From Sphingomonadaceae bacterium (GTDB lineage: Bacteria > Pseudomonadota > Alphaproteobacteria > Sphingomonadales > Sphingomonadaceae), in assembly GCA_947476425.1 (NCBI GenBank), contig CANJQJ010000005.1, forward strand, positions 1 through 64,000: DNA of 64,000 nucleotides, given 5' to 3'. Position 1 is the first letter of the stretch, and each line of letters begins with the position of its first letter. The position numbers and the translations under genes were made by a program. This document shows positions 1 through 64,000 of the stretch, piece by piece. The notes beneath the pieces were generated by a model. The model worked only from the letters and a program-made list of their open reading frames with translations. It was not told the origin of the DNA and did not search any database.

Positions 1-200
1 TGTCCCTTCATCAAACCGACAATGAGAAAGAACCGACGCTCCACCATCCCCGATTTCTATCTCGAGGCGATCGTCTTACCGATCAGGTAGAGGCGCGGAA
101 ACAACCCGGAAAACCGTGTCATCCCCGCCGGTGGATCGGCTTCTATGCAGACTGCTTGATTCGGTCAACCCAGAAATTTCAATTTTGTTGCAGTGCCGTC

Positions 201-221
201 AAAACCCCCCGAATCCGGGGG
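201..221 (-). terminator. Rho-independent terminator after the CBS-domain gene
   Basis: Read on the minus strand, a short GC hairpin (CCCCCGGATTCGGGGGG) is followed directly by TTTTG, about 40 bases after the stop codon of the CBS gene. The remaining bases up to the left edge of the window (1-200) show no convincing gene or RNA. Confidence 0.7.
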
Positions 222-262
222 ATCCACGCCTGACCCTGCATCATTGGATTCGGTCCAACCTG

Positions 263-691
263 CTAGGCGCTCTGGATATAGTTCCGCATCGCCTCGGCCT
301 CGGCCTCGATCCGGTCCATCCGTGCCTTGACGAGATCGCCAATCGAGATCAGCCCCACCATCAGGCCGCCTTCAACGACCGGCAGGTGGCGGATACGCCG
401 TCGCGTCATCAGGGATAGCCCGCCGAGCACCGTGGAATCGGGCGCGACGGTAACCACCGGCGATGTCATCACCTTCTCTACGGCCCAATCGAGGATCGCG
501 GCTCCATCGCTGCGCAATCGATAGATCACATCACGCTCGGACATGATTCCGATCACGGCGCCTTCATCGAGTACCGGAACCGCGCCGATCCGCCGATCCG
601 CGAGTAACGCCACGGCTTCCGATACGGGCGTCCCCCGCGTTACGCTGATGATCTCTCCGCTCCGCGACGCGAGCAAATGGCTTATCATCAT
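263..691 (-). CDS. CBS domain-containing protein (two CBS motifs)
   Basis: A 142-residue soluble protein made almost entirely of a tandem CBS pair, roughly residues 8-60 and 74-130, ending in a charged helix. CBS pairs usually bind adenine nucleotides and act as regulatory modules; stand-alone two-CBS proteins of this size are common in alphaproteobacteria and have no fixed enzymatic role. I chose the ATG at 691 because AGGAGG lies about ten bases upstream and the family starts there; a longer frame reaches 802 but its extra N-terminus looks non-coding. It is transcribed divergently from the membrane protein gene at 801 and followed by a hairpin terminator. The exact ligand and partner cannot be told from sequence. 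Confidence 0.9.
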   Translation of the reverse strand: MMISHLLASRSGEIISVTRGTPVSEAVALLADRRIGAVPVLDEGAVIGIMSERDVIYRLRSDGAAILDWAVEKVMTSPVVTVAPDSTVLGGLSLMTRRRIRHLPVVEGGLMVGLISIGDLVKARMDRIEAEAEAMRNYIQSA

Positions 692-800
692 ATCCTGGTC
701 CTCCTCAGTCCGTCCACCTCCGACTCCGGCCTGCCGCTGATGGGCAAGGTCCGAAGCAATGCAACTTGATGATCCCACGCAACCGTCCCAAATGGAAGCC

Positions 801-1088
801 ATGACGCAGCACCGAAATGCACTTTCCGATCCAGCCCATGCGCATTCTGCCTGGGCGCATTATCGAAGGATGATGCGCTGGATGTCCACGGCAGCGATTA
901 TCAGCGTCTTGCTGGCGCTCTACTATCTCTACAGCCAGATTGGCGCGCTGCCGCTGGCAATGATACTCGGCACGATCGGAGGCGTTGGATTATCGATCCT
1001 GCTCGGCACGGCGCTCATGGGCTTGGCGTTCCTGAGCTCGGCCTCAGGGCAGGACGAGGACGTCGCGGAATTCGAAAAGGAAAAATGA
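801..1088 (+). CDS. Conserved hypothetical two-helix inner-membrane protein
   Basis: A 95-residue protein with a polar N-terminus containing WAHYRRMMRWM, two hydrophobic helices (about residues 28-45 and 53-78), and an acidic tail (DEDVAEFEKEK). I recognise the pattern as a small membrane protein often seen in sphingomonads but know no function for it. Its stop overlaps the start of the thioesterase gene (ATGA), so the two are probably translated together. The start is uncertain: ATGs at 759 and 792 are in frame; 801 gives the conserved-looking length. Confidence 0.75.
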   Translation: MTQHRNALSDPAHAHSAWAHYRRMMRWMSTAAIISVLLALYYLYSQIGALPLAMILGTIGGVGLSILLGTALMGLAFLSSASGQDEDVAEFEKEK

Positions 1089-1468
1089 TGGACGAAACCT
1101 TGCCGCCCGATCCAGTCCTGCGCGTCGTTCCCGCACCGCGAGACATCAATGCCAACGGACATATCTTCGGCGGATGGGTGCTGTCGCAGATGGACATTGC
1201 GGGCGGCATCATCGCGCATCGCGTCGCGGAGGGACCGGTCGCCACGGTGGCGATCGATGCGATGGAATTCATCCATCCTATCCTCCTCCACGACATCATC
1301 TCGCTATACGCCCAAGTCGAGCGCCGGGGCCGGACATCGCTTGCGATCCGGATCGAGGTCTATTCGACACGCGATAATGGCCGTACCCACGTCAAGGTGA
1401 CGGAAGCGCTGTTCACTTTCGTCGCGATCGACGAGCAGACGAAACGACCACGTCCGCTTCCCGCCTGA
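1085..1468 (+). CDS. Acyl-CoA thioesterase, hotdog fold (YciA-like)
   Basis: A 127-residue single hotdog-fold protein. The segment NANGHIFGGWVLSQMDIAGG is the typical acyl-CoA thioesterase signature of the YciA/BFIT type, with the helix and active-site region near residues 22-40, followed by a conserved IDAMEFIHPI strand. Such enzymes hydrolyse medium- to long-chain acyl-CoA to free fatty acid and CoA in the cytoplasm. It overlaps the upstream membrane-protein gene by four bases; ATG codons at 1085 and 1088 are both possible starts. A bidirectional hairpin terminator follows at once. Substrate range is not predictable. Confidence 0.92.
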   Translation: MMDETLPPDPVLRVVPAPRDINANGHIFGGWVLSQMDIAGGIIAHRVAEGPVATVAIDAMEFIHPILLHDIISLYAQVERRGRTSLAIRIEVYSTRDNGRTHVKVTEALFTFVAIDEQTKRPRPLPA

Positions 1469-1473
1469 CGACG

Positions 1474-1513
1474 AAAAAAGGGGCGCCGGCATTGCTCCGC
1501 CGCCCCTTTTTTT
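1474..1513. terminator. Bidirectional hairpin terminator
   Basis: A 12-bp stem (AAAAAAGGGGCG pairing with CGCCCCTTTTTT) closes a 15-base loop between the convergent thioesterase (+) and DUF4167 (-) genes. The A-tract on one side and T-tract on the other let it serve both strands. Confidence 0.85.
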
Positions 1514-1541
1514 CAAAACCAGTCTTTAACGCAGGTTCGGC

Positions 1542-2300
1542 TCAAGCCTCGACTTGCGCCGACTTGGGCGGACGACCACGGCGTTTCGGCTTGGGTGGCT
1601 CGTCGTCGCTCTTTCCTGCGACCAGCGCAGGCGGCAGGCGATCGATCTCGATTCGCTCCTCGACGACGGTCACCGGAGCTTCAACGGTATCGCGCGCCTC
1701 AGGACGACGAGGGCGACCACGCCGCGGGCGGGGCTGTTCGTCTTCGAACTGTTCACCGCCCCGGTCGTTACCGCGGTCATTGCCGCGATCGTTGCCACGG
1801 TCATGGCCATTTCCAGCTGGCTGGGCCCAATTCTGTTCGGACTCGTCGTCGACAGCGTTGCGCGCCGGGGCTGGCTGAGGCGTACGGCGCGCTTCGGTGG
1901 CGAGACCTGCAAGCGCCTCGGGTTCATCATTGAAATCGTCCTGGAAGTCTCGATCCTGCTGGTCGTAACGACCTTGCTGGTCGTCGCGACCCTGTTGATC
2001 ATCGCGACCCTGCTGATCATCACGGCGCGGCCGCTGATCCTCAAAGCGCGAGCGGCTCTCGCTCAGGACGCGGAAATAATGATCGGCGAACTGAAGATAA
2101 TATTCAGTCATCACCCGATCACCCTGCATCTGGGTGTCACGCGCCAGCGACCGATATTTCTCATGAAGCTGGCTCGCATTGCCGCGCGCGCGATTGTCGA
2201 TTCTGTTGCCGCGCTCAGCATTGTTGTTCGGGCCGTTAGGTCGTGGCCCGCCGCCGCCACCGCGTCCGCGGCGACGACCATTCTGACGATTATTTATCAA
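1542..2300 (-). CDS. DUF4167 domain-containing protein, RNA-binding-like, with repeat-rich tail
   Basis: A 252-residue protein. Residues 1-85 form the DUF4167 domain, with a basic Arg/Gly-rich start (NNRQNGRRRGRGGGGG) and the hallmark LHEKYRSLARDTQMQGDRV and EYYLQFADHYFRVL segments. The rest is low-complexity: repeats of RDDQQG and GNDR, then basic patches such as PRPRRGRPRR and KPKRRGRPPK that resemble AT-hook or nucleic-acid-binding motifs. The function of DUF4167 is not established; a nucleic-acid role is an inference from composition. The start codon is TTG, which fits the family N-terminus MINNRQ. It lies downstream of prmC with a 250-bp gap that looks non-coding, and ends at a strong terminator. 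Confidence 0.9.
   Translation of the reverse strand: MINNRQNGRRRGRGGGGGPRPNGPNNNAERGNRIDNRARGNASQLHEKYRSLARDTQMQGDRVMTEYYLQFADHYFRVLSESRSRFEDQRPRRDDQQGRDDQQGRDDQQGRYDQQDRDFQDDFNDEPEALAGLATEARRTPQPAPARNAVDDESEQNWAQPAGNGHDRGNDRGNDRGNDRGGEQFEDEQPRPRRGRPRRPEARDTVEAPVTVVEERIEIDRLPPALVAGKSDDEPPKPKRRGRPPKSAQVEA
1759..1808. repeat. 12-bp tandem coding repeat (GNDR units)
   Basis: About four 12-base units inside the DUF4167 gene encode successive Gly-Asn-Asp-Arg motifs. Third positions differ between units, so the repeat has been kept long enough to diverge silently. Confidence 0.75.
1951..2022. repeat. 18-bp tandem coding repeat (RDDQQG units)
   Basis: Four adjacent 18-base units inside the DUF4167 gene encode Asp/Gln/Gly/Arg-rich hexapeptides. 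Unit number could vary between strains because the repeat stays in frame. Confidence 0.75.
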
Positions 2301-2553
2301 AGTATGGCTGTCCTCGTACTGGTGGTACCGTCACCACTCCTCAGGTCGGGCCAGGAAACCCCCGGGACCCGAACATCTCGACTGCGAATAACGCCCAGCG
2401 CGCACGGACAAAGCCCATGCATTTTCCTGACGACGCAGCCAATGCAGGTAGGCCCGAAGCGACCATCGCGGATCAGCGATCTCAAACCCCCAAGCCTGCA
2501 ACCCATCTAGTGGGTCACGAACCCAAATCCAAGCGGAATTTAATGGCTACCGC

Positions 2554-3375
2554 TTACCAAACTTCTACCACCACGCAACGATCATGACCGGCGAGGTCGC
2601 GTATCACCCGTGGCTCATGACCCAGAGCACGAAAAAGCGCGGAAACCGTAGGTCCCTGGCTCGCGCCGATCTCGAAGAAGGCCGCACCGCCGGGGGTCAG
2701 CAATCGCCCCGTCTCAGGCGCGAGCCGCCGATAATCCTCGAGTCCGTCCTCTCCTGCATAAAGCGCTGAGGCCGGTTCATGTTCCACGACATCGCGCGGA
2801 AGTGATGCGCCGACTTCGATATAGGGCGGATTGCACAGTATGAGATCGAAGCGCTCGTCGAGACCGTCGGTCCAGTTTCCCGACATGATCCGCGCCCGAT
2901 CCGCCATGCCCAGCCGTCTCGCATTTTCTTGCGCGATCGCGATCGCAGCTTCGGACCGGTCGATCCCGATCCCCGTAGCATCGGGCCACTGATCGAGCGA
3001 TGCGAGCAGCAGCGCTCCCGAACCCGTACCGAGGTCCAGTATCCGCTTTGGCGAGCGATCTCCAAAATGCGCGACCGCCGCTTCGATCAGCGTCTCGCTG
3101 TCGGGCCGCGGGATCAGCGCTCCGGGACCGACTGCAAGGCTGATCGTCCAGAAATCGCGGATGCCGATGATATAGGCCACCGGTTCACCGCCAGCGCGGC
3201 GCGCCACGAGTTCGGCAAAGCCTTCCGGTACCCGGCCGTCGAGATGCGCCAGCAAAAGCCGCTCGCGCGAAATCCCCAGTGCGTATGCGGCCAGCAGTTC
3301 GGCATCCAGGCGCGGCGTATTGCTCGAAGCCCCAAGGCGCCGGGCGGCTTCGATGATTGCCTTACGCAGCGTCAT
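2554..3375 (-). CDS. prmC: Peptide chain release factor N5-glutamine methyltransferase
   Basis: PrmC (HemK) methylates the glutamine of the GGQ motif of release factors RF1 and RF2 with S-adenosylmethionine. The 273-residue product has the helical N-terminal substrate domain, the SAM-binding motif [13 protein letters not shown] near residues 113-125 and the catalytic NPPY at 182-185. The start taken (ATG at 3375) lies 14 bases inside the end of prfA, which encodes its substrate, so the enzyme and its target are made from one message. A longer frame to 3402 adds nine residues not typical of the family. Confidence 0.95.
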
Positions 3376-4438
3376 CCAGCTGTGCCAACCGTGCCGCCTC
3401 ATCCTCGGCGATCAGCGCCGCGATCACCTCCTGCAAGCCCGGTCCTTCGAGAATTTCGGTCAGCCGATGCAGCGTCAGGTTGATTCGATGATCGGTCACC
3501 CGTCCCTGCGGAAAATTATAGGTCCGGATCCGCTCGGAACGATCCCCCGATCCCACCATCGACTTGCGAGCGCCGGCCCGCGCGTTCGCCAGCCGCTCGC
3601 GCTCCAGCTCATAGAGTCGCGTCCGCAGCACCTTGAGCGCCTTGGCCTTGTTCTTGTGCTGCGATTTCTCGTCCTGCTGGATCACCACAAGCCCGCTTGG
3701 CAGGTGGGTGATCCGCACCGCGCTGTCGGTGGTATTGACCGACTGGCCGCCCGGCCCCGACGAACGATACACGTCGATCCGCAGGTCCTTGTCGTCGATC
3801 TGGATATCGACCTCCTCGGCCTCGGGAAGCACCGCCACCGTCGCCGCCGAGGTATGGATACGCCCGCCGCTCTCGGTCGCGGGGACGCGCTGGACCCGAT
3901 GCACCCCGCTTTCGAACTTGAGCTTGGCGAACACGCCCTGTCCGCTGACGCTGGCGATCACTTCCTTGTAGCCGCCGAGATCCGCCGCGCTCGCCGAGAT
4001 CAGCTCGACCCGCCAGCCCTGGCTCTCGGCATAGCGCTGGTACATTCGAAAAAGATCGCCCGCGAACAGCGCCGCCTCGTCGCCACCGGTCCCCGCGCGA
4101 ATTTCGAGCATCGCCGCGCGCTCGTCCGCGGCATCGCGCGGCAAGAGCTTGAGCGCGAGCTCGCGCTCGGCCGCAGGAAGATCCGATCGCAATTCGCGAA
4201 GCTCCTCTTCGGCCATCGCGCGCATGTCGTCATCGGTCAGCATCGTCTCAAGCGACGCGATCTCGTCGCGCAACCGCCGCACTTCGCCGGCCGCACGCGC
4301 GACCGGCTCAATCTCCGCATAATCCTTCGACAGCTGGACAAACTGTTCGGCCGACAAGTCGGGGCGCGCCATCGTCGCCTGGATTTCGTCGCGCCTCGCC
4401 TCGATCTGCGCGATGCGATCCGGAGTGAAGGCGATCAA
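3362..4438 (-). CDS. prfA: Peptide chain release factor 1
   Basis: RF1 reads UAA and UAG stop codons and triggers peptide release. The 358-residue product shows the PxT codon-recognition tripeptide (Pro-Ala-Thr, residues 186-188), which separates RF1 from RF2, and the universal GGQ at 230-232 within [10 protein letters not shown]. The start is TTG at 4438, overlapping the hisS stop as TTGA; it gives the expected N-terminus ([12 protein letters not shown]). The Gln of GGQ is the target of PrmC, encoded next in the same run. Full length for the family; no oddities apart from the rare start codon. Confidence 0.96.
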
Positions 4439-5727
4439 TTCGCGCCGCCCAATTCATTGCCGCCGGAAATGTTTGTGTATTCCTCAGGCAGCGCGTTCAA
4501 AATACTGCCGGTCAAATTGGCTGCGTCACCTTTGTCGCCTGCGAGGCGCAAATGAACACGGCCACGTGAATCACCTTTTTCGCGAACGAACAAATAGGCC
4601 TCGGCCAAGCTCTTCCGCGCGATTTCGGTGCGGCGCTTAGAGTTGCCTTTATAGGCCATCTCGACCGAAAAGCCCTGTCGCCGCAAGATTTGCGCTATAT
4701 GCAGCGCTTCAATCTCGAGCGTCGAATTCTCGGGAATGACAGCGATCGTACATATTTCCGCTGCCGGTGCGTCGATCAGCATCGCCAACCGCTCGATCCC
4801 CGCCGCCCAGCCGACCGCGGGCGTCGGCGCACCGCCAAGCGTCTCGATCAGCCCGTCGTAGCGACCGCCACCAAGCACGGTGCCCTGCGCGCCGAGCCGG
4901 TCGGTGACGAACTCGAACGCGGTATGCCGGTAATAATCGAGCCCGCGAACCAGCCGGTCGTTGCGCGTCCATGAAACGCCAGCTGCATCGAGCCCGCCCG
5001 TCACGGTTGCAAAGAAATCGCGAGCCTCGGAGGAAAGATAGTCGTCGATACCTGGCGCCGCATCAGCCACCGGCCGATCGCGCGGATCCTTCGAATCGAG
5101 GATCCGCAGTGGATTTTTCTCCAATCGGTCGAGACTATCTTCAGAGAGCACATCGCGATGCGCGTCGAAATGCGCGACCAATGCCGCCCGCCATGCTTCG
5201 CGCGTTGCCTGGTCACCCAGCGTGTTGAGCTGCAACGTCACGCCATCGGCGACGCCCAGTTCGCGCAGCAGCTGGTCCGCAAAGCACAGCAGTTCGATGT
5301 CCGCCGCAGGCTCGGCCGCGCCGATCACTTCCGCATCGAGCTGGTGGAATTGACGGAAGCGACCCTTTTGCGGGCGCTCATAGCGAAACAGCGGCCCATG
5401 CGTCGCCACCTTCAGCGGCACATGCTGCTGCCATCCTTCAGTCAGGAAAGCCCGGGAGATACCCGCAGTAAATTCGGGACGCAGCGTGAGCGAATCCCCG
5501 CCCCGATCCTCGAAGCTGTACATTTCCTTGGAAACGACATCGGTGCTTTCGCCCAGCGAACGCGCGAATACCGCAGTCGCTTCGAACACCGGCACTTCGA
5601 CGCGACCGAAGCCGTAAAGTCGCCGTACCCGCTCGAAGGTCGCCACCACCATCGCAAAGCGAGCGGCGGTTTCTCCCAACATGTCCTGTGTGCCCCGTAT
5701 CGGCCGTGGGGTCTCGATCTTGCTCAT
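4435..5727 (-). CDS. hisS: Histidine--tRNA ligase
   Basis: Class II aminoacyl-tRNA synthetase that charges tRNA-His. The roughly 430-residue product has class II motif 1 (residues ~35-75), motif 2 with the [19 protein letters not shown] region, the HisRS-specific [15 protein letters not shown] signature, and motif 3 with AAGIERL. The C-terminal anticodon-binding domain follows. I place the start at the ATG at 5727 ([15 protein letters not shown]); an ATG four codons upstream is possible. It heads the hisS-prfA-prmC run and overlaps prfA by four bases. Confidence 0.96.
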
Positions 5728-5808
5728 GGGAGCGGGCATCTAGAGGGTTTGGCGCTTCCCGTCATCCCCCCTGCCTGCGGCGGCGGCGACAAAGGGGAGG
5801 GAAACCAC

Positions 5809-5837
5809 TTGAGCCCGCCGCAGACTCCCACTATTGC
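5809..5837 (+). promoter_or_regulatory. Predicted promoter of ppa, near-leaderless
   Basis: TTGAGC at 5809-5814 and TATTGC at 5832-5837 are separated by 17 bases. The -10 ends eight bases before the ppa ATG, so transcription should begin at or just before the start codon. No ribosome-binding site is visible. Confidence 0.5.
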
Positions 5838-5845
5838 GCTGCAGC

Positions 5846-6406
5846 ATGAACATCGAACTCATCCCGGTGGGCGACGATCCGCCCCACAGCCTCAACGTCA
5901 TCATCGAAGTGCCGGTCGGCGGCGAACCCGTGAAATACGAGTTCGACAAGAAATCGGGTGCGCTCTTCGTCGATCGCATCCTGCACACGCCGATGCGGTA
6001 TCCCGCCAATTATGGCTTCGTACCACACACGCTTTCGCCCGATGGCGACGCGCTCGACGCGCTGGTCGTGGCGCGCACGCCATTCGTTCCCGGATGCGTC
6101 GTCCGCGTCCGCCCGATTGCGGTGCTCAAGCTCGAGGACGAGGCAGGCGGCGACGAGAAGCTGCTCACCGTGCCCGTCGATGCGACCTTCCCTTATTATG
6201 AGTCGGTCGATGAAAAGGAGCATCTGCCTGCGATCGTGATGCAGCAGATCGAGCATTTCTTCACCCACTACAAGGATCTCGAACCCAAGAAATGGGTGCG
6301 CATCGGCACCTGGGGCGACGCCGAGGAAGCTCGCCGTGTCATCCTCGAGGCCATCGAAGCCTATAATCAGGCGAAGGAAGATCCCAAGCGTCGCAAGGAA
6401 GATTGA
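5846..6406 (+). CDS. ppa: Inorganic pyrophosphatase (family I)
   Basis: Soluble Mg-dependent enzyme that hydrolyses pyrophosphate and so pulls biosynthetic reactions forward. The 186-residue product has the family I motif DGDALDALVV with its metal-binding aspartates, the YEFDKKSG start of the fold, the RYPANYGFVPHT segment and the C-terminal THYKDLEPKKWV. The ATG at 5846 gives the conserved MNIELIPVG start; a TTG 12 bases upstream is in frame but adds nothing conserved. It is transcribed alone from its own short promoter region and converges with the SMR gene three bases away. Confidence 0.96.
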   Translation: MNIELIPVGDDPPHSLNVIIEVPVGGEPVKYEFDKKSGALFVDRILHTPMRYPANYGFVPHTLSPDGDALDALVVARTPFVPGCVVRVRPIAVLKLEDEAGGDEKLLTVPVDATFPYYESVDEKEHLPAIVMQQIEHFFTHYKDLEPKKWVRIGTWGDAEEARRVILEAIEAYNQAKEDPKRRKED

Positions 6407-6410
6407 GCCT

Positions 6411-6725
6411 TCAGGCCACCGCCTTCAACCCGGCGACACAGGCAACGACGCCAATGATCAGCGCGATTCGAATCGCGCTGATCGGTTCGCCGAACCAGGC
6501 CATGCCGACGATCGTCGTGCCGACCGCCCCGATCCCGCCCCACACGGCATAGGATGTCGCCATCGGGATCGAGCGCGCCGCAATTTCAAGCAAGATCAGG
6601 CTCACCGTCGTGCAGGCGATGAAGCCCGCCGTCCACGGCAAGTTGCGGAATCCCTCGACATAACGAAGGCAGGTCGTGAACCCGACCTCGAAGAATCCGC
6701 CGACAATCAAATAGAGCCACGGCAT
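6411..6725 (-). CDS. SMR-family exporter, SugE/Gdx type
   Basis: A 104-residue four-helix small multidrug resistance protein. The conserved proton/substrate glutamate is at residue 13 (GGFFEVGF), and the block SYAVWGGIGAVGTT matches the SugE/Gdx branch rather than EmrE. Gdx members export guanidinium; others export quaternary ammonium compounds. Which applies here is inferred only from the motif, and no guanidine riboswitch precedes it. It sits one base after the stop of the GNAT gene, so the two are probably one transcript. SMR proteins act as dimers in the inner membrane. Confidence 0.88.
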   Translation of the reverse strand: MPWLYLIVGGFFEVGFTTCLRYVEGFRNLPWTAGFIACTTVSLILLEIAARSIPMATSYAVWGGIGAVGTTIVGMAWFGEPISAIRIALIIGVVACVAGLKAVA

Positions 6726-6726
6726 C

Positions 6727-7206
6727 TCAGCGTTGCGCCAGCGAAGTCAGCGCCTTCCCTTCAAGGCGCTGGATGATCCATTCCTGCTTGGGCTGTGCCC
6801 CGATCGAGCGATAGAAGCGGATCGCTGGCTCGTTCCAGTCAAGAACCGCCCATTCAAGCCGCGCGCAATCGCGTTCGACCGCCAGCGCCGCCAACCGCGC
6901 GAGTAGCGCGCCACCGAGCCCGGCACCGCGCGCCTCGGGCTCGACGTAGAGATCCTCGAGGTAAATCCCCGGCCGGCCTTCGAATGTCGAGAAATTGTGG
7001 AAGAAGAGCGCGAAACCGCGCGGAACGCCATCGACCTCGCCGATTAGCGCTTCCGCCTTTGGCGACGGCCCGAACAGGCTTTTGCCCAACGTCACCGGAT
7101 CCGCCCGCACCTCGTGGCGCAGTTTCTCGAAATCCGCGAGATCGCAGATGAATCGAAAGATCAGGTCGATGTCGGCGATATTGGCCGGGCGTATGCTGAT
7201 AGTCAT
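6727..7206 (-). CDS. GNAT-family N-acetyltransferase, diamine-acetyltransferase-like
   Basis: A 159-residue single-domain GNAT protein. It shows the acetyl-CoA-binding loop EARGAGLGGALLARL near residues 92-106, the YLEDLYV strand, and the segment WAVLDWNEPAIRFYRSIGA, which closely matches the equivalent part of spermidine/spermine acetyltransferases. A small amine substrate is therefore plausible but not shown. The gene starts 45 bases from the divergent DUF1345 gene and is coupled to the downstream SMR exporter, suggesting a shared theme of handling small amines or guanidinium-like compounds (inference). Confidence 0.88.
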   Translation of the reverse strand: MTISIRPANIADIDLIFRFICDLADFEKLRHEVRADPVTLGKSLFGPSPKAEALIGEVDGVPRGFALFFHNFSTFEGRPGIYLEDLYVEPEARGAGLGGALLARLAALAVERDCARLEWAVLDWNEPAIRFYRSIGAQPKQEWIIQRLEGKALTSLAQR

Positions 7207-7251
7207 GCGGGACCGATAGCGAGTGATGCGCGTTCGCGCTATGTGCAGGCC

Positions 7252-7902
7252 ATGAAAAACCCAGCGCCCACGGGCATCGGCAATCGCATCGCCCCCGCCC
7301 GGTTCCTGCTGTTCGCGGCGGCTGCACTGGTCGTTGCGCCGATCGCGATCCTCCTCGTCGACTGGCGCATCGGCACGATGATCGGTTTCGACGTCGCCGC
7401 GGCAATCTTCCTGCTTTCGCTTGTTCCGTTGTATCGCAAGGCCAGCGCCGATTCGATGCGCGAAGCCGCCATCCGCAATGATGCCAACCGAGCCGAATTG
7501 CTCGCACTCTCGGCGTTGGTGTCATTCGTGGTGCTCGTGGCGATTGCCGCCGAGCTGGCGCAAAAGCACGGTTCGAATCCTGCTTTCGTCATATTGATTA
7601 TCGCGACGCTGGCCTTGAGCTGGACGTTCAGCAACATCGTTTACGCGTTGCACTACGCGCACCTCTTCTACACGTCGGACGCTTTGGGCAAGGACAGCGG
7701 TGGCATCGACATCCCGGGCGTCACCGAGCCGGATTATTGGGATTTCACCTACTACGCCTTCACGCTCGGCATGACCTTCCAGACCTCGGACACCGAAATC
7801 AGCAGCCGCCCCTTTCGCCGCCTCGCGATCTTCCACTGCTTTGCGGCATTCGTCTTCAACATCGGCGTGCTGGCCTTCACGATCAATATCCTGGGGGGCT
7901 AG
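7252..7902 (+). CDS. DUF1345 family integral membrane protein
   Basis: A 216-residue inner-membrane protein with five clear hydrophobic segments (about residues 18-38, 43-60, 82-102, 108-135 and 190-212). The signature of the family is the HYAHLFY segment and the following GVTEPDYWDFTYYAFTLGMTFQTSD, which recalls potassium-channel-like pore loops but is not proven to be one. Function unknown. The ATG at 7252 is used because longer frames run into the divergent GNAT gene. It converges with the EamA transporter gene. Confidence 0.9.
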   Translation: MKNPAPTGIGNRIAPARFLLFAAAALVVAPIAILLVDWRIGTMIGFDVAAAIFLLSLVPLYRKASADSMREAAIRNDANRAELLALSALVSFVVLVAIAAELAQKHGSNPAFVILIIATLALSWTFSNIVYALHYAHLFYTSDALGKDSGGIDIPGVTEPDYWDFTYYAFTLGMTFQTSDTEISSRPFRRLAIFHCFAAFVFNIGVLAFTINILGG

Positions 7903-7929
7903 TTCCGTTGCTGAGCTCCAGTCATTCCC

Positions 7930-8829
7930 TTAAATCGTCGCCGTTTCGACATGCACCGGCGGGCCCTTTTTCTGACGCGCGGTCAGCACGCAGCCGACAA
8001 CGATCATCGCAGCGCCAGTCACCGTCACCAGCGACACCGGCTCGCTGAAGAGCAACCAACCAAGCAATGTCGCCCAGATGAACGCGGTATATTCCACTGG
8101 CACCAGATAATTGGCCTCGGCATGGCTATAGGCCCAGCTCAGCAGCAGTAGTGAGGCCGTCGCAAGCAACGCACAGCCGATCAGCACTGGGGCGTGGACT
8201 TCGCCGGGAATCACGGCGAGCCAGGGCGCGAACAGCACGAAACCAAGCCCCATGAACAGATTCTGGAAAAAGGCGACCTCGACCGGCCCCGCCACCTGCG
8301 CCTGCTGCCGCATCAGGATGATGTTCCAGGCATAGCAGACCGCCGAAACGAGGATCGCGACGGATCCGCGCAACGCCTCGGGCCCGAGCTCCGCGCGCGC
8401 CTGTCCGGCAAGGATCACCACGACCCCGGCGAAAGCGAGGAGCGATGCCATCACCGTCGAGCGCCCGAACCGCTCCTTGAGCAGCACCGCCGCCAGGAAC
8501 AGCGCGATTATCGGAGCGATGAACGAAAGCGCGACACCCTGTGCCAGCGGCACGCGCGCGAGGCCCCAGAAGAACAGCATCGCCATTACCGTCGACGCGA
8601 AACCGCGGACGACGTGGATCCGCATCACGGCAGGCGCGGGCCAGCCCTCGCGCCGCCATGCATAGAGTGCGCCGCTGATCCCGATTCCCGCGATGTTGCG
8701 CCAGAGCAGTGCGTTATAGGCGCCGATGTCGAGCGTCAGGCCCTTCATCAGTCCGTCCATCGTCGAAAAAAGCGCAATGCCGAGCGTCGCTACGCCAAAC
8801 GCCGCGATCGGCGTAGGGTGCAGCTTCAT
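7930..8829 (-). CDS. EamA/DMT-superfamily transporter
   Basis: A 299-residue protein of the drug/metabolite transporter superfamily with ten predicted helices in two EamA repeats (about residues 8-140 and 152-285). Members export amino acids, metabolites or drugs; the substrate here is not predictable. The motif [21 protein letters not shown] at the end of the first repeat is typical. Its start overlaps the ispG stop as ATGA, so it is cotranscribed and probably translationally coupled with ispG. Confidence 0.92.
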
Positions 8830-9947
8830 TCCGCCGCGTGGGCGTCGATCATCCCGGCTTCGATCTCCGCGGCCTTTGCCTCGACCAGCTTGACGATATG
8901 ATCGACCATCGCCTCGTCCCGGACATGATGATCGGTGACGCCCGACAAATAGACCATATGCTTGCCATTGCCGCCGCCGGTGATGCCGATATCGGTCTCG
9001 CGGGCCTCGCCCGGGCCGTTGACCACGCAGCCGAGCACCGAAAGCGAAAGCGGCGTGCGGATATGCGACAAGCGCGCTTCCAGCGCCTCGACTGTACGGA
9101 TCACGTCAAAACCCTGCCGCGCACAGCTCGGGCACGATACCACGCGGACGCCTCGATTGCGGATTCCGAGCGACTTGAGAATTTCGAAGCCGACGCGGAC
9201 CTCTTCCTCGGGCTCGGCTGAAAGCGAAACTCGAATCGTATCGCCGATCCCCCCCCACAGCAGCGAACCGATCCCGATCGACGACTTGACCGTGCCGCCG
9301 ATCAGACCGCCCGCCTCGGTGATACCGAGATGAAGCGGGCAATCCACCGCCTCCGAAAGCTGCTGATAGGCCGCAATGGCAAGAAATACGTCCGATGCCT
9401 TCACCGCGACCTTGTAATTGCGGAAGTCGTGATCCTCGAGCAGGCGGATATGGTCGAGCGCGCTTTCGACCAGGGCTTCGGGGCAAGGCTCGCCATATTT
9501 CTCGAGCAGGTCGCGTTCGAGGCTGCCTGCATTCACGCCGATCCGAATCGCGCAGCCATTGGCCTTGGCTGCGTTGACGACTTCGCGCACACGTTCAGCC
9601 GAGCCGATATTGCCCGGATTGATCCGCAGGCAGGCAGCGCCGGCGTCGGCGGCTTCGAGCGCGCGTTTGTAGTGAAAATGGATGTCAGCAACGATCGGCA
9701 CATTCGCCGCGCGCACGATCTCCTTGAGCGCAGCGGTCGACGCCTCGTCGGGGCAGGAAACGCGGATGATGTCGGCGCCCGCGTCTTCGCAGCGCCTGAT
9801 CTGCGCGATCGTGGCCTGCGCGTCGGCGGTGAGCGTGTTGGTCATGGTCTGCACCGTCACCGGCGCATCGCCGCCGACTGGCACGTTGCCGACCATGATC
9901 TGCCGGGATTTGCGGCGGCTGATATCACGCCAGGGACGCAGGGACAT
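8826..9947 (-). CDS. ispG: 4-hydroxy-3-methylbut-2-en-1-yl diphosphate synthase (flavodoxin)
   Basis: IspG converts 2-C-methyl-D-erythritol 2,4-cyclodiphosphate to HMBPP in the MEP isoprenoid pathway, using a [4Fe-4S] cluster. The roughly 373-residue product carries the TIM-barrel part with [16 protein letters not shown], then the cluster ligands CPSC and [11 protein letters not shown] in the C-terminal domain. The ATG at 9947 gives the family start ([12 protein letters not shown]). The promoter seems to lie inside the pal terminator just upstream, and the EamA transporter gene overlaps its end. Confidence 0.96.
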
Positions 9948-9964
9948 GGATTCGGACTTCCGCA

Positions 9965-10005
9965 AACAAAAGGGCCTCGCGCAGTTCTATAACCGCGCGA
10001 GGCCC
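9965..10005 (-). terminator. Rho-independent terminator of the Tol-Pal operon
   Basis: On the minus strand a stem of GGGCCTCGCG with CGCGAGGCCC, loop of about a dozen bases, is followed by TTTTGTTT. It lies about 45 bases after the pal stop codon and before the ispG start. Confidence 0.85.
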
Positions 10006-10014
10006 ATTTTGTAA
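9986..10014 (-). promoter_or_regulatory. Predicted ispG promoter overlapping the pal terminator
   Basis: On the minus strand TTACAA (10009-10014) and TATAGA (9986-9991) are 17 bases apart. The -10 element is in the loop of the pal terminator hairpin, which ends in a T-tract inside the predicted ispG leader. Confidence 0.5.
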
Positions 10015-10051
10015 CCCTGAGCGTTTCCCGGCCTTCGCCGGGGTACGATCC

Positions 10052-10573
10052 TTATTCCGGAACGACAGTCACCGCGCGGCGGTTCTGGGCCCAGCTTGCC
10101 TCGTCCGAACCCTGCGCAACCGGACGTTCCTTGCCGTAGCTGATCGTCGAGATGCGGCTGGTGGCCACGCCATTGCTGACCAGGTAGTTCTTGGCGGCAT
10201 TGGCTCGGCGATCGCCGAGCGCGAGATTATATTCGCGGGTGCCGCGCTCGTCGCAATGGCCTTCGATCGTCACGCGTACGTTCGGATTCTGGGCGAGCCA
10301 CTGTGCCTGCTTGGCGAGGATCCCGGTGGCTTCGGCATCGATGTCATAGAGATCGGTGCCGAAATGGATCGTGTCGGTGCCGGCCTGCTGCAGGAAATCG
10401 GCGCGCGAGCCCGGGACGATCGACGAGGTGGGCGGCGGTGGCGCGGCTTCGGGCGCGGCAGGAGCCGAAGGTGCGGGCGGCGGCGGCGGAAGATCCTCGA
10501 CCTTCTTCTTGGCGCAACCAGCGGTCATGATCAGCGCTGCGGTTATCAGCAGCTTGGTCGTGGTGTTGGACAT
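10052..10573 (-). CDS. pal: Peptidoglycan-associated lipoprotein Pal
   Basis: Outer-membrane lipoprotein that binds peptidoglycan and TolB as part of the Tol-Pal complex needed for envelope constriction at division. The 173-residue product has a type II signal peptide with lipobox MTAGC (Cys20), a Pro/Ala-rich linker, and an OmpA-like domain with the peptidoglycan-binding core HCDERGTREYNLALGDRRA. AGAAGGAG lies upstream of the ATG. It is the last gene of the tol operon and is followed by a terminator that also holds the ispG promoter. Confidence 0.97.
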   Translation of the reverse strand: MSNTTTKLLITAALIMTAGCAKKKVEDLPPPPPAPSAPAAPEAAPPPPTSSIVPGSRADFLQQAGTDTIHFGTDLYDIDAEATGILAKQAQWLAQNPNVRVTIEGHCDERGTREYNLALGDRRANAAKNYLVSNGVATSRISTISYGKERPVAQGSDEASWAQNRRAVTVVPE

Positions 10574-10643
10574 TTCGGCTCCTTCTCTCTTCCGGTCGAT
10601 GTTATCGAACGATTCGTCGTATGAAAATAGCTAATGAAAACAA

Positions 10644-11957
10644 TTACGGCATCAGCGGACCCCAGGCGGGATCCGATCCATCGAGCGGTGTCGGCACCGG
10701 CCGTTCATTGACCCCGGTGAGATCGACCGACCAGAGATCGGCCTTGCCGCTGCCCTGCGCGGTCCGGAAGAACATGATTACGCGGCCGTTCGGCGACCAG
10801 CTCGGCCCTTCGTCCTGCCAGGCATTGGTGAGGATCTTCTCGCCGCCGCCGCCCGGGCTCATGATTCCGATGCGGAAACCGCCCTCGATCTTGGTGAAGG
10901 CAATCTGGTCGCCACGCGGGCTCCATACCGGCGTGGCGTAGCGCCCGCCGCCGAAGCTGATTCGCTGCTGGTTCGAACCATCGGCATTCATCGTGTAGAT
11001 TTGCTGGCTTCCCGAACGATCGCTCTCGAACACGATCCGCGCGCCATCGGGCGAATAGCTTGCGCCGGTATCGATCCCAGGCGCCGTCGTCAGCCGTTGC
11101 GGTGCACCGCCGGAAACCGGGACGCGATAGATATCGGTGTTGCCGCCCACCGCCATCGAGAAGACGACGTAGCGCCCATCCGGCGAGAAACGCGGCGCAA
11201 AGGTCATGTTGGGCTGGTCGACCACCAGCCGCTGCGTCCCCGATCCAACATTATAGACATAAACTCGCGGCCGCAGCCCGACGAACGACATGTAGACGAT
11301 TGCCTGCTGGTTCGGCGCGAAGCGCGGAGTCAGCACGATATTCTGGCCGTTGGTGATGAAGCGATGCCCGGCGCCATCCTGATCCATGATCGCAAGCCGC
11401 TTGATCCGCCTGGTCTTGGGACCGGTCTCCGAGACATAGACCACCCGGCTGTCGAAATAGGCGCCCTCGCCGGTCAGCCGCGTATAGACCGTATCGGCGC
11501 ATTTATGCGCTGCGCGGCGCCATGCGGCGGGCGCGACAACGAAGCCCTGCCGCGCCATCTCGTTATGCCCGACGATATCGTAGAGATAACAACCAACCGT
11601 CAGCGTACCGTCGCCATTGGCCTGCACAAAGCCCTGCACCAGCGCCTGAGCACCGGTTCCGCCCCAATAAGGGTAATCGGGCGTGGTCACCCGGTTGAAC
11701 GGCACCGCCTGCACCGCATTGGGCCCGAGCGGTGCGAACAATCCGCTATTCTTGAGATCGTTGGTCACCACATCGGCCACCTGCCGCCCAAGCGCTCCGG
11801 TCGCGCCTGCCGCCGTGTTGACGACAACAGGCGTCGGCATCGCCGGGATCGCGATCGGCATCGGCGCGGAAATCCCGCCCGAAATATCCACCCGGATCTG
11901 CGCGGCGGCTGGCAACGCCGCGGAAATCAGGATCGCAAAGAGGGGTAAGCGTTTCAT
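10644..11957 (-). CDS. tolB: Tol-Pal system protein TolB
   Basis: Periplasmic six-bladed beta-propeller that links Pal to the inner-membrane TolQRA motor. The 437-residue product begins with a cleavable signal peptide (cut after AAAAQ-type residues near position 20), followed by the alpha/beta N-terminal domain and repeated blades seen as PRFSPDGRYVVFSM, SYSPDGARIVFESD, PVWSPRGDQIAFT and SWSPNGRVIMFFR. It sits 31 bases after tolA and 70 bases before pal in the expected order. Confidence 0.97.
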   Translation of the reverse strand: MKRLPLFAILISAALPAAAQIRVDISGGISAPMPIAIPAMPTPVVVNTAAGATGALGRQVADVVTNDLKNSGLFAPLGPNAVQAVPFNRVTTPDYPYWGGTGAQALVQGFVQANGDGTLTVGCYLYDIVGHNEMARQGFVVAPAAWRRAAHKCADTVYTRLTGEGAYFDSRVVYVSETGPKTRRIKRLAIMDQDGAGHRFITNGQNIVLTPRFAPNQQAIVYMSFVGLRPRVYVYNVGSGTQRLVVDQPNMTFAPRFSPDGRYVVFSMAVGGNTDIYRVPVSGGAPQRLTTAPGIDTGASYSPDGARIVFESDRSGSQQIYTMNADGSNQQRISFGGGRYATPVWSPRGDQIAFTKIEGGFRIGIMSPGGGGEKILTNAWQDEGPSWSPNGRVIMFFRTAQGSGKADLWSVDLTGVNERPVPTPLDGSDPAWGPLMP

Positions 11958-11988
11958 ACCGTGCCTTTCGGGCTGAAATTATAGGGTT

Positions 11989-12792
11989 TCACTGCATCGC
12001 CTCGGGACGGAAATCGAAGATGATATCCTCCCACCCGCCCTGATAAAGCTCCAGCGGAAGCTTGAGCGGGGAACAGCGGAGAACAGCGCGCCGCGCAGCA
12101 TCGTCCATCTGGCGGAGATAGCCCTGGTTCTCGTCCGTCACTCCGGAATGATCGACGATGGCGGGAGTTCCGATCACCGATCCATCACGGTTGAAGCGCA
12201 ATCGCAGCGAGGTGACGATGCGCTCCGCGCCAGCACCACCCAGCGGCACGTTGTAGCAGGGCTTGACCTGCGCCCGGATCGCCGCCGCCAGCCCGGCCAT
12301 CTGCGGTCCGGTGATCGCGGCGCGGGGGGCGGCGCCCTTGCCGTTGGTCGCCTCGGCGGTGATCCCCTTGAGGAAATCGGGCCCGAGCCGCTTGCCGGTC
12401 GCCTTGCGCTCCTTGGCGGCGGCGGCGCGGATATCCTTGATGAAATCGTCGGAAAGCGCCGCGCGCTTGACCGGCTCGGCCTTGAGCGCCGGAACGTCGG
12501 ATATTCTGGGCGTCGGCACCGGCTCTGGCTTGGCCACGGCTTCCCGCGCTGGCGTATCCGCCTCGCTCGGCTTGCCCTGCTCGGGCGCCTGCGATTCGGC
12601 TGGCGCCTCAGTTGCTGGCTGGGGTAGCGACGAATGCAGGCCGATCGGGCCGACCAGCTCGACGTCCATCGCATCCTGAGGCAGGTGAACCGCCGCATTC
12701 CGCATAGCGAGCCCCATCGAAAGCGCGGCGAACAGCAGGATATGGCCGGCAACCGCCAGCCCGAAGCCAGTGCGTTCGGCCTTGTCGATCAC
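11989..12792 (-). CDS. tolA: TolA-like energy-transducing protein
   Basis: A 267-residue protein with one N-terminal membrane helix (about residues 11-30), a Pro/Ala/Glu-rich periplasmic region, and a C-terminal domain of TolA/TonB fold containing IRAQVKPCYNVPLG and a later cysteine (VLRCSPLKLP) that could form the disulfide seen in TolA domains. TolA spans the periplasm and passes proton-motive force from TolQR to TolB-Pal. The linker is shorter than in E. coli TolA, which is usual in this order. It overlaps tolR by four bases. Confidence 0.93.
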   Translation of the reverse strand: MIDKAERTGFGLAVAGHILLFAALSMGLAMRNAAVHLPQDAMDVELVGPIGLHSSLPQPATEAPAESQAPEQGKPSEADTPAREAVAKPEPVPTPRISDVPALKAEPVKRAALSDDFIKDIRAAAAKERKATGKRLGPDFLKGITAEATNGKGAAPRAAITGPQMAGLAAAIRAQVKPCYNVPLGGAGAERIVTSLRLRFNRDGSVIGTPAIVDHSGVTDENQGYLRQMDDAARRAVLRCSPLKLPLELYQGGWEDIIFDFRPEAMQ

Positions 12793-13220
12793 TTCTTCTC
12801 TTCCGACCCCGCCGTCACCAGCGCGACCTTGTTCAGCCCGGCGCGATTGAGTTCGCCCATCACCTGCATGACCCGGCCATAGGAAAGCTCACGATCCGCG
12901 CGCAGATAGATCTGGCGCGGCTTGCCGGCATTGTTCGATGCGATCGCTGCCAGCCGGTCGGGAAGACCGTCAGCCGGGATCGGCTTGTCGTCAATGAACA
13001 GCTGGCCATCGCCCTTGATCGAAATCTGGATCGGCTGCTGGTCTTGGTCGAGTGCCTTGGCGCGGCTGTCGGGCAGATTGACCGGAACGCCAGCGACCAG
13101 CAACGGCGCTGTCACCATGAAGATGATCAGGAGCACCAGCATCACATCGACCAGCGGCGTGACGTTGATGTCGGCCATCGGCGCGCGGCGTCCATTGGCG
13201 CCGCGTGCGGAAGGCCCCAT
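12789..13220 (-). CDS. tolR: Tol-Pal system protein TolR (ExbD/TolR family)
   Basis: A roughly 143-residue inner-membrane protein with one helix carrying the essential aspartate in NVTPLVDVMLVLLIIFMV, the proton-path residue of ExbD/TolR proteins, and a periplasmic domain. It partners TolQ in the motor. The ATG at 13220 overlaps the tolQ stop by one base; a GTG one codon upstream is also in frame. Its end overlaps tolA (ATGA), so tolQ, tolR and tolA look translationally coupled. Confidence 0.96.
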   Translation of the reverse strand: MGPSARGANGRRAPMADINVTPLVDVMLVLLIIFMVTAPLLVAGVPVNLPDSRAKALDQDQQPIQISIKGDGQLFIDDKPIPADGLPDRLAAIASNNAGKPRQIYLRADRELSYGRVMQVMGELNRAGLNKVALVTAGSEEKK

Positions 13221-13912
13221 CACTGCACGCCCTCCAGCTCTCGGCTGAGCGTCGTGTGGAAGCCATCCGCGAACCGATGCATCCTAGCCTCGATCCGGTT
13301 GATGCGGTGAGTCAGCCGGTTGTAGGCGATCACCGCGGGGATTGCCGCGAACAGCCCAAGCGCAGTGGCGAAGAGCGCCTCGGCTATGCCCGGCGCGACG
13401 ACCCCGAGGCTGGTATTCTGCGAGGCCGCGATATCCGAAAAGCTCCGCATGATGCCCCAAACCGTGCCGAACAGGCCGACGAAAGGCGCTACCGAGCCAG
13501 TGGTGGCGAGGATGTTGAGGCGATCCGACAGCCGGTCGATCTCGGCTGCGACTGTCGAGCCCATCGTCGTCGCCAAACGCGCCCGAGTGCCTTCGCGATC
13601 GACATTACTGCCGGCGGTCGAGCGCCGCCATTCCGACATTCCGGAGGCGAACACACGTGCGCTCGGAGCGTCGCGCTTGGCCTGGGCGTCGAAGAACCGA
13701 TCGATATTGTCGGTCTTCCAGAACTCGCGTTCGAAGGCCTCATTCTCGCGTGCGATCCGCGCCAGGCGCCGGCCGTGGCTGAAAATCGTCGTCCAAGTCC
13801 AAATGCTCGCGACAATCAGCCCCATGATCACCAGCTTCACGATGATATCGGCGTGGATGAAGAGCGTGATGGGTGACATCGCCGACCCGCTGGTTAATTC
13901 GATTGCCTGCAT
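13220..13912 (-). CDS. tolQ: Tol-Pal system protein TolQ (MotA/TolQ/ExbB family)
   Basis: A 230-residue proton-channel subunit with a first helix near residues 22-42 and two more in the conserved block LATTGSVAPFVGLFGTVWGI and GIAEALFATALGLFAAIPAV. TolQ and TolR form the inner-membrane motor that energises TolA. It lies four bases after ybgC in the canonical order. Full length, no oddities. Confidence 0.96.
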   Translation of the reverse strand: MQAIELTSGSAMSPITLFIHADIIVKLVIMGLIVASIWTWTTIFSHGRRLARIARENEAFEREFWKTDNIDRFFDAQAKRDAPSARVFASGMSEWRRSTAGSNVDREGTRARLATTMGSTVAAEIDRLSDRLNILATTGSVAPFVGLFGTVWGIMRSFSDIAASQNTSLGVVAPGIAEALFATALGLFAAIPAVIAYNRLTHRINRIEARMHRFADGFHTTLSRELEGVQ

Positions 13913-13916
13913 TCCG

Positions 13917-14387
13917 TCACTTCGCTCCTGTTATCGCCTGCCCTGCGATCGCCCCGAAAATTTCACGCCATTCCGCTGGTTGGCGACGCGGCCTGCCTTC
14001 GCGCGAGACGAAGGCGACATCGACCTCGGCTTGGGCGACAACCTCCCCATTGCGCATGACTCTCTGATGAATATGAACGCTCGCCGCGCGAATTTCGCCA
14101 ATCGCGCTGATCACGAGCAGTTCGTCGTCGAGCCGCGCCGATCGCTTGAAATCGATCGCCAGCCGGGCCACCGCATAGGCCCCCTCGCCAGCCTCATAGG
14201 CCGCGCGCTGGTCGATCCCGGCAACGCGAAGCATATCCGATCGCGCCCGCTCGATGAAACGCAGGTAATTGGCGTGGTAGACGACGCCGGTAAAATCGGT
14301 GTCCTCGAAAAAGACGCGCACCGGGAAAAGATGCACGCCATCGGCGAAGCGTCCGGATTGGGGTCGATCGGCAGCATCTTTAACCAT
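13917..14387 (-). CDS. ybgC: Tol-Pal system-associated acyl-CoA thioesterase
   Basis: A 156-residue hotdog-fold 4-hydroxybenzoyl-CoA thioesterase-type protein. The catalytic segment FFEDTDFTGVVYHANYLRFIERAR, around residues 26-49, carries the active-site aspartate of the YbgC family. It is the conserved first gene of tol-pal operons, though its part in envelope function is still unclear. I prefer the ATG at 14387 over the longer frame to 14459 because a good promoter ends seven bases before it, which makes a leaderless message likely, and because the extra upstream residues run through repeat DNA. Confidence 0.92.
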   Translation of the reverse strand: MVKDAADRPQSGRFADGVHLFPVRVFFEDTDFTGVVYHANYLRFIERARSDMLRVAGIDQRAAYEAGEGAYAVARLAIDFKRSARLDDELLVISAIGEIRAASVHIHQRVMRNGEVVAQAEVDVAFVSREGRPRRQPAEWREIFGAIAGQAITGAK

Positions 14388-14394
14388 CGGGCCG

Positions 14395-14423
14395 GGGATA
14401 GACTCTCGCGAGTCCGGGCGCAA
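14395..14423 (-). promoter_or_regulatory. Predicted tol-pal operon promoter, leaderless
   Basis: On the minus strand TTGCGC (14418-14423) and TATCCC (14395-14400) are 17 bases apart. Seven bases then lead to the ybgC ATG, so transcription should start on the codon; no ribosome-binding site is seen. Confidence 0.5.
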
Positions 14424-14471
14424 CGCAATCCCCGTCATCCCAACGCCCCCTCCCGTCATCCCGACGCGCCA

Positions 14472-14567
14472 TCGTCATCCCGACGGACGTCGGGATCCAT
14501 GGGACCCACAGGTCTCGCGATCGGAGCGACACCGAATCATGGATCCCGGCGTCCGCCGGGATGACGA
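14472..14567. repeat. 96-bp dispersed palindromic element, copy A
   Basis: Ends are inverted repeats (TCGTCATCCCGACG-like against its complement). Read in reverse complement it aligns without gaps to copies B (21318-21413) and C (30116-30211). The left flank has further degenerate GTCATCCC units. It fills most of the 370-bp gap between ybgC and ruvB (14388-14758), in which I see no gene. Confidence 0.85.
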
Positions 14568-14758
14568 GGAGGCGGGATGACGAAATTTCAGAAGGCTATT
14601 GCCTCTTGCATTGTAGGAAATAACCTCTGATAAGCTGGTTATGAACAAGCGAATCAGACTCTTGCAGCGATTGCGCGGGCGACACTCATTGTCGTTTCCG
14701 GCCGCCGCTGCGCGTCTTTTGTTCAAATGCGATATGCGCGATTTTCGTGGCGAAGCGG

Positions 14759-15790
14759 CTATTTCGCTTCGAACAATCCGGCCTGCCCAGCCTCTTCGGG
14801 CGGATTGAGGCCGAGATGCTTCCAGCCCCGGCTGTTGAGGCAGCGACCGCGCGCCGTGCGGGCGATCAGGCCGAGCTGGATCAGGAAGGGTTCGATCACC
14901 TCCTCGACCGTGTCGCGGGGCTCGGAAAGGCCGGCCGCCAGCGTCTCGACGCCGACTGGCCCGCCCCTGTAGATGTCAGCGATCATGTGGAGATAGCGCC
15001 GATCCATCGCGTCGAGGCCGAGCCCGTCGACCTCGAGCCGGTTGAGCGCATCGTCAGCGACATCACGATCGATCACGCCGGCACCACCGACATGCGCGAA
15101 ATCGCGAACCCGGCGGAGCAAGCGCCCGGCGATCCGGGGCGTGCCACGCGCGCGGCGCGCAATCTCGCGGGCGCCATCGTCCGAAATCGGCGTCGCAAGC
15201 AGCCCGGCCGCGCGGCGGACGACCTGCTCCAGTTCCTCGACGCTGTAGAATTGCAACCGCACCGGGATCCCGAAGCGATCGCGCAACGGTGTGGTGATCA
15301 GACCTTGCCGAGTCGTCGCGCCAACCAGCGTGAAGCGCGGCAAATCAATTCGCACCGAGCGCGCCGAGGGACCCTCGCCGATCATCAGGTCGAGCGAGCG
15401 ATCTTCCATCGCCGGATACAGGACTTCCTCGACCGCAGGCGCGAGGCGATGAATCTCGTCGATGAACAGCACGTCGCCGTCCTCGAGATTGGTCAGCAGT
15501 GCAGCGAGATCGCCCGACTTGACGATCACGGGGCCAGAGGTCGAACGGAAGCCAACGCCCATTTCGCGGGCGATGATCTGCGCAAGCGTTGTCTTGCCAA
15601 GCCCCGGAGGGCCATAGAACAGAACATGATCGAGGGCGTCGCCGCGCTGCTTCGCCGCCTCGATGAACACCCGCAAATTCTCGCGCGCCGCCTTCTGCCC
15701 GACAAACTCGTCGAGCGATTTCGGGCGCAGCGCGGCATCGATGTCCTCGGGCTTGCGGTTGGGGGCGATGAGGCGTTCGGCGTCGGTCAT
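14759..15790 (-). CDS. ruvB: Holliday junction branch migration helicase RuvB
   Basis: Hexameric AAA+ motor that drives Holliday-junction branch migration with RuvA during recombinational repair. The 343-residue product has Walker [10 protein letters not shown] (residues 60-68), Walker B VLFIDEIH, the sensor segment VGATTRQG and a C-terminal winged helix. It overlaps ruvA by four bases and is the last gene of the ruvCAB run. Confidence 0.98.
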
Positions 15791-16389
15791 TTCGCGGCCT
15801 TGCGTAGCGCCAATCGCACCAGCGCGTCGAGGGTCGCATCCTCGCCGAGTTCAGCCACCGCCGCCGACACCGCAGCATTGGCTTCCGCCGGCCGAAAGCC
15901 AAGGTTCGAAAGCGCTGACAAGGCATCTGCGACCGCACCCGGGCCCGCGACAATTGGCGCTCCCGATCCGATCGGACCAAGTTCGATCCCGCCGACCTTG
16001 TCCTTGAGCTCCATGGTGATCCGTTGCGCGAGCTTGGGCCCGACGCCGTTGGCGCGCGCGATCATCGCCTTGTCTCCGCGGGCAACGGCCTGGGTCAGTT
16101 CGTCCGGCGCCAGCGTCGAGAGGATCGCGAGCGCAAGCCTTCCGCCCACGCCCTGCACCGAGGTCAGCAGGCGAAACCACTCCCGCTCGCGCTTGGATCC
16201 GAAGCCGAACAGGGTGATCGCGTCCTCGCGCACCTGCATCTCGGTCAACAGCATCACCTCGCCGCCGACCGGACCGATCGCCGAAAGCGTGCGCCCGGAA
16301 AGCTGGACGAGATATCCAACGCCATTCACGTCGATCACCGCATGGTCCGAGCCGCTTTCAGCCAATAGTCCCGCCAGTCGCGCAATCAT
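15787..16389 (-). CDS. ruvA: Holliday junction branch migration complex subunit RuvA
   Basis: Tetrameric junction-binding protein that loads RuvB. The 200-residue product has the N-terminal OB fold ([24 protein letters not shown]), the two helix-hairpin-helix motifs around [17 protein letters not shown] and [14 protein letters not shown], and the C-terminal RuvB-contacting domain. It overlaps ruvC and ruvB by four bases each. Confidence 0.97.
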
Positions 16390-16889
16390 GCCTTGGTTTT
16401 CCCCAGCGCTCTTTTCGATGCGAGATGATGCGCATGGGTTATTGCAACCGCAAGCGCATCCGCAGAGTCCGCGCCGGCTATCTTCACGCCGGGCAGCAAT
16501 CTCTGGACCATCGCGTGGACCTGCTGCTTTTCGGCGCTTCCGGTACCAACCACCGCCTTCTTCACCAGTCGCGCCGCATATTCGCCGACTTCGATCCCGG
16601 CCATCGCCGCCGTCAGCAGGATCACCCCGCGCGCCTGCCCAAGCTTCAGAGTCGATTGCGGATTGGCGTTCACGAACACTTCCTCGACCCCCGCGCCATC
16701 CGGGCGATGCTCGAGGATCACGTCCCGCAGCGCGTCGTGCAACGTCACAAGCCGCTCGGCCAACGGGGCCTTGGCGTCCGTGCGGATCTGGCCGTTGGCG
16801 ATGTGCGAAAGCCGGTTGCCTTCAGCTGCGATCACACCCCATCCGGTCGTGCCGAGGCCCGGATCGAGGCCCAATATTATTGCTGCCAC
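16386..16889 (-). CDS. ruvC: Crossover junction endodeoxyribonuclease RuvC
   Basis: Dimeric Mg-dependent resolvase that cuts Holliday junctions. The 167-residue product has the catalytic acidic residues in [14 protein letters not shown] (Asp8) and GVEEVFVN, and the C-terminal [17 protein letters not shown]. The start is GTG at 16889; the frame extends to 17144 but the extra residues are the antisense of the desaturase gene. If the upstream desaturase frame is repaired (see that entry), its stop falls two bases before this GTG, so the two would be tightly coupled. Confidence 0.95.
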
Positions 16890-16986
16890 GTTCAATCTGT
16901 ATGGGCGGGATCGGCGATATGGGCGGGATCGGCAAGCCGTACTCGCCGGACATCCCAGATCAGGCCTGTGCGCTCCAGCGCCCAGA

Positions 16987-17910
16987 TCACCAGCTCGCGA
17001 CATCGATTTCATGCCGGGCCATGCCATGATTGGCCGAACGGGGATGGGCATGATGATTATTGTGCCAGCCCTCACCGAGGCTGACGATCGCGACGAAGAG
17101 ATTGTTTCTGGCGCTTCCCGTTCCCTCGAAGCGCTGGCTTCCATAACGATGCCCGACGCTGTTCACGAGCGCGATCGCATGGAGCGACAGCGCCATGCGA
17201 AGGAAGCCGGCGATCAGGATCGTTCCGGTGATCGCGGCTGGTCCACCAAGGACAAAGCCCCAGGCGGCGGGCAGCAACAGCACCGAAATCGCGTACCAGG
17301 CAAAGCGCGTACGGTGGCAGAATGCGATGACTCGATCGTCCGCCAGCCCCTTGCCATAGATTGCAGGATCGGTGGTGCTGTCATCGAAAAGCCAGCCCAG
17401 GTGCGCATGCCGCAACCCCCGCGCCCCGGAGAGCGGCCGGCCGTAATTGTCGAAATAGGGGCTATGGGCATCGCCGGGCCGATCGGAGCGGGAATGGTGC
17501 CGGCGATGATCAGCGCACCAACTCTTCAACGATCCATAGGCGCCGAGCTGCGCCCATATGCCAAGCAGGTACCGCATCGGCAGCGAGGTTTCGAACGACC
17601 GATGCACGAAATAGCGGTGATAGCAGACGTTCATCGCGAGCACGTTGAGCACGTAGAAAAGCGCAAAGCCGCTCCACTCGATCCAGCCGGTGGGGTGCGT
17701 AGCAATCCACCACAGCGCGATCAACGCACCGCCCTGCTTGGTGAGTGCGTAGAAACCGACCTCGCCGCGCTTCACCCAGCTCGCCACTCCACCATGACGG
17801 ACGCCGAGCATGGCCTCCGACGCCGGATAGCCGTCCAGTTCATCGCCGTGGGCGCGAAGATCCCGCTCTGCGAAGTTTGCAGCGGATTCGCTCACGATAG
17901 TGGTCGCCAT
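16987..17910 (-). CDS. Acyl-CoA/fatty-acid desaturase, 3' end frameshifted
   Basis: Membrane-bound di-iron desaturase of the delta-9 acyl-CoA type. All three histidine boxes are present: HRYFVH (98-103), HRRHH (135-139) and HNNHH (283-287), with H254 in NSVGHRYG, and several membrane helices. The frame stops after residue 307 (EIDVASW), yet the next frame carries on at once with [16 protein letters not shown] and about 32 residues in all, which matches how the family ends, and stops just before ruvC. A missing G in a TGG(G)TGATC context would explain it. The catalytic core is intact, so the truncated enzyme may still work; a sequencing error is also possible. GGGGGG precedes the ATG. Confidence 0.88.
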
Positions 17911-17997
17911 GCCCGATTTCCCCCCGAAAAAATCGCCGATGACGAGACTGTTAGCCGAAATATATCTTATGGTAAACGGCCGAACGCTTCCGACTGG

Positions 17998-18741
17998 TTA
18001 TCCCAGCTTCTCCATGACCTCGTCGGGCACCTCGTAATTGCCCCATACCGTCTGGACGTCATCGTCGTCATCGAGCGCGTCGATCAACTTGAGGAGCTGA
18101 ATCGCGTCGGCCTCGTCGACGGTGACGCTGGTCTGCGGCCGCCATGCAAGCTTGGCGCCTTCGGCTTCTCCAAGTGCCGCCTCAAGCGCCTTGGCGACCT
18201 CGTGGAGCGAGTCGGTCGCGGTCCAGATCTCGTGGCCCTCGTCGGAAGAACTGACGTCCTCAGCGCCAGCCTCAAGCGCCGCCTCGAATATCTTGTCGGC
18301 GTTGCCGGCCGACGCTGGATAGCTGATCAGCCCCATTCGGTCGAAACCATGGCTGACCGATCCAGACGCACCCAGGTTGCCGCCGTTTCGCGAGACGGCG
18401 GTGCGGACATTGGTCGCGGTGCGATTGCGATTGTCGGTGAGAGTCTCGATGATGAGCGAGACACCGCCGGGGCCAAAGCCCTCATAGCGGATTTCCTCGT
18501 AATTATCGCCGTCGGCTCCCGAGGCCTTGTTGATCGAGCGCTCGATATTGTCCTTGGGCAGGCCTTCCTTGCGCGCGGCGAACACCGCCGCGCGAAGCCG
18601 CGCATTAGCGTTGATATCGGGCAGGCCCATCTTCGCGGCCACGGTAATTTCCCGGGAAAGCTTGGAAAAGAGCGACGAGCGCTTCTTATCCTGCGCACCC
18701 TTGCGATGCATGATGTTCTTGAACTTGCTATGACCGGCCAT
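17998..18741 (-). CDS. yebC: YebC/PmpR family regulatory protein
   Basis: A 247-residue member of the YebC family, with the signature [20 protein letters not shown] start and the [19 protein letters not shown] segment. Members have been described as DNA-binding regulators (PmpR) and more recently as factors that help ribosomes at difficult proline stretches; the sequence alone does not decide. AGGAG sits upstream of the ATG, and a good sigma-70-type promoter overlaps the end of the GST gene. It has its own transcript. Confidence 0.95.
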
Positions 18742-18777
18742 TGCCGCTCCTACCCCTTGCTGTCGTGATTTTGGCGC

Positions 18778-18806
18778 TCTCTAGCCTTCCAGCGGCCGCG
18801 CTTCAA
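18778..18806 (-). promoter_or_regulatory. Predicted yebC promoter
   Basis: On the minus strand TTGAAG (18801-18806) and TAGAGA (18778-18783) are exactly 17 bases apart. The -35 overlaps the stop codon of the upstream GST gene. Confidence 0.5.
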
Positions 18807-19456
18807 CGTTTCCGCGAGGCGAGGAAGCCGTCGCGCATTTCCACATAGCTGCGATTGCCGAGCGGATCAGCCCTGGCGCGCGCCCAATAGGCGTCGATTC
18901 CAGGAAGTCCGCTGATCAGTTCGCCCGAATCGCTATGCCCGGTGATGAGATCGCCAAGCGAAAGCAGCGGCACCAGCGCGATATCAGCGACGCTCGGCTG
19001 GTCGCCGACCGCCCAGCGCCCGCCGTTCACGCCGATCTGCTCGATGGCAGCCAGGCCCCGACGAAGCTGGGCGCGGCCATGATCGAGCAGGGCTGGCTCG
19101 TCCTGCATGCGAAACAGCTTCTGCACGATGAAATGACGCAATCCCGCAGCGATCTCGGTATCGACCAGCCCGGCAATCAACCGCGCCTTCGCCGCGTCCC
19201 GCGCGTCGACGGGAAGCAGCGAGGGCCCCGGCTGGGTCTCTTCGAGATAGGCGACGATCGACGCCGATTCAGCCATCGTCCAGCCATCGGACTCCTCGAG
19301 CACCGGCATCCGCCGCATCGGGCTGATCGCCGCGAACTCGGCCGACTGCGTACCGCCGGCCGGCAATGGCGTGAGCTCCAGTTCGATGCCCTTTATCCGC
19401 GCGGCCATCAGCACGGGCTGGACAAAGGGCGAGAAGATCACGCCATGCAATTTCAC
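18803..19456 (-). CDS. Glutathione S-transferase family protein
   Basis: A 217-residue cytosolic GST. The thioredoxin-like N-terminal domain (residues 1-80) holds the glutathione-binding pocket with RMPVLEESDGWTMAESASIVAYLEE, and the helical C-terminal domain has GGRWAVGDQPSVADIALVPLL. The N-terminal FSPFVQPVLMA suggests a serine rather than a tyrosine at the activating position. Substrate unknown. The start is GTG with GAGGAGAG upstream, 12 bases after gapR, so the two probably share a transcript. Confidence 0.92.
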   Translation of the reverse strand: MKLHGVIFSPFVQPVLMAARIKGIELELTPLPAGGTQSAEFAAISPMRRMPVLEESDGWTMAESASIVAYLEETQPGPSLLPVDARDAAKARLIAGLVDTEIAAGLRHFIVQKLFRMQDEPALLDHGRAQLRRGLAAIEQIGVNGGRWAVGDQPSVADIALVPLLSLGDLITGHSDSGELISGLPGIDAYWARARADPLGNRSYVEMRDGFLASRKR

Positions 19457-19468
19457 GTCAGTCTCTCC

Positions 19469-19708
19469 TCAAACGAGGCCGAGCGCGGTCCGATAGGTCT
19501 CGAGCAAGGCATCCATTTCGTCGCGCGCATCTTTTTCCATCTTGCGCAGCCGGACAATGGCACGCATCGTCTTGCTGTCAAACCCTTGAGATTTCGCTTC
19601 AATATAGACATCACGGATATCGTCGGAGATGCCTTTCTTTTCCTCCTCAAGGCGCTCGACGCGCTCGATGAAGAGCCTCAATTGTTCCGCTGCGACGTTT
19701 TCCGACAT
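19469..19708 (-). CDS. gapR: DUF2312 protein, GapR-type nucleoid-associated protein
   Basis: A 79-residue, almost all-helical, charged protein of the DUF2312 family. Family members include Caulobacter GapR, a tetrameric nucleoid-associated protein that clamps overtwisted DNA ahead of replication and transcription and stimulates topoisomerases. The coiled-coil QLRLFIERVERLEEEKKGIS and the basic segment SKTMRAIVRLRKMEKD are as in GapR. The ATG at 19708 is preceded by GGGGAT; the frame continues upstream without conserved sequence. It appears cotranscribed with the GST gene. Confidence 0.9.
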   Translation of the reverse strand: MSENVAAEQLRLFIERVERLEEEKKGISDDIRDVYIEAKSQGFDSKTMRAIVRLRKMEKDARDEMDALLETYRTALGLV

Positions 19709-19743
19709 TTCATGATCCCCGGCTGTGATGGTTAAGGGCGGCC

Positions 19744-19773
19744 CCTCTAGGGGCAAAGGCCGGTCCCGATCAA
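19744..19773 (-). promoter_or_regulatory. Predicted gapR promoter
   Basis: On the minus strand TTGATC (19768-19773) and TAGAGG (19744-19749) are 18 bases apart, about 36 bases before the gapR ATG. It faces the divergent pyk gene. Confidence 0.4.
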
Positions 19774-19834
19774 CTCACTGATGAAATCGTCATGATTAAC
19801 GGCTAAGCGAACTGCGATCGACGAAAGGAATTTT

Positions 19835-21295
19835 GTGCAGAGCCTGTTACACCCGCGCAAGCGCAAGGTCCGCATCCTGGCAACGCTTGGCCCAGCCAGC
19901 GCCTCGCCCGAGATGATCGCGAAGCTTTTCCTGGCCGGCGCTGACGCCTTTCGCATCAACATGAGCCATGGCAGCCATGCCGACAAGGCGGTGATCGTCG
20001 GCCACATCCGCGCCCTCGAAAAGGAATATGGCCACGCGACGACCATCCTGTTCGACCTGCAGGGTCCAAAGCTTCGTGTCGGCCTGTTCAAGGGCGGCAA
20101 GGTCGAACTGAAGACCGGCGACGTCTTCCTGCTGGACCGCGATTCGACGCCTGGCGATGCCAAGCGGGTCGAGCTTCCGCACCATGAGATATTCCTCGCG
20201 CTCGAGGTCGGTGCGCGCCTGCTGCTCGACGACGGCAAGATCGTGCTGCGTGTCACCGAGATGGCGCCCGAGCGGATCACCACGCGGATCGAAGTCGGCG
20301 GGGCGCTCTCCAACAACAAGGGGCTCAACGTTCCCGATGTCGTGGTGCCGATGGCGGCGCTCACCGAGAAGGACCGAACCGATCTCGCCTTCGCGCTCGA
20401 CCAGGGCGCTGACTGGATCGCGCTGAGCTTCGTCCAGCGCCCCGAGGATGTTGCCGAGGCGCGGCGGCTGATCGGCGGCAAGGCGGCATTGCTCGCCAAG
20501 ATCGAGAAGCCGGCCGCAGTCGAGCGACTCGAGGAGATCCTCGAGATCGTCGACGCCGTGATGGTCGCGCGCGGCGATCTCGGCGTCGAACTGCCGCCCG
20601 AGCGGGTTCCGACGATCCAGAAGCAGATCGTCGAGCGCGCTCGCATGCTCGGCCGTCCGGTCGTGGTGGCAACGCAGATGCTCGAATCGATGATCACGTC
20701 GCCCTCGCCAACCCGGGCCGAGGTCTCCGACGTCGCCACTGCAATCTATGACGGCGCCGACGCGGTGATGCTCTCGGCCGAATCGGCTGCAGGAGCATGG
20801 CCCGAGGAAGCCGTCGCGATGATGGATCGTATCGCCCAGTCGGTCGAAGCCGATCCCAATTATCACGCCCGTGTCCACTTCACCGACACCAAGCCCGATT
20901 CGACGACTGCCGATGCGATGGCCGAAGCCGCCGCGAGCATCGCCCGGACGATCTCGGCGACCGCGATTACCTGCTTCACGTCTTCGGGATCGACGGCGCG
21001 ACGCATCTCCCGCGAGCGGCCGACCGTGCCGCTCCTCGTGTTGACGCCGAAGCTCGCCACCGCTCGCAGGCTTGGCATATTGTGGGGCGTGCATGCTGTG
21101 CGCACGCGCGACGTCTCGAATTTCGAGGAGATGATCGGCAAGTCCAAGCGCATGGCATTGCGCCATGGCGTCGGCCATGCCGGCGATCGGTTGATCCTGA
21201 TGGCGGGGGTTCCCTTCGGCACGCCGGGATCGACCAACGTGCTCCACGTCGTCCGGCTCACCGGACAGGAGCTCAAGGAACATAGCGGGGAATAG
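19835..21295 (+). CDS. pyk: Pyruvate kinase
   Basis: Catalyses phosphoenolpyruvate plus ADP to pyruvate plus ATP, the last step of lower glycolysis and of the Entner-Doudoroff route. The 486-residue product has the N-terminal KVRILATLGPASAS, the substrate segment FRINMSHGSH, FDLQGPKLRVG, the catalytic-lysine region AKIEKPAAVERLEEI and MVARGDLGVELP. The start is GTG at 19835 with GAAAGGAA upstream. It is transcribed divergently from gapR and followed by a palindromic repeat. Confidence 0.97.
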   Translation: MQSLLHPRKRKVRILATLGPASASPEMIAKLFLAGADAFRINMSHGSHADKAVIVGHIRALEKEYGHATTILFDLQGPKLRVGLFKGGKVELKTGDVFLLDRDSTPGDAKRVELPHHEIFLALEVGARLLLDDGKIVLRVTEMAPERITTRIEVGGALSNNKGLNVPDVVVPMAALTEKDRTDLAFALDQGADWIALSFVQRPEDVAEARRLIGGKAALLAKIEKPAAVERLEEILEIVDAVMVARGDLGVELPPERVPTIQKQIVERARMLGRPVVVATQMLESMITSPSPTRAEVSDVATAIYDGADAVMLSAESAAGAWPEEAVAMMDRIAQSVEADPNYHARVHFTDTKPDSTTADAMAEAAASIARTISATAITCFTSSGSTARRISRERPTVPLLVLTPKLATARRLGILWGVHAVRTRDVSNFEEMIGKSKRMALRHGVGHAGDRLILMAGVPFGTPGSTNVLHVVRLTGQELKEHSGE

Positions 21296-21317
21296 AGGCG
21301 CGCGACTTCACGCTGAA

Positions 21318-21413
21318 TCGTCATCCCGACGGACGTCGGGATCCACGATACGGTGGTCGTGCGATCGCGAGACCTGTGGGTCCCATGGATCCCGACTTTC
21401 GTCGGGATGACGA
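21318..21413. repeat. 96-bp dispersed palindromic element, copy B
   Basis: Same length and layout as copies A and C, in the orientation of C. Its right flank continues with two degenerate GGGGGCGTCGGGAAGACGA-like units. It lies 20 bp after the pyk stop and may also act as a transcript-end hairpin. Confidence 0.88.
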
Positions 21414-21484
21414 AGGGGGCGTCGGGAAGACGAAGGGGGCGTCGGCGTGGCGGGCAGGTATTGGCGGCCCGCTGCGCACACGAC

Positions 21485-21507
21485 AAAACCCCGGCAAAAG
21501 CCGGGGT
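21485..21507 (-). terminator. Rho-independent terminator after rpmJ
   Basis: On the minus strand a perfect ACCCCGGC/GCCGGGGT stem with a TTTT loop is followed by TTTTG, about 55 bases past the rpmJ stop. Confidence 0.85.
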
Positions 21508-21560
21508 CCTGTGTGCTCCGATACATCGGATATACGCCACCCCGTGGGGCGGCGGGGCGA

Positions 21561-21686
21561 TCAGCCCTGGCGCGCCTTGAAGCGACGGTTGGTCTTGTTG
21601 ATCACATAGGTGCGGCCACGACGACGGATCACGCGGTTGTCGCGGTGACGCCCCTTGAGGGATTTAAGCGAATTGCGGATCTTCAT
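21561..21686 (-). CDS. rpmJ: 50S ribosomal protein bL36, zinc-free type
   Basis: A 41-residue ribosomal protein (starts [20 protein letters not shown], ends RRFKARQG). The four zinc ligands of the C+ form are absent, so this is the C-minus paralogue type (YkgO-like), which needs no zinc; in alphaproteobacteria it is usually the only bL36. It is a monocistronic gene between the pyk repeat and the lipoprotein gene, ending at a clear terminator. Confidence 0.96.
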
Positions 21687-21847
21687 GGCTCGAACGCCTG
21701 CCCTTGTCTAAATCTTGATTGCGCTATTGCGAAAAGAGGCGTCCCCCTATGCGGGCGACCGGCAGGAGTCAAGGGCTGCGGCGCGTCGTTCAGCACTTGT
21801 GCAGCATTTGCCGGTGTAGAAAAGACAGTATCGGGTGAGGAGGAAGC

Positions 21848-22444
21848 ATGGCTGCGATCAGGACAGGTTTGACAGCGTTTGCGGCACTCGCATTGCTCGG
21901 TGGCTGCGTGGCCCAGGTCCCGCTGGCGGAGGTGACCCGCTTCCATCTCGGGCAGCCCGTCACGCGTGGCCAGATCGCGATCCAGCCGCGCGACGGCGTC
22001 CAGACGGCGAGCCTCGCATATGAAAATTATGCGTCTTCGATCGCACGCGAACTGAAGGCACAGGGATTCGCGATAGCCGGCGATCCCGCGCGCGCCGAAC
22101 TTGTCGCGCTGATCGGGATCGATCGAACGAATCGCATGACCGGACCGGCGCGATCGCCCTTCAGCATCGGTATCGGCGGCGGCACCGGCGGCAGCGGATT
22201 CGGTGTTGGCGGCGGAGTGAGTTTCCCGATCGGCAAGGCCACCGCGCCCGAAGCAACGCGCACGGAACTGTTCGTCCAGATCAAACGGCGCGGCGATTCG
22301 ACCCCGATCTGGGAAGGCCGTGGCCGCCTCGAAGCCCGCAGCGGCACGCCCTACGCGTCGCCCGCCGCAGCAGTCGACAAGCTGGCCGCTGCGCTTTTCA
22401 AGGACTTCCCCGGCGAATCAGGACGCACTATCACGGTGCGATGA
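21848..22444 (+). CDS. DUF4136 domain-containing lipoprotein
   Basis: A 198-residue putative lipoprotein. The signal peptide ends in the lipobox LLGGC (Cys20). The mature part matches DUF4136, with an alpha/beta fold and a Gly-rich central loop ([20 protein letters not shown]). The family is periplasmic or outer-membrane anchored and has no known function. GAGGAGGAAG stands just before the ATG. Its end overlaps the M14 peptidase gene as ATGA, so both products are probably made together. Confidence 0.88.
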
Positions 22445-23562
22445 CGATCAGCATCAGCGCCAGCTTCGACAGCGGCAACATCAACGTCCTCGAGGTGACC
22501 GGCGATCATGCCCGCCTCGAGATCCGTCGCGACCGTAATTCGGATTTCTACCAGTGGTTCCACTTCCGTGTCGCGGGCGCGCGCGGCAAGGCCCTGACGC
22601 TGGACATCGTCAATTGCGGTGGCTCGGCCTATCCCGAGGGCTGGCCAAATTATCGAGCGCGCTTCAGCTATGATCGCAAGGAGTGGCGCCAGGCGGAGAC
22701 GAGCTACGCGGACGGCGTGCTCTCGATTCGCCACACCGCCGACGCGGATGCCATCTGGTTCGCATATTTCGCTCCCTATTCGATGGAGCGCCACCATGAT
22801 CTCGTCGCCCGGATCGCTGCCCAGCCGGGCGTCGTGCATGCCGAGCTTGGCCAAAGTCTCGACGGACAGCCGATCGATTGCCTGACGATCGGCACTGGTG
22901 CGAAGCAGGTCTGGCTCTACGCCCGCCAGCACCCCGGCGAGAGCATGGCGGAGCATTGGATCGAGGGCGCGCTCGACCTGCTGGCCGATCAGGCCGATCC
23001 GGTTGCAAAGGCATTACGCGACAAGGCGACCTTTCACGTCGTACCCAACATGAATCCCGATGGTTCCAGCCGAGGCAACCTGCGCACGAACGTAGTTGGC
23101 GTGAACCTCAATCGCGAATGGCATGCGCCAAGCCTCGAACGATCGCCCGAAGTGCTCCACGTCCTCAAGCGAATGGACGAAACCGGGTGTGATTTCGCCA
23201 TGGACATCCATGGCGACGAAGCGATCCCGCAGGTCTTCATCGCTGGATTCGAGGGCATCCCGAACTGGACCGATCGCCAGGGTGAACTGTACCACGCCTT
23301 CCGCAACCGCCTTGCCGAACGCACCCGCGATTTCCAGACGAAGCGCGGCTATCACACTGCGGCGCCGGGCAAGGCAAATCTCTCAATGTCGACCAACCAG
23401 CTCGCCAATCGATTCGGCTGCGTCGCGATGACACTGGAAATGCCCTTCAAGGATCATGACGACAATCCCGAGCCGTTGTGCGGCTGGTCTCCAGCGCGTT
23501 GCGCGGCGCTTGCGCGCGAATGCCTCGCGACGCTGGCGGAAATGGTGGACGACCTGCGTTGA
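22441..23562 (+). CDS. M14-family zinc carboxypeptidase, cytosolic carboxypeptidase type
   Basis: A 373-residue metallopeptidase with an N-terminal beta-sandwich (residues ~1-120, as in AGBL/CCP-type enzymes) and an M14 catalytic domain. Zinc ligands are His164 and Glu167 ([13 protein letters not shown]) and His257 (MDIHGDE); the catalytic glutamate is in TLEMPFKD. There is no signal peptide, so it should act in the cytoplasm. Bacterial relatives trim C-terminal residues, but the substrate is unknown. It overlaps the lipoprotein gene by four bases, an odd pairing because the two products should be in different compartments. Confidence 0.92.
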
Positions 23563-23597
23563 ACCTTGCCGGCAGGCGCGGTCAAAAGCCGAACCTC

Positions 23598-23625
23598 TTG
23601 CACGCTGCGACATCCCGGCTAATAG
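23598..23625 (+). promoter_or_regulatory. Predicted gpmA promoter
   Basis: TTGCAC (23598-23603) and TAATAG (23620-23625) are 16 bases apart, with a short leader holding AGGAG at 23641-23645 before the gpmA ATG. Confidence 0.5.
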
Positions 23626-23657
23626 GGCCCGCAGCTTAACAGGAGCCTCGTCGCCAC

Positions 23658-24347
23658 ATGCCCAAGCTTGTCCTGATCCGCCACGGCCAGTCATCCTGGA
23701 ACCTTGAGAATCGGTTCACCGGCTGGTGGGACGTCGATCTCACCGCGCAGGGCGAGGCCGAGGCAAAGGCCGCCGGCGAATTGCTCAGCGAGCGCGGCCT
23801 CGATTTCGACATGACCTTCACGAGCTTTCAGACCCGCGCGATCAAGACGTTGAACATCGCGCTCGAGGCGATGGGGCGGCTCTGGCTCCCGGTCGAGAAG
23901 GACTGGCGCCTCAACGAGCGTCATTATGGCGGGCTTACCGGTCTCGACAAAGCCGAAACCGCGGCCAAGCATGGCGACGATCAGGTCAAGATCTGGCGCC
24001 GCAGCTTCGACGTGCCGCCGCCGCCGCTCGCTCCCGGCGGCGATTATGACCTCGCCGCCGACCGGCGCTACGCCGGCATCGCGATCCCGCAGACCGAAAG
24101 CCTGAAGGACACGATCGCACGAGTCCTGCCTTATTGGGACGCGCGAATCGCACCGGAGCTCAAGGCGGGAAAGCGAGTGCTGATCTCCGCGCACGGCAAT
24201 TCACTACGCGCGCTGGTCAAGCATCTCTCGAACATTCCCGATGCGGAGATCACTGGCCTCGAGATCCCGACAGGCCAGCCGATCGTCTATGAACTCGACG
24301 ACAATCTGGTCGCGACCGACCGCTATTATCTCGCCGAGCGGAGCTGA
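23658..24347 (+). CDS. gpmA: 2,3-bisphosphoglycerate-dependent phosphoglycerate mutase
   Basis: Interconverts 3- and 2-phosphoglycerate in glycolysis. The 229-residue product has the phospho-histidine motif [10 protein letters not shown] (His9), [14 protein letters not shown], the [14 protein letters not shown] region and the second catalytic histidine in [10 protein letters not shown]. Length and motifs are those of the cofactor-dependent dPGM class. It has its own promoter, and its last 22 bases overlap the convergent GGDEF gene. Confidence 0.96.
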
Positions 24348-25000
24348 GCCCGGCGCTCGTACATCGCCTCGTCGGCACGCGCGACAAGCGATTCGGCATC
24401 ATCGTCGAGATTGAGTTCGGCCAGGCCGATCGAAATGCCGATTCGCAGGCGCTGGCCGCCGACCATCATCGGCGCGCCTGCCACCGACTCGATCAGCGAC
24501 GCGGCTTTTTCCTGGACTGCTACCGAGCCGATATTTTCGAGCAGCAACCCGAATTCGTCGCCGCCTATTCGAGCGACGACGTCAGTCGTCCGCACATGTG
24601 ATTGCAGGATGCTTGCGACATGGATCAGCGCCGCATCCCCCGCGAGATGACCATGGCTGTCGTTGATCGTCTTGAGACCGTCGAGATCGACGAACATCAC
24701 CCACGCCGTCGTGCCGTAACGCCTGCCATGCTGGACGCAGCGCTCGACCTCGCGGACGAAGCGGCGGCGGTTCGGCAGTGGGGTCAGCGTATCGGTATCA
24801 ACCAGCCGCTCGAGTTCTTCGATACGATCGCGCATTTCCCCAAGCGCTGCGCTGAGAAGCTGGTTTTCGTCGATCTGCTGGAGGAGCAATTCACGCACGC
24901 GGGGCGTCAGTTCTTCGGCCGGAATCGCAGCCAGCGGTCCCTCCAAGGCATCCAATGCACGAGACGAACTGCTCTTGCGCAAAGCTTGGGCCCCATTCAC
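24326..25000 (-). CDS. GGDEF-domain diguanylate cyclase
   Basis: A 224-residue soluble protein with a helical, probably coiled-coil N-terminus (residues ~35-70) and a GGDEF domain. The active-site motif GGDEF is intact at 146-150, and the allosteric inhibitory site RTTD (137-140) lies five residues before it, so an active, product-inhibited cyclase making cyclic di-GMP is expected. No sensor domain or membrane helix is present. The start is GTG at 25000. The gene converges with gpmA and overlaps its 3' end. Confidence 0.93.
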
Positions 25001-25173
25001 GGCAAGCGGCGCCGGGCGCCATGAAAGACATCTATACGCCGATTTCGCAAAAATCAGTGAACCTTCTGTCGAGGTAGTTCAAGAGCACCGTTCGGCTTCG
25101 ATGACTGGACATTGCCAATGCCCCTATGCCCGCATATGACCGCGTTTGGCGACGTGAGAGGACAGGATCGAAG

Positions 25174-25662
25174 ATGGCCGAGCCGGCAGCGATTATCGGT
25201 ATCATCATGGGTAGTCGCTCCGACTGGGAAACTATGCGCCACGCTTCCGAACTGCTGGCAGCACTCGATGTTCCCCACGAATGCAAGGTGATCTCGGCGC
25301 ATCGGACTCCGGAGCGGCTGTATGACTACGCCCGTTCGGCAGTTTCGCGCGGCCTCGTTGCAATCATCGCAGGCGCAGGTGGCGCTGCGCATCTTCCGGG
25401 CATGACCGCATCGATGACTCGATTACCGGTCTTCGGCGTCCCGGTCGAAAGCCAGGCGCTCAAGGGCATGGATAGCCTCCTGTCGATCGTCCAGATGCCA
25501 GCCGGCATTCCGGTCGGCACGCTCGCGATCGGCAAGTCCGGCGCGATCAACGCCGGGCTGATCGCCGCCGCGGTTGCGGCTACGGCCGATCCGGCGCTTG
25601 GCGAACGGATCGATGCATGGCGCACGGCACAGACCGAATCCGTCCCGGTGGAGCCTGAATGA
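25174..25662 (+). CDS. purE: 5-(carboxyamino)imidazole ribonucleotide mutase
   Basis: Class I PurE moves the carboxyl group of N5-CAIR to make CAIR in purine synthesis. The 162-residue product carries GSRSDWETM near the start and [12 protein letters not shown], both active-site segments of the bacterial class. The ATG at 25174 is preceded by AGGACAGGA; an upstream in-frame ATG at 25126 is less likely. It overlaps purK by four bases, and the two enzymes act in succession. Confidence 0.97.
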
Positions 25663-26723
25663 CGGTTCCGCCTCTTTCGACGATCGGGATCATCGGCGGC
25701 GGGCAACTCGGGCGGATGCTCGCGGTGGCTGCGGCGCAACTCGGCTATCAATGCCACATCTACGCGCCCGACGAACGCAGCCCTGCAGCCGACGTTGCGC
25801 AGCTCTGGACGCGCGGCGACTATGACGACGCAGAGGCGATGGAGCGCTTCGCGCAGAGCGTGGACATACTGACTTACGAGTTCGAGAATATTCCGGTTGA
25901 GCCGGTGGCCGCGTTGACCGCGTTTCGCCGCGTCTCGCCAAATCCCGAGGCGCTCGGCATAGCCCAGGATCGCGCGCTGGAAAAGGCCTTCGTCGACAAG
26001 CTCGGCGCGCGGACCGCACCGTGGGCGACGGTCGATAGCCTGGACGACCTCAAGGCGGCGATCGCTCGCGTTGGCACGCCTGCAATCCTCAAGACCCGAC
26101 GCGACGGCTATGACGGCAAGGGCCAGGCGCGGCTCAGGTCAATCGAGGATGCCGAGTCGGCCTGGACCGCGATCGGCGAACGACCGGCAATCCTCGAGGG
26201 CTTCGTAAACTTCGAACATGAATTCTCGATCATCATTGCGCGCGGCGCGGACGGACGGGTGGTGAGCTGGGATCCAGCCGAGAATTTTCACGTCAACGGC
26301 ATATTGGATACCTCGACCGTGCCGGCACACCCGTCGATCCTCGCTGAGGCCGACGAAGCCCTGGCGCTCGCGGTCCGAATTGCCGAGGCGCTCGAATATA
26401 TCGGCGTGCTCACGCTCGAATTCTTCGCGGCCGAAGGTGGGCCGGTGTTCAACGAGATGGCGCCGCGCGTGCATAATAGCGGCCACTGGACGATCGAAGG
26501 CGCGCTCACCTCGCAGTTCGAAAATCACGTTCGCGCAATCTGCGGCCTGCCGCTTGGCTCGACCGAACTCGTCGCGGGCGGCGCGCAGATGCGCAATTTG
26601 ATTGGCGACCAGGCCAATGACTGGGGCGCGATTCTCGCCGATCCCCGCGCACATCTGCACCTCTACGCCAAACGTTTCCCCCGCCCCGGCCGCAAGATGG
26701 GGCACGTAACGATCGTCGGTTAA
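25659..26723 (+). CDS. purK: 5-(carboxyamino)imidazole ribonucleotide synthase
   Basis: ATP-grasp enzyme that makes N5-CAIR from AIR, bicarbonate and ATP, the substrate of PurE. The 354-residue product has the [12 protein letters not shown] start, the ATP-grasp core ([27 protein letters not shown]) and [17 protein letters not shown]. It overlaps purE by four bases at the start and the convergent hypothetical gene by four at the end. Confidence 0.97.
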
Positions 26724-27022
26724 TCCTGGCGCGCGCCGCTGAGCGGCATCACGCCCATCATGCCGGCATCGACGACGCCTTCGACCTCATATTCCGACAC
26801 GGTAACGCGGACCTTGAGCGTCATCGGCATCGGCTTGCTGAGCTTCATCGACCAGGTGGCGGTATCGCCATCGACCTTGCCGCCATCTATCGGGGCGCTG
26901 CCAAGCTCGCCCGAGGCGTCGCCGCTAAAACTGTCACCGTCGCTTTTCAGGTTCAGGACGAATTCCTGCGGACCCATCGGGGTGCGGATCACCACATTCC
27001 ATACGCCGTCGATGCTTGCCAT
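26720..27022 (-). CDS. Conserved hypothetical small beta-rich protein
   Basis: A 100-residue protein without signal peptide or membrane helix. It reads as a run of beta strands (GVWNVVIRTPMGPQEFVLNL, GDTATWSMKLSKPMPMTLKV), like a small barrel or lipid-binding fold, but I do not recognise a named family. The ATG at 27022 has GGACAGGAA just upstream and is preferred to one five codons earlier. It is convergent with purK. Confidence 0.8.
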   Translation of the reverse strand: MASIDGVWNVVIRTPMGPQEFVLNLKSDGDSFSGDASGELGSAPIDGGKVDGDTATWSMKLSKPMPMTLKVRVTVSEYEVEGVVDAGMMGVMPLSGARQD

Positions 27023-27078
27023 TTCCTGTCCCCCCAATTGTGATTTGCAGAGCCCTTAGATCGGAAATGGCGATGACG

Positions 27079-29892
27079 CTACCGTGCCGTCATCACCTCG
27101 ATTGGAAGGCCAAGCACATCGAGTTGCGGCCGTACCTTGGCGGCATCGCCGACCACCACCCAGAGCATCTTGCCGGGATCGAACGTGGCGCGGGCAGCCT
27201 TGTCGAGATCGGCCGCCGTAAGCGCACGATAGCGGGCGGCAAGATGGGTGTAATAATCGTCGGGTCGACCGAACAGCGAATTGGTCTGCATCGCGGTGAG
27301 CACGTCGGTCGAGGTTTCGAAGCTGCCGGGCAGTTCCCTGATGCTGCCGGTGGTCGTCCGATCAAGTTCCTCGGGCGTGACGCCCTTGCTTGAAAGGAAA
27401 TCGTCGATGTCCGCCACCAGCGCCTGGATCGATGCGCCGGTCTTGTCGGTCTGCACGGGTGCGTGCAGCATCCAGGGCATACGCCCGACCATCCGGTTGA
27501 CCGACGATCCGACGCCGTAGGACCAGGCCCGGGTTTCGCGCAGGTCCATATTGAGCCGCGACAGAAAGCTCGCGCCGAGCACCTCGTTGGCCGACAGCAG
27601 GTCGAGTATCTCCTGGTTTCCCTCGAGGCCAAGCACTTCCCCGCCGACGATCATCGACTGCGGCGAGTCCGGCCGATCGATCAGGATGATCCGACCGCTT
27701 GCCGGCGGGATTGGCGAGGCGACCTGCTTCAGCTGCCGTGTGCCGACCGGTTTCCAGTCGCCAAGTGCTGCATCGAGCTTCGCGACGATCTCGGCGAGCG
27801 GGGCATCGCTCACAACGAAAAGTTCGGCATTGTCCGGCCGCAGCCATGCCTGCTGGAACGCAATCATATCAGCCCGGGTCACGGTCTTGACCACCAGCGG
27901 ATCGCCGGTGCCGGTGAAAGGGACGCCATAGGGATGCGCCTTGCCGTACAGCAAGGGCGGCAGCGCACGCATCGCGATCGCGCGGGGATCATTGAGTTCG
28001 GCCTCGATGCCGGCAAGCTGCTGGCTTCGCACGCGCTCGATCTCGACCGGGTCAAACGAGGGATTGCGGACGATGTCGGCGAAGAGATCCAGCGACGCCG
28101 CGAGGTTGGGCGTTAGCGCCGACAATCCGATGACGGTTCGGTCCATCGAAGCCTTGGCGCCGATCGCGGCGCCGAGGCGCTCCTGTTCCTCGGCGATCTG
28201 GATCGACGTGCGGCGCCTGGTGCCTTCGTCGAGGAGCGCCAGCGTAAATGCCTGCAGCCCGAGCTTGTCCTTGGGATCGGCGGCATTGCCCGCATCGAAG
28301 CTGAGCGAAAGCCGGGTCAGCGGCATGCCGGTGCGCTGGACGTACGAAAGCTTGATGCCATTGGCCAGCGTCGCATGCTGCACGGCGGGGAAATCGAGAT
28401 CCTTGATGTCGCCGATGGTGGGAAGCCTCGAGCGATCGAGTCCACCGGGAGCGGGTGCGGAATCGACGCCCGGTTCGCGGAAATAAGACGGCCCTCGCGC
28501 TGCCCCCGAAGCCTGGACGGCCTTGGCCTCGTCATAGGGCGAGCGATCGCCCGGCGTGACCGTCAACTGGTAGGCCGGACGCGACAGCCACATTCGAGCG
28601 GTGGCCGAGACCGCCGCCGGGGTGGCGGCGGCATATTGGGCGAGCTGTCGTTTGTAGAAATCGGCATCGCCGCCGTAGAGCATGGCTTCGCCAAGCGTGT
28701 TGGCGTTGTCGCCGCTCGATTCCAGAGCATCGATTCGCCCGGTCACCTCGCGCATCGCGACTCGCTGGACTTCATCGGCGGTGGGGCCAGCCTTAAGGAA
28801 GCCGGCGACGATCGAATCGAGGCGCGCCGCAACCTTCGCCGGATCAATGCCCGGCTTCACGTCGGCGGTAACCTCGAACAGGCTGACTCGCTCGAAAGGC
28901 TGGACGCTCGCGGAAACGCTGACCGCGAGCTTCTCGCCCTTGACCAGTATATTGTCGAGCCGCGAGCTCGAAAGCCCGCCGAGCACGCCAGCGGCGATAT
29001 CGAGCTTGACCAGATCAGCGCTGGTCAACCCCGGCACCACCCAGTTGCGATAGAGGCGCGTGGTCGCGACATGATCCTTCATCGCCTCGACCCTGGCCGC
29101 CGGGAGCGTCGATACGACCGCTGCGGCCGGGATCGCATCGGGCCCGCGCGGAATGGCGCCGAAATATTTCTCGACCCGCGGTCGCGCGGTGGCGGCGTCG
29201 ATATCGCCCGAAAGGACCAGCACCGCATTGTTCGGGCCGTATTTTTCGCGAAACCACTGTTTGACGTCGTCGAGGCTCGCAGCATCGAGATCCGCCATCG
29301 AGCCGATCGTGCTGTGGTGGTAGGGATGGCCATCGGGAAACAGCGCTTCGAGCTGGGCATATTCGACGAGGCCATAAGGCTGGTTATCGCCCTGCCGCTT
29401 CTCGTTCTGGACGACCCCGCGCTGGGCATCGAGCTTTTCCTGCGTCATCGCGGGGAGCAGCCAGCCCATCCGGTCGCTTTCGAGGAACAATGCGGTCTCG
29501 ATCGCGCCGGTGGGGACGGTCTCGTGATATTCGGTCCGATCGAACCAGGTCGAGGCGTTGTTGTTGGCGGCGCCGGCGGCCTGCGCGACCTCGTCGAAAT
29601 TGGGGACATGCTGCGAACCGCCGAACATCAAATGCTCGAACAGGTGCGCGAAGCCGGTCTTGCCGGCCGGCTCGTCCTTCGACCCGACATGATACCAGAC
29701 ACCGACCGCGACGATCGGCGCCTTGCGATCGGTGTGGACGATGACCCGAAGCCCGTTGGCGAGTGTGAAATCCTCGTGCGGAATATCGACCTTCGCGACC
29801 AGCGTCGCCAGCGGCACCGGTGCCGCCGCCAGTGGTGAACCGGCAAGCAATGCACCGAGGCAGGCCCAAAACGCACGACGAGGCATTGCCAT
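27079..29892 (-). CDS. Secreted M16-family zinc peptidase, two-domain pitrilysin type
   Basis: A 937-residue periplasmic peptidase. A signal peptide ends near residue 24 (LLAGSPLAAAP). The inverted zinc motif HLFEH lies at 83-87 in the first M16 unit, and a second, catalytically inactive M16 pair begins near residue 500, as in zinc proteases of the PqqL/YmxG-like two-domain group. Such enzymes degrade peptides in a closed chamber. CTGGAG precedes the ATG. It stands alone on the minus strand with a 520-bp gap upstream. Substrate unknown. Confidence 0.93.
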   Translation of the reverse strand: MAMPRRAFWACLGALLAGSPLAAAPVPLATLVAKVDIPHEDFTLANGLRVIVHTDRKAPIVAVGVWYHVGSKDEPAGKTGFAHLFEHLMFGGSQHVPNFDEVAQAAGAANNNASTWFDRTEYHETVPTGAIETALFLESDRMGWLLPAMTQEKLDAQRGVVQNEKRQGDNQPYGLVEYAQLEALFPDGHPYHHSTIGSMADLDAASLDDVKQWFREKYGPNNAVLVLSGDIDAATARPRVEKYFGAIPRGPDAIPAAAVVSTLPAARVEAMKDHVATTRLYRNWVVPGLTSADLVKLDIAAGVLGGLSSSRLDNILVKGEKLAVSVSASVQPFERVSLFEVTADVKPGIDPAKVAARLDSIVAGFLKAGPTADEVQRVAMREVTGRIDALESSGDNANTLGEAMLYGGDADFYKRQLAQYAAATPAAVSATARMWLSRPAYQLTVTPGDRSPYDEAKAVQASGAARGPSYFREPGVDSAPAPGGLDRSRLPTIGDIKDLDFPAVQHATLANGIKLSYVQRTGMPLTRLSLSFDAGNAADPKDKLGLQAFTLALLDEGTRRRTSIQIAEEQERLGAAIGAKASMDRTVIGLSALTPNLAASLDLFADIVRNPSFDPVEIERVRSQQLAGIEAELNDPRAIAMRALPPLLYGKAHPYGVPFTGTGDPLVVKTVTRADMIAFQQAWLRPDNAELFVVSDAPLAEIVAKLDAALGDWKPVGTRQLKQVASPIPPASGRIILIDRPDSPQSMIVGGEVLGLEGNQEILDLLSANEVLGASFLSRLNMDLRETRAWSYGVGSSVNRMVGRMPWMLHAPVQTDKTGASIQALVADIDDFLSSKGVTPEELDRTTTGSIRELPGSFETSTDVLTAMQTNSLFGRPDDYYTHLAARYRALTAADLDKAARATFDPGKMLWVVVGDAAKVRPQLDVLGLPIEVMTAR

Positions 29893-30115
29893 CTCCAGGA
29901 TCCAGCTTTGTTTGATTGCCCGTAGCGACGCGCCGCTTGCGCGGGGATGAACGGGTCAATCGAAGCTTACGGTCACAAAAATCACGCAAATCGTGTTAGA
30001 AAGTTTCAAGGGATTGGAATTAAGGGGGATAGTGGGCTGATATCGCCTCACCTGAAGGGGATGCGTACGAGGCTTTCACCTATTTGTCAAGAGGTATTAT
30101 CCTATACATGCCGCT
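29893..30115. other. Non-coding stretch upstream of the M16 peptidase and clpB
   Basis: No convincing gene. The stretch is less GC-rich than its surroundings. A perfect -35-like TTGACA on the minus strand (30085-30090) has only a weak -10 17 bases downstream (TACGCA) and would drive the M16 gene with a leader of about 160 bases; I do not consider it firm. The 96-bp repeat C follows. Confidence 0.5.
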
Positions 30116-30211
30116 TCGTCATCCCGGCGCAGGGCGGGATTCACGTTGCGGATTTTCCGCGATCGCTAGACCTGTGGGTCCCATGGATCCCGACTTTCGT
30201 CGGGATGACGA
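30116..30211. repeat. 96-bp dispersed palindromic element, copy C
   Basis: Gap-free alignment to copy B and to the reverse complement of copy A. Its inner right half is nearly identical to copy B, its left half more diverged. The right flank contains two GGGGGGCGTCGGGATGACGA-type tandem units ending near 30260. Confidence 0.88.
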
Positions 30212-30357
30212 GGGGGGGGCGTCGGGATGACGAGGGGGGCGTCGGGACGTCCGGCGCGCGCGTCGGGATCTTACTTATTTACCGACCGTTGGAATGCGAC
30301 GATGACATGACGGAATCCGCTGGAATGCAATGGAGCGCAAAATCTCTTCCAGCACCC

Positions 30358-30386
30358 CTTGTGTTGCTAAAATGCAACACCCATAT
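30358..30386 (+). promoter_or_regulatory. Heat-shock-like promoter of clpB with internal inverted repeat
   Basis: CTTGTG (30358-30363) and ACCCATAT (30379-30386) are 15 bases apart, close to the sigma-32 pattern CTTGAA-N13-15-CCCCATNT. Between them lies a perfect inverted repeat GTGTTGC-N6-GCAACAC (30361-30380), which could be an operator. It is not a CIRCE element. Confidence 0.55.
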
Positions 30387-30415
30387 GGCCAGCGCAAGGA
30401 AGGGGAACGCACTTC

Positions 30416-32991
<2,576 letters not shown>

Positions 32992-32995
<4 letters not shown>

Positions 32996-33726
32996 GTGAC
33001 GGACGCGCCTGCTTTGCCCTGAATGCCGCGCTTGAACCGGAGGCACTGGCAAAGCGCTTTGCCGAGCGCGGGCGGATCCAGATCATGGACTTCCTGGATC
33101 CGCCCGCCGCGACCATGCTGCACGATCATCTCGCGCGGCACCCCGACTGGCGCCATGTGATCAATTCGGGGACGAAGGTCTTCGAGACCGAGAGCGCGAG
33201 CATCGAAGCGATGCGCCGCGAAGAGCGTGAAACGCTCGACAAGGCAATCATGACTGCGGCCGTGCAGGGATTCCAGTTTCGCTACGACACGATCCGGATC
33301 GCCGACGAGCCCGAGGAACGCGGGCGATCGGCGACGCTGCTTGATGATTTCGCGAGCTTCATGAGTTCGCCGGAAACGCTCGAGTTCATTCGACGGATCA
33401 CCGGGCGAAGCGAGATCGTCTTCGCCGACGCGCAGGCGACACGCTATCGGTCCGGCGATTTCCTGACCCGGCATGACGACAATGTTGCCGAAAAGAACCG
33501 CAGCCTTGCCTATGTGATGGCAGTCTCGCGCGACTGGCGGCCCGAATGGGGCGGGCTGCTGCTGTTCAACGACGCCGACGGCAATGTCATCGACACGATC
33601 GTACCGCGCTTCAACGCGCTCAGCCTCTTCACGGTGCCGCAGCCGCATAGCGTGAGCTATGTCGCGCCTTATGCTGGGGGTGTTCGGCTTTCGGTGACTG
33701 GGTGGTTGCGGTCGATGGCGCCGTAG
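32992..33726 (+). CDS. 2-oxoglutarate/Fe(II)-dependent oxygenase
   Basis: A 244-residue soluble enzyme of the prolyl-hydroxylase-like 2OG-Fe(II) oxygenase superfamily. Iron ligands are His161 and Asp163 (FLTRHDDNV) and His219 (PQPHSVSYV); Arg232 (VRLSVTGW) should bind 2-oxoglutarate. The arrangement resembles Tpa1/Ofd1-type and proline-hydroxylase proteins, some of which modify ribosomal proteins or translation factors, but the substrate here is unknown. Its start lies inside the clpB stop, so it should be induced and translated with the heat-shock chaperone. Confidence 0.9.
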
Positions 33727-33732
33727 GGGGGG

Positions 33733-33765
33733 CGTGGATGACGGAGGGGGCGTCGGGATGACGGA
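33733..33765. repeat. Degenerate repeat units related to the 96-bp element flanks
   Basis: Two GGATGACGGAGGGGGCGTCG-like units between the oxygenase and sulfotransferase genes match the tandem tails of repeats B and C, without the 96-bp core. Confidence 0.6.
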
Positions 33766-33797
33766 CGGATAGGGGCGTGGCGGGTCGGGAACAAAGT

Positions 33798-34811
33798 CTA
33801 GCGCAGAGCATCCTCCGCCCAGCGGAGGGCCGCGTCGATATCGGCACCGTGATCGGCGGTCGCACGACGGTCGGCGTCAGCCTCGGCCTCGGCTGAGTAG
33901 CGCGTATCGGGTTGCTTGGCGTGCCGCGAAAGCCAGCGCTCGCATGCGGCGTCCAGGCCAGGCTCGGGCAGGGTGATCGCGAGCGCATCGGCCGCCTTGC
34001 GCGCAGCCACCCGGGGATCGGAGGCAAGTTCGTCGAGAGTCAGCCAGTGCGCGTCGCTCCAGCCTCCCTGCGCCGCGGCTTCGCGCAGCAATCGCATCTG
34101 GATCTCGTGCGCGACGACTGCGAGCGCGGCGAGCTTGCCGGGCTGGTCGGTCGATCGGCCGAGCGCCGCGGCGACGAGTTCGGCATTTTCGCTGCCGCGG
34201 GTCGAAAGATGGACGGCCGCGCGCGCGGCGAACGCCAGCCGCTCGGGGCCACCGCGAAACACAGCCCTGACGAATGCAGCGCGCGGCATCGTCAGGAACA
34301 GCGGCCGCACCGCCCGACCAGCGGCGCAGAGGTCCGGGGCGATGTTGTTGATCCAGTTCGAGGGCTTGACCACCACCGGCTCGTCGCGATCCCATCGCCG
34401 CCGCAATAGCGCCCACAGCGCCGGCATGATCGCAGCGAGATCGCCCTTGTCGCGACTTTCGCGATCGGCCGATGCGACATGATTGGCGAGATCGGCGAGG
34501 CAATTGGGCTCCCGCAGCACGAGCGATTGTCCGGGCTGGTCGAGCAGGCGCGAGAGGAGCGTCGATCCGCAAAATCCGACATGGAAGATGAGGCGATCGG
34601 GGCCAGGTGCTGCGATCGGGTGGTTCAGGATGTCGCGAAGGTCGACGTCGATCGAAACGCCGCTTGAAAAATCGCTGCGGCCGTCGATGAAGCTCGCGGA
34701 GCGCAGCGCCTCCGGATCGGCGGGGATGAATGTGATGCTGTTGCCGGCAAGCGAGACGCGGTGCGGCACGTAGCGCGGATTTTCGATAATGTCCGCGATC
34801 AGTGGTGCCAT
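33798..34811 (-). CDS. Sulfotransferase-like P-loop protein
   Basis: A 337-residue soluble protein. The segment LIFHVGFCGSTLLSRLL (residues 74-90) is a P-loop of the sulfotransferase kind, where the loop holds the 5'-phosphosulfate of PAPS; the later MPRAAFVRAVFRGG and C-terminal DELASDPRVAARKAADAL fit the end of that fold. There is no signal peptide. I cannot tell the acceptor; small molecules, glycans and tyrosines are all used by relatives. It follows the TonB-dependent receptor gene by about 115 bases that contain a hairpin repeat, so cotranscription is possible but not certain. Confidence 0.75.
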   Translation of the reverse strand: MAPLIADIIENPRYVPHRVSLAGNSITFIPADPEALRSASFIDGRSDFSSGVSIDVDLRDILNHPIAAPGPDRLIFHVGFCGSTLLSRLLDQPGQSLVLREPNCLADLANHVASADRESRDKGDLAAIMPALWALLRRRWDRDEPVVVKPSNWINNIAPDLCAAGRAVRPLFLTMPRAAFVRAVFRGGPERLAFAARAAVHLSTRGSENAELVAAALGRSTDQPGKLAALAVVAHEIQMRLLREAAAQGGWSDAHWLTLDELASDPRVAARKAADALAITLPEPGLDAACERWLSRHAKQPDTRYSAEAEADADRRATADHGADIDAALRWAEDALR

Positions 34812-34860
34812 GTGTGGAAGCTAACCTTTGCATGCGGGAGGAGTCGAGGGAGGAGTCTTC

Positions 34861-34913
34861 GGGCGCGCAGACGCGCGCACCCACCCCCAACCCCTCCCTT
34901 TGCAGGGAGGGGA
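34861..34913. repeat. Palindromic repeat related to 39755-39806
   Basis: GGGCGCGCAGACGCGCGCAC, a short linker, then CCCCTCCC...GGGAGGGG hairpin. The same arrangement recurs at 39755-39806 with only a few differences, also in a gap between genes. Confidence 0.75.
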
Positions 34914-34924
34914 ATAAGGGCCCT

Positions 34925-37783
34925 CTAGAATTTCGCCGAGATGCCGGCGAAGAAGCTCCGGCCGATCACATCGTAAGTGTTCGGGAAGGTGCTTCCGGCA
35001 GTCTTGTCGTTGCCGATCGTGTCGCCGATGATCGGTGATTTCTTGTCGAACACGTTCAGCACGCCGACGCGGAGCGTGATCTTGTCGGTGAGGTCGGCGA
35101 TCAGCGTTTCGTCGAAATAGTTGAACGCCGGGATGGTCGACCGCAGGATATCGGTGCCGACATCCTCCTTCACCTTGCCGAAATACCGCCAGCGGCTGAT
35201 CAGGGTGAAATTCTTCCAGCCGAGCGAGACATCGACGACATGCTTCCATTTCGGGATCGGCTCGAGGTTGCAGGCCGAACCGAACCGGCCGGCGCACTGG
35301 ACGACATCAGCGGACGGATCGGCCTTGATCGAGTAGGTCCGCGTATAGGTGCCCATCACCGAGACGCCGTAGTTGAACCCTTCGCGCTCGCCGCCCCGGT
35401 AGGTTGCGGTGAGGTCGATGCCGCTGGTCTTGAGCGAGGCGACGTTGCCAAGCGTTGCGGGAACGCCGACTTCGGTGGGGCCACTGAGCGATCCGGTCAG
35501 CGAGTTGCGGACGATGCCTGAGCAGGCCCGGCTGGTCGGATCGAGATCGACGTTGAAGCATTGCGCCACAGTGACGAACGGCGGGGTATCGTCGATCGCG
35601 TTGGCGATGCCGATGTTGAAATAATCGATCGAGAAGGAGAAGTTGCGCATGCTTGGCGGGCTCACCACCACGCCGAAGGTGTAGGTATCCGATTTCTCGG
35701 CCTGCAGCTGCGTATTGCCGCCAGTAAAGATGTTGATCTGCCCGGAGATCGGGTCCGGGATAATCCCGATGCTGCCTGCCGGGGCTCCTTGCGCAATGCA
35801 GATCGCAGCGACTTGAGCGCTGATGCCTGGGCCAGCGCAGGGATCAGCGCTCAGGCTTCCCGTCCCAGCGACGACCGGTGAGAAGAGTTCATAGACGTTC
35901 GGGGCGCGGACTGCGCGCTGATAGATTCCCCGGAACCGGACGCCTTCGACCGGTGACCAGTCGCCGCCGGCCTTGTAGGTGGAGACATTGCCGACGGTGG
36001 AATATTTCGAATAGCGGAAGCCGCCTTCGAGATTGAGCGCGTAGAAGAAGGGCCGGTCCTGGACGATCGGGATCTTGAGCTCGGCAAAGGCTTCCTTGAC
36101 GTTGTATTTGCCGGAGATATTCTGCCCCTGACCGTAATAGATCAGATCGCCTGACGCATAATTATCGTCGACCTTGGTGACCCCTTTTTCCTCGCGATAT
36201 TCCACGCCGACCGAGAAGGCGGCGGGATGCTCCGCAAACGGGCTTTTGAGGAAGCTGATATCGCCCGAAAGGCTGCCGCCAGCGACGAACTGCGAGGTCT
36301 TGGTATCCTGCAGCGCGTTGCGCAGCACGAAGCCGAGTTGGTTCGCCGGTATCGGCGTGGTCGTGAACAGGTTGAGCGGGACGCAGCCTCCGGCCGGGTT
36401 GAAACAGGCCGGGCCAGAGGGGCCCGCGACGACGTCGAGCGCCTGCTGGAGCGCCGTGTAGGAGAGATCGTTCATCAGCACTTCGTGGCGCTTGGTCTCG
36501 CCATATTGGGCGAAGACATCCCAATGCAGCGTGTCGCCGAGATTGCCGCGAAGGCCGCCGACGAACTGATAATTGGTGGTATCGTGCTTCTCGACCCGCC
36601 CGCCGGTCTCGACAATGCGGCGGCGGATACCGATTTGCGATGTGCCGGCGCGCGCGGTTGGATCATCCGCGACGCCGGAGCCATCGTTGATCACGGCGGT
36701 CGGCCCGAAGAACACGGCCCGTTCGTCATCGGTGAGGAATGGATTGCTTGGATCGATGTTGAAGAAGAAGCCGGCGGTGGCGGTTGGCGCCAGCGTGGTT
36801 TCGACCTTGACGCGGGTATAGCTTGCACGGCCGTAGAACTCGATGTCGTCGGTCAGCTCGTAGCGGCCGAGCGCCATCACGTTGTAGCGCTCGAACGGCA
36901 GCTGGGCATAGTTTACCGGGGTGTAGTTGTAGAGCTGGACATCCGTGGTGAGGGTGCCCGCATCGGTGACCTGCAGGAGATCGAGTCCGGGCACTTCGAA
37001 GGCGGTCGGCACTGTGTTGCTCGAACCGCCGCTGCTGACGAGATCGCTCGAATCGATCGCGACGCTGTTGCGCGCCCGCGCACCGAACTTGACGCCCTCG
37101 CGCCTGGACCAGCCACCCGAGACGACGATATTGCCGCGATCGCCGAGCTTGAAGCCGGCGGTCAGACTCGTGTCGTAAAGTTCGCCGTCGCCATGGCCGG
37201 AGACCTGCGCGCTGCCATCGGCGCGGAAGCCCTCGAAGCGATCGTCGAGGATGAAGTTTACGACGCCGGCAATCGCATCCGATCCGTAGACCGCCGAAGC
37301 GCCGCCGGTGAGGATGTCGATTCGCTTGATCAGCGCGGTGGGGATGGTGTTGACGTCGACCGAGCCGGACGTGTCGTAGATCGGCGCGCGCTTGCCGTCG
37401 ATCAGCACGAGCGTGCGGAACGAGCTGAGGCCGCGCAGATCGACCGTGGCGGCGCCGTCGCCGGGATTGTTGCTGGCGGACCCATAGCCCGACACGAATT
37501 GCGGGTTGGATGTCAGGATCTGCTCGACGGTGACGGTATTGCTCGCCTTCAGCGCTTCGCTCGACAGCACCGCGACCGGGCTGCTGGCTTCAAGGTCTGG
37601 CCGGGCAATGCGCGATCCGGTGACGATGATGACATCATTATCGGTCTTCGCCGTGGGTGCCGCAGGCGTGGTTGCGACCTGTGCCGAAGCCGGCGTCGCC
37701 AGCATCCCCGACAGCCCGAGCGCGAAAAGTCCCACGCCGGTGCAGAGCCGGGCGCGAAAAACTCTCGATAACGTTGCTTCCAT
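34925..37783 (-). CDS. TonB-dependent outer-membrane receptor
   Basis: A 952-residue outer-membrane transporter. A signal peptide ends near TPASAQ; a TonB-box-like DNDVIIVTGSRI is followed by the plug domain (about residues 55-165, with VDLRGLSSFRTLVLIDGKRAPI and GGASAVYGSDAIAGVVNFI), then a long 22-strand barrel ending in the aromatic terminus SFFAGISAKF. The ligand is unknown; large sphingomonad receptors of this form take up glycans, peptides or siderophores. The ATG at 37783 follows GGAAGGGA. Upstream is a gap with a GTTGTACAAC palindrome; downstream is the sulfotransferase-like gene. Confidence 0.95.
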   Translation of the reverse strand: MEATLSRVFRARLCTGVGLFALGLSGMLATPASAQVATTPAAPTAKTDNDVIIVTGSRIARPDLEASSPVAVLSSEALKASNTVTVEQILTSNPQFVSGYGSASNNPGDGAATVDLRGLSSFRTLVLIDGKRAPIYDTSGSVDVNTIPTALIKRIDILTGGASAVYGSDAIAGVVNFILDDRFEGFRADGSAQVSGHGDGELYDTSLTAGFKLGDRGNIVVSGGWSRREGVKFGARARNSVAIDSSDLVSSGGSSNTVPTAFEVPGLDLLQVTDAGTLTTDVQLYNYTPVNYAQLPFERYNVMALGRYELTDDIEFYGRASYTRVKVETTLAPTATAGFFFNIDPSNPFLTDDERAVFFGPTAVINDGSGVADDPTARAGTSQIGIRRRIVETGGRVEKHDTTNYQFVGGLRGNLGDTLHWDVFAQYGETKRHEVLMNDLSYTALQQALDVVAGPSGPACFNPAGGCVPLNLFTTTPIPANQLGFVLRNALQDTKTSQFVAGGSLSGDISFLKSPFAEHPAAFSVGVEYREEKGVTKVDDNYASGDLIYYGQGQNISGKYNVKEAFAELKIPIVQDRPFFYALNLEGGFRYSKYSTVGNVSTYKAGGDWSPVEGVRFRGIYQRAVRAPNVYELFSPVVAGTGSLSADPCAGPGISAQVAAICIAQGAPAGSIGIIPDPISGQINIFTGGNTQLQAEKSDTYTFGVVVSPPSMRNFSFSIDYFNIGIANAIDDTPPFVTVAQCFNVDLDPTSRACSGIVRNSLTGSLSGPTEVGVPATLGNVASLKTSGIDLTATYRGGEREGFNYGVSVMGTYTRTYSIKADPSADVVQCAGRFGSACNLEPIPKWKHVVDVSLGWKNFTLISRWRYFGKVKEDVGTDILRSTIPAFNYFDETLIADLTDKITLRVGVLNVFDKKSPIIGDTIGNDKTAGSTFPNTYDVIGRSFFAGISAKF

Positions 37784-38060
37784 GTACAAGTCCCTTCCAG
37801 GAGATAAGCAGGCCGTCAGTCCCGAGATGCGCTTCGGAACTTTCAGTCATGTCAGTAAAATGCACGAAGGGGACTTTCGGGTGAAGCCAAGGTCCCGTAA
37901 AATTGCGATTTTATGGAACTGTCGCCATTAAGCAACACTGGTGTAAGTAAGTCGCTGAAAAATCATACAGTTGTACAACAAGCGATCGGGGATGAAGTGG
38001 GTGACGCAGGCATGACGGCGACGCTGGATATCTGCCCCCGTTCCGTCCTATGGCTGGCGG

Positions 38061-38462
38061 ATGGCCAACACTCCCCTTTTCGCCCCCGATGCCGATGCGA
38101 TCGAGGCGCTTGCGCGCGTCGTGATTGCGCGGCTGCCCGTTGTGTTTCGCGACCATCTCGAGGACGTCGTCCTGCGCGTCGAGGAGTTTGCGGACCAGGA
38201 GACGCTCGACGAGCTCGAGGTCGAGGATCCCTTCGCCCTCAGCGGGCTCTACAGCGGGCGGCCGCTGACCGAGAAAAGCTCCATGGATTCGGGAACGCTG
38301 CCCGACATGATCCATCTCTATCGTCGTGCGCTTATCGACGAATGGGCTGACACCGGGCTCAGCCTGGAGGCACTGATCGCGCATGTCGTGATCCACGAGA
38401 TCGGGCATCATCTCGGCTATAGCGATGCCGAAATGGCAGCGATCGAGTCGGCGGTGGAATGA
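38061..38462 (+). CDS. Small zincin-like metallopeptidase (DUF1025/COG3824 type)
   Basis: A 133-residue single-domain protein with the zinc motif HEIGHHLGYSD (His112, Glu113, His116, Asp122), matching the extended HExxHxxGxxD metzincin-like pattern of the small metallopeptidase family. It lacks a signal peptide. Whether it is a true protease is not known for the family. It overlaps ccmA by four bases, a pairing that I infer to be operonic rather than functional. No ribosome-binding site is obvious. Confidence 0.9.
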   Translation: MANTPLFAPDADAIEALARVVIARLPVVFRDHLEDVVLRVEEFADQETLDELEVEDPFALSGLYSGRPLTEKSSMDSGTLPDMIHLYRRALIDEWADTGLSLEALIAHVVIHEIGHHLGYSDAEMAAIESAVE

Positions 38463-39034
38463 AGGCAGCGCGGCTCGCGTTCGACAATGTCGCCTGCCTG
38501 CGCGGCGAGCGATTGCTCTTCGAAGACCTTTCCTTCGCCATCGAAGCGGGAGGCGCCGCGATCGTCGTCGGCCCCAATGGCGTCGGCAAGTCGAGCCTGC
38601 TGCGGATCGCCGCCGGGTTGCTTCATCACATGGCCGGGCTCGTAACCCGCGACGGGACAATCGCATTCCTCGGCGAGCAGGCCGCCCTCGACACAGCGAT
38701 GCCACTGCGGCGCGCGCTTGGCTACTGGGCCGCTATCGACGGCGCGCATGACAGTGCGATCGACGCTGCTCTCGATGCACTCGCGATCGCGCCACTTGCC
38801 GACGTGCCAGTGCGGATGCTCTCTACCGGGCAGCGGCGGCGCGCGGGGCTGGCACGCGTGATGCTGGGCGGCGCAAGGATCTGGCTGCTCGACGAGCCCG
38901 GCAATGGCCTGGACACCGCGACGCTCGACCTGCTTGGCGATGCGATGGCCGCGCATCGCGCCGGCGGCGGCCTGATACTCGCCGCGACGCATCAGCCGAT
39001 CGGCATGCCCGACGCGCAGGAAATCAGGCTGTGA
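38459..39034 (+). CDS. ccmA: Heme exporter ATP-binding protein CcmA
   Basis: ATPase of the CcmABCD system that releases heme-loaded CcmE for cytochrome c maturation. The 191-residue product has Walker A GPNGVGKSSLLRI, the ABC signature RMLSTGQRRRAGLARVML (an LSxGQ form) and Walker B IWLLDEPGNGLD. It is flanked by the metallopeptidase (4-base overlap) and ccmB (GTGA overlap). ccmC, ccmD and ccmE are not in this window. It supplies c-type cytochromes needed by the oxidase encoded nearby. Confidence 0.94.
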   Translation: MKAARLAFDNVACLRGERLLFEDLSFAIEAGGAAIVVGPNGVGKSSLLRIAAGLLHHMAGLVTRDGTIAFLGEQAALDTAMPLRRALGYWAAIDGAHDSAIDAALDALAIAPLADVPVRMLSTGQRRRAGLARVMLGGARIWLLDEPGNGLDTATLDLLGDAMAAHRAGGGLILAATHQPIGMPDAQEIRL

Positions 39035-39678
39035 GCCCACTGGCCCATATCGTTCGTCGCGATCTTTCGCTCGCCTTCGGGCAAGGCGGCGCGCTGCTGC
39101 CGCTGGTGTTCTTCATGCTGGTCGCGACGCTCTATCCCTTCGCGGTGGGGCCCGACGCGACGATCATGGGCCGCACAGGTGGCGGCGTGCTCTGGATGGC
39201 AGCACTGCTGGCTGCGCTGTTGCCGATCGACCGGCTGGTGTTGCCCGATGCCGAGGCAGGGGTGCTCGATCAATATGTCGTTCGTGGACTGGCGGACGAG
39301 GCCGTGGCGAGCGCCAAGATAATCGCGCACTGGCTGAGCTTCGGGCCGCCGCTGATGATCGCCGTGCTACCCGCCGCTGGGCTGCTTCGACTGGATGGCG
39401 TAGTGGTGATGCGGATCGAGCTTGGCCTTGCGATCGGTACGCCGGGGCTTGCCGCGCTTGCTCTGGCGACCGCGAGCCTGACGGCGGGCGTACGGGGCGC
39501 CGGAGCGCTCGCCGGCCTGCTGATGCTGCCACTGGCGATCCCGCTGCTTATTTTCGGTGCGGGATCGCTCGCACCCGGGGGCTCCGGGGCAATCAAGCTG
39601 CTTGCTGCCACGTCGCTGCTGCTGGTCGCGGGGGCGCCCTTTGCGGCGGGTGCAGCGCTGCGTGCGATGCGGGAGTAG
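39031..39678 (+). CDS. ccmB: Heme exporter membrane protein CcmB
   Basis: Inner-membrane partner of CcmA. The 215-residue product has six hydrophobic helices, starting with LAHIVRRDLSLAFGQGGALLPL, the usual CcmB start, and the cytoplasmic VLPDAEAGVLDQ segment. The start codon is GTG within the ccmA stop (GTGA). It converges with the PEPxxWA-CTERM gene across a 150-bp repeat-filled gap. Confidence 0.94.
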   Translation: MSPLAHIVRRDLSLAFGQGGALLPLVFFMLVATLYPFAVGPDATIMGRTGGGVLWMAALLAALLPIDRLVLPDAEAGVLDQYVVRGLADEAVASAKIIAHWLSFGPPLMIAVLPAAGLLRLDGVVVMRIELGLAIGTPGLAALALATASLTAGVRGAGALAGLLMLPLAIPLLIFGAGSLAPGGSGAIKLLAATSLLLVAGAPFAAGAALRAMRE

Positions 39679-39688
39679 CGCCCCGTGT

Positions 39689-39806
39689 TCCCCTCCCTGG
39701 CAGGGAGGGGTTAGGGGTGGGTCGAAGAGTGCGGCCGGGGTAAGAAGCCTTTTTGGGCGCGCAGACGCGCGCACCCACCCCTCGCCCCTCCCTTTCAGGG
39801 AGGGGA
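39689..39806. repeat. Composite inverted repeat, about 118 bp
   Basis: A CCCTCCCTGGCAGGGAGGGG hairpin with GGGGTGGGT at the left is mirrored by ACCCACCCCTCGCCCCTCCC plus a second hairpin at the right. The right half (39755-39806) repeats the element at 34861-34913. It lies between convergent ccmB and the PEPxxWA-CTERM gene and may also end transcripts. Confidence 0.75.
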
Positions 39807-39834
39807 TTCTGGAGGGTCTAGCCCTCCCAAAGGA

Positions 39835-40428
39835 TCAGGCGGAAACTGCCACGATCGAATGCTTGCGGCGCCGCATCGCGCCACCGACAAGGCCAAGGCC
39901 GACAATGGCCAGCGCCCAGCCCGCAGGCTCGGGAACGCCGCCGGCGCCAGTGCCGACATCAAATGCGATCGTGCCGAAGTTATCGCCGTTGTTCGAATCC
40001 CAATAATAGAGATTGAGCGTACCGGTATCCCAGGCCGAGCCCGAGAAATTGGCGCCGAGCAACTGGAAGACACCGTTGATTTCGCCGACCAGCGAGCCGA
40101 ACGGCAGATTGAGGCCATGAAGGCCGAGCAATCCGAAATCGGCGCCGATCTGGGTGCCTACTGCCTGGCCCGAATCATCGGCTGCGGTGGCGAGGCGAAC
40201 GGCGGTAAGGCCGTTGGCATCCGAAAAGCGTGGTAGCGCTCCAGCGCTCCAGAGATCGTCGGTGCTCGAACTGATCGTGATCGCATCGCCGGACGATACC
40301 GCGACAGTCGGCAGGCCTGTGCCACCGGTAGTGCTGTTGGCCATGGCATCGACCACGAACGTGGCCGCCGCCGCTGGAACTGCCGAGCATAACGAGGCGG
40401 CCAATGCCGCTCCCAGAACCGTACGCAT
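39835..40428 (-). CDS. PEPxxWA-CTERM sorting-domain protein
   Basis: A 197-residue exported protein: signal peptide ending near AVPAAAA, a beta-rich middle with no recognised domain, and the C-terminal sorting signal VPEPAGWALAIVGLGLVGGA followed by RRRK. Proteins with this tail are processed by an exosortase and are usually surface or exopolysaccharide-associated; the exosortase is not in the window. The ATG at 40428 opens the signal peptide; the longer frame to 40506 adds unlikely residues. GGGGAG is about ten bases upstream. Confidence 0.9.
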   Translation of the reverse strand: MRTVLGAALAASLCSAVPAAAATFVVDAMANSTTGGTGLPTVAVSSGDAITISSSTDDLWSAGALPRFSDANGLTAVRLATAADDSGQAVGTQIGADFGLLGLHGLNLPFGSLVGEINGVFQLLGANFSGSAWDTGTLNLYYWDSNNGDNFGTIAFDVGTGAGGVPEPAGWALAIVGLGLVGGAMRRRKHSIVAVSA

Positions 40429-40544
40429 CGCAAAACACTCCCCAGTGGCTGTTCCACCAAGGCCTATAATCGCCGAACCCGATAAAGGGTCCATAAGCAT
40501 TCCCATTTTCGTCGATTTTTCCGCTCGTTAGGTCGCTCGGAAAA

Positions 40545-41411
40545 TCATCGGGTCCAGCGCGCGAAAATCGCGGTGGGCAGGAGCAGGCCGCGCGCTTCTT
40601 CGCGGACCGCCATTTCGCCGACTTCGACGGTTCCGCCGAGATCGGCCATCGCCTGGCGGAGCAGCTCGCCGATCGCGAGCGCAGACATGCGGACCGCGTA
40701 GACGGTGAGCACAAGAAAACGGGACTTCTCGTCGAGCAGGCTGCGGCAATCCGCAATCAACGCGGGGAGATGCTCCTCGAGGCGCCAGATTTCGCCGTTC
40801 GGGCCTCGGCCGAACTTGGGCGGATCGAGGAAGATGCCATCATAACGACGCTCCCGCCGGACTTCGCGGGCGGTGAACTTGGCGGCATCATCGATGATCC
40901 AGCGGATCGGCCGATCGGCCATGTCGGCAAGAAAGGCATTGGCCCTGCCCGCTTCGACCGACTTTTTCGACGCATCGACATGCACCATCCGCGCACCCTT
41001 TGCGGCGAGCGCGAGCGTACCGACCCCGGTGTAGCCGAACAGGTTGAGGATCTCGTCGTCGGGCTGGACTCGTTCGCGCATCCAGTTCCACTGCGGCGCC
41101 ATGTCCGGGAAAAAGCCGAGATGGCGAAAGGGCGTGCACAAGGCGGTGAAGCGGATATCCTCCCACTTCATGTGCCAGCCCTTGTGGGGAACATCGCGAT
41201 CGAGATGCCAGCGGCCGCCGCCATCATCGTCGGAAGCACCGATGAACTCGCCATTGGCGGTCCAGAAATCCTCGGCCGGTGCCCACATCGCCTGGGGTTC
41301 CGGACGGATGAAGCTGTAGGGGCCGTAGCGTTCGAGCTTGCGGCCATTTCCGGAATCAACGAGGCCGTAGTCGTCCCACGGCTCGGCGACGATGGTCTGG
41401 AGCGCGGTCAT
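40545..41411 (-). CDS. Class I SAM-dependent methyltransferase, RlmI/RlmK-like
   Basis: A 288-residue methyltransferase. SAM-binding motif I is ILNLFGYTGVGTLALAAKGA (121-140); the catalytic-loop motif is DPPKFGRGPNGEIW (196-209), which resembles 23S rRNA methyltransferases of the RlmI/RlmK group, though the N-terminal RNA-binding PUA domain of RlmI is missing. An RNA substrate is therefore likely but not shown. The ATG at 41411 lies inside the stop of the M16 peptidase gene (ATGA); the longer frame upstream is antisense-like. It is the last gene of the long minus-strand run that begins at coxB. Confidence 0.88.
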   Translation of the reverse strand: MTALQTIVAEPWDDYGLVDSGNGRKLERYGPYSFIRPEPQAMWAPAEDFWTANGEFIGASDDDGGGRWHLDRDVPHKGWHMKWEDIRFTALCTPFRHLGFFPDMAPQWNWMRERVQPDDEILNLFGYTGVGTLALAAKGARMVHVDASKKSVEAGRANAFLADMADRPIRWIIDDAAKFTAREVRRERRYDGIFLDPPKFGRGPNGEIWRLEEHLPALIADCRSLLDEKSRFLVLTVYAVRMSALAIGELLRQAMADLGGTVEVGEMAVREEARGLLLPTAIFARWTR

Positions 41412-42637
41412 GCTGCTTTCGCCAGCGTCCCACCGACGGTCGCCAGCGCCTTGGGTCCGGCGAGCGCGGACTGCCCCGCGCGGCGGGCATCGGCGATGGT
41501 GACAGATTCGATCTGTTCGACCGATTCGACCGGCGTGATGATTCGGCCATGGATCTGGAGCTGGCGGGCGAGATGGTCGCAGCGCGTGGCGACCGATTCG
41601 AGGCCCATCAACAGCCCGGCCTTTGCCTGCGCCTTTGCGCGCGCGAGCTCGGCATCGTCGAGCGTATCGGCGGTGCGCGCGAGCACTTCCTCCGCAAGCT
41701 TGTACGCATTGCCAGAGGCGGCGCGCTGGGCCGCGCAATAGACCCCGAGCATGCCCGTATCGGCAAAGGGCTGCGCCCAGGCATAGACGCTGTAGGCGAG
41801 GCCGCGCTGTTCGCGCAGTTCCTGGAACAGGCGCGACGACATGCCACCACCGGCGACCGACGCAAACAGCGACATCGCATGGAGATCCGCATCGCGATAA
41901 CCGGGCGCGGGATAGGCGAAGGCCAGATGAAGCTGATCGAAACGGCGGCGATCATGGTGCGTGCCGGGCTTGAAGATCGCGCTTGCCATCGGCTTCACTG
42001 GCGCCACTTCCAGATCACCGAAACGCGCCTCGACGAGACGGAGAAGCTCTTCCTCATCGACCTTGCCAGCCGCCGCGATGACGAGGCGCGAGGGATGATA
42101 TTGGTCGGCGATCCAGCTTTTCATCGCGGGGACGTCGATCGCGGCAATGCTGGCCTCGCTGCCGAGAACGGGAAGGCCGAGCGATTGGCCGCCAAAGGCG
42201 ACGGCGGAGAGGTGATCGAAGATGATGTCGTCTGGCGTGTCGCGCGCCTCGCCGAGCTCGGCAAGCACGACCTGGCGCTCGCGTTCGAGCTCCTCGGCAT
42301 CGAAATGCGAGGCGCGGACGAGATCGGCGATGATATCGAGCCCGAGTTGCAGATCGCCCGCCAGCAGCCGCGCGTGGAAGACGGTGTGATCCCGCGCGGT
42401 CCACGCGTTGAGCGAGCCTCCGCGATCCTCGACGGCCTCGGCAATCGCGCGCGCATCACGCGATCCGGCACCCTTGAACACCATATGCTCGACCATGTGG
42501 GCCAGGCCGGAAAGCCCTTCAGGCTCAGAGCGCGAGCCGACATCGGCGTAGAGCCCGACCGCAAGCGTTTCCACCCCGTCCATTGGCTCGACCGCTATGG
42601 TCAGCCCATTAGGCAGGCGGTGGGAATGTGCGGTCAC
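41408..42637 (-). CDS. M16-family processing peptidase (single-unit)
   Basis: A 409-residue cytoplasmic zinc peptidase resembling the mitochondrial processing peptidase beta subunit. The zinc motif is HMVEH within LAHMVEHMVFKGAGSRDA, and a downstream glutamate in QVVLAELGEA completes the site. There is no signal peptide, in contrast to the 937-residue M16 enzyme elsewhere in this window. It overlaps thrC and the methyltransferase by four bases each; the thrC-M16 neighbourhood is common in alphaproteobacteria. Confidence 0.94.
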   Translation of the reverse strand: MTAHSHRLPNGLTIAVEPMDGVETLAVGLYADVGSRSEPEGLSGLAHMVEHMVFKGAGSRDARAIAEAVEDRGGSLNAWTARDHTVFHARLLAGDLQLGLDIIADLVRASHFDAEELERERQVVLAELGEARDTPDDIIFDHLSAVAFGGQSLGLPVLGSEASIAAIDVPAMKSWIADQYHPSRLVIAAAGKVDEEELLRLVEARFGDLEVAPVKPMASAIFKPGTHHDRRRFDQLHLAFAYPAPGYRDADLHAMSLFASVAGGGMSSRLFQELREQRGLAYSVYAWAQPFADTGMLGVYCAAQRAASGNAYKLAEEVLARTADTLDDAELARAKAQAKAGLLMGLESVATRCDHLARQLQIHGRIITPVESVEQIESVTIADARRAGQSALAGPKALATVGGTLAKAA

Positions 42638-44034
42638 GAAATCTCCCTGGCATGTTGCGCGATATAGGTTTCGACCGCTTCGAGCGTCGCGGGGAGGACC
42701 TGATAGCGCTCCTCGCGCTCGAACAGTCCGGCGATGCGCGACGGCTGCGGCGGGCGCTGCCCGATCGCACGCTCCACCGCGTCGCGGAACTTGGTTGGAT
42801 GGGCAGTGGCAAGCGTGACGACGGGAACATCCGCCGGCAGATCGGCGACACGAGCGGCGGCTAGCCCGATCGCGGTATGCGGATCGACGATCTGGCCGGC
42901 CTTGTCGAATGCCCAGCGCATCGCCAGCGACATGCTGTCGGGATCGACTCGGGTGCTGGAGAACAGCTTTGCTGCCTCCTCGCGCATGGCGGGAGCGATT
43001 TCCATGCGGCGGGTCGCTTCGAAACTGGCCATGGTCGCCGATACCTCAGCGCCGTCGCGACCGTGGAGATCGAACAGCAGCCGCTCGAAATTCGAGCTGA
43101 CCTGGATGTCCATCGAGGGCGCTGCAGTCGGCGTGACGGTGCCTACCGAATAGTCACCGGCCGAAAGCGCGCGATGGAGGATATCGTTGACGTTCGTCGC
43201 GACGATGAGCTTCGCGATCGGAAGCCCCATTCGACTTGCGACATAGCCTGCGAACACGTCGCCGAAATTGCCGGTAGGCACCGAGAAGGCGATCGGGCGA
43301 TCAGGCGCGCCGAGGCGGACCGCGGCGTAGAAATAATAGACGATCTGGGCCATCAGCCGCGCCCAGTTGATCGAATTGACCGCAGACAGCGCGAAGCGGC
43401 CAGCAAAGGCCTGGTGCGCGAACATCGCCTTCACCATCGCCTGCGCGTCGTCGAAGCTGCCTTCGATCGCGATATTGTGGACATTGGGCGCAAGCACCGT
43501 GGTCATCTGACGACGCTGGACGTCGGAGACGCGGCCCTGCGGATGCAGCATGAAGATATCGACCTTCGCGCGACCAGCGAGAGCGTCGATCGCGGCGGAG
43601 CCGGTATCGCCCGAGGTTGCGCCGACGACGGTGAGGTGCGTGTCGCGAGTCGAAAGGAAGCGCTCGAACATCAGCCCGAGGAGCTGAAGCGCGACATCCT
43701 TGAAGGCGAGCGTCGGGCCGTGGAAGAGCTCGAGCAGCCAATGGCGATGATCGAGCTGGACGAGCGGGGTGACCGCGGCGTGATCGAAACGGCCGTAGGC
43801 GGCGGTGCAGAGCTGGCGAAGCGCGGCATCGTCGAGCGATCCCGCGACGAACGGCCGCATCACCGCGACGGCGGTCTCGACATAGGAAAGCCCGGCGAGC
43901 CCGGCGATTTCGGCCTTCGACAGAGTGGGCCAGCTTTCGGGGACGTAAAGGCCCCCGTCGGACGCGAGCCCGGCAAGCGTGACATCCTCGAACGACAGGA
44001 TCGGGGCCGCGCCCCTGGTGCTGATATACCGCAT
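42634..44034 (-). CDS. thrC: Threonine synthase
   Basis: PLP enzyme that converts O-phosphohomoserine to threonine. The 466-residue product has the MRYISTRG start of the family, the PLP-lysine segment HGPTLAFKDVALQLLG, GATSGDTGSAAIDAL and FSVPTGNFGDVFAG for phosphate binding. The ATG at 44034 lies 11 bases after the SURF1 stop; the longer frame is unlikely. It is part of the oxidase-assembly run by position only. Confidence 0.97.
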   Translation of the reverse strand: MRYISTRGAAPILSFEDVTLAGLASDGGLYVPESWPTLSKAEIAGLAGLSYVETAVAVMRPFVAGSLDDAALRQLCTAAYGRFDHAAVTPLVQLDHRHWLLELFHGPTLAFKDVALQLLGLMFERFLSTRDTHLTVVGATSGDTGSAAIDALAGRAKVDIFMLHPQGRVSDVQRRQMTTVLAPNVHNIAIEGSFDDAQAMVKAMFAHQAFAGRFALSAVNSINWARLMAQIVYYFYAAVRLGAPDRPIAFSVPTGNFGDVFAGYVASRMGLPIAKLIVATNVNDILHRALSAGDYSVGTVTPTAAPSMDIQVSSNFERLLFDLHGRDGAEVSATMASFEATRRMEIAPAMREEAAKLFSSTRVDPDSMSLAMRWAFDKAGQIVDPHTAIGLAAARVADLPADVPVVTLATAHPTKFRDAVERAIGQRPPQPSRIAGLFEREERYQVLPATLEAVETYIAQHAREIS

Positions 44035-44045
44035 GGGGCCGCGCC

Positions 44046-44645
44046 TTAGCGGTCCGGGCCCTTGCGGGCAAGTTTCAGCCGCTGCCGCAGCGCAAGCAGG
44101 TAGATCAGCACCGCCACACCGGCGAACAGGAACCATTGCACGGCATAGGAAAGGTGGTTGTTCGGCAGGTCGGCAGGCGAGGGCAATGCGCTTGGCTCGA
44201 GCCCCGGCGCTGCCTTCTCGGCGACGAGCAGGTAGACGTGGGCGGTGTCGCGCGCGAGAATGCCGCTCACCGGCCCGCCGGAATAGCCGACGGGTGGATT
44301 GCTGCGTTCGGACCAGCCGAAATCGACGGCCATACCGGGGCCTTCAGCGCCCGTGCGGCAATGCGCGATATGGCGCCAGCCGCTGCGTCCGGTGCGGTCA
44401 CGCCCGGCGCGCGCGGTCCAGTCGATCGCCTGCAGGCAATAGCCATGGGCGTGGCGGAACAGCAGGGCATCGTCGGGAACGGGAACGGCTGGGAAGGCGA
44501 CCTCAGGCAGGCTCATATTCTCCTGGTAGCGCGTAAGCAGCCCGGCCTTCCAGTCGGCACGGTGGAGCTGCCAGATGCCGAGACCGATCATCGCGGCGAC
44601 GGCGAGCGCGACGATCAGCGTGGACAGGAGCGGGAGCCGCTTCAC
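44046..44645 (-). CDS. SURF1-family cytochrome c oxidase assembly protein
   Basis: A 199-residue inner-membrane protein with one helix at each end (about residues 5-25 and 170-190) and a periplasmic domain between, including LGIWQLHRADWK near the start and NNHLSYAVQWFLFAGVAVLIY at the end, both typical of SURF1/Shy1. SURF1 helps insert heme a into subunit I. The GTG start at 44645 overlaps the DUF983 stop (GTGA). It fits its place behind coxC. Confidence 0.92.
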   Translation of the reverse strand: MKRLPLLSTLIVALAVAAMIGLGIWQLHRADWKAGLLTRYQENMSLPEVAFPAVPVPDDALLFRHAHGYCLQAIDWTARAGRDRTGRSGWRHIAHCRTGAEGPGMAVDFGWSERSNPPVGYSGGPVSGILARDTAHVYLLVAEKAAPGLEPSALPSPADLPNNHLSYAVQWFLFAGVAVLIYLLALRQRLKLARKGPDR

Positions 44646-45010
44646 GGTTCGCGATCGACGATTCGGCCTTCGCGCGCGGCGTTGCGATATTCGAGCGCGA
44701 TCAGCATGCCCTTGCCAAGCCGAAGCAGCCCTACCGTCAGGACGAGGGTGACGACTGGCCAGATCAGCAGGTGGACCCAGAAGGGCGGCTCGGCGGACAG
44801 CTCGAGCCAGATGGCGAGACCGGTCACGATCCCGCCGACGATGAACACCAGGAAGGCGGCGGGCCCGTCGCCGACGTTGAACGCGGCAAAGTCGAGCCCG
44901 CATGCACGGCATCGCGGCGCAAAGCGGATCAATCCCTCGAACAGGGTCCGCGCGGCGCAGCGAGGGCAACGGCCGCCGAGGCCCGCCTGAAGCGGAGACG
45001 GCGGCGTCAC
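44642..45010 (-). CDS. DUF983 family protein with zinc-ribbon
   Basis: A roughly 122-residue protein with two CxxC pairs at the start (GGRCPRCAA and APRCRACGLD), likely a zinc ribbon, then two membrane helices (about 47-70 and 75-98). The DUF983 family is regularly found between coxC and SURF1 in alphaproteobacteria and is presumed to help oxidase assembly. The GTG at 45010 sits four bases after the coxC stop and gives the usual length; a longer frame overlaps coxC. Confidence 0.9.
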   Translation of the reverse strand: MTPPSPLQAGLGGRCPRCAARTLFEGLIRFAPRCRACGLDFAAFNVGDGPAAFLVFIVGGIVTGLAIWLELSAEPPFWVHLLIWPVVTLVLTVGLLRLGKGMLIALEYRNAAREGRIVDREP

Positions 45011-45014
45011 GATG

Positions 45015-45884
45015 TTAACCGCCGTGGACCGGTGCGCCCCAGCCACCCCATACGTAGATCGAGGCGAAAAGGAACAGCCATACGACGTCGACGAAATGCC
45101 AGTACCAGGCGGCAGCCTCGAAGCCGAAATGCTGCTTGGCCGTGAAATCGCCCTTGTACGCGCGGATCAGGCAGACGCTCAGGAAGATCGTGCCGATGAT
45201 CACATGGAAGCCGTGGAAGCCAGTCGCCATGTAGAACGCCGCGCCATAGTTCACGCCCTTGAAGGGGAATGGTGCATGGGCATATTCCCAGGCCTGGATG
45301 CTCGAGAAGAGCAGGCCGAGCAGGATGGTGATCCACAAGCCAGAGATGAGCCCCTTGCGATCGCCCTTGAGCAGCGCGTGGTGCGCCCAGGTGACCGTCG
45401 TGCCCGAGCAGAGCAGGATCAGCGTGTTGAGCAGCGGGAATGCGAAGGGATCGAGAACCTCGATGCCCTTGGCCGGGAATACGCCCGGCGCGAGCGATAC
45501 GGTTTTCGCCGATGCGATGATCGAGGTGGCACCGTTGATGACCTCGACCGGGGCGGGGAACAGGGCGAAATCGAAGAACGCCCAGAACCAGCCAACGAAG
45601 AACATCACTTCGGAAGCGATGAACAGGATCATGCCATAACGCAGATGGAGGCTGACGACCGGCGTATGATCGCCGGCATGGGCCTCGCGGATCACGTCCG
45701 ACCACCAGCTGAACATCGTGAACAGCACGCCGGCGAGGCCGAGCAGGAATACCCAGCCGCCAAAGGGAGCACTGTGCATCCACATGATGCCGCCCGACGC
45801 CATCGTAAGCGCCGACATCGAGCCCACGAGGGGCCAGATGCTGGGTGGTAGAATATGATAATCGTGGGTCTTTGCGCCGGCCAT
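45015..45884 (-). CDS. ctaE: Cytochrome c oxidase subunit III
   Basis: Seven-helix subunit III of the aa3 oxidase. The 289-residue product has the [15 protein letters not shown] start, [36 protein letters not shown] and the C-terminal [15 protein letters not shown]. It stabilises the enzyme and helps proton uptake. The ATG at 45884 has GAGGGG upstream; the longer frame overlaps ctaG. It sits behind ctaG as usual. Confidence 0.97.
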
Positions 45885-45915
45885 TAATCTGCCCCTCGTC
45901 TGCCTGTCATTGTCT

Positions 45916-46470
45916 CTAGCTGCTCGCCTTGCCCGCTGCCACCGGGAAGAAGGTATAGGAGAGCGTAATTTCACTGATATCCCGCGTATCGGGATCGTCG
46001 ATCAGCTTGGGATCGACGTAGAAGATTACCGGCATGCGCACGCGCTCGCCTGGCTTGAGCGTCTGCTCGGTAAAGCAGAAGCACTGGATCTTGGTAAAAT
46101 ACTGACCGCTTTGACCGGGCGTGACGTTGAACGTCGCGTTGCCCGTGATCACATGATCGGTGTTATTGATCGCCTCAAACCAGGCCATGTTGCGAGCGCC
46201 TACGGCAATCTTCACGACATTTTTCTCGGGCCGGAAGGTCCAGCCCATCCCCGGAGCGACATTCGCGTCGAAGCGGACATTCATCAGCTTGCCGGTGACG
46301 GATACCGGAGCAGAGAGCGCCGAGGCACGCTGGGTGGTGCCGCCAAAGCCGGTCGACTGGCAAAACGCCCGATAGAGCGGCACTGCGGCAAAGCCCAGCA
46401 TGAGCATCGCAAGCGGCAGCAGCGCCACCGCAATGACCGTCCGGTTATATCGAGGTTGTACCGCTACCAT
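45916..46470 (-). CDS. ctaG: Cytochrome c oxidase assembly protein CtaG (Cox11)
   Basis: Copper chaperone that delivers Cu(I) to the CuB site of subunit I. The 184-residue product has one N-terminal membrane helix (residues 11-33) and a periplasmic domain with the copper-binding CFCF in [16 protein letters not shown]. It sits three bases after a 40-residue membrane peptide gene and before coxC, the common order. Confidence 0.96.
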
Positions 46471-46473
46471 CGC

Positions 46474-46596
46474 TCAGTTCATCTTTGCGATCGAGATCGC
46501 GAAAAAGAGAATGACGAACGCGCCGAGCACAATCGCCATCGCGATCGCGCGGGATTGCTGGCGTCGCTGATATTCGCGCTGGTCTTCGGGTTTCAT
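46474..46596 (-). CDS. 40-residue membrane peptide in the oxidase operon
   Basis: A short frame (starts [20 protein letters not shown], ends AISIAKMN) with a charged N-terminus and one helix. Its ATG overlaps the ctaB stop (ATGA) and it ends three bases before ctaG. A peptide of this type at this spot is common in alphaproteobacterial oxidase operons (often called CoxF-like). Role unknown; a small oxidase or assembly subunit is the natural guess. Confidence 0.85.
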
Positions 46597-47504
46597 GCCA
46601 GCACCAGGCGATCTGCGACAAGCGCGCCGAACATGCCGAACAGATAGATGATCGAGAACCAGAACAGCCGCCGCTCGGGCTTCATCGCCGCCTGGTCAGT
46701 CTCGGTATTGAAACCGACGCGAAGCGCAAGCGCGAGGAAAATAGCCGATAGCAGCACGGCAGTTCCGCCGTAGATCGCACCGGTCAGCCCGAGCGGCCAG
46801 GGCGCAATAGCAACCGCGACCATCGGCAGCGTGTAGAGCATGATCTGAACACGGGTCGCACGTACGCCGGCTACGACCGGCAGCATCGGCACGCCCGCAT
46901 TCGCATAATCGCTTCGCACGAACAGCGAGAGCGCCCAGAAATGCGGCGGGGTCCACAGGAAGATCAAAGCGAACAGCAAAGCGGGCAGGAGTGCTACTGA
47001 TCCAGTCGCCGCCGCCCAGCCGATCAGCGGCGGAAATGCGCCCGCGGCGCCGCCGATGACGATATTCTGCGGCGTCCGCCGCTTGAGCCACACGGTGTAG
47101 ACCAGCACGTAGAAAAGTATCGAAACCGCCAGGATCGCGGCGGAGAGCAGGTTGACCGCCAACCCCATCAACAGCACCGAGAAGGCGCCGAGGCCGACGC
47201 CGAAATGCAGCGCCGACTGGCGATCCATCCGGCCCGCAGGCAGCGGACGTGATGCGGTACGCTTCATCAGCGCATCGATATCGGATTCATACCATTGGTT
47301 GAGCGCAGCCGCCGCACCGGCGCCAAGCGCGATGCAGAGAATGGCCGTGAAGGCGAGCACGGGATGAATGCCGTGCGGCGCCGCCAGCATCCCGCACAGG
47401 CCGGTGAAGACGACAAGCGTCATCACGCGCGGCTTGGTCAGCGCGAGAAAATCCCGCCAATCGGCGGCAAGCGGCTGGATCTCGGTCAAACTATTTGTCG
47501 TCAC
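46593..47504 (-). CDS. ctaB: Protoheme IX farnesyltransferase (heme O synthase)
   Basis: UbiA-type prenyltransferase that makes heme O from heme B, the first step to the heme A of the oxidase. The roughly 303-residue, nine-helix product has the prenyl-diphosphate motif [15 protein letters not shown] and PSxPLP-like SRPLPAGRM, plus a second aspartate loop. Start choice is unsure: GTG at 47504 has GAAGG 11 bases upstream, and a TTG at 47522 is also in frame. It overlaps the 40-residue gene and is 167 bp from coxA across a hairpin. Confidence 0.94.
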
Positions 47505-47632
47505 AATCGTGTTTGCCTTCAATGCCCCTGCCGCCCGTGCGGAAGAGGATCGGGTGAAGGCCTTCTACTGTCTCCAGAACGATCCGAAACCAGAAGAAGA
47601 CCCTCACCCTCCCACCGCGTCGCGGCAGGACC

Positions 47633-47659
47633 GCCCTCCCCCGCGAAACGGGAGAGGGC
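47633..47659. repeat. Intergenic hairpin repeat between coxA and ctaB
   Basis: GCCCTCCCCCGCGAAACGGGAGAGGGC forms a near-perfect stem, of the GCCCTCTCCC type scattered in sphingomonad genomes. It sits 13 bp past the coxA stop and could slow or end part of the transcription leaving coxBA, or stabilise their message. Confidence 0.6.
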
Positions 47660-47671
47660 TTTTTCCAAGCC

Positions 47672-49336
47672 TCAGTCGATCCGCGGAAGCGTTTCGAACT
47701 GATGGTATGGCGGCGGGCTCGACAGCGTCCACTCAAGCGTGGTCGCGCCTTCGCCCCAATAATTGCCTTCGACCTTCGGGCCGGCGAACATCGACCAGAA
47801 GACGTTGATGAAGAAGATCACCATGCCGACGGCCATCATGAAATAGCCATTGGTTGCGATGTGGTTCCAGTAGGCGAAGGCGTCCGGATAATCCGGGATA
47901 CGGCGCGGCATGCCCTCGAGGCCAAGGAAGTGCATCGGGAAGAACATGACGTTCACGCCGACGAAGAAGATCCAGAAATGCAGCTGGCCTAGGAGCTCGT
48001 TATACTGGCGACCGGTCATCTTGCCGAACCAGTAGTAGAAGCCCGCGAACAGCGAGAACACGGCGCCGAGCGACAACACATAGTGGAGGTGCGCGACGAC
48101 GTAATAGGTGTCCTGGACGACGTCATCGATGCCGCCGTTGGAGAGCACGACACCAGTCACGCCGCCAACGGTGAACATGAAGATGAAGCCCATCGCCCAC
48201 AGCATCGGGGTCTTGAAGGACAGCGAACCGCCCCACATCGTCGCGATCCACGAGAAGATCTTGATGCCGGTCGGCACCGCGATCACCATCGTCGCCGCGG
48301 TGAAGTACATCTTCGTGTTTACGCTCATGCCGGTGGTGTACATGTGGTGCGCCCACACGACGAAGCCGACCACGCCGATCGCGACCATCGCGTAGGCCAT
48401 GCCGAGATAGCCGAACACCGGCTTCTTGGAGAAGGTCGAGATCACCTGGCTGACGATGCCAAAGCCCGGCAGGATCATGATGTACACTTCGGGATGGCCG
48501 AAGAACCAGAACAGATGCTGGTAAAGCTCGGGATCGCCGCCGCCCGACGCATCGTAGAATGTCGTGCCGAAGTTACGATCGGTGAGCAGCATCGTGATCG
48601 CAGCGGCGAGGACCGGAAGCGCGAGAAGAAGCAGGAAGGCGGTGACCAGCACCGACCACACGAACAGCGGCATCTTGTGGAGGGTCATCCCCGGTGCGCG
48701 CATGTTGAAGATGGTGGTGATGAAATTGATCGCGCCGAGGATCGAGGAGGCGCCCGCAAGGTGGAGCGAGAGGATCGCCATGTCGACCGCAGGCCCAGGC
48801 GAACCGCTCGTCGAGAGCGGGGCATAGACCGTCCAGCCGGTGCCAGCGCCATTGCCGGTCCCGCCCGACACGAAGGTCGAGCCGAGCAGCAGCGTGAATG
48901 CCGGGATCATCAGCCAGAAGCTGACATTGTTCATGCGCGGGAACGCCATGTCGGGCGCGCCGATCATGATCGGGACGAACCAGTTGCCGAAGCCGCCGAT
49001 GATCGCGGGCATCACCATGAAGAACACCATGATCAGGCCGTGCGCGGTAATCAGCACGTTCCACATGTGGAGCGCGGTATCGAGATTGGTCGTGCCCGCC
49101 CAAAGCGGGAGATACTGGATGCCCGGCTCGGCGAGTTCGAGGCGCATGAGCCCCGAGATCGCGCCGCCGATGATCCCCGCGAAAATCGCGAAAATCAAAT
49201 AGAGGGTGCCGATGTCCTTGTGATTGGTGGACATGAACCAGCGTTGGAAGAACGCCGGCTTGTGATCCGCGTCATGATGATGCTCATGCGCGTGATCGCC
49301 TTGGAAATGAAGGGCGTTTGCGGTTGTATCGGTCAT
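47672..49336 (-). CDS. ctaD: Cytochrome c oxidase subunit I
   Basis: Catalytic subunit with heme a and the heme a3-CuB centre. The 554-residue, twelve-helix product shows [17 protein letters not shown], the D-channel glutamate region [26 protein letters not shown] and the heme ligand segment [15 protein letters not shown]. The last is usually AHFHYV; here a leucine stands between the two heme-ligand histidines. The N-terminus is His-rich ([11 protein letters not shown]). It lies 13 bases after coxB. Confidence 0.97.
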
Positions 49337-49349
49337 CGACTCTCAATCC

Positions 49350-50348
49350 TTACGACGCGGTCGCGGGCTTGGCAGTGGGTGCTGCTGGTGCGGCAGCGGC
49401 AGTCGCAGCCGGGGCAGGCTTTCCGGACATGGTGCCGCCCTTCGTCTTCACCCATTCAGCGAACCTGGCAGGTGGAACCACTTCGACCGCGATCGGCATG
49501 AAGCCGTGGCGCGCGCCGCAGAGTTCCGAGCACTGGCCGAAATAGACGCCGGTCTTGTTGGCCGGGACCTTGAACCAGGTCTCGTTGAGGCGGCCGGGGA
49601 CTGCGTCCATCTTGATCCAGAAGGCGGGGACCGCGAAGCTGTGGATGACGTCGTTCGAGGTCGTGATGATCTTCACCACTGCACCGGCCGGGACGACCAT
49701 GCGTTCATCGACCGCAAGCAGGCGGGGACCGTCGTCGTCGGTACGGGCGCGATCCTTGGGACCGACCTGATCCTTCTCCTTGAGAAGGTTCGAGACGACC
49801 TCGAAATCGCCATTGTCCGGATACTGATAGGTCCAGTACCACTGGTTTCCGATCACCTTGACGGTGAGATCGGCCTTGGGCGGATTGAACTGATGCGCCA
49901 GCAGTCGGATCGAAGGCACCGCGATCCCGACGAGGATCAGGACCGGAAGCAGCGTCCAGACGATCTCGATCAACGTGTTGTGCGAAGTCTTCGAGGGCAC
50001 CGGGTTCGCAGCGGCGCGGAAGCGCGCCATCACGAACAGGAGCAGCCCGAGCACGAACAGCGAGATCACCGTGATGAGCGGCAGCAGGATCTTGTTGTGC
50101 ATGAACTCGGCTTCGTTGCCGATGTCAGTCACCTGAGGCTGCGTTCCGAGCGCACCGGAAATCGGCTGGCCGATACCGGGGACCGGCACGGCGTGCTGGA
50201 AGCTGGACGCAGGCGCGTCCGCAGCAGCGGCGGGCACAGCGGCCGGAGCAGCACTGGCCGATACGGCCGCAGTTGGCGCGGTTTCCTGCGCGATGGCTGG
50301 CGCTGCGACAAGCGCCGCCGCCATCATGATCGTCTTCAATATCTTCAT
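49350..50348 (-). CDS. ctaC: Cytochrome c oxidase subunit II
   Basis: Carries the CuA centre that takes electrons from cytochrome c. The 332-residue product has a signal peptide (residues 1-20), an Ala/Pro-rich stretch, two helices (about 82-105 and 130-150) and the CuA domain with GQCSELCGARHGFM ligands. The C-terminus is Ala/Pro-rich with no heme-binding CxxCH, so this is an aa3-type, not caa3-type, subunit II. It heads the long oxidase run and has a strong promoter about 70 bases upstream. Confidence 0.97.
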   Translation of the reverse strand: MKILKTIMMAAALVAAPAIAQETAPTAAVSASAAPAAVPAAAADAPASSFQHAVPVPGIGQPISGALGTQPQVTDIGNEAEFMHNKILLPLITVISLFVLGLLLFVMARFRAAANPVPSKTSHNTLIEIVWTLLPVLILVGIAVPSIRLLAHQFNPPKADLTVKVIGNQWYWTYQYPDNGDFEVVSNLLKEKDQVGPKDRARTDDDGPRLLAVDERMVVPAGAVVKIITTSNDVIHSFAVPAFWIKMDAVPGRLNETWFKVPANKTGVYFGQCSELCGARHGFMPIAVEVVPPARFAEWVKTKGGTMSGKPAPAATAAAAPAAPTAKPATAS

Positions 50349-50421
50349 CTCACCCCCAGTAGCATCCTCAAGCCAGCACGCTGGCTATCGGATCAGGCGT
50401 CAATATGTACATTCCGGGCGC

Positions 50422-50450
50422 CTTATAGGCGGCGCTTAAGCCGGTCTCAA
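50422..50450 (-). promoter_or_regulatory. Predicted promoter of the cytochrome oxidase run
   Basis: On the minus strand TTGAGA (50445-50450) and TATAAG (50422-50427) are exactly 17 bases apart, the best sigma-70-type match in the window. It leaves a leader of about 65 bases before coxB. Confidence 0.6.
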
Positions 50451-50549
50451 GCAAAGACGCAATTGAAAAAACGGATGGTTGCGACCAGACGGGCCCGGCC
50501 TTATTGCGACTTGCCTGCGTGACGACGCAAAATCCGGAGCGAAGCGATA

Positions 50550-51134
50550 ATGACCGAACTGGAAGTGCTGGCGGAATTTCAAGCTGCTGAGGCGCTGCTC
50601 GACGGCCATTTCATCCTTTCGTCGGGATTGCGCAGCGCGCGCTATCTACAGTGTGCACGCGTGCTGATGGATCCGAGCAGGGCGAGCCGACTCGCCGAGG
50701 CAATCGCGGTAATGATCCCCCGGGAGCTTCGCGAATCGATCCAGGCGGTGGTTTCGCCAGCGATGGGCGGGATCATCATCGGCCACGAGATGGGCCGCGC
50801 GCTTGGCGTCGAGGCAATGTTCGTCGAACGGCCGGACGGCGTATTCCATCTTCGACGCGGGTTCGCGCTGGCGCCGGGCGCGCGAGTCCTGATGGTCGAG
50901 GATGTCGTCACGACTGGGCTGTCGTCGCGCGAGGCGATCAAGGCGATCGAGGAAGCGGGCGGCACGGTTGTCGCCGCTGCCGCTCTGGTCGATCGTTCCA
51001 ACGGCAGCGCCGATCTCGGCGTGCCCTTCTTTCCGCTGATCAAGCTCTCGATCCCGAGCTACAACCCCGATGCGCTTCCCCCCGAGCTTGCGGCGATCCC
51101 CGCGATAAAGCCGGGCAGCCGGGCCAAGCCCTGA
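50550..51134 (+). CDS. pyrE: Orotate phosphoribosyltransferase
   Basis: Makes orotidine monophosphate from orotate and PRPP in pyrimidine synthesis. The 194-residue product has the PRPP-binding motif [18 protein letters not shown] and the conserved [15 protein letters not shown] start. CCGGAGCG precedes the ATG. It opens a plus-strand run and its stop shares one base with the pdxJ start. Confidence 0.96.
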
Positions 51135-51877
51135 TGATCCCGCCATCGCACCCCAACCCGCTGCGCCTGGGCGTCAACATCGACCATGTCGCGACGATCC
51201 GTAATGCGCGCGGCGGACCGCATCCCGATCCGGTGCGCGCAGCGCTCAACGCCGTAGCCGCGGGCGCCGACGGCATCACCGCGCACCTTCGCGAGGATCG
51301 GCGACATATCTCGGACGAGGATATCGCCCGGCTGATGGGCGCTATAACGCTGCCGTTGAATCTCGAAATGGCAGCCACGCCCGAGATGGTGGCGATTGCA
51401 TTGCGCACTCGCCCGCACGCGGCCTGCATCGTGCCCGAGCGTCGCAAGGAGCGTACCACCGAAGGCGGGCTCGACGCGGCGGGGCAGTTCAAGCAGCTTT
51501 CCCCAATGGTCGAAGCCCTGAGCGCGGCCAGCATCCGGGTCAGCTTGTTCATCGAAGCCGATCCGCGCCAGATCGAAGCCGCCATCCGGCTCAAGGCGCC
51601 GGTCGTCGAGTTTCACACGGGCGCTTATGCCAATGCCCAGGGCGCTGCACGCGCCGTGGAACTCAGGCGAATCGCCGATGGCGCGGCGCTGGCTGCGCGC
51701 AACGGCATAGAACCGCATGCGGGCCATGGCCTTAACTACGACAATGTCGCCGCAATTGCTGCGATACCCCAGATCCGCGAACTCAATATTGGGCACTTCC
51801 TGGTTGGCGAGGCATTGTTCATCGGGCTTGATGCCAGCATCCGCCACATGCGCACGATCATGGATGCCGCCCGATGA
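51134..51877 (+). CDS. pdxJ: Pyridoxine 5'-phosphate synthase
   Basis: TIM-barrel enzyme that joins 1-deoxyxylulose 5-phosphate with 3-amino-1-hydroxyacetone phosphate to make pyridoxine phosphate, feeding PLP enzymes such as threonine synthase. The 247-residue product has [31 protein letters not shown], and [11 protein letters not shown] for phosphate binding. The start is the ATG at 51134 overlapping the pyrE stop. acpS follows after ten bases, an order widely conserved. Confidence 0.97.
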
Positions 51878-51887
51878 GGAGGGCGCG

Positions 51888-52289
51888 GTGATCCTCGGGC
51901 TCGGTTTCGACCTGTGCAACATCGAGCGCATCCAGCAATCGCTCGATCGCTTCGGCGAGCGCTTCATTACGCGCGTATTCACCGATGTCGAACGCGCCAA
52001 GGCCGAGCGCCGGACGATAACTCGCGCCGCGACCTACGCCAAGCGCTTTGCCGCGAAGGAAGCATTTTCGAAGGCGGTTGGCACCGGATTCCGCAATGGT
52101 GTGTTCATGCACGATATAGGAGTCGTCAACCTGCCGTCAGGTGCGCCGACGCTCGCATTGACCGGAGGGGCCCGCGCAAGGCTTGACGCGATTACCCCAC
52201 CCGGCCACGCGGTAGACGTTCACCTGACATTGACCGACGATCATCCCTGGGCGCAGGCGTTCGTCATTCTCTATGCGCGCCCGGTTTGA
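51888..52289 (+). CDS. acpS: Holo-[acyl-carrier-protein] synthase
   Basis: Transfers 4'-phosphopantetheine from CoA to apo-ACP, which fatty-acid synthesis needs. The 133-residue product has the Mg-binding [14 protein letters not shown] (Asp8) and [15 protein letters not shown] motifs. The start is GTG at 51888 with GAGGAGGG just upstream. lepB follows after 12 bases. Confidence 0.96.
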
Positions 52290-52301
52290 GAAGGAAGTTG
52301 C

Positions 52302-53192
52302 GTGAGCGATCACAGCACCGATACGACTGCTGAGAAGAATGCCCCGAAAGCGGGACCGGACAACAAGCCCGCGTCGAAGGAGAGCACCGACTGGTGGGCC
52401 GAGGCCAAGGGAATCTTCTGGCTTGTCCTTGCCGTGCTCGCATTTCACAGCTTCGTCGCCAAGCCCTTCTACATCCCCTCTGAATCTATGATGCCGACCT
52501 TGCTGAAGGGCGATCGGCTAGTCGTGACCAAATATCCCTATGGCTGGTCCTATATCTCGCCGAGCTTCCACATATTTCCGTTCATCCAGGGCAGGTTGCT
52601 GGGACGCATGCCGGAGCGCGGCGACGTCGTGATCGTGACGCCAAAGCATGAGAGCTCGGACTATATCAAGCGCGTAATCGGGCTGCCGGGGGATCGGATC
52701 GAGGTGCGCGGCGGCACCGTGATCCTCAACGGCGTTCCCGTGAAGCGCGAATTCAAGCCGCCGATCATGATCCCCGTCGATGCCAATGTCCCGTGCGACG
52801 AAGAGCGACTGCCGGGTCGACGCTTCACCGCGCCCGACGGCTCGCTCTATTGCGCGCTGCCACTGGTGCGCGAGACCTTGCCCAACGGAGTCACCTTCAA
52901 CACGATCGACCTTGGCGAATTCCCGCAGGTCGACGAGATGGAAGCGATCACGATCCCGGCGGGCCAAGTCTTCCTGATGGGCGACAATCGCGATCAATCC
53001 GCCGACAGTCGCGTTCCGGCGGCGCTCAACGGTCTCGACGGTCCGGTGCCGTATGAAAACCTGGGTGGCCGCGCTGAATTCATCACCTTCTCGCTCGATG
53101 GTTCGTCCGAGATCTGGAACCCGATCAGCTGGTTTACCGCGCTGCGCGGCGGTCGCGCCGGACTGAGCCTGCGTCCGGACCACGCGAAATGA
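52302..53192 (+). CDS. lepB: Signal peptidase I
   Basis: Inner-membrane peptidase that removes signal peptides of exported proteins. The 296-residue product has one membrane helix (about 36-52), the catalytic serine in IPSESMMPTL (Ser62) and the catalytic lysine in YIKRVIGLPGD (Lys123), then GDNRDQSADSR near the end. The start is GTG with AAGGAAG upstream. Its stop overlaps the AI-2E gene. In many relatives rnc and era follow; here they do not. Confidence 0.96.
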   Translation: MSDHSTDTTAEKNAPKAGPDNKPASKESTDWWAEAKGIFWLVLAVLAFHSFVAKPFYIPSESMMPTLLKGDRLVVTKYPYGWSYISPSFHIFPFIQGRLLGRMPERGDVVIVTPKHESSDYIKRVIGLPGDRIEVRGGTVILNGVPVKREFKPPIMIPVDANVPCDEERLPGRRFTAPDGSLYCALPLVRETLPNGVTFNTIDLGEFPQVDEMEAITIPAGQVFLMGDNRDQSADSRVPAALNGLDGPVPYENLGGRAEFITFSLDGSSEIWNPISWFTALRGGRAGLSLRPDHAK

Positions 53193-54247
53193 ACGAGAAG
53201 CGGGCCAGGCACCAAAGTGAAGCGCCTGGCCCATCGGATTTCAGCGACCCGCTGATCCGCCGCGAACTGGCCCGCGCTGCGGTCTGGATCGGCCTCGCAT
53301 TGGCCGTCGCGCTGATCGCATTGCTCGCCCAGCCGCTGCTCCTGATCTTGGGCGGGATCGTGTTCGCGTCGATGCTGGATGGCGGCGCGCGCCTGCTCGG
53401 CAAGGTCATGCCGATCGGGCGCGGATGGCGACTGGCGCTGGTTTGCGTGCTCGCGCTCGCCTTTCTTTTATGGACCTTGTTCCTGGCTGGATCCCAGCTT
53501 GCCGACCAGGCTGAAAATCTCAAGACAGTCGTCTCTGCCCAGATCACGCATATTCTCGGTTGGGCGACCCACATGGGTTTCGCCAAGGCCAATGCGGCCA
53601 GTGAACTCAACCGCCAGCTGATGGGCTCAATCGGCCAGGTGACCTCAGCGCTTGGCACTGCGGCGGGGGCGATCTCGAGCATCGCCCTGATCGTCGTGCT
53701 CGGCATCTTCATCGCGATCGACCCGCGTCTCTACGAGCGCGGAGTCGCCTGGATGCTGCCACTCGAACAGCGTGACAATTTCTACCGGACCACCGAGCGC
53801 ATGGCTTATACGATGCGGCGGCTCATGGCCGGGCGGCTGGTCGGCATGGGCGTCGAGGGTGTCGGCATGTGGATATTGCTGACGCTGGCGGGCGTGCCGA
53901 TGGCTGGCCTGCTCGGCGTGCTTACCGGGCTGCTGGCGTTCCTGCCCAACATCGGCGCGATCGTTTCCGGCATCCTGATCGTGCTCGTGGGCTTCTCGGC
54001 CGGGGTGCATACCGGCTTCTGGGCGATCGCCGCCTATTTCATCGTGCAGACCGTGGACGGCTATCTGATCGTACCGATGGTCGCCAAGCGCTCGGTCGAT
54101 CTCGCCCCGGCCCTCGTCCTTTCGGCGCAGCTGCTGTTTGGCGCTCTATTCGGAATATTGGGGCTCACTTTCGCCGATCCGATCGTCGCGATGCTCAAGA
54201 TATTTCTTGAGCGCCGGGCAGAGACCGGGGCCGAAACCGTCAACTGA
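53189..54247 (+). CDS. AI-2E-family transporter (PerM-like)
   Basis: A 352-residue inner-membrane protein of the AI-2E family with about eight helices and the conserved C-terminal block GVPMAGLLGVLTGLLAFLPN and DGYLIVPMVAKRSVDLAPAL. Members have been linked to autoinducer-2 export or, in other branches, to sodium/proton antiport; the true substrate here is unknown. It overlaps lepB by four bases. Confidence 0.92.
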   Translation: MNEKRARHQSEAPGPSDFSDPLIRRELARAAVWIGLALAVALIALLAQPLLLILGGIVFASMLDGGARLLGKVMPIGRGWRLALVCVLALAFLLWTLFLAGSQLADQAENLKTVVSAQITHILGWATHMGFAKANAASELNRQLMGSIGQVTSALGTAAGAISSIALIVVLGIFIAIDPRLYERGVAWMLPLEQRDNFYRTTERMAYTMRRLMAGRLVGMGVEGVGMWILLTLAGVPMAGLLGVLTGLLAFLPNIGAIVSGILIVLVGFSAGVHTGFWAIAAYFIVQTVDGYLIVPMVAKRSVDLAPALVLSAQLLFGALFGILGLTFADPIVAMLKIFLERRAETGAETVN

Positions 54248-54293
54248 CTCACAAGGCTGGCGCAGGCCGCCATGCTCCCCTATCTAGGCGCCC

Positions 54294-54611
54294 ATGCTTC
54301 CCCGTCCATCCTCCCCGGCCGCCGCATGGCGTGATCTCAAGACGTTTCTCGGCGAGCGGGGGCGTTATAAATATGTGATCGGGCTGATCTCGATCGCGAT
54401 GCCCGCGCTGATCGTCACTGCCTTCTACTTCGACGCCAATATCAAGCCGTCGATCCGGATCATCTATGTCCAGCAATGGCCTGCAAACCGCACCATCGAG
54501 CAGATCAAGGCCGACCAGAAGATCGACCAGGCGAAGCGTGATGCCGCCGCGGCCGAACGCAAGAGAGAATATAAGGCGCTGGCCGACCGGCTCGGCATAG
54601 ACACGAAATGA
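54294..54611 (+). CDS. Conserved hypothetical single-helix membrane protein
   Basis: A 105-residue protein with a basic N-terminus (WRDLKTFLGERGRYKYV), one hydrophobic helix (about 28-46) and a long charged helix from residue 65. I know similar genes beside ribD in sphingomonads but no function. Its stop overlaps ribD (ATGA), so translation of ribD probably depends on it. TATCTA lies seven bases before its ATG, a weak hint of a leaderless start. Confidence 0.8.
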   Translation: MLPRPSSPAAAWRDLKTFLGERGRYKYVIGLISIAMPALIVTAFYFDANIKPSIRIIYVQQWPANRTIEQIKADQKIDQAKRDAAAAERKREYKALADRLGIDTK

Positions 54612-55579
54612 GCGATGCGCGCTGGATGGGCGCCGCCTTGACCCTCGCCGCTCGCGGGCGCGGGCGGACTGCCCCCAACCCCGCGGTCGGCTGCGTGATC
54701 GTCACCGATGGCAAGGTGGTCGGACGTGGCTGGACTCAGCCTGGAGGCCGGCCGCATGCCGAGGCGATGGCGCTCACCCAGGCGGGCGTTCATGCCAAGG
54801 GCGCGACGATCTATGTGACGCTAGAACCTTGCGCGCATCGCAGCCAACGCGGCCCGGCCTGTGCCGACCTGCTCGTTGCGGCCAACCCCGCCCGGGTCGT
54901 GGTTGCCGCGATCGATCCCGACCCGCGCACCAATGGCGCCGGCATCGCGCGGATCGAAGCTGCTGGCATCGCCGTCGTCACCGGCGTTCGCGCCACCGAG
55001 GCAAAAGACTCGATGGCTGGCTTCATCTCGCGCCAACGCATGGGGCGGCCGCACATCACGCTGAAGCTGGCATTGTCGCTGGACGGCAAGATCGCGCTGC
55101 CGGATGGCACCAGCCGCTGGATTACCGGTCCGGAAGCGCGTGCGCATGCGCATCTCGAACGCTCGCGCTGCGACCTGATCGTGGTCGGGCGCGGTACGCT
55201 CGATGCCGACGCACCCTTGCTCGACGTGCGACTGCCCGGGCTGGAGGATCGCTCCCCGCAACGCGCGCTGCTGACGCATGGCGATGCGCCCGCCGGATGG
55301 GTGGCGCTCGCCGCGCCGCAAGACGTCGCCAAGCTCGGCGCCGTCGACGATGTGCTGGTCGAAGGTGGCTCCGGCGCAGCTGCGGCATTCCTCGCTGCCG
55401 ATCTCGTCGACAGGCTGATAATCTACCGAGCGCCGATCCTGATCGGCGCTGGACGCGATGCCATCGGGGATCTTGGCCTCGCCGATCTCGCCTCGGCTCA
55501 TGGCCGCTGGAAAAACATCGACACGCGCCCGCTTGGCAGCGACCGGATCGATGTCTACCAGCGAATCCGGGGAGAGTGA
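54608..55579 (+). CDS. ribD: Bifunctional riboflavin deaminase/reductase
   Basis: Carries out the second and third steps of riboflavin synthesis: deamination of the pyrimidine and reduction of the ribosyl side chain. The 323-residue product has the zinc-dependent deaminase domain (His50, Glu52 in HAEAMAL; Cys75 and Cys85 in PCAHRSQRGPACADLL) and a C-terminal reductase domain (IALPDGTSRWITG, LVEGGSGAAAAF). No FMN riboswitch is present upstream. ribE follows after one base. Confidence 0.96.
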   Translation: MSDARWMGAALTLAARGRGRTAPNPAVGCVIVTDGKVVGRGWTQPGGRPHAEAMALTQAGVHAKGATIYVTLEPCAHRSQRGPACADLLVAANPARVVVAAIDPDPRTNGAGIARIEAAGIAVVTGVRATEAKDSMAGFISRQRMGRPHITLKLALSLDGKIALPDGTSRWITGPEARAHAHLERSRCDLIVVGRGTLDADAPLLDVRLPGLEDRSPQRALLTHGDAPAGWVALAAPQDVAKLGAVDDVLVEGGSGAAAAFLAADLVDRLIIYRAPILIGAGRDAIGDLGLADLASAHGRWKNIDTRPLGSDRIDVYQRIRGE

Positions 55580-55580
55580 C

Positions 55581-56189
55581 ATGTTCACCGGAATCATTAC
55601 CGATGTCGGCACGATCGACGCTGTCGAGCAGCGCGGCGATCTGCGCGTTCGCATCAATTGTCGATACGACATGGACAGCGTCGATCTCGGCGCGTCGATC
55701 GCCTGTTCAGGCGTCTGCCTCACCGTCGTCCAGAAGGGGCCGAACTGGTTTGCCGTCGATGTCTCGGGCGAATCGGTCGCACGCACGGCGCCTGGCCGCT
55801 GGACGCCGGGCACCCGCCTCAATCTCGAACGCGCACTCAAGATCGGAGACGAGCTCGGCGGCCATATCGTCACCGGCCATGTCGATGGCGTCGCGACGAT
55901 CACCGCGATCGAGCCGGTCGGCGATTCGCGCCGGGTATCAATCACTGCGCCTGCGGCACTCGCGCCCCATGTCGCGCCGAAGGGATCGATCGCGCTCGAT
56001 GGCGTCTCGCTGACCGTCAACGACGTTATCGACAATGCCGATCGCAGCGTAACCTTCACGATCAATCTCATCCCCCACACGGCAGCGAATACCAGTTTCG
56101 ACATGTTGGCGATCGGCCAACCCATCCATGTCGAGATCGACGTACTCGCCCGCTATCTCTCGCGCATGGAACAGGTTCGTCATGGCTGA
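55581..56189 (+). CDS. ribE: Riboflavin synthase, alpha subunit type
   Basis: Dismutates two 6,7-dimethyl-8-ribityllumazine to riboflavin, the last step of the pathway. The 202-residue product is two lumazine-binding repeats, the first starting MFTGIITDVGTI and the second GGHIVTGHVDGVA. It overlaps ribB by eight bases. GGGGAGAG precedes the ATG at 55581. Confidence 0.96.
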   Translation: MFTGIITDVGTIDAVEQRGDLRVRINCRYDMDSVDLGASIACSGVCLTVVQKGPNWFAVDVSGESVARTAPGRWTPGTRLNLERALKIGDELGGHIVTGHVDGVATITAIEPVGDSRRVSITAPAALAPHVAPKGSIALDGVSLTVNDVIDNADRSVTFTINLIPHTAANTSFDMLAIGQPIHVEIDVLARYLSRMEQVRHG

Positions 56190-57276
56190 TTCTTCTTTTC
56201 TGTCCTCGCCCGAGGAGATCATCAACGAGGCCCGCAACGGCCGAATGTTCATCCTCGTCGACGACGAGGATCGCGAGAATGAGGGCGATCTCGTCATCCC
56301 CGCGCAGATGGCGACCCCAGATGCGATCAACTTCATGGCGACCCACGGCCGTGGCCTGGTCTGCCTCGCGATGACCAAGACGCGATGCGAGCAACTCGGC
56401 CTGTCGCCGATGAGCCGCAACAACGGCACCCAGTACGAAACCGCCTTCACCGTCTCGATCGAGGCGCGCGACGGCGTGACCACCGGCATTTCGGCAGCGG
56501 ATCGCGCACGCACCATCTCGGTCGCAATCGATGCGTCGAAGAGCGCCGACGAAATCGTCACCCCCGGGCATGTCTTCCCGCTGATGGCGCGAGACGGCGG
56601 CGTGCTGATCCGCGCCGGCCATACCGAAGCGGCGGTCGATGTCTCGCGGCTGGCGGGCCTCAATCCTTCCGGCGTGATCTGCGAGATCATGAAGGACGAC
56701 GGCACGATGGCGCGGATGGACGATCTCATCGCCTTCGCTCAGCTCCACAATCTCAAGATTGGCACGATCCGCGACCTGATCGCCTATCGCCGCCGCAACG
56801 ACCATCTCGTCGAACGTAAGACGAAGACGCCGTTCCTGTCCGATTACGGCGGCGACTGGATGGTGATGGTCTATCGCAACAAGATCGACGGCGCCGAATC
56901 GATGGTGCTCCAGAAGGGCAAGGTCATTCCGGGCAAGCCGACGCTGGTGCGTATGCACAGCATCTCGATGTTCGCCGACATGCTTGGCCAGCCCGGGCCG
57001 CGCAAGCGGCTGCTCCAGCGTTCAATGGAAGCGATCGGCAAGGAAGGCGCTGGCGTAATCGTCGTGCTGTCGTCGACCCAGACTAACGAACTGGCGCGAT
57101 TGCTCAGCCCCCAGCCGGGCGAAATGGACATTCGCAGCTACGGCGTCGGTGCGCAGATCCTGTCCGATCTCGGCATTCACGACATGATCCTGCTCACCAA
57201 CACGACGCATACGCTGGTCGCGCTCGAAGGCTATGGCCTGTCGATCGCCGGCGAACGCCCGATCGAGGAAGAATGA
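56182..57276 (+). CDS. ribB: 3,4-dihydroxy-2-butanone 4-phosphate synthase with degenerate GTP cyclohydrolase II domain (RibBX)
   Basis: The N-terminal domain (residues ~8-205) is a complete RibB with [16 protein letters not shown] and [10 protein letters not shown], making the four-carbon unit of riboflavin. The C-terminal part resembles GTP cyclohydrolase II, keeping [13 protein letters not shown], but has no cysteines at all, so the zinc site required for catalysis is missing. Such RibBX hybrids are known in proteobacteria; a genuine RibA must be encoded elsewhere. The ATG at 56182 overlaps ribE. Confidence 0.93.
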
Positions 57277-57277
57277 T

Positions 57278-57697
57278 ATGGCACGTATCCTGATCGTGGA
57301 GGCGCGCTTCTACGAACATCTCAACGACCTGCTGCTCGAAGGCGCACGCGCTGCGCTCGAGGATGCCGGGCATAACCACGAGACGATCACGGTTCCCGGC
57401 GCGCTCGAAATTCCCGGCGCGGTGGCGCTCGCCGCCGAAACCGGCCGCTACGATGCCTTCGTTGCGATCGGCGTGGTGATCCGGGGGGAGACCTATCACT
57501 TCGAGATCGTCTCCGGCGAAAGCGCGCGCGGGCTGATGGCGCTAGCACTCGACGGGATCGCAATCGGCAACGGCATCCTGACTGTCGAGAACGAAGCCCA
57601 GGCACTCACCCGCGCCAAGCCGAGCGAGAAGGACAAGGGCGGCGAGGCGGCCAAGGCCGCGATTGCGATGCTCGATCTCAAGCAGCGCTTCGCCTGA
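57278..57697 (+). CDS. ribH: 6,7-dimethyl-8-ribityllumazine synthase
   Basis: Condenses the RibB product with the pyrimidine from RibD to form lumazine, the RibE substrate. The 139-residue product shows [18 protein letters not shown] and [18 protein letters not shown]. The ATG at 57278 lies one base after the ribB stop; its own stop shares a base with the next start, so the entire rib set is compact. Confidence 0.96.
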
Positions 57698-57876
57698 TGG
57701 CTGAGCGCTTCGAGCGACACCGGCAGCCCTGGACGACCGACGAGATCCAGAAGCTCCATACGCTCGTCAAGAAGGGCATGCCGCTCAAGTCGATCGCCAA
57801 GGCGATGACTCGAAGCGAAGAGTCAGTGAAGGATCGCGCCAAGGCCGACGGGCTCAATATTTCGAAATTGCGCTGA
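57697..57876 (+). CDS. Small SANT/Myb-like helix-turn-helix protein
   Basis: A 59-residue frame whose ATG overlaps the ribH stop. The start is [20 protein letters not shown]; then a helix-turn-helix-like KGMPLKSIAKAMTRSEESVK region follows and the end is DGLNISKLR. It resembles the SANT/Myb-like or GcrA-type N-terminal fold, with a tryptophan followed by acidic residues, then a recognition helix. DNA binding is probable; the target is unknown. No dedicated promoter is visible. Confidence 0.85.
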   Translation: MAERFERHRQPWTTDEIQKLHTLVKKGMPLKSIAKAMTRSEESVKDRAKADGLNISKLR

Positions 57877-57879
57877 TCG

Positions 57880-57911
57880 AAAAAAGGCCCCTCCCCGGAT
57901 GGGAAGGGGCC
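57880..57911 (-). terminator. Terminator of the PEPxxWA-CTERM gene
   Basis: On the minus strand GGCCCCTTCCC pairs with GGGGAGGGGCC (one mismatch) and is followed by TTTTTT. On the plus strand the same stem lies 10 bp after the last rib-run gene but has no T-tract. Confidence 0.85.
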
Positions 57912-57922
57912 GGATGTCATTC

Positions 57923-58927
57923 TCAGGCGAGGACAGTCTTCAGTCCGCGCTTGCGCGTTCGCATCGATCCGCCGACGAGGCCGAAGCCGGCGATCATCAT
58001 TGCCCAGTTGGTCGGTTCGGGGACGCCGGGGGTGATGACGTCCGCCGCACCCGAGACGACAAAGGCGGCGAGGAAGATATTGTCGTCCTGCGACGCGTTC
58101 GAGGTCAACACCTTGATCGAGCTGTCGCCCACGGCGATGTAGGGCGTGAGATCATAGCGCTCATGATCGTCGCCATAGGCAGGCAGCAGCGCGGAGAAGG
58201 GATCGTCGCTCCCGCCCATCGTGATGAGCTGGCCATTCGAGATCCCGCCGAGCCCATCGTCATTATTGCCCGCGACCTCGGTGATCGCGTTGCCGTTGAC
58301 GCTGACCTCGGATTGCTGGCCGCAGCAGCTGAAGTTAATCCCGAGCCGCATTTCCGCCTGAAAACCCGGCGCCGTCGGATCGAGCGGATCGACGAAGTTG
58401 AGCGCGGTGGCATCGCCGGTGACCGAGGCGAAACCATCGAGCAGGGCGACCGTCGTCGTCCCGAGCGAGGCAAGGCTGTAGATTACGGCGAGCGCTGTTC
58501 CGTCAGTGGTACCGGTGTTGCCCTCCTGGATCTTGAAGTCATATTGGCCACCCGGTCCGCCATCGACTGCCGCTGCGATGAGGCTGGTAACGTCGGCGCG
58601 GGCGGAGGCCAGGCTGCAGCAGGCTGTCGCATTGGCCACCTGGGGGTCGAAGGTCAGCGCATTGCCGTCAAGCGAGATCGTGTCGGGGGTTCCGCTGCTG
58701 GCCCAGGTCGCCTGGTAGAGATACGCCGCCTTGACCGTTGCACCCAACGGAACGAAGGCGCTGACGAGGTAGCTGTCACCCTCGGCATTGCCGCCGCCAT
58801 CGGTTGAAAGGCCATAGTTGCCGATAAAGGATTTGAAGAGCCCCAATGATGCCTCGGCACCTGTCGCCGAAAGCAAGGTCGACGCAGCCAATGCCAATGC
58901 CAGCGTCTTGAATTTCTTGTCACGCAT
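57923..58927 (-). CDS. PEPxxWA-CTERM sorting-domain protein
   Basis: A 334-residue exported protein. It has a signal peptide (residues 1-26, ATGAEA end), a beta-rich region with Cys-Cys pairs (ATACCSLAS, NFSCCGQQ), and the sorting tail VPEPTNWAMMIAGFGLVGGS followed by RTRKR. It should be cut by an exosortase and placed at the surface. No known enzymatic domain is seen. AGGGGTG precedes the ATG, and a strong terminator follows. Confidence 0.92.
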   Translation of the reverse strand: MRDKKFKTLALALAASTLLSATGAEASLGLFKSFIGNYGLSTDGGGNAEGDSYLVSAFVPLGATVKAAYLYQATWASSGTPDTISLDGNALTFDPQVANATACCSLASARADVTSLIAAAVDGGPGGQYDFKIQEGNTGTTDGTALAVIYSLASLGTTTVALLDGFASVTGDATALNFVDPLDPTAPGFQAEMRLGINFSCCGQQSEVSVNGNAITEVAGNNDDGLGGISNGQLITMGGSDDPFSALLPAYGDDHERYDLTPYIAVGDSSIKVLTSNASQDDNIFLAAFVVSGAADVITPGVPEPTNWAMMIAGFGLVGGSMRTRKRGLKTVLA

Positions 58928-61711
<2,784 letters not shown>

Positions 61712-61745
61712 GTCGCGTTGGAGTCGTCGCCTTCACGCCCACAAT

Positions 61746-61774
61746 CGTCATCCTGAACTTGTTTCAGGATGACG
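61746..61774. repeat. Palindromic REP-like hairpin after gyrB
   Basis: A 12-bp perfect stem, CGTCATCCTGAA against TTCAGGATGACG, with a five-base loop, 34 bp after the gyrB stop. The CGTCATCC end resembles the ends of the 96-bp elements. It may also terminate or protect the gyrB message. Confidence 0.75.
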
Positions 61775-61780
61775 GAGTGG

Positions 61781-62062
61781 CTATCTCGGAAGCCCCATCC
61801 AGTAAAGCGTCAGGATCGCGGCGCAGACCAGCAGCACCCAGCCTTCGAACGCGAAGCGCAGCGGGACGGGGGCGTGGCGGAGTTCCATGAATTCGAGGCC
61901 GATGAAGCGGACCTTGAGGAACGCGACGATCATTACCGCGCAGGTGGCGATGCTCTGGAGGCTCGCGCCGCGGCCAATATGCGCGCTGTCGAACGACACC
62001 AGCGTGGCGCAGACGAGCAGCAGCCAGATCAGGGTGATGCGATTGCGGAAAATCAATGCCAT
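61781..62062 (-). CDS. Cytochrome c oxidase subunit IV-like (NorF-type) membrane protein
   Basis: A 93-residue protein with three hydrophobic segments (about residues 9-24, 38-52 and 71-88) and the EFMELRHAPVPLRFAFEGW loop typical of the prokaryotic oxidase subunit IV/NorF family. NorF accompanies NorE in nitric-oxide-reductase loci. No norBC genes are in this window. It lies six bases after the subunit III-like gene. Confidence 0.88.
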   Translation of the reverse strand: MALIFRNRITLIWLLLVCATLVSFDSAHIGRGASLQSIATCAVMIVAFLKVRFIGLEFMELRHAPVPLRFAFEGWVLLVCAAILTLYWMGLPR

Positions 62063-62068
62063 GTCAGC

Positions 62069-62644
62069 CTATTTCATCAAATAGAGGAGCGCGAAGAGCA
62101 CGACCCACAGCAGGTCGACGAGATGCCAGAAGGCGCCGCCGCCTTCGAGCGTGTTCAGGAAGCCCGGATCGGGTTGCTGCCTTCGCGAACGGACCAGCAA
62201 CCAGGTGAGCACGCTGAGACCGATCAGCACGTGCGCGAGGTGGATGCCGGTGAACATGAAGTAGAATATGAAGAATTCATTGGTGTTGAGCGTGATGCCA
62301 TGGCTGATCTTGTCGCCCCACTCGACGATCTTGACCACGACGAAACCAAGCCCGCAGACGATCGCTCCGCCAAGCAGCATCGGGGTCTGGCGACCGCCAG
62401 TGCGCGCAACGCGGACGGCTTGCGCAACGAACAGGGAACTCGTCAGCAACAGCATCGTGTTGAGCAGGCCGAGCTTGCGATTGAGCAGCTCCTGGGCCTC
62501 GCTATAGAGCGGGATGTTATCGACGCGATAATAGACAAAGGTGAGAAAGAAGAGCGCGAAGACCATCATGTCGCCCAGGATGAAGACCCAGACGCCTTCC
62601 TCGCCGGGCAGGTGCCGGGCCTTGCGCTGCGAAACGGCTTCCAT
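62069..62644 (-). CDS. Cytochrome c oxidase subunit III family protein (NorE-like)
   Basis: A 191-residue, five-helix protein of the heme-copper oxidase subunit III superfamily. The HLPGEEGVWVFILGDMMVFA start and TGIHLAHVLIGLSVLTWLLV, FWHLVDLLWVVLFALLY are hallmarks of the NorE branch. It is shorter than the true aa3 subunit III encoded at 45 kb. With the NorF-like gene it forms a pair, and there is no subunit I or II beside it. AAGAGGA precedes the ATG. Confidence 0.92.
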   Translation of the reverse strand: MEAVSQRKARHLPGEEGVWVFILGDMMVFALFFLTFVYYRVDNIPLYSEAQELLNRKLGLLNTMLLLTSSLFVAQAVRVARTGGRQTPMLLGGAIVCGLGFVVVKIVEWGDKISHGITLNTNEFFIFYFMFTGIHLAHVLIGLSVLTWLLVRSRRQQPDPGFLNTLEGGGAFWHLVDLLWVVLFALLYLMK

Positions 62645-62664
62645 TGTAAATCCTCTTGATCGAT

Positions 62665-62694
62665 CCCTCGTCCCCGCACGTGCGGGGACGAGGG
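62665..62694. repeat. 30-bp perfect palindrome
   Basis: CCCTCGTCCCCGCAC is followed at once by its exact reverse complement. It sits in the 56-bp gap between the seven-helix membrane protein gene and the NorE-like gene. It may be an intra-operon hairpin or a REP-type repeat. Confidence 0.8.
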
Positions 62695-62700
62695 GGATAT

Positions 62701-63390
62701 TCAGGCCTGTAGCTCAGGACGCGACGCCGCGCGGCGCATCGCCCAGAACAGGACGTTGATCATGAAACCGAACGCCACGGCGGGAACCCAGAAAGCGAGG
62801 ATACCATTCCATGCGAACGGGCCGGTCTTGAAAAAGGGAATAACGCATCCCGGAATCGAAAGCACGCCAACCCAGATGCAGAAATAGCCGGTCCAGCGTG
62901 GAAAGAGCGGCTCTGCATTGACGTCGCCGAGGATGATCAGGCCAGTAATGACGAACTGCAGGAGCCCGGGCAATGCGGGGATGACCAGCATGAAGATGCC
63001 AAGATCGGCAAGCATGCCGACGGTTTCAGCGCTCATGTCGGGCCGGAATGCCGCCTCGACGAAGAATACCGCCATGAAGAACAGCAGCACAAATCCGAAC
63101 GGGACCAGCATGATAATGCCATAGGTCAATGGCGCAGACTTGCCTTCCATCTTCTTGAGGCAGACGACCAGCCCCCCGAAAAAGAACATGAAGAGCGGCG
63201 AGGCGAACATCATAATGATCGCACCGATGAACATGTTGGATGCATTATCGTGGAAATGGCTCGCCCATTCGGCAAGCGGAAGGCCCGGTGAAGGGGGCGG
63301 CAGGACATGCCATGCGGGCCACATTGCCATGAACATCAGGAACATGGCGATTTGGCCGGCCCAGGCGCACAATATTATCGATCGGTTCAT
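62701..63390 (-). CDS. Uncharacterised seven-helix membrane protein
   Basis: A 229-residue protein with about seven hydrophobic helices. Recognisable conserved stretches are PPPSPGLPLAEWASHF after helix 1, VEAAFRPDMSAETVGMLADLG in the middle, and FPRWTGYFCIWVG plus FFKTGPFAWNGILAFWVPA near the end. I recognise this pattern as a family that also occurs in actinobacteria, with no assigned function. The ATG at 63390 has GGAGAATG upstream. It precedes the NorE/NorF-like pair on the same strand. Confidence 0.85.
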   Translation of the reverse strand: MNRSIILCAWAGQIAMFLMFMAMWPAWHVLPPPSPGLPLAEWASHFHDNASNMFIGAIIMMFASPLFMFFFGGLVVCLKKMEGKSAPLTYGIIMLVPFGFVLLFFMAVFFVEAAFRPDMSAETVGMLADLGIFMLVIPALPGLLQFVITGLIILGDVNAEPLFPRWTGYFCIWVGVLSIPGCVIPFFKTGPFAWNGILAFWVPAVAFGFMINVLFWAMRRAASRPELQA

Positions 63391-63487
63391 GCAGCATTCT
63401 CCGTTTGCTCCGCGCGGCCTGTATCCTGCCACGTCGTGCGCGAACGCTAATGCGAAGCCCGAGCTTCTCACCTGTCTTTGGAGATGG

Positions 63488-63522
63488 AAAACCCCGGAAT
63501 CGTTACTGGAACGATTCCGGGG
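63488..63522 (-). terminator. Terminator of the RNase E gene
   Basis: On the minus strand a perfect 13-bp stem, CCCCGGAATCGTT with its complement, a five-base loop, then TTTTCC, ten bases after the stop codon of the partial gene at the right edge. Confidence 0.85.
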
Positions 63523-63531
63523 GAATCGGGC

Positions 63532-64000
63532 TTATTCGCCGAAGGTGCGCTGCCACCAGCCGCGACGCGGGCCACCGCCCTCGCCATCGGTGTCGTTCGC
63601 TGCGTCCTCGGACTCAGCGTCGGCCTCGACCGGCGCTGGTTCGGCTATCGCATCCTCGACGGCAACGGCGACCGGCGCCGCAGCCTTGCGGGCGCGGGGC
63701 CGGCGAGCCTTGACCGGCGCGTCTTCCGCGACGACCGGTTCCGCAATGACCTCGGGCTGCGGCGCTGCTTCAGGCGCTACCTCGGGCACGACATCGACGA
63801 CATCGGCCTTCTTGCGGCGAACCCGCTTTGGCTTGGCAGGCGCTTCCTCGGCAGTCACCGCTTCGACGACAGGCGTCTCGACGGGGGCTTGGACCGCGGC
63901 TTCCACGGCCGGTTCGGCCTTGCGAGCGCGCGGACGGCGACGGGTCTTGGGCTTTTCGCCCTCGACGATCGCTTCGACTTCAGCTGCAACGGGTGCCTCG
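63532..64000 (-). CDS. rne: Ribonuclease E/G family protein, C-terminal end only
   Basis: The window cuts the gene; only the last roughly 155 residues are visible. They are Ala/Pro/Val/Glu-rich with basic clusters (KPKTRRRPRARK, KPKRVRRKK, KARRPRARK) and end GPRRGWWQRTFGE. That ending, with the preceding low-complexity scaffold, is typical of sphingomonad RNase E, the endonuclease that starts mRNA decay and organises the degradosome. The catalytic domain lies to the right of the window, so this call rests on the tail alone. Confidence 0.75.
   Translation of the reverse strand, partial: EAPVAAEVEAIVEGEKPKTRRRPRARKAEPAVEAAVQAPVETPVVEAVTAEEAPAKPKRVRRKKADVVDVVPEVAPEAAPQPEVIAEPVVAEDAPVKARRPRARKAAAPVAVAVEDAIAEPAPVEADAESEDAANDTDGEGGGPRRGWWQRTFGE

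Follow-up and report, generated by a model that had tools for sequence, protein, structure and literature searches.

Subunits III and IV are viewed as auxiliary to haem-copper enzymes. NorE and NorF aid nitric oxide reductase (NOR) but are not essential to it. The genome of the Sphingomonadaceae bacterium examined here (assembly GCA_947476425.1) encodes a protein pair of this kind next to a six-helix membrane protein. The window, that is, the whole stretch of DNA analysed, comprises the first 64,000 nucleotides of contig CANJQJ010000005.1. Three open reading frames occupy positions 61781–63390, as reported in the initial annotation. All of them lie on the minus strand, in the order six-helix, COX3-like, COX4-like. 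The features of this locus are as follows:

62701..63390, minus strand: six-helix protein, 229 aa; open reading frame with GGAG before the ATG at 63390 (by eye)
62069..62644, minus strand: COX3/NorE-like five-helix protein, 191 aa; Pfam COX3, E 2.6e-11
61781..62062, minus strand: COX4_pro/NorF-like protein, 93 aa; Pfam COX4_pro, E 1.8e-11
63522 to 63492, minus strand: terminator-like hairpin after rne, upstream of the trio; 13 pairs, 8 of them G-C, followed by a stretch of T

The six-helix and COX3-like genes are 56 bases apart, and 6 bases separate the stop codon of the latter from the COX4-like gene. The trio is flanked by gyrB (plus strand, ending at 61711; NCBIfam gyrB) and by rne (minus strand, ending at 63532), which was recognized from its sequence. 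Since the terminator-like hairpin after rne lies just upstream, the trio may be a transcription unit of its own; one such site was found against 1.5 expected by chance in the scanned stretch. A perfect 20-base palindrome, GTCCCCGCACGTGCGGGGAC, unique within the window, is located between the six-helix and COX3-like genes (62670–62689). An inverted repeat, GTCATCCTGAACTTGTTTCAGGATGAC, occurs once in the window, between the convergent gyrB and COX4-like genes (61747–61773). Elsewhere in the window, positions 57923–58927 encode a protein with a PEP-CTERM-like sorting signal at its end (VPEPTNWAMMIAGFG), read by eye.

The description of the pair as NorE/NorF-like was borne out. The larger protein matched Pfam COX3 above the curated cut-off and is thus a member of the COX3 superfamily, while the smaller one scored 44.7 bits with COX4_pro against a cut-off of 28.9. 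In NCBIfam, the COX3-like protein matched models of oxidase subunit III only, far below their cut-offs. It was modelled with AlphaFold2 as a five-helix subunit III (pLDDT 93.1), and the top Foldseek match of this model was subunit III of the Corynebacterium glutamicum aa3 oxidase (E 2.2e-7). The residues typical of subunit III, namely H135, H138, W173, H174, and D177, are retained.

In a COX3 tree of 71 rows, the trio-type proteins formed a branch of 64 rows (support 95/94). Two NorE proteins of nor clusters, a pair from Azospirillum, and the NorE of Thiothrix fell outside this branch; several branches were long and the joins among them are unsure. The tree places the pair on a separate branch within subunit III. 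The COX3 of an Azoarcus plasmid is encoded close to a six-helix relative; it grouped with Thiothrix outside the trio-type branch and counts against a clean rule. The first helix of the trio COX3 carried Asp in all 53 proteins tested, at a position occupied by Glu in the NorE and NorE-like proteins used for comparison. This Asp is not a private mark of the trio, as it was also found in an oxidase-type COX3 on contig 44 of the same genome. Three records on the tree titled Klebsiella pneumoniae (MAGs; L116, L117, and L125) grouped with gammaproteobacterial MAGs, and their names are probably wrong. The Thiothrix fructosivorans plasmid carries a cluster of NorE-NorF-hemerythrin-NorQ-NorD-like genes (L087, 4944–8739), with norCB absent from the stretch shown.

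Of 376 pattern matches obtained in 84,980 species genomes, 352 were confirmed as six-helix relatives. The best 80 of these 352 were kept as 79 loci, a sample that leans to near relatives. The co-occurrence of the three genes proved to be wide: in 52 of these 79 loci, the best-scoring of the 352 relatives, the order six-helix/COX3/COX4 was intact on one strand. In three further loci (L166, L146, and L107), COX3 was cut, truncated, or kilobases away, and in the remaining 24 the six-helix gene had no COX3 in the examined stretch. Judged by their record titles, the hosts belong to groups such as Alpha-, Beta-, and Gammaproteobacteria, Binatia, Myxococcota, and Actinomycetes. The recurrence of the trio is no accident. 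Among the trio-type COX3 genes with flanks available, all 29 had COX4 beside them and 22 had a six-helix gene within about 1.5 kb. The six-helix and COX3 distances of 37 non-redundant trios were correlated with r 0.896 (0 of 2000 permutations as high), a value expected of genes travelling together that shared descent alone can also give.

A separate search confined to plasmids revealed six-helix relatives in Novosphingobium, Sphingobium, Rhodococcus, Mycobacterium, Pseudonocardia, Streptomyces, Diaphorobacter, and Azoarcus, most of them with an adjoining COX3/COX4 pair. The nearest relatives of the six-helix protein from the window came from Actibacterium naphthalenivorans (57%) and a Hydrocarboniphaga MAG (50%); these are closer to it than the sphingomonad copies found. 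Six-helix relatives were present in 6 of 149 genomes of the family. The corresponding numbers were at least 8 of 396 genomes for the order and at least 2 of 398 for the phylum, both lower bounds as the seven best first-look candidates per genome were scored; the genome studied is included in all three counts. The position of the nearest relatives outside the sphingomonads and the patchy presence within the family point to horizontal spread. One genome of the same family contains a six-helix gene with stop codons inside (G419; L049, 9546–10214).

The number of six-helix genes was determined in 22 six-helix-bearing genomes as matches at E 1e-10, a count in which broken genes may appear twice and MAGs may mix strains. 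It reached 49 in Mycolicibacterium rhodesiae, 47 in a Mycobacterium MAG, and 37 in a betaproteobacterial MAG, followed by M. triplex (26), a Sporichthya MAG (24), Pseudonocardia eucalypti (21), M. palustre (17), and the Hydrocarboniphaga MAG (15). Four of the 22 genomes, including the one studied here, had a single copy. The COX3 scores in the 22 genomes were two-peaked, with trio-type proteins at 170 bits or more and all others below 100. The Mycobacterium MAG had 13 trio-type COX3 genes, M. rhodesiae 8, a Sinobacteraceae MAG 6, and M. triplex and a Sterolibacteriaceae MAG 5 each. In a Desulfatitalea MAG (G853), a trio-type COX3 was the sole COX3 at E 1e-10, although contamination of this MAG is possible. 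The betaproteobacterial MAG combined its 37 six-helix genes with only one trio-type COX3, so that most of its copies must do without a dedicated pair. In mycobacteria and other bacteria, the six-helix genes make up a large family of paralogues. They are usually more numerous than the COX3/COX4 pair and are often found unaccompanied by it. This expansion adds to what the initial annotation had noticed. Given the copy numbers, the adjacency of COX4 and the six-helix gene to trio-type COX3, and the changes between the paired and the solo state (at least 21 on the six-helix tree), the pair is the constant part of the module, while the six-helix part varies and multiplies.

Of 131 six-helix rows, 80 were paired, 8 had the pair near, 3 were cut off by contig ends, and 40 were without COX3 in the examined stretch. 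Together with the repeated paired/solo changes and the surplus of six-helix genes over pairs in several genomes, these 40 rows would suit a six-helix protein that acts alone, as a membrane enzyme, carrier, or receptor for hydrophobic compounds, with the pair as a frequent helper of some copies and no structural component. The tight three-gene order in those 52 of the 79 best-scoring loci, seen across phyla, argues against it, as does the presence of at least one trio-type COX3 in 20 of the 22 genomes (a Hirschia MAG and a single-cell genome had none). We regard action alone as rather doubtful and prefer a joint function of the three proteins.

The six-helix protein matched no Pfam or NCBIfam family above cut-off. 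Its AlphaFold2 model, built from 86 sequences (the protein from the window and its relatives), had a mean pLDDT of 96.3 and a pTM of 0.90. The protein had been annotated as seven-helix; the model contains six long membrane helices (3–26, 50–82, 87–115, 121–154, 165–182, and 197–221, the fourth and fifth of them broken) and one short surface helix (39–48). The strong conservation noticed earlier in two motifs was confirmed, FPRWTGYFC and FFKTGPFAWNG being among the most conserved parts in the 86 sequences. Invariant residues are W166, G190, and G196, and P161, P164, R165, W173, F187, K188, P191, A193, and W194 are kept in at least 90% of the sequences. No column has His in most sequences, and the only column with more than 50% His or Cys is that of Cys8 (70%). 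In the absence of conserved histidines, the alignment gives no sign of a haem or copper site of the subunit I type. According to the positive-inside rule, both termini are probably inside. With that orientation, the outer face would carry R116, K188, and W194 (D129 being slightly deeper), and the inner face D156, R165, and W166.

A search of solved structures by sequence gave a best E of 1.6, and comparison of the fold with the PDB and with viral models returned nothing at E 0.001 or better. The best Z scores in a second structural alignment were 11.1 (yeast Ste2) and 10.0 (a designed six-helix barrel); according to the tool's notes, this is the ordinary range for helical bundles, and no row stands out as a relative. 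Profile comparisons with AveC-like proteins and with subunit III itself found nothing. With regard to a phage or viral origin, there was no phage match, and one candidate stretch on a viral contig was unconfirmed. DUF4386 (PF14329) gave no hit with the protein from the window. Weak matches over most of the length of this family were obtained at several six-helix relatives, two of which exceeded the cut-off of 27.6 bits (30.9 in the protein of locus L024 and 27.7 at a place in a Mycobacterium MAG). A direct profile comparison of the six-helix protein with a true DUF4386 protein found nothing, and the possible affinity to this family is a lead only.

The genome (estimated completeness 99.39%) was searched for haem-copper enzymes with the profile PF00115, which covers oxidase subunit I and NorB. 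Two matches only were obtained, CtaD and CcoN. CtaD is encoded within the window (47672–49336), adjacent to CoxB and accompanied by a subunit III located around 45015–45870; CcoN is encoded on contig 32. The genome thus has aa3 and cbb3 oxidases. The catalytic subunit I of an oxidase or NOR complex was not found at the locus: no PF00115 gene lies in or next to the trio, and CtaD is more than 12 kb away. The earlier statement that subunits I and II are missing holds for the immediate surroundings of the trio and fails for the window as a whole, which contains, at a distance of 11 to 17 kb, an aa3 operon that encodes CoxB and CtaD together with a separate subunit III. A further set of COX3, COX4_pro, and cytochrome c-like genes is present on contig 44 (L030, 8703–11953). 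There, an open reading frame upstream of the cytochrome c-like gene reads as KdpA running into an apparent tail of another oxidase subunit, which looks like a shortened oxidase operon or an assembly join.

These oxidases could be the partners of the pair, which would then replace or join subunits III and IV of an aa3 or cbb3 enzyme under special conditions, with the six-helix protein as an assembly factor or regulator. Both oxidases are available in the genome, and the model of the COX3-like protein is that of a normal subunit III with its conserved residues. The aa3 operon, however, already includes a subunit III, and one Mycobacterium MAG has many more trio-type COX3 (13) and six-helix genes (47) than oxidases would require. 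In addition, the trio was not beside oxidase core genes in any of the 18 plasmid stretches opened for this purpose (16 of them annotated). A role in ordinary oxidases is therefore unlikely in our view, and a complex distinct from them is preferred.

Pfam analysis covered 188 of the 232 open reading frames listed as neighbours. The commonest families were luciferase-like oxidoreductases (9), short-chain dehydrogenases/reductases (SDR; 8), APH-like proteins (8), Rieske proteins (7), aldehyde dehydrogenases (6), and cytochromes P450 (5). In the copy-rich loci, the neighbours included acyl-CoA dehydrogenase, carotenoid-oxygenase-like proteins, and FAD oxidoreductases. Catabolic islands and plasmids are rich in such oxidoreductase genes anyway; for this reason, and because the survey had no control set, the neighbours support a catabolic setting only weakly. 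The neighbours of the trio in the window are housekeeping genes (gyrB and rne), not catabolic ones. Neighbours vary across the loci, and a fourth constant gene is absent. A cluster of AveC-like multi-helix membrane proteins was located near six-helix genes in 5 of the 79 loci (L103, L152, L154, L159, and L161). A link to mycofactocin, prompted by mft genes on a Streptomyces plasmid and a gene annotated as mftR in Novosphingobium, was rejected, as the mycofactocin radical SAM protein was above cut-off in none of 14 six-helix-bearing genomes.

The many flavin or iron–sulphur oxidoreductases among the neighbours would agree with a membrane docking and quinone-side station that passes electrons from neighbouring dehydrogenases into the respiratory chain. 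We judge this highly unlikely, as a redox cofactor site is not apparent in the six-helix protein and no constant dehydrogenase partner was seen across the loci, with none at all beside the trio of the window. That the pair serves as NorE/NorF of a NOR encoded elsewhere is suggested by family resemblance and is extremely improbable, since the two NorE proteins from nor clusters fall outside the branch of the pair and no NorB, which membership in a cNOR would call for, was found in the genome by the PF00115 search. The initial annotation had recorded no reductase, in agreement with this result; it had named norCBQD elsewhere in the genome under the same regulation and a lack of co-occurrence as findings that would count against a separate complex, and neither was encountered, the nor part being judged by NorB.

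The explanation we favour, held tentatively and as slightly less than probable, is a non-redox membrane complex in which a variable, substrate-related six-helix part is placed on a shared COX3/COX4 scaffold and deals with hydrophobic compounds. The trio would form a membrane complex of its own, neither an oxidase nor a NO reductase, with the six-helix protein as the central and variable subunit. In oxidases, subunits III and IV pack against the catalytic subunit; in an analogous way, the COX3-like and COX4-like proteins would flank the six-helix protein as a common scaffold. The six-helix protein would carry no haem or copper, as conserved histidines are absent. A predicted site that may bind or pass on a hydrophobic compound would be formed by conserved charged and aromatic residues, namely R116, D129, K188, and W194 on the outer side and D156, R165, and W166 on the inner one. 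Different paralogues would serve different compounds, and their genes would be close to those of the oxidoreductases and CoA enzymes that degrade the respective compound.

The tight gene order across phyla speaks for joint work of the three proteins. Up to 49 copies per genome suit a substrate-specific part better than an accessory of an oxidase, and an accessory role in oxidase or NOR is disfavoured by the copy numbers and the lack of metal ligands. Against a separate complex, the subunit III residues retained in the COX3-like protein would also suit binding to a real oxidase; the 24 of 79 loci without COX3 in the examined stretch, the MAG with 37 six-helix genes and a single trio-type COX3, the varying neighbours, and the housekeeping ones in the window count in the same direction. 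It is possible, although somewhat doubtful, that the module represents an undescribed class of complexes, in which a non-redox III/IV scaffold is shared in turn by diversified six-helix proteins (up to 49 per genome) handling hydrophobic compounds. No title among the results of a literature search, with subscription papers outside it, describes this module, which does not show its absence from print. A conserved module with another partner would make subunits III/IV a more general membrane scaffold. The six-helix family represents a large unexplained expansion of paralogues, with tens of copies in several mycobacterial genomes. Since catabolic oxidoreductases are often encoded nearby, an involvement in the use of hydrophobic compounds is directly testable.

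Comparison with described proteins places the trio as follows. DUF4386 proteins, the function of which is unknown, resemble the six-helix protein in length, and two of its relatives score above the cut-off of this family over most of its length, but the protein from the window gives no match. Subunits III and IV of aa3 and bo3 oxidases (CtaE, CyoC, and QoxC) share with the pair the subunit III fold and the conserved His, Trp, and Asp residues, whereas the trio includes no subunit I or II and its NCBIfam scores are far below the cut-offs. The accessory proteins NorE and NorF of cNOR, as encoded in the nor clusters of Paracoccus alcaliphilus and Roseibium aggregatum, agree with the pair in the succession of a COX3-like and a COX4-like gene, in a short subunit III without the first two helices, and in a PGE-like motif ahead of the first helix (by eye). 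In contrast to these, the trio has no adjoining nor genes, belongs to a separate branch of the COX3 tree, carries Asp in the first helix of COX3 where the compared NorE proteins have Glu, and possesses a recurrent six-helix partner.
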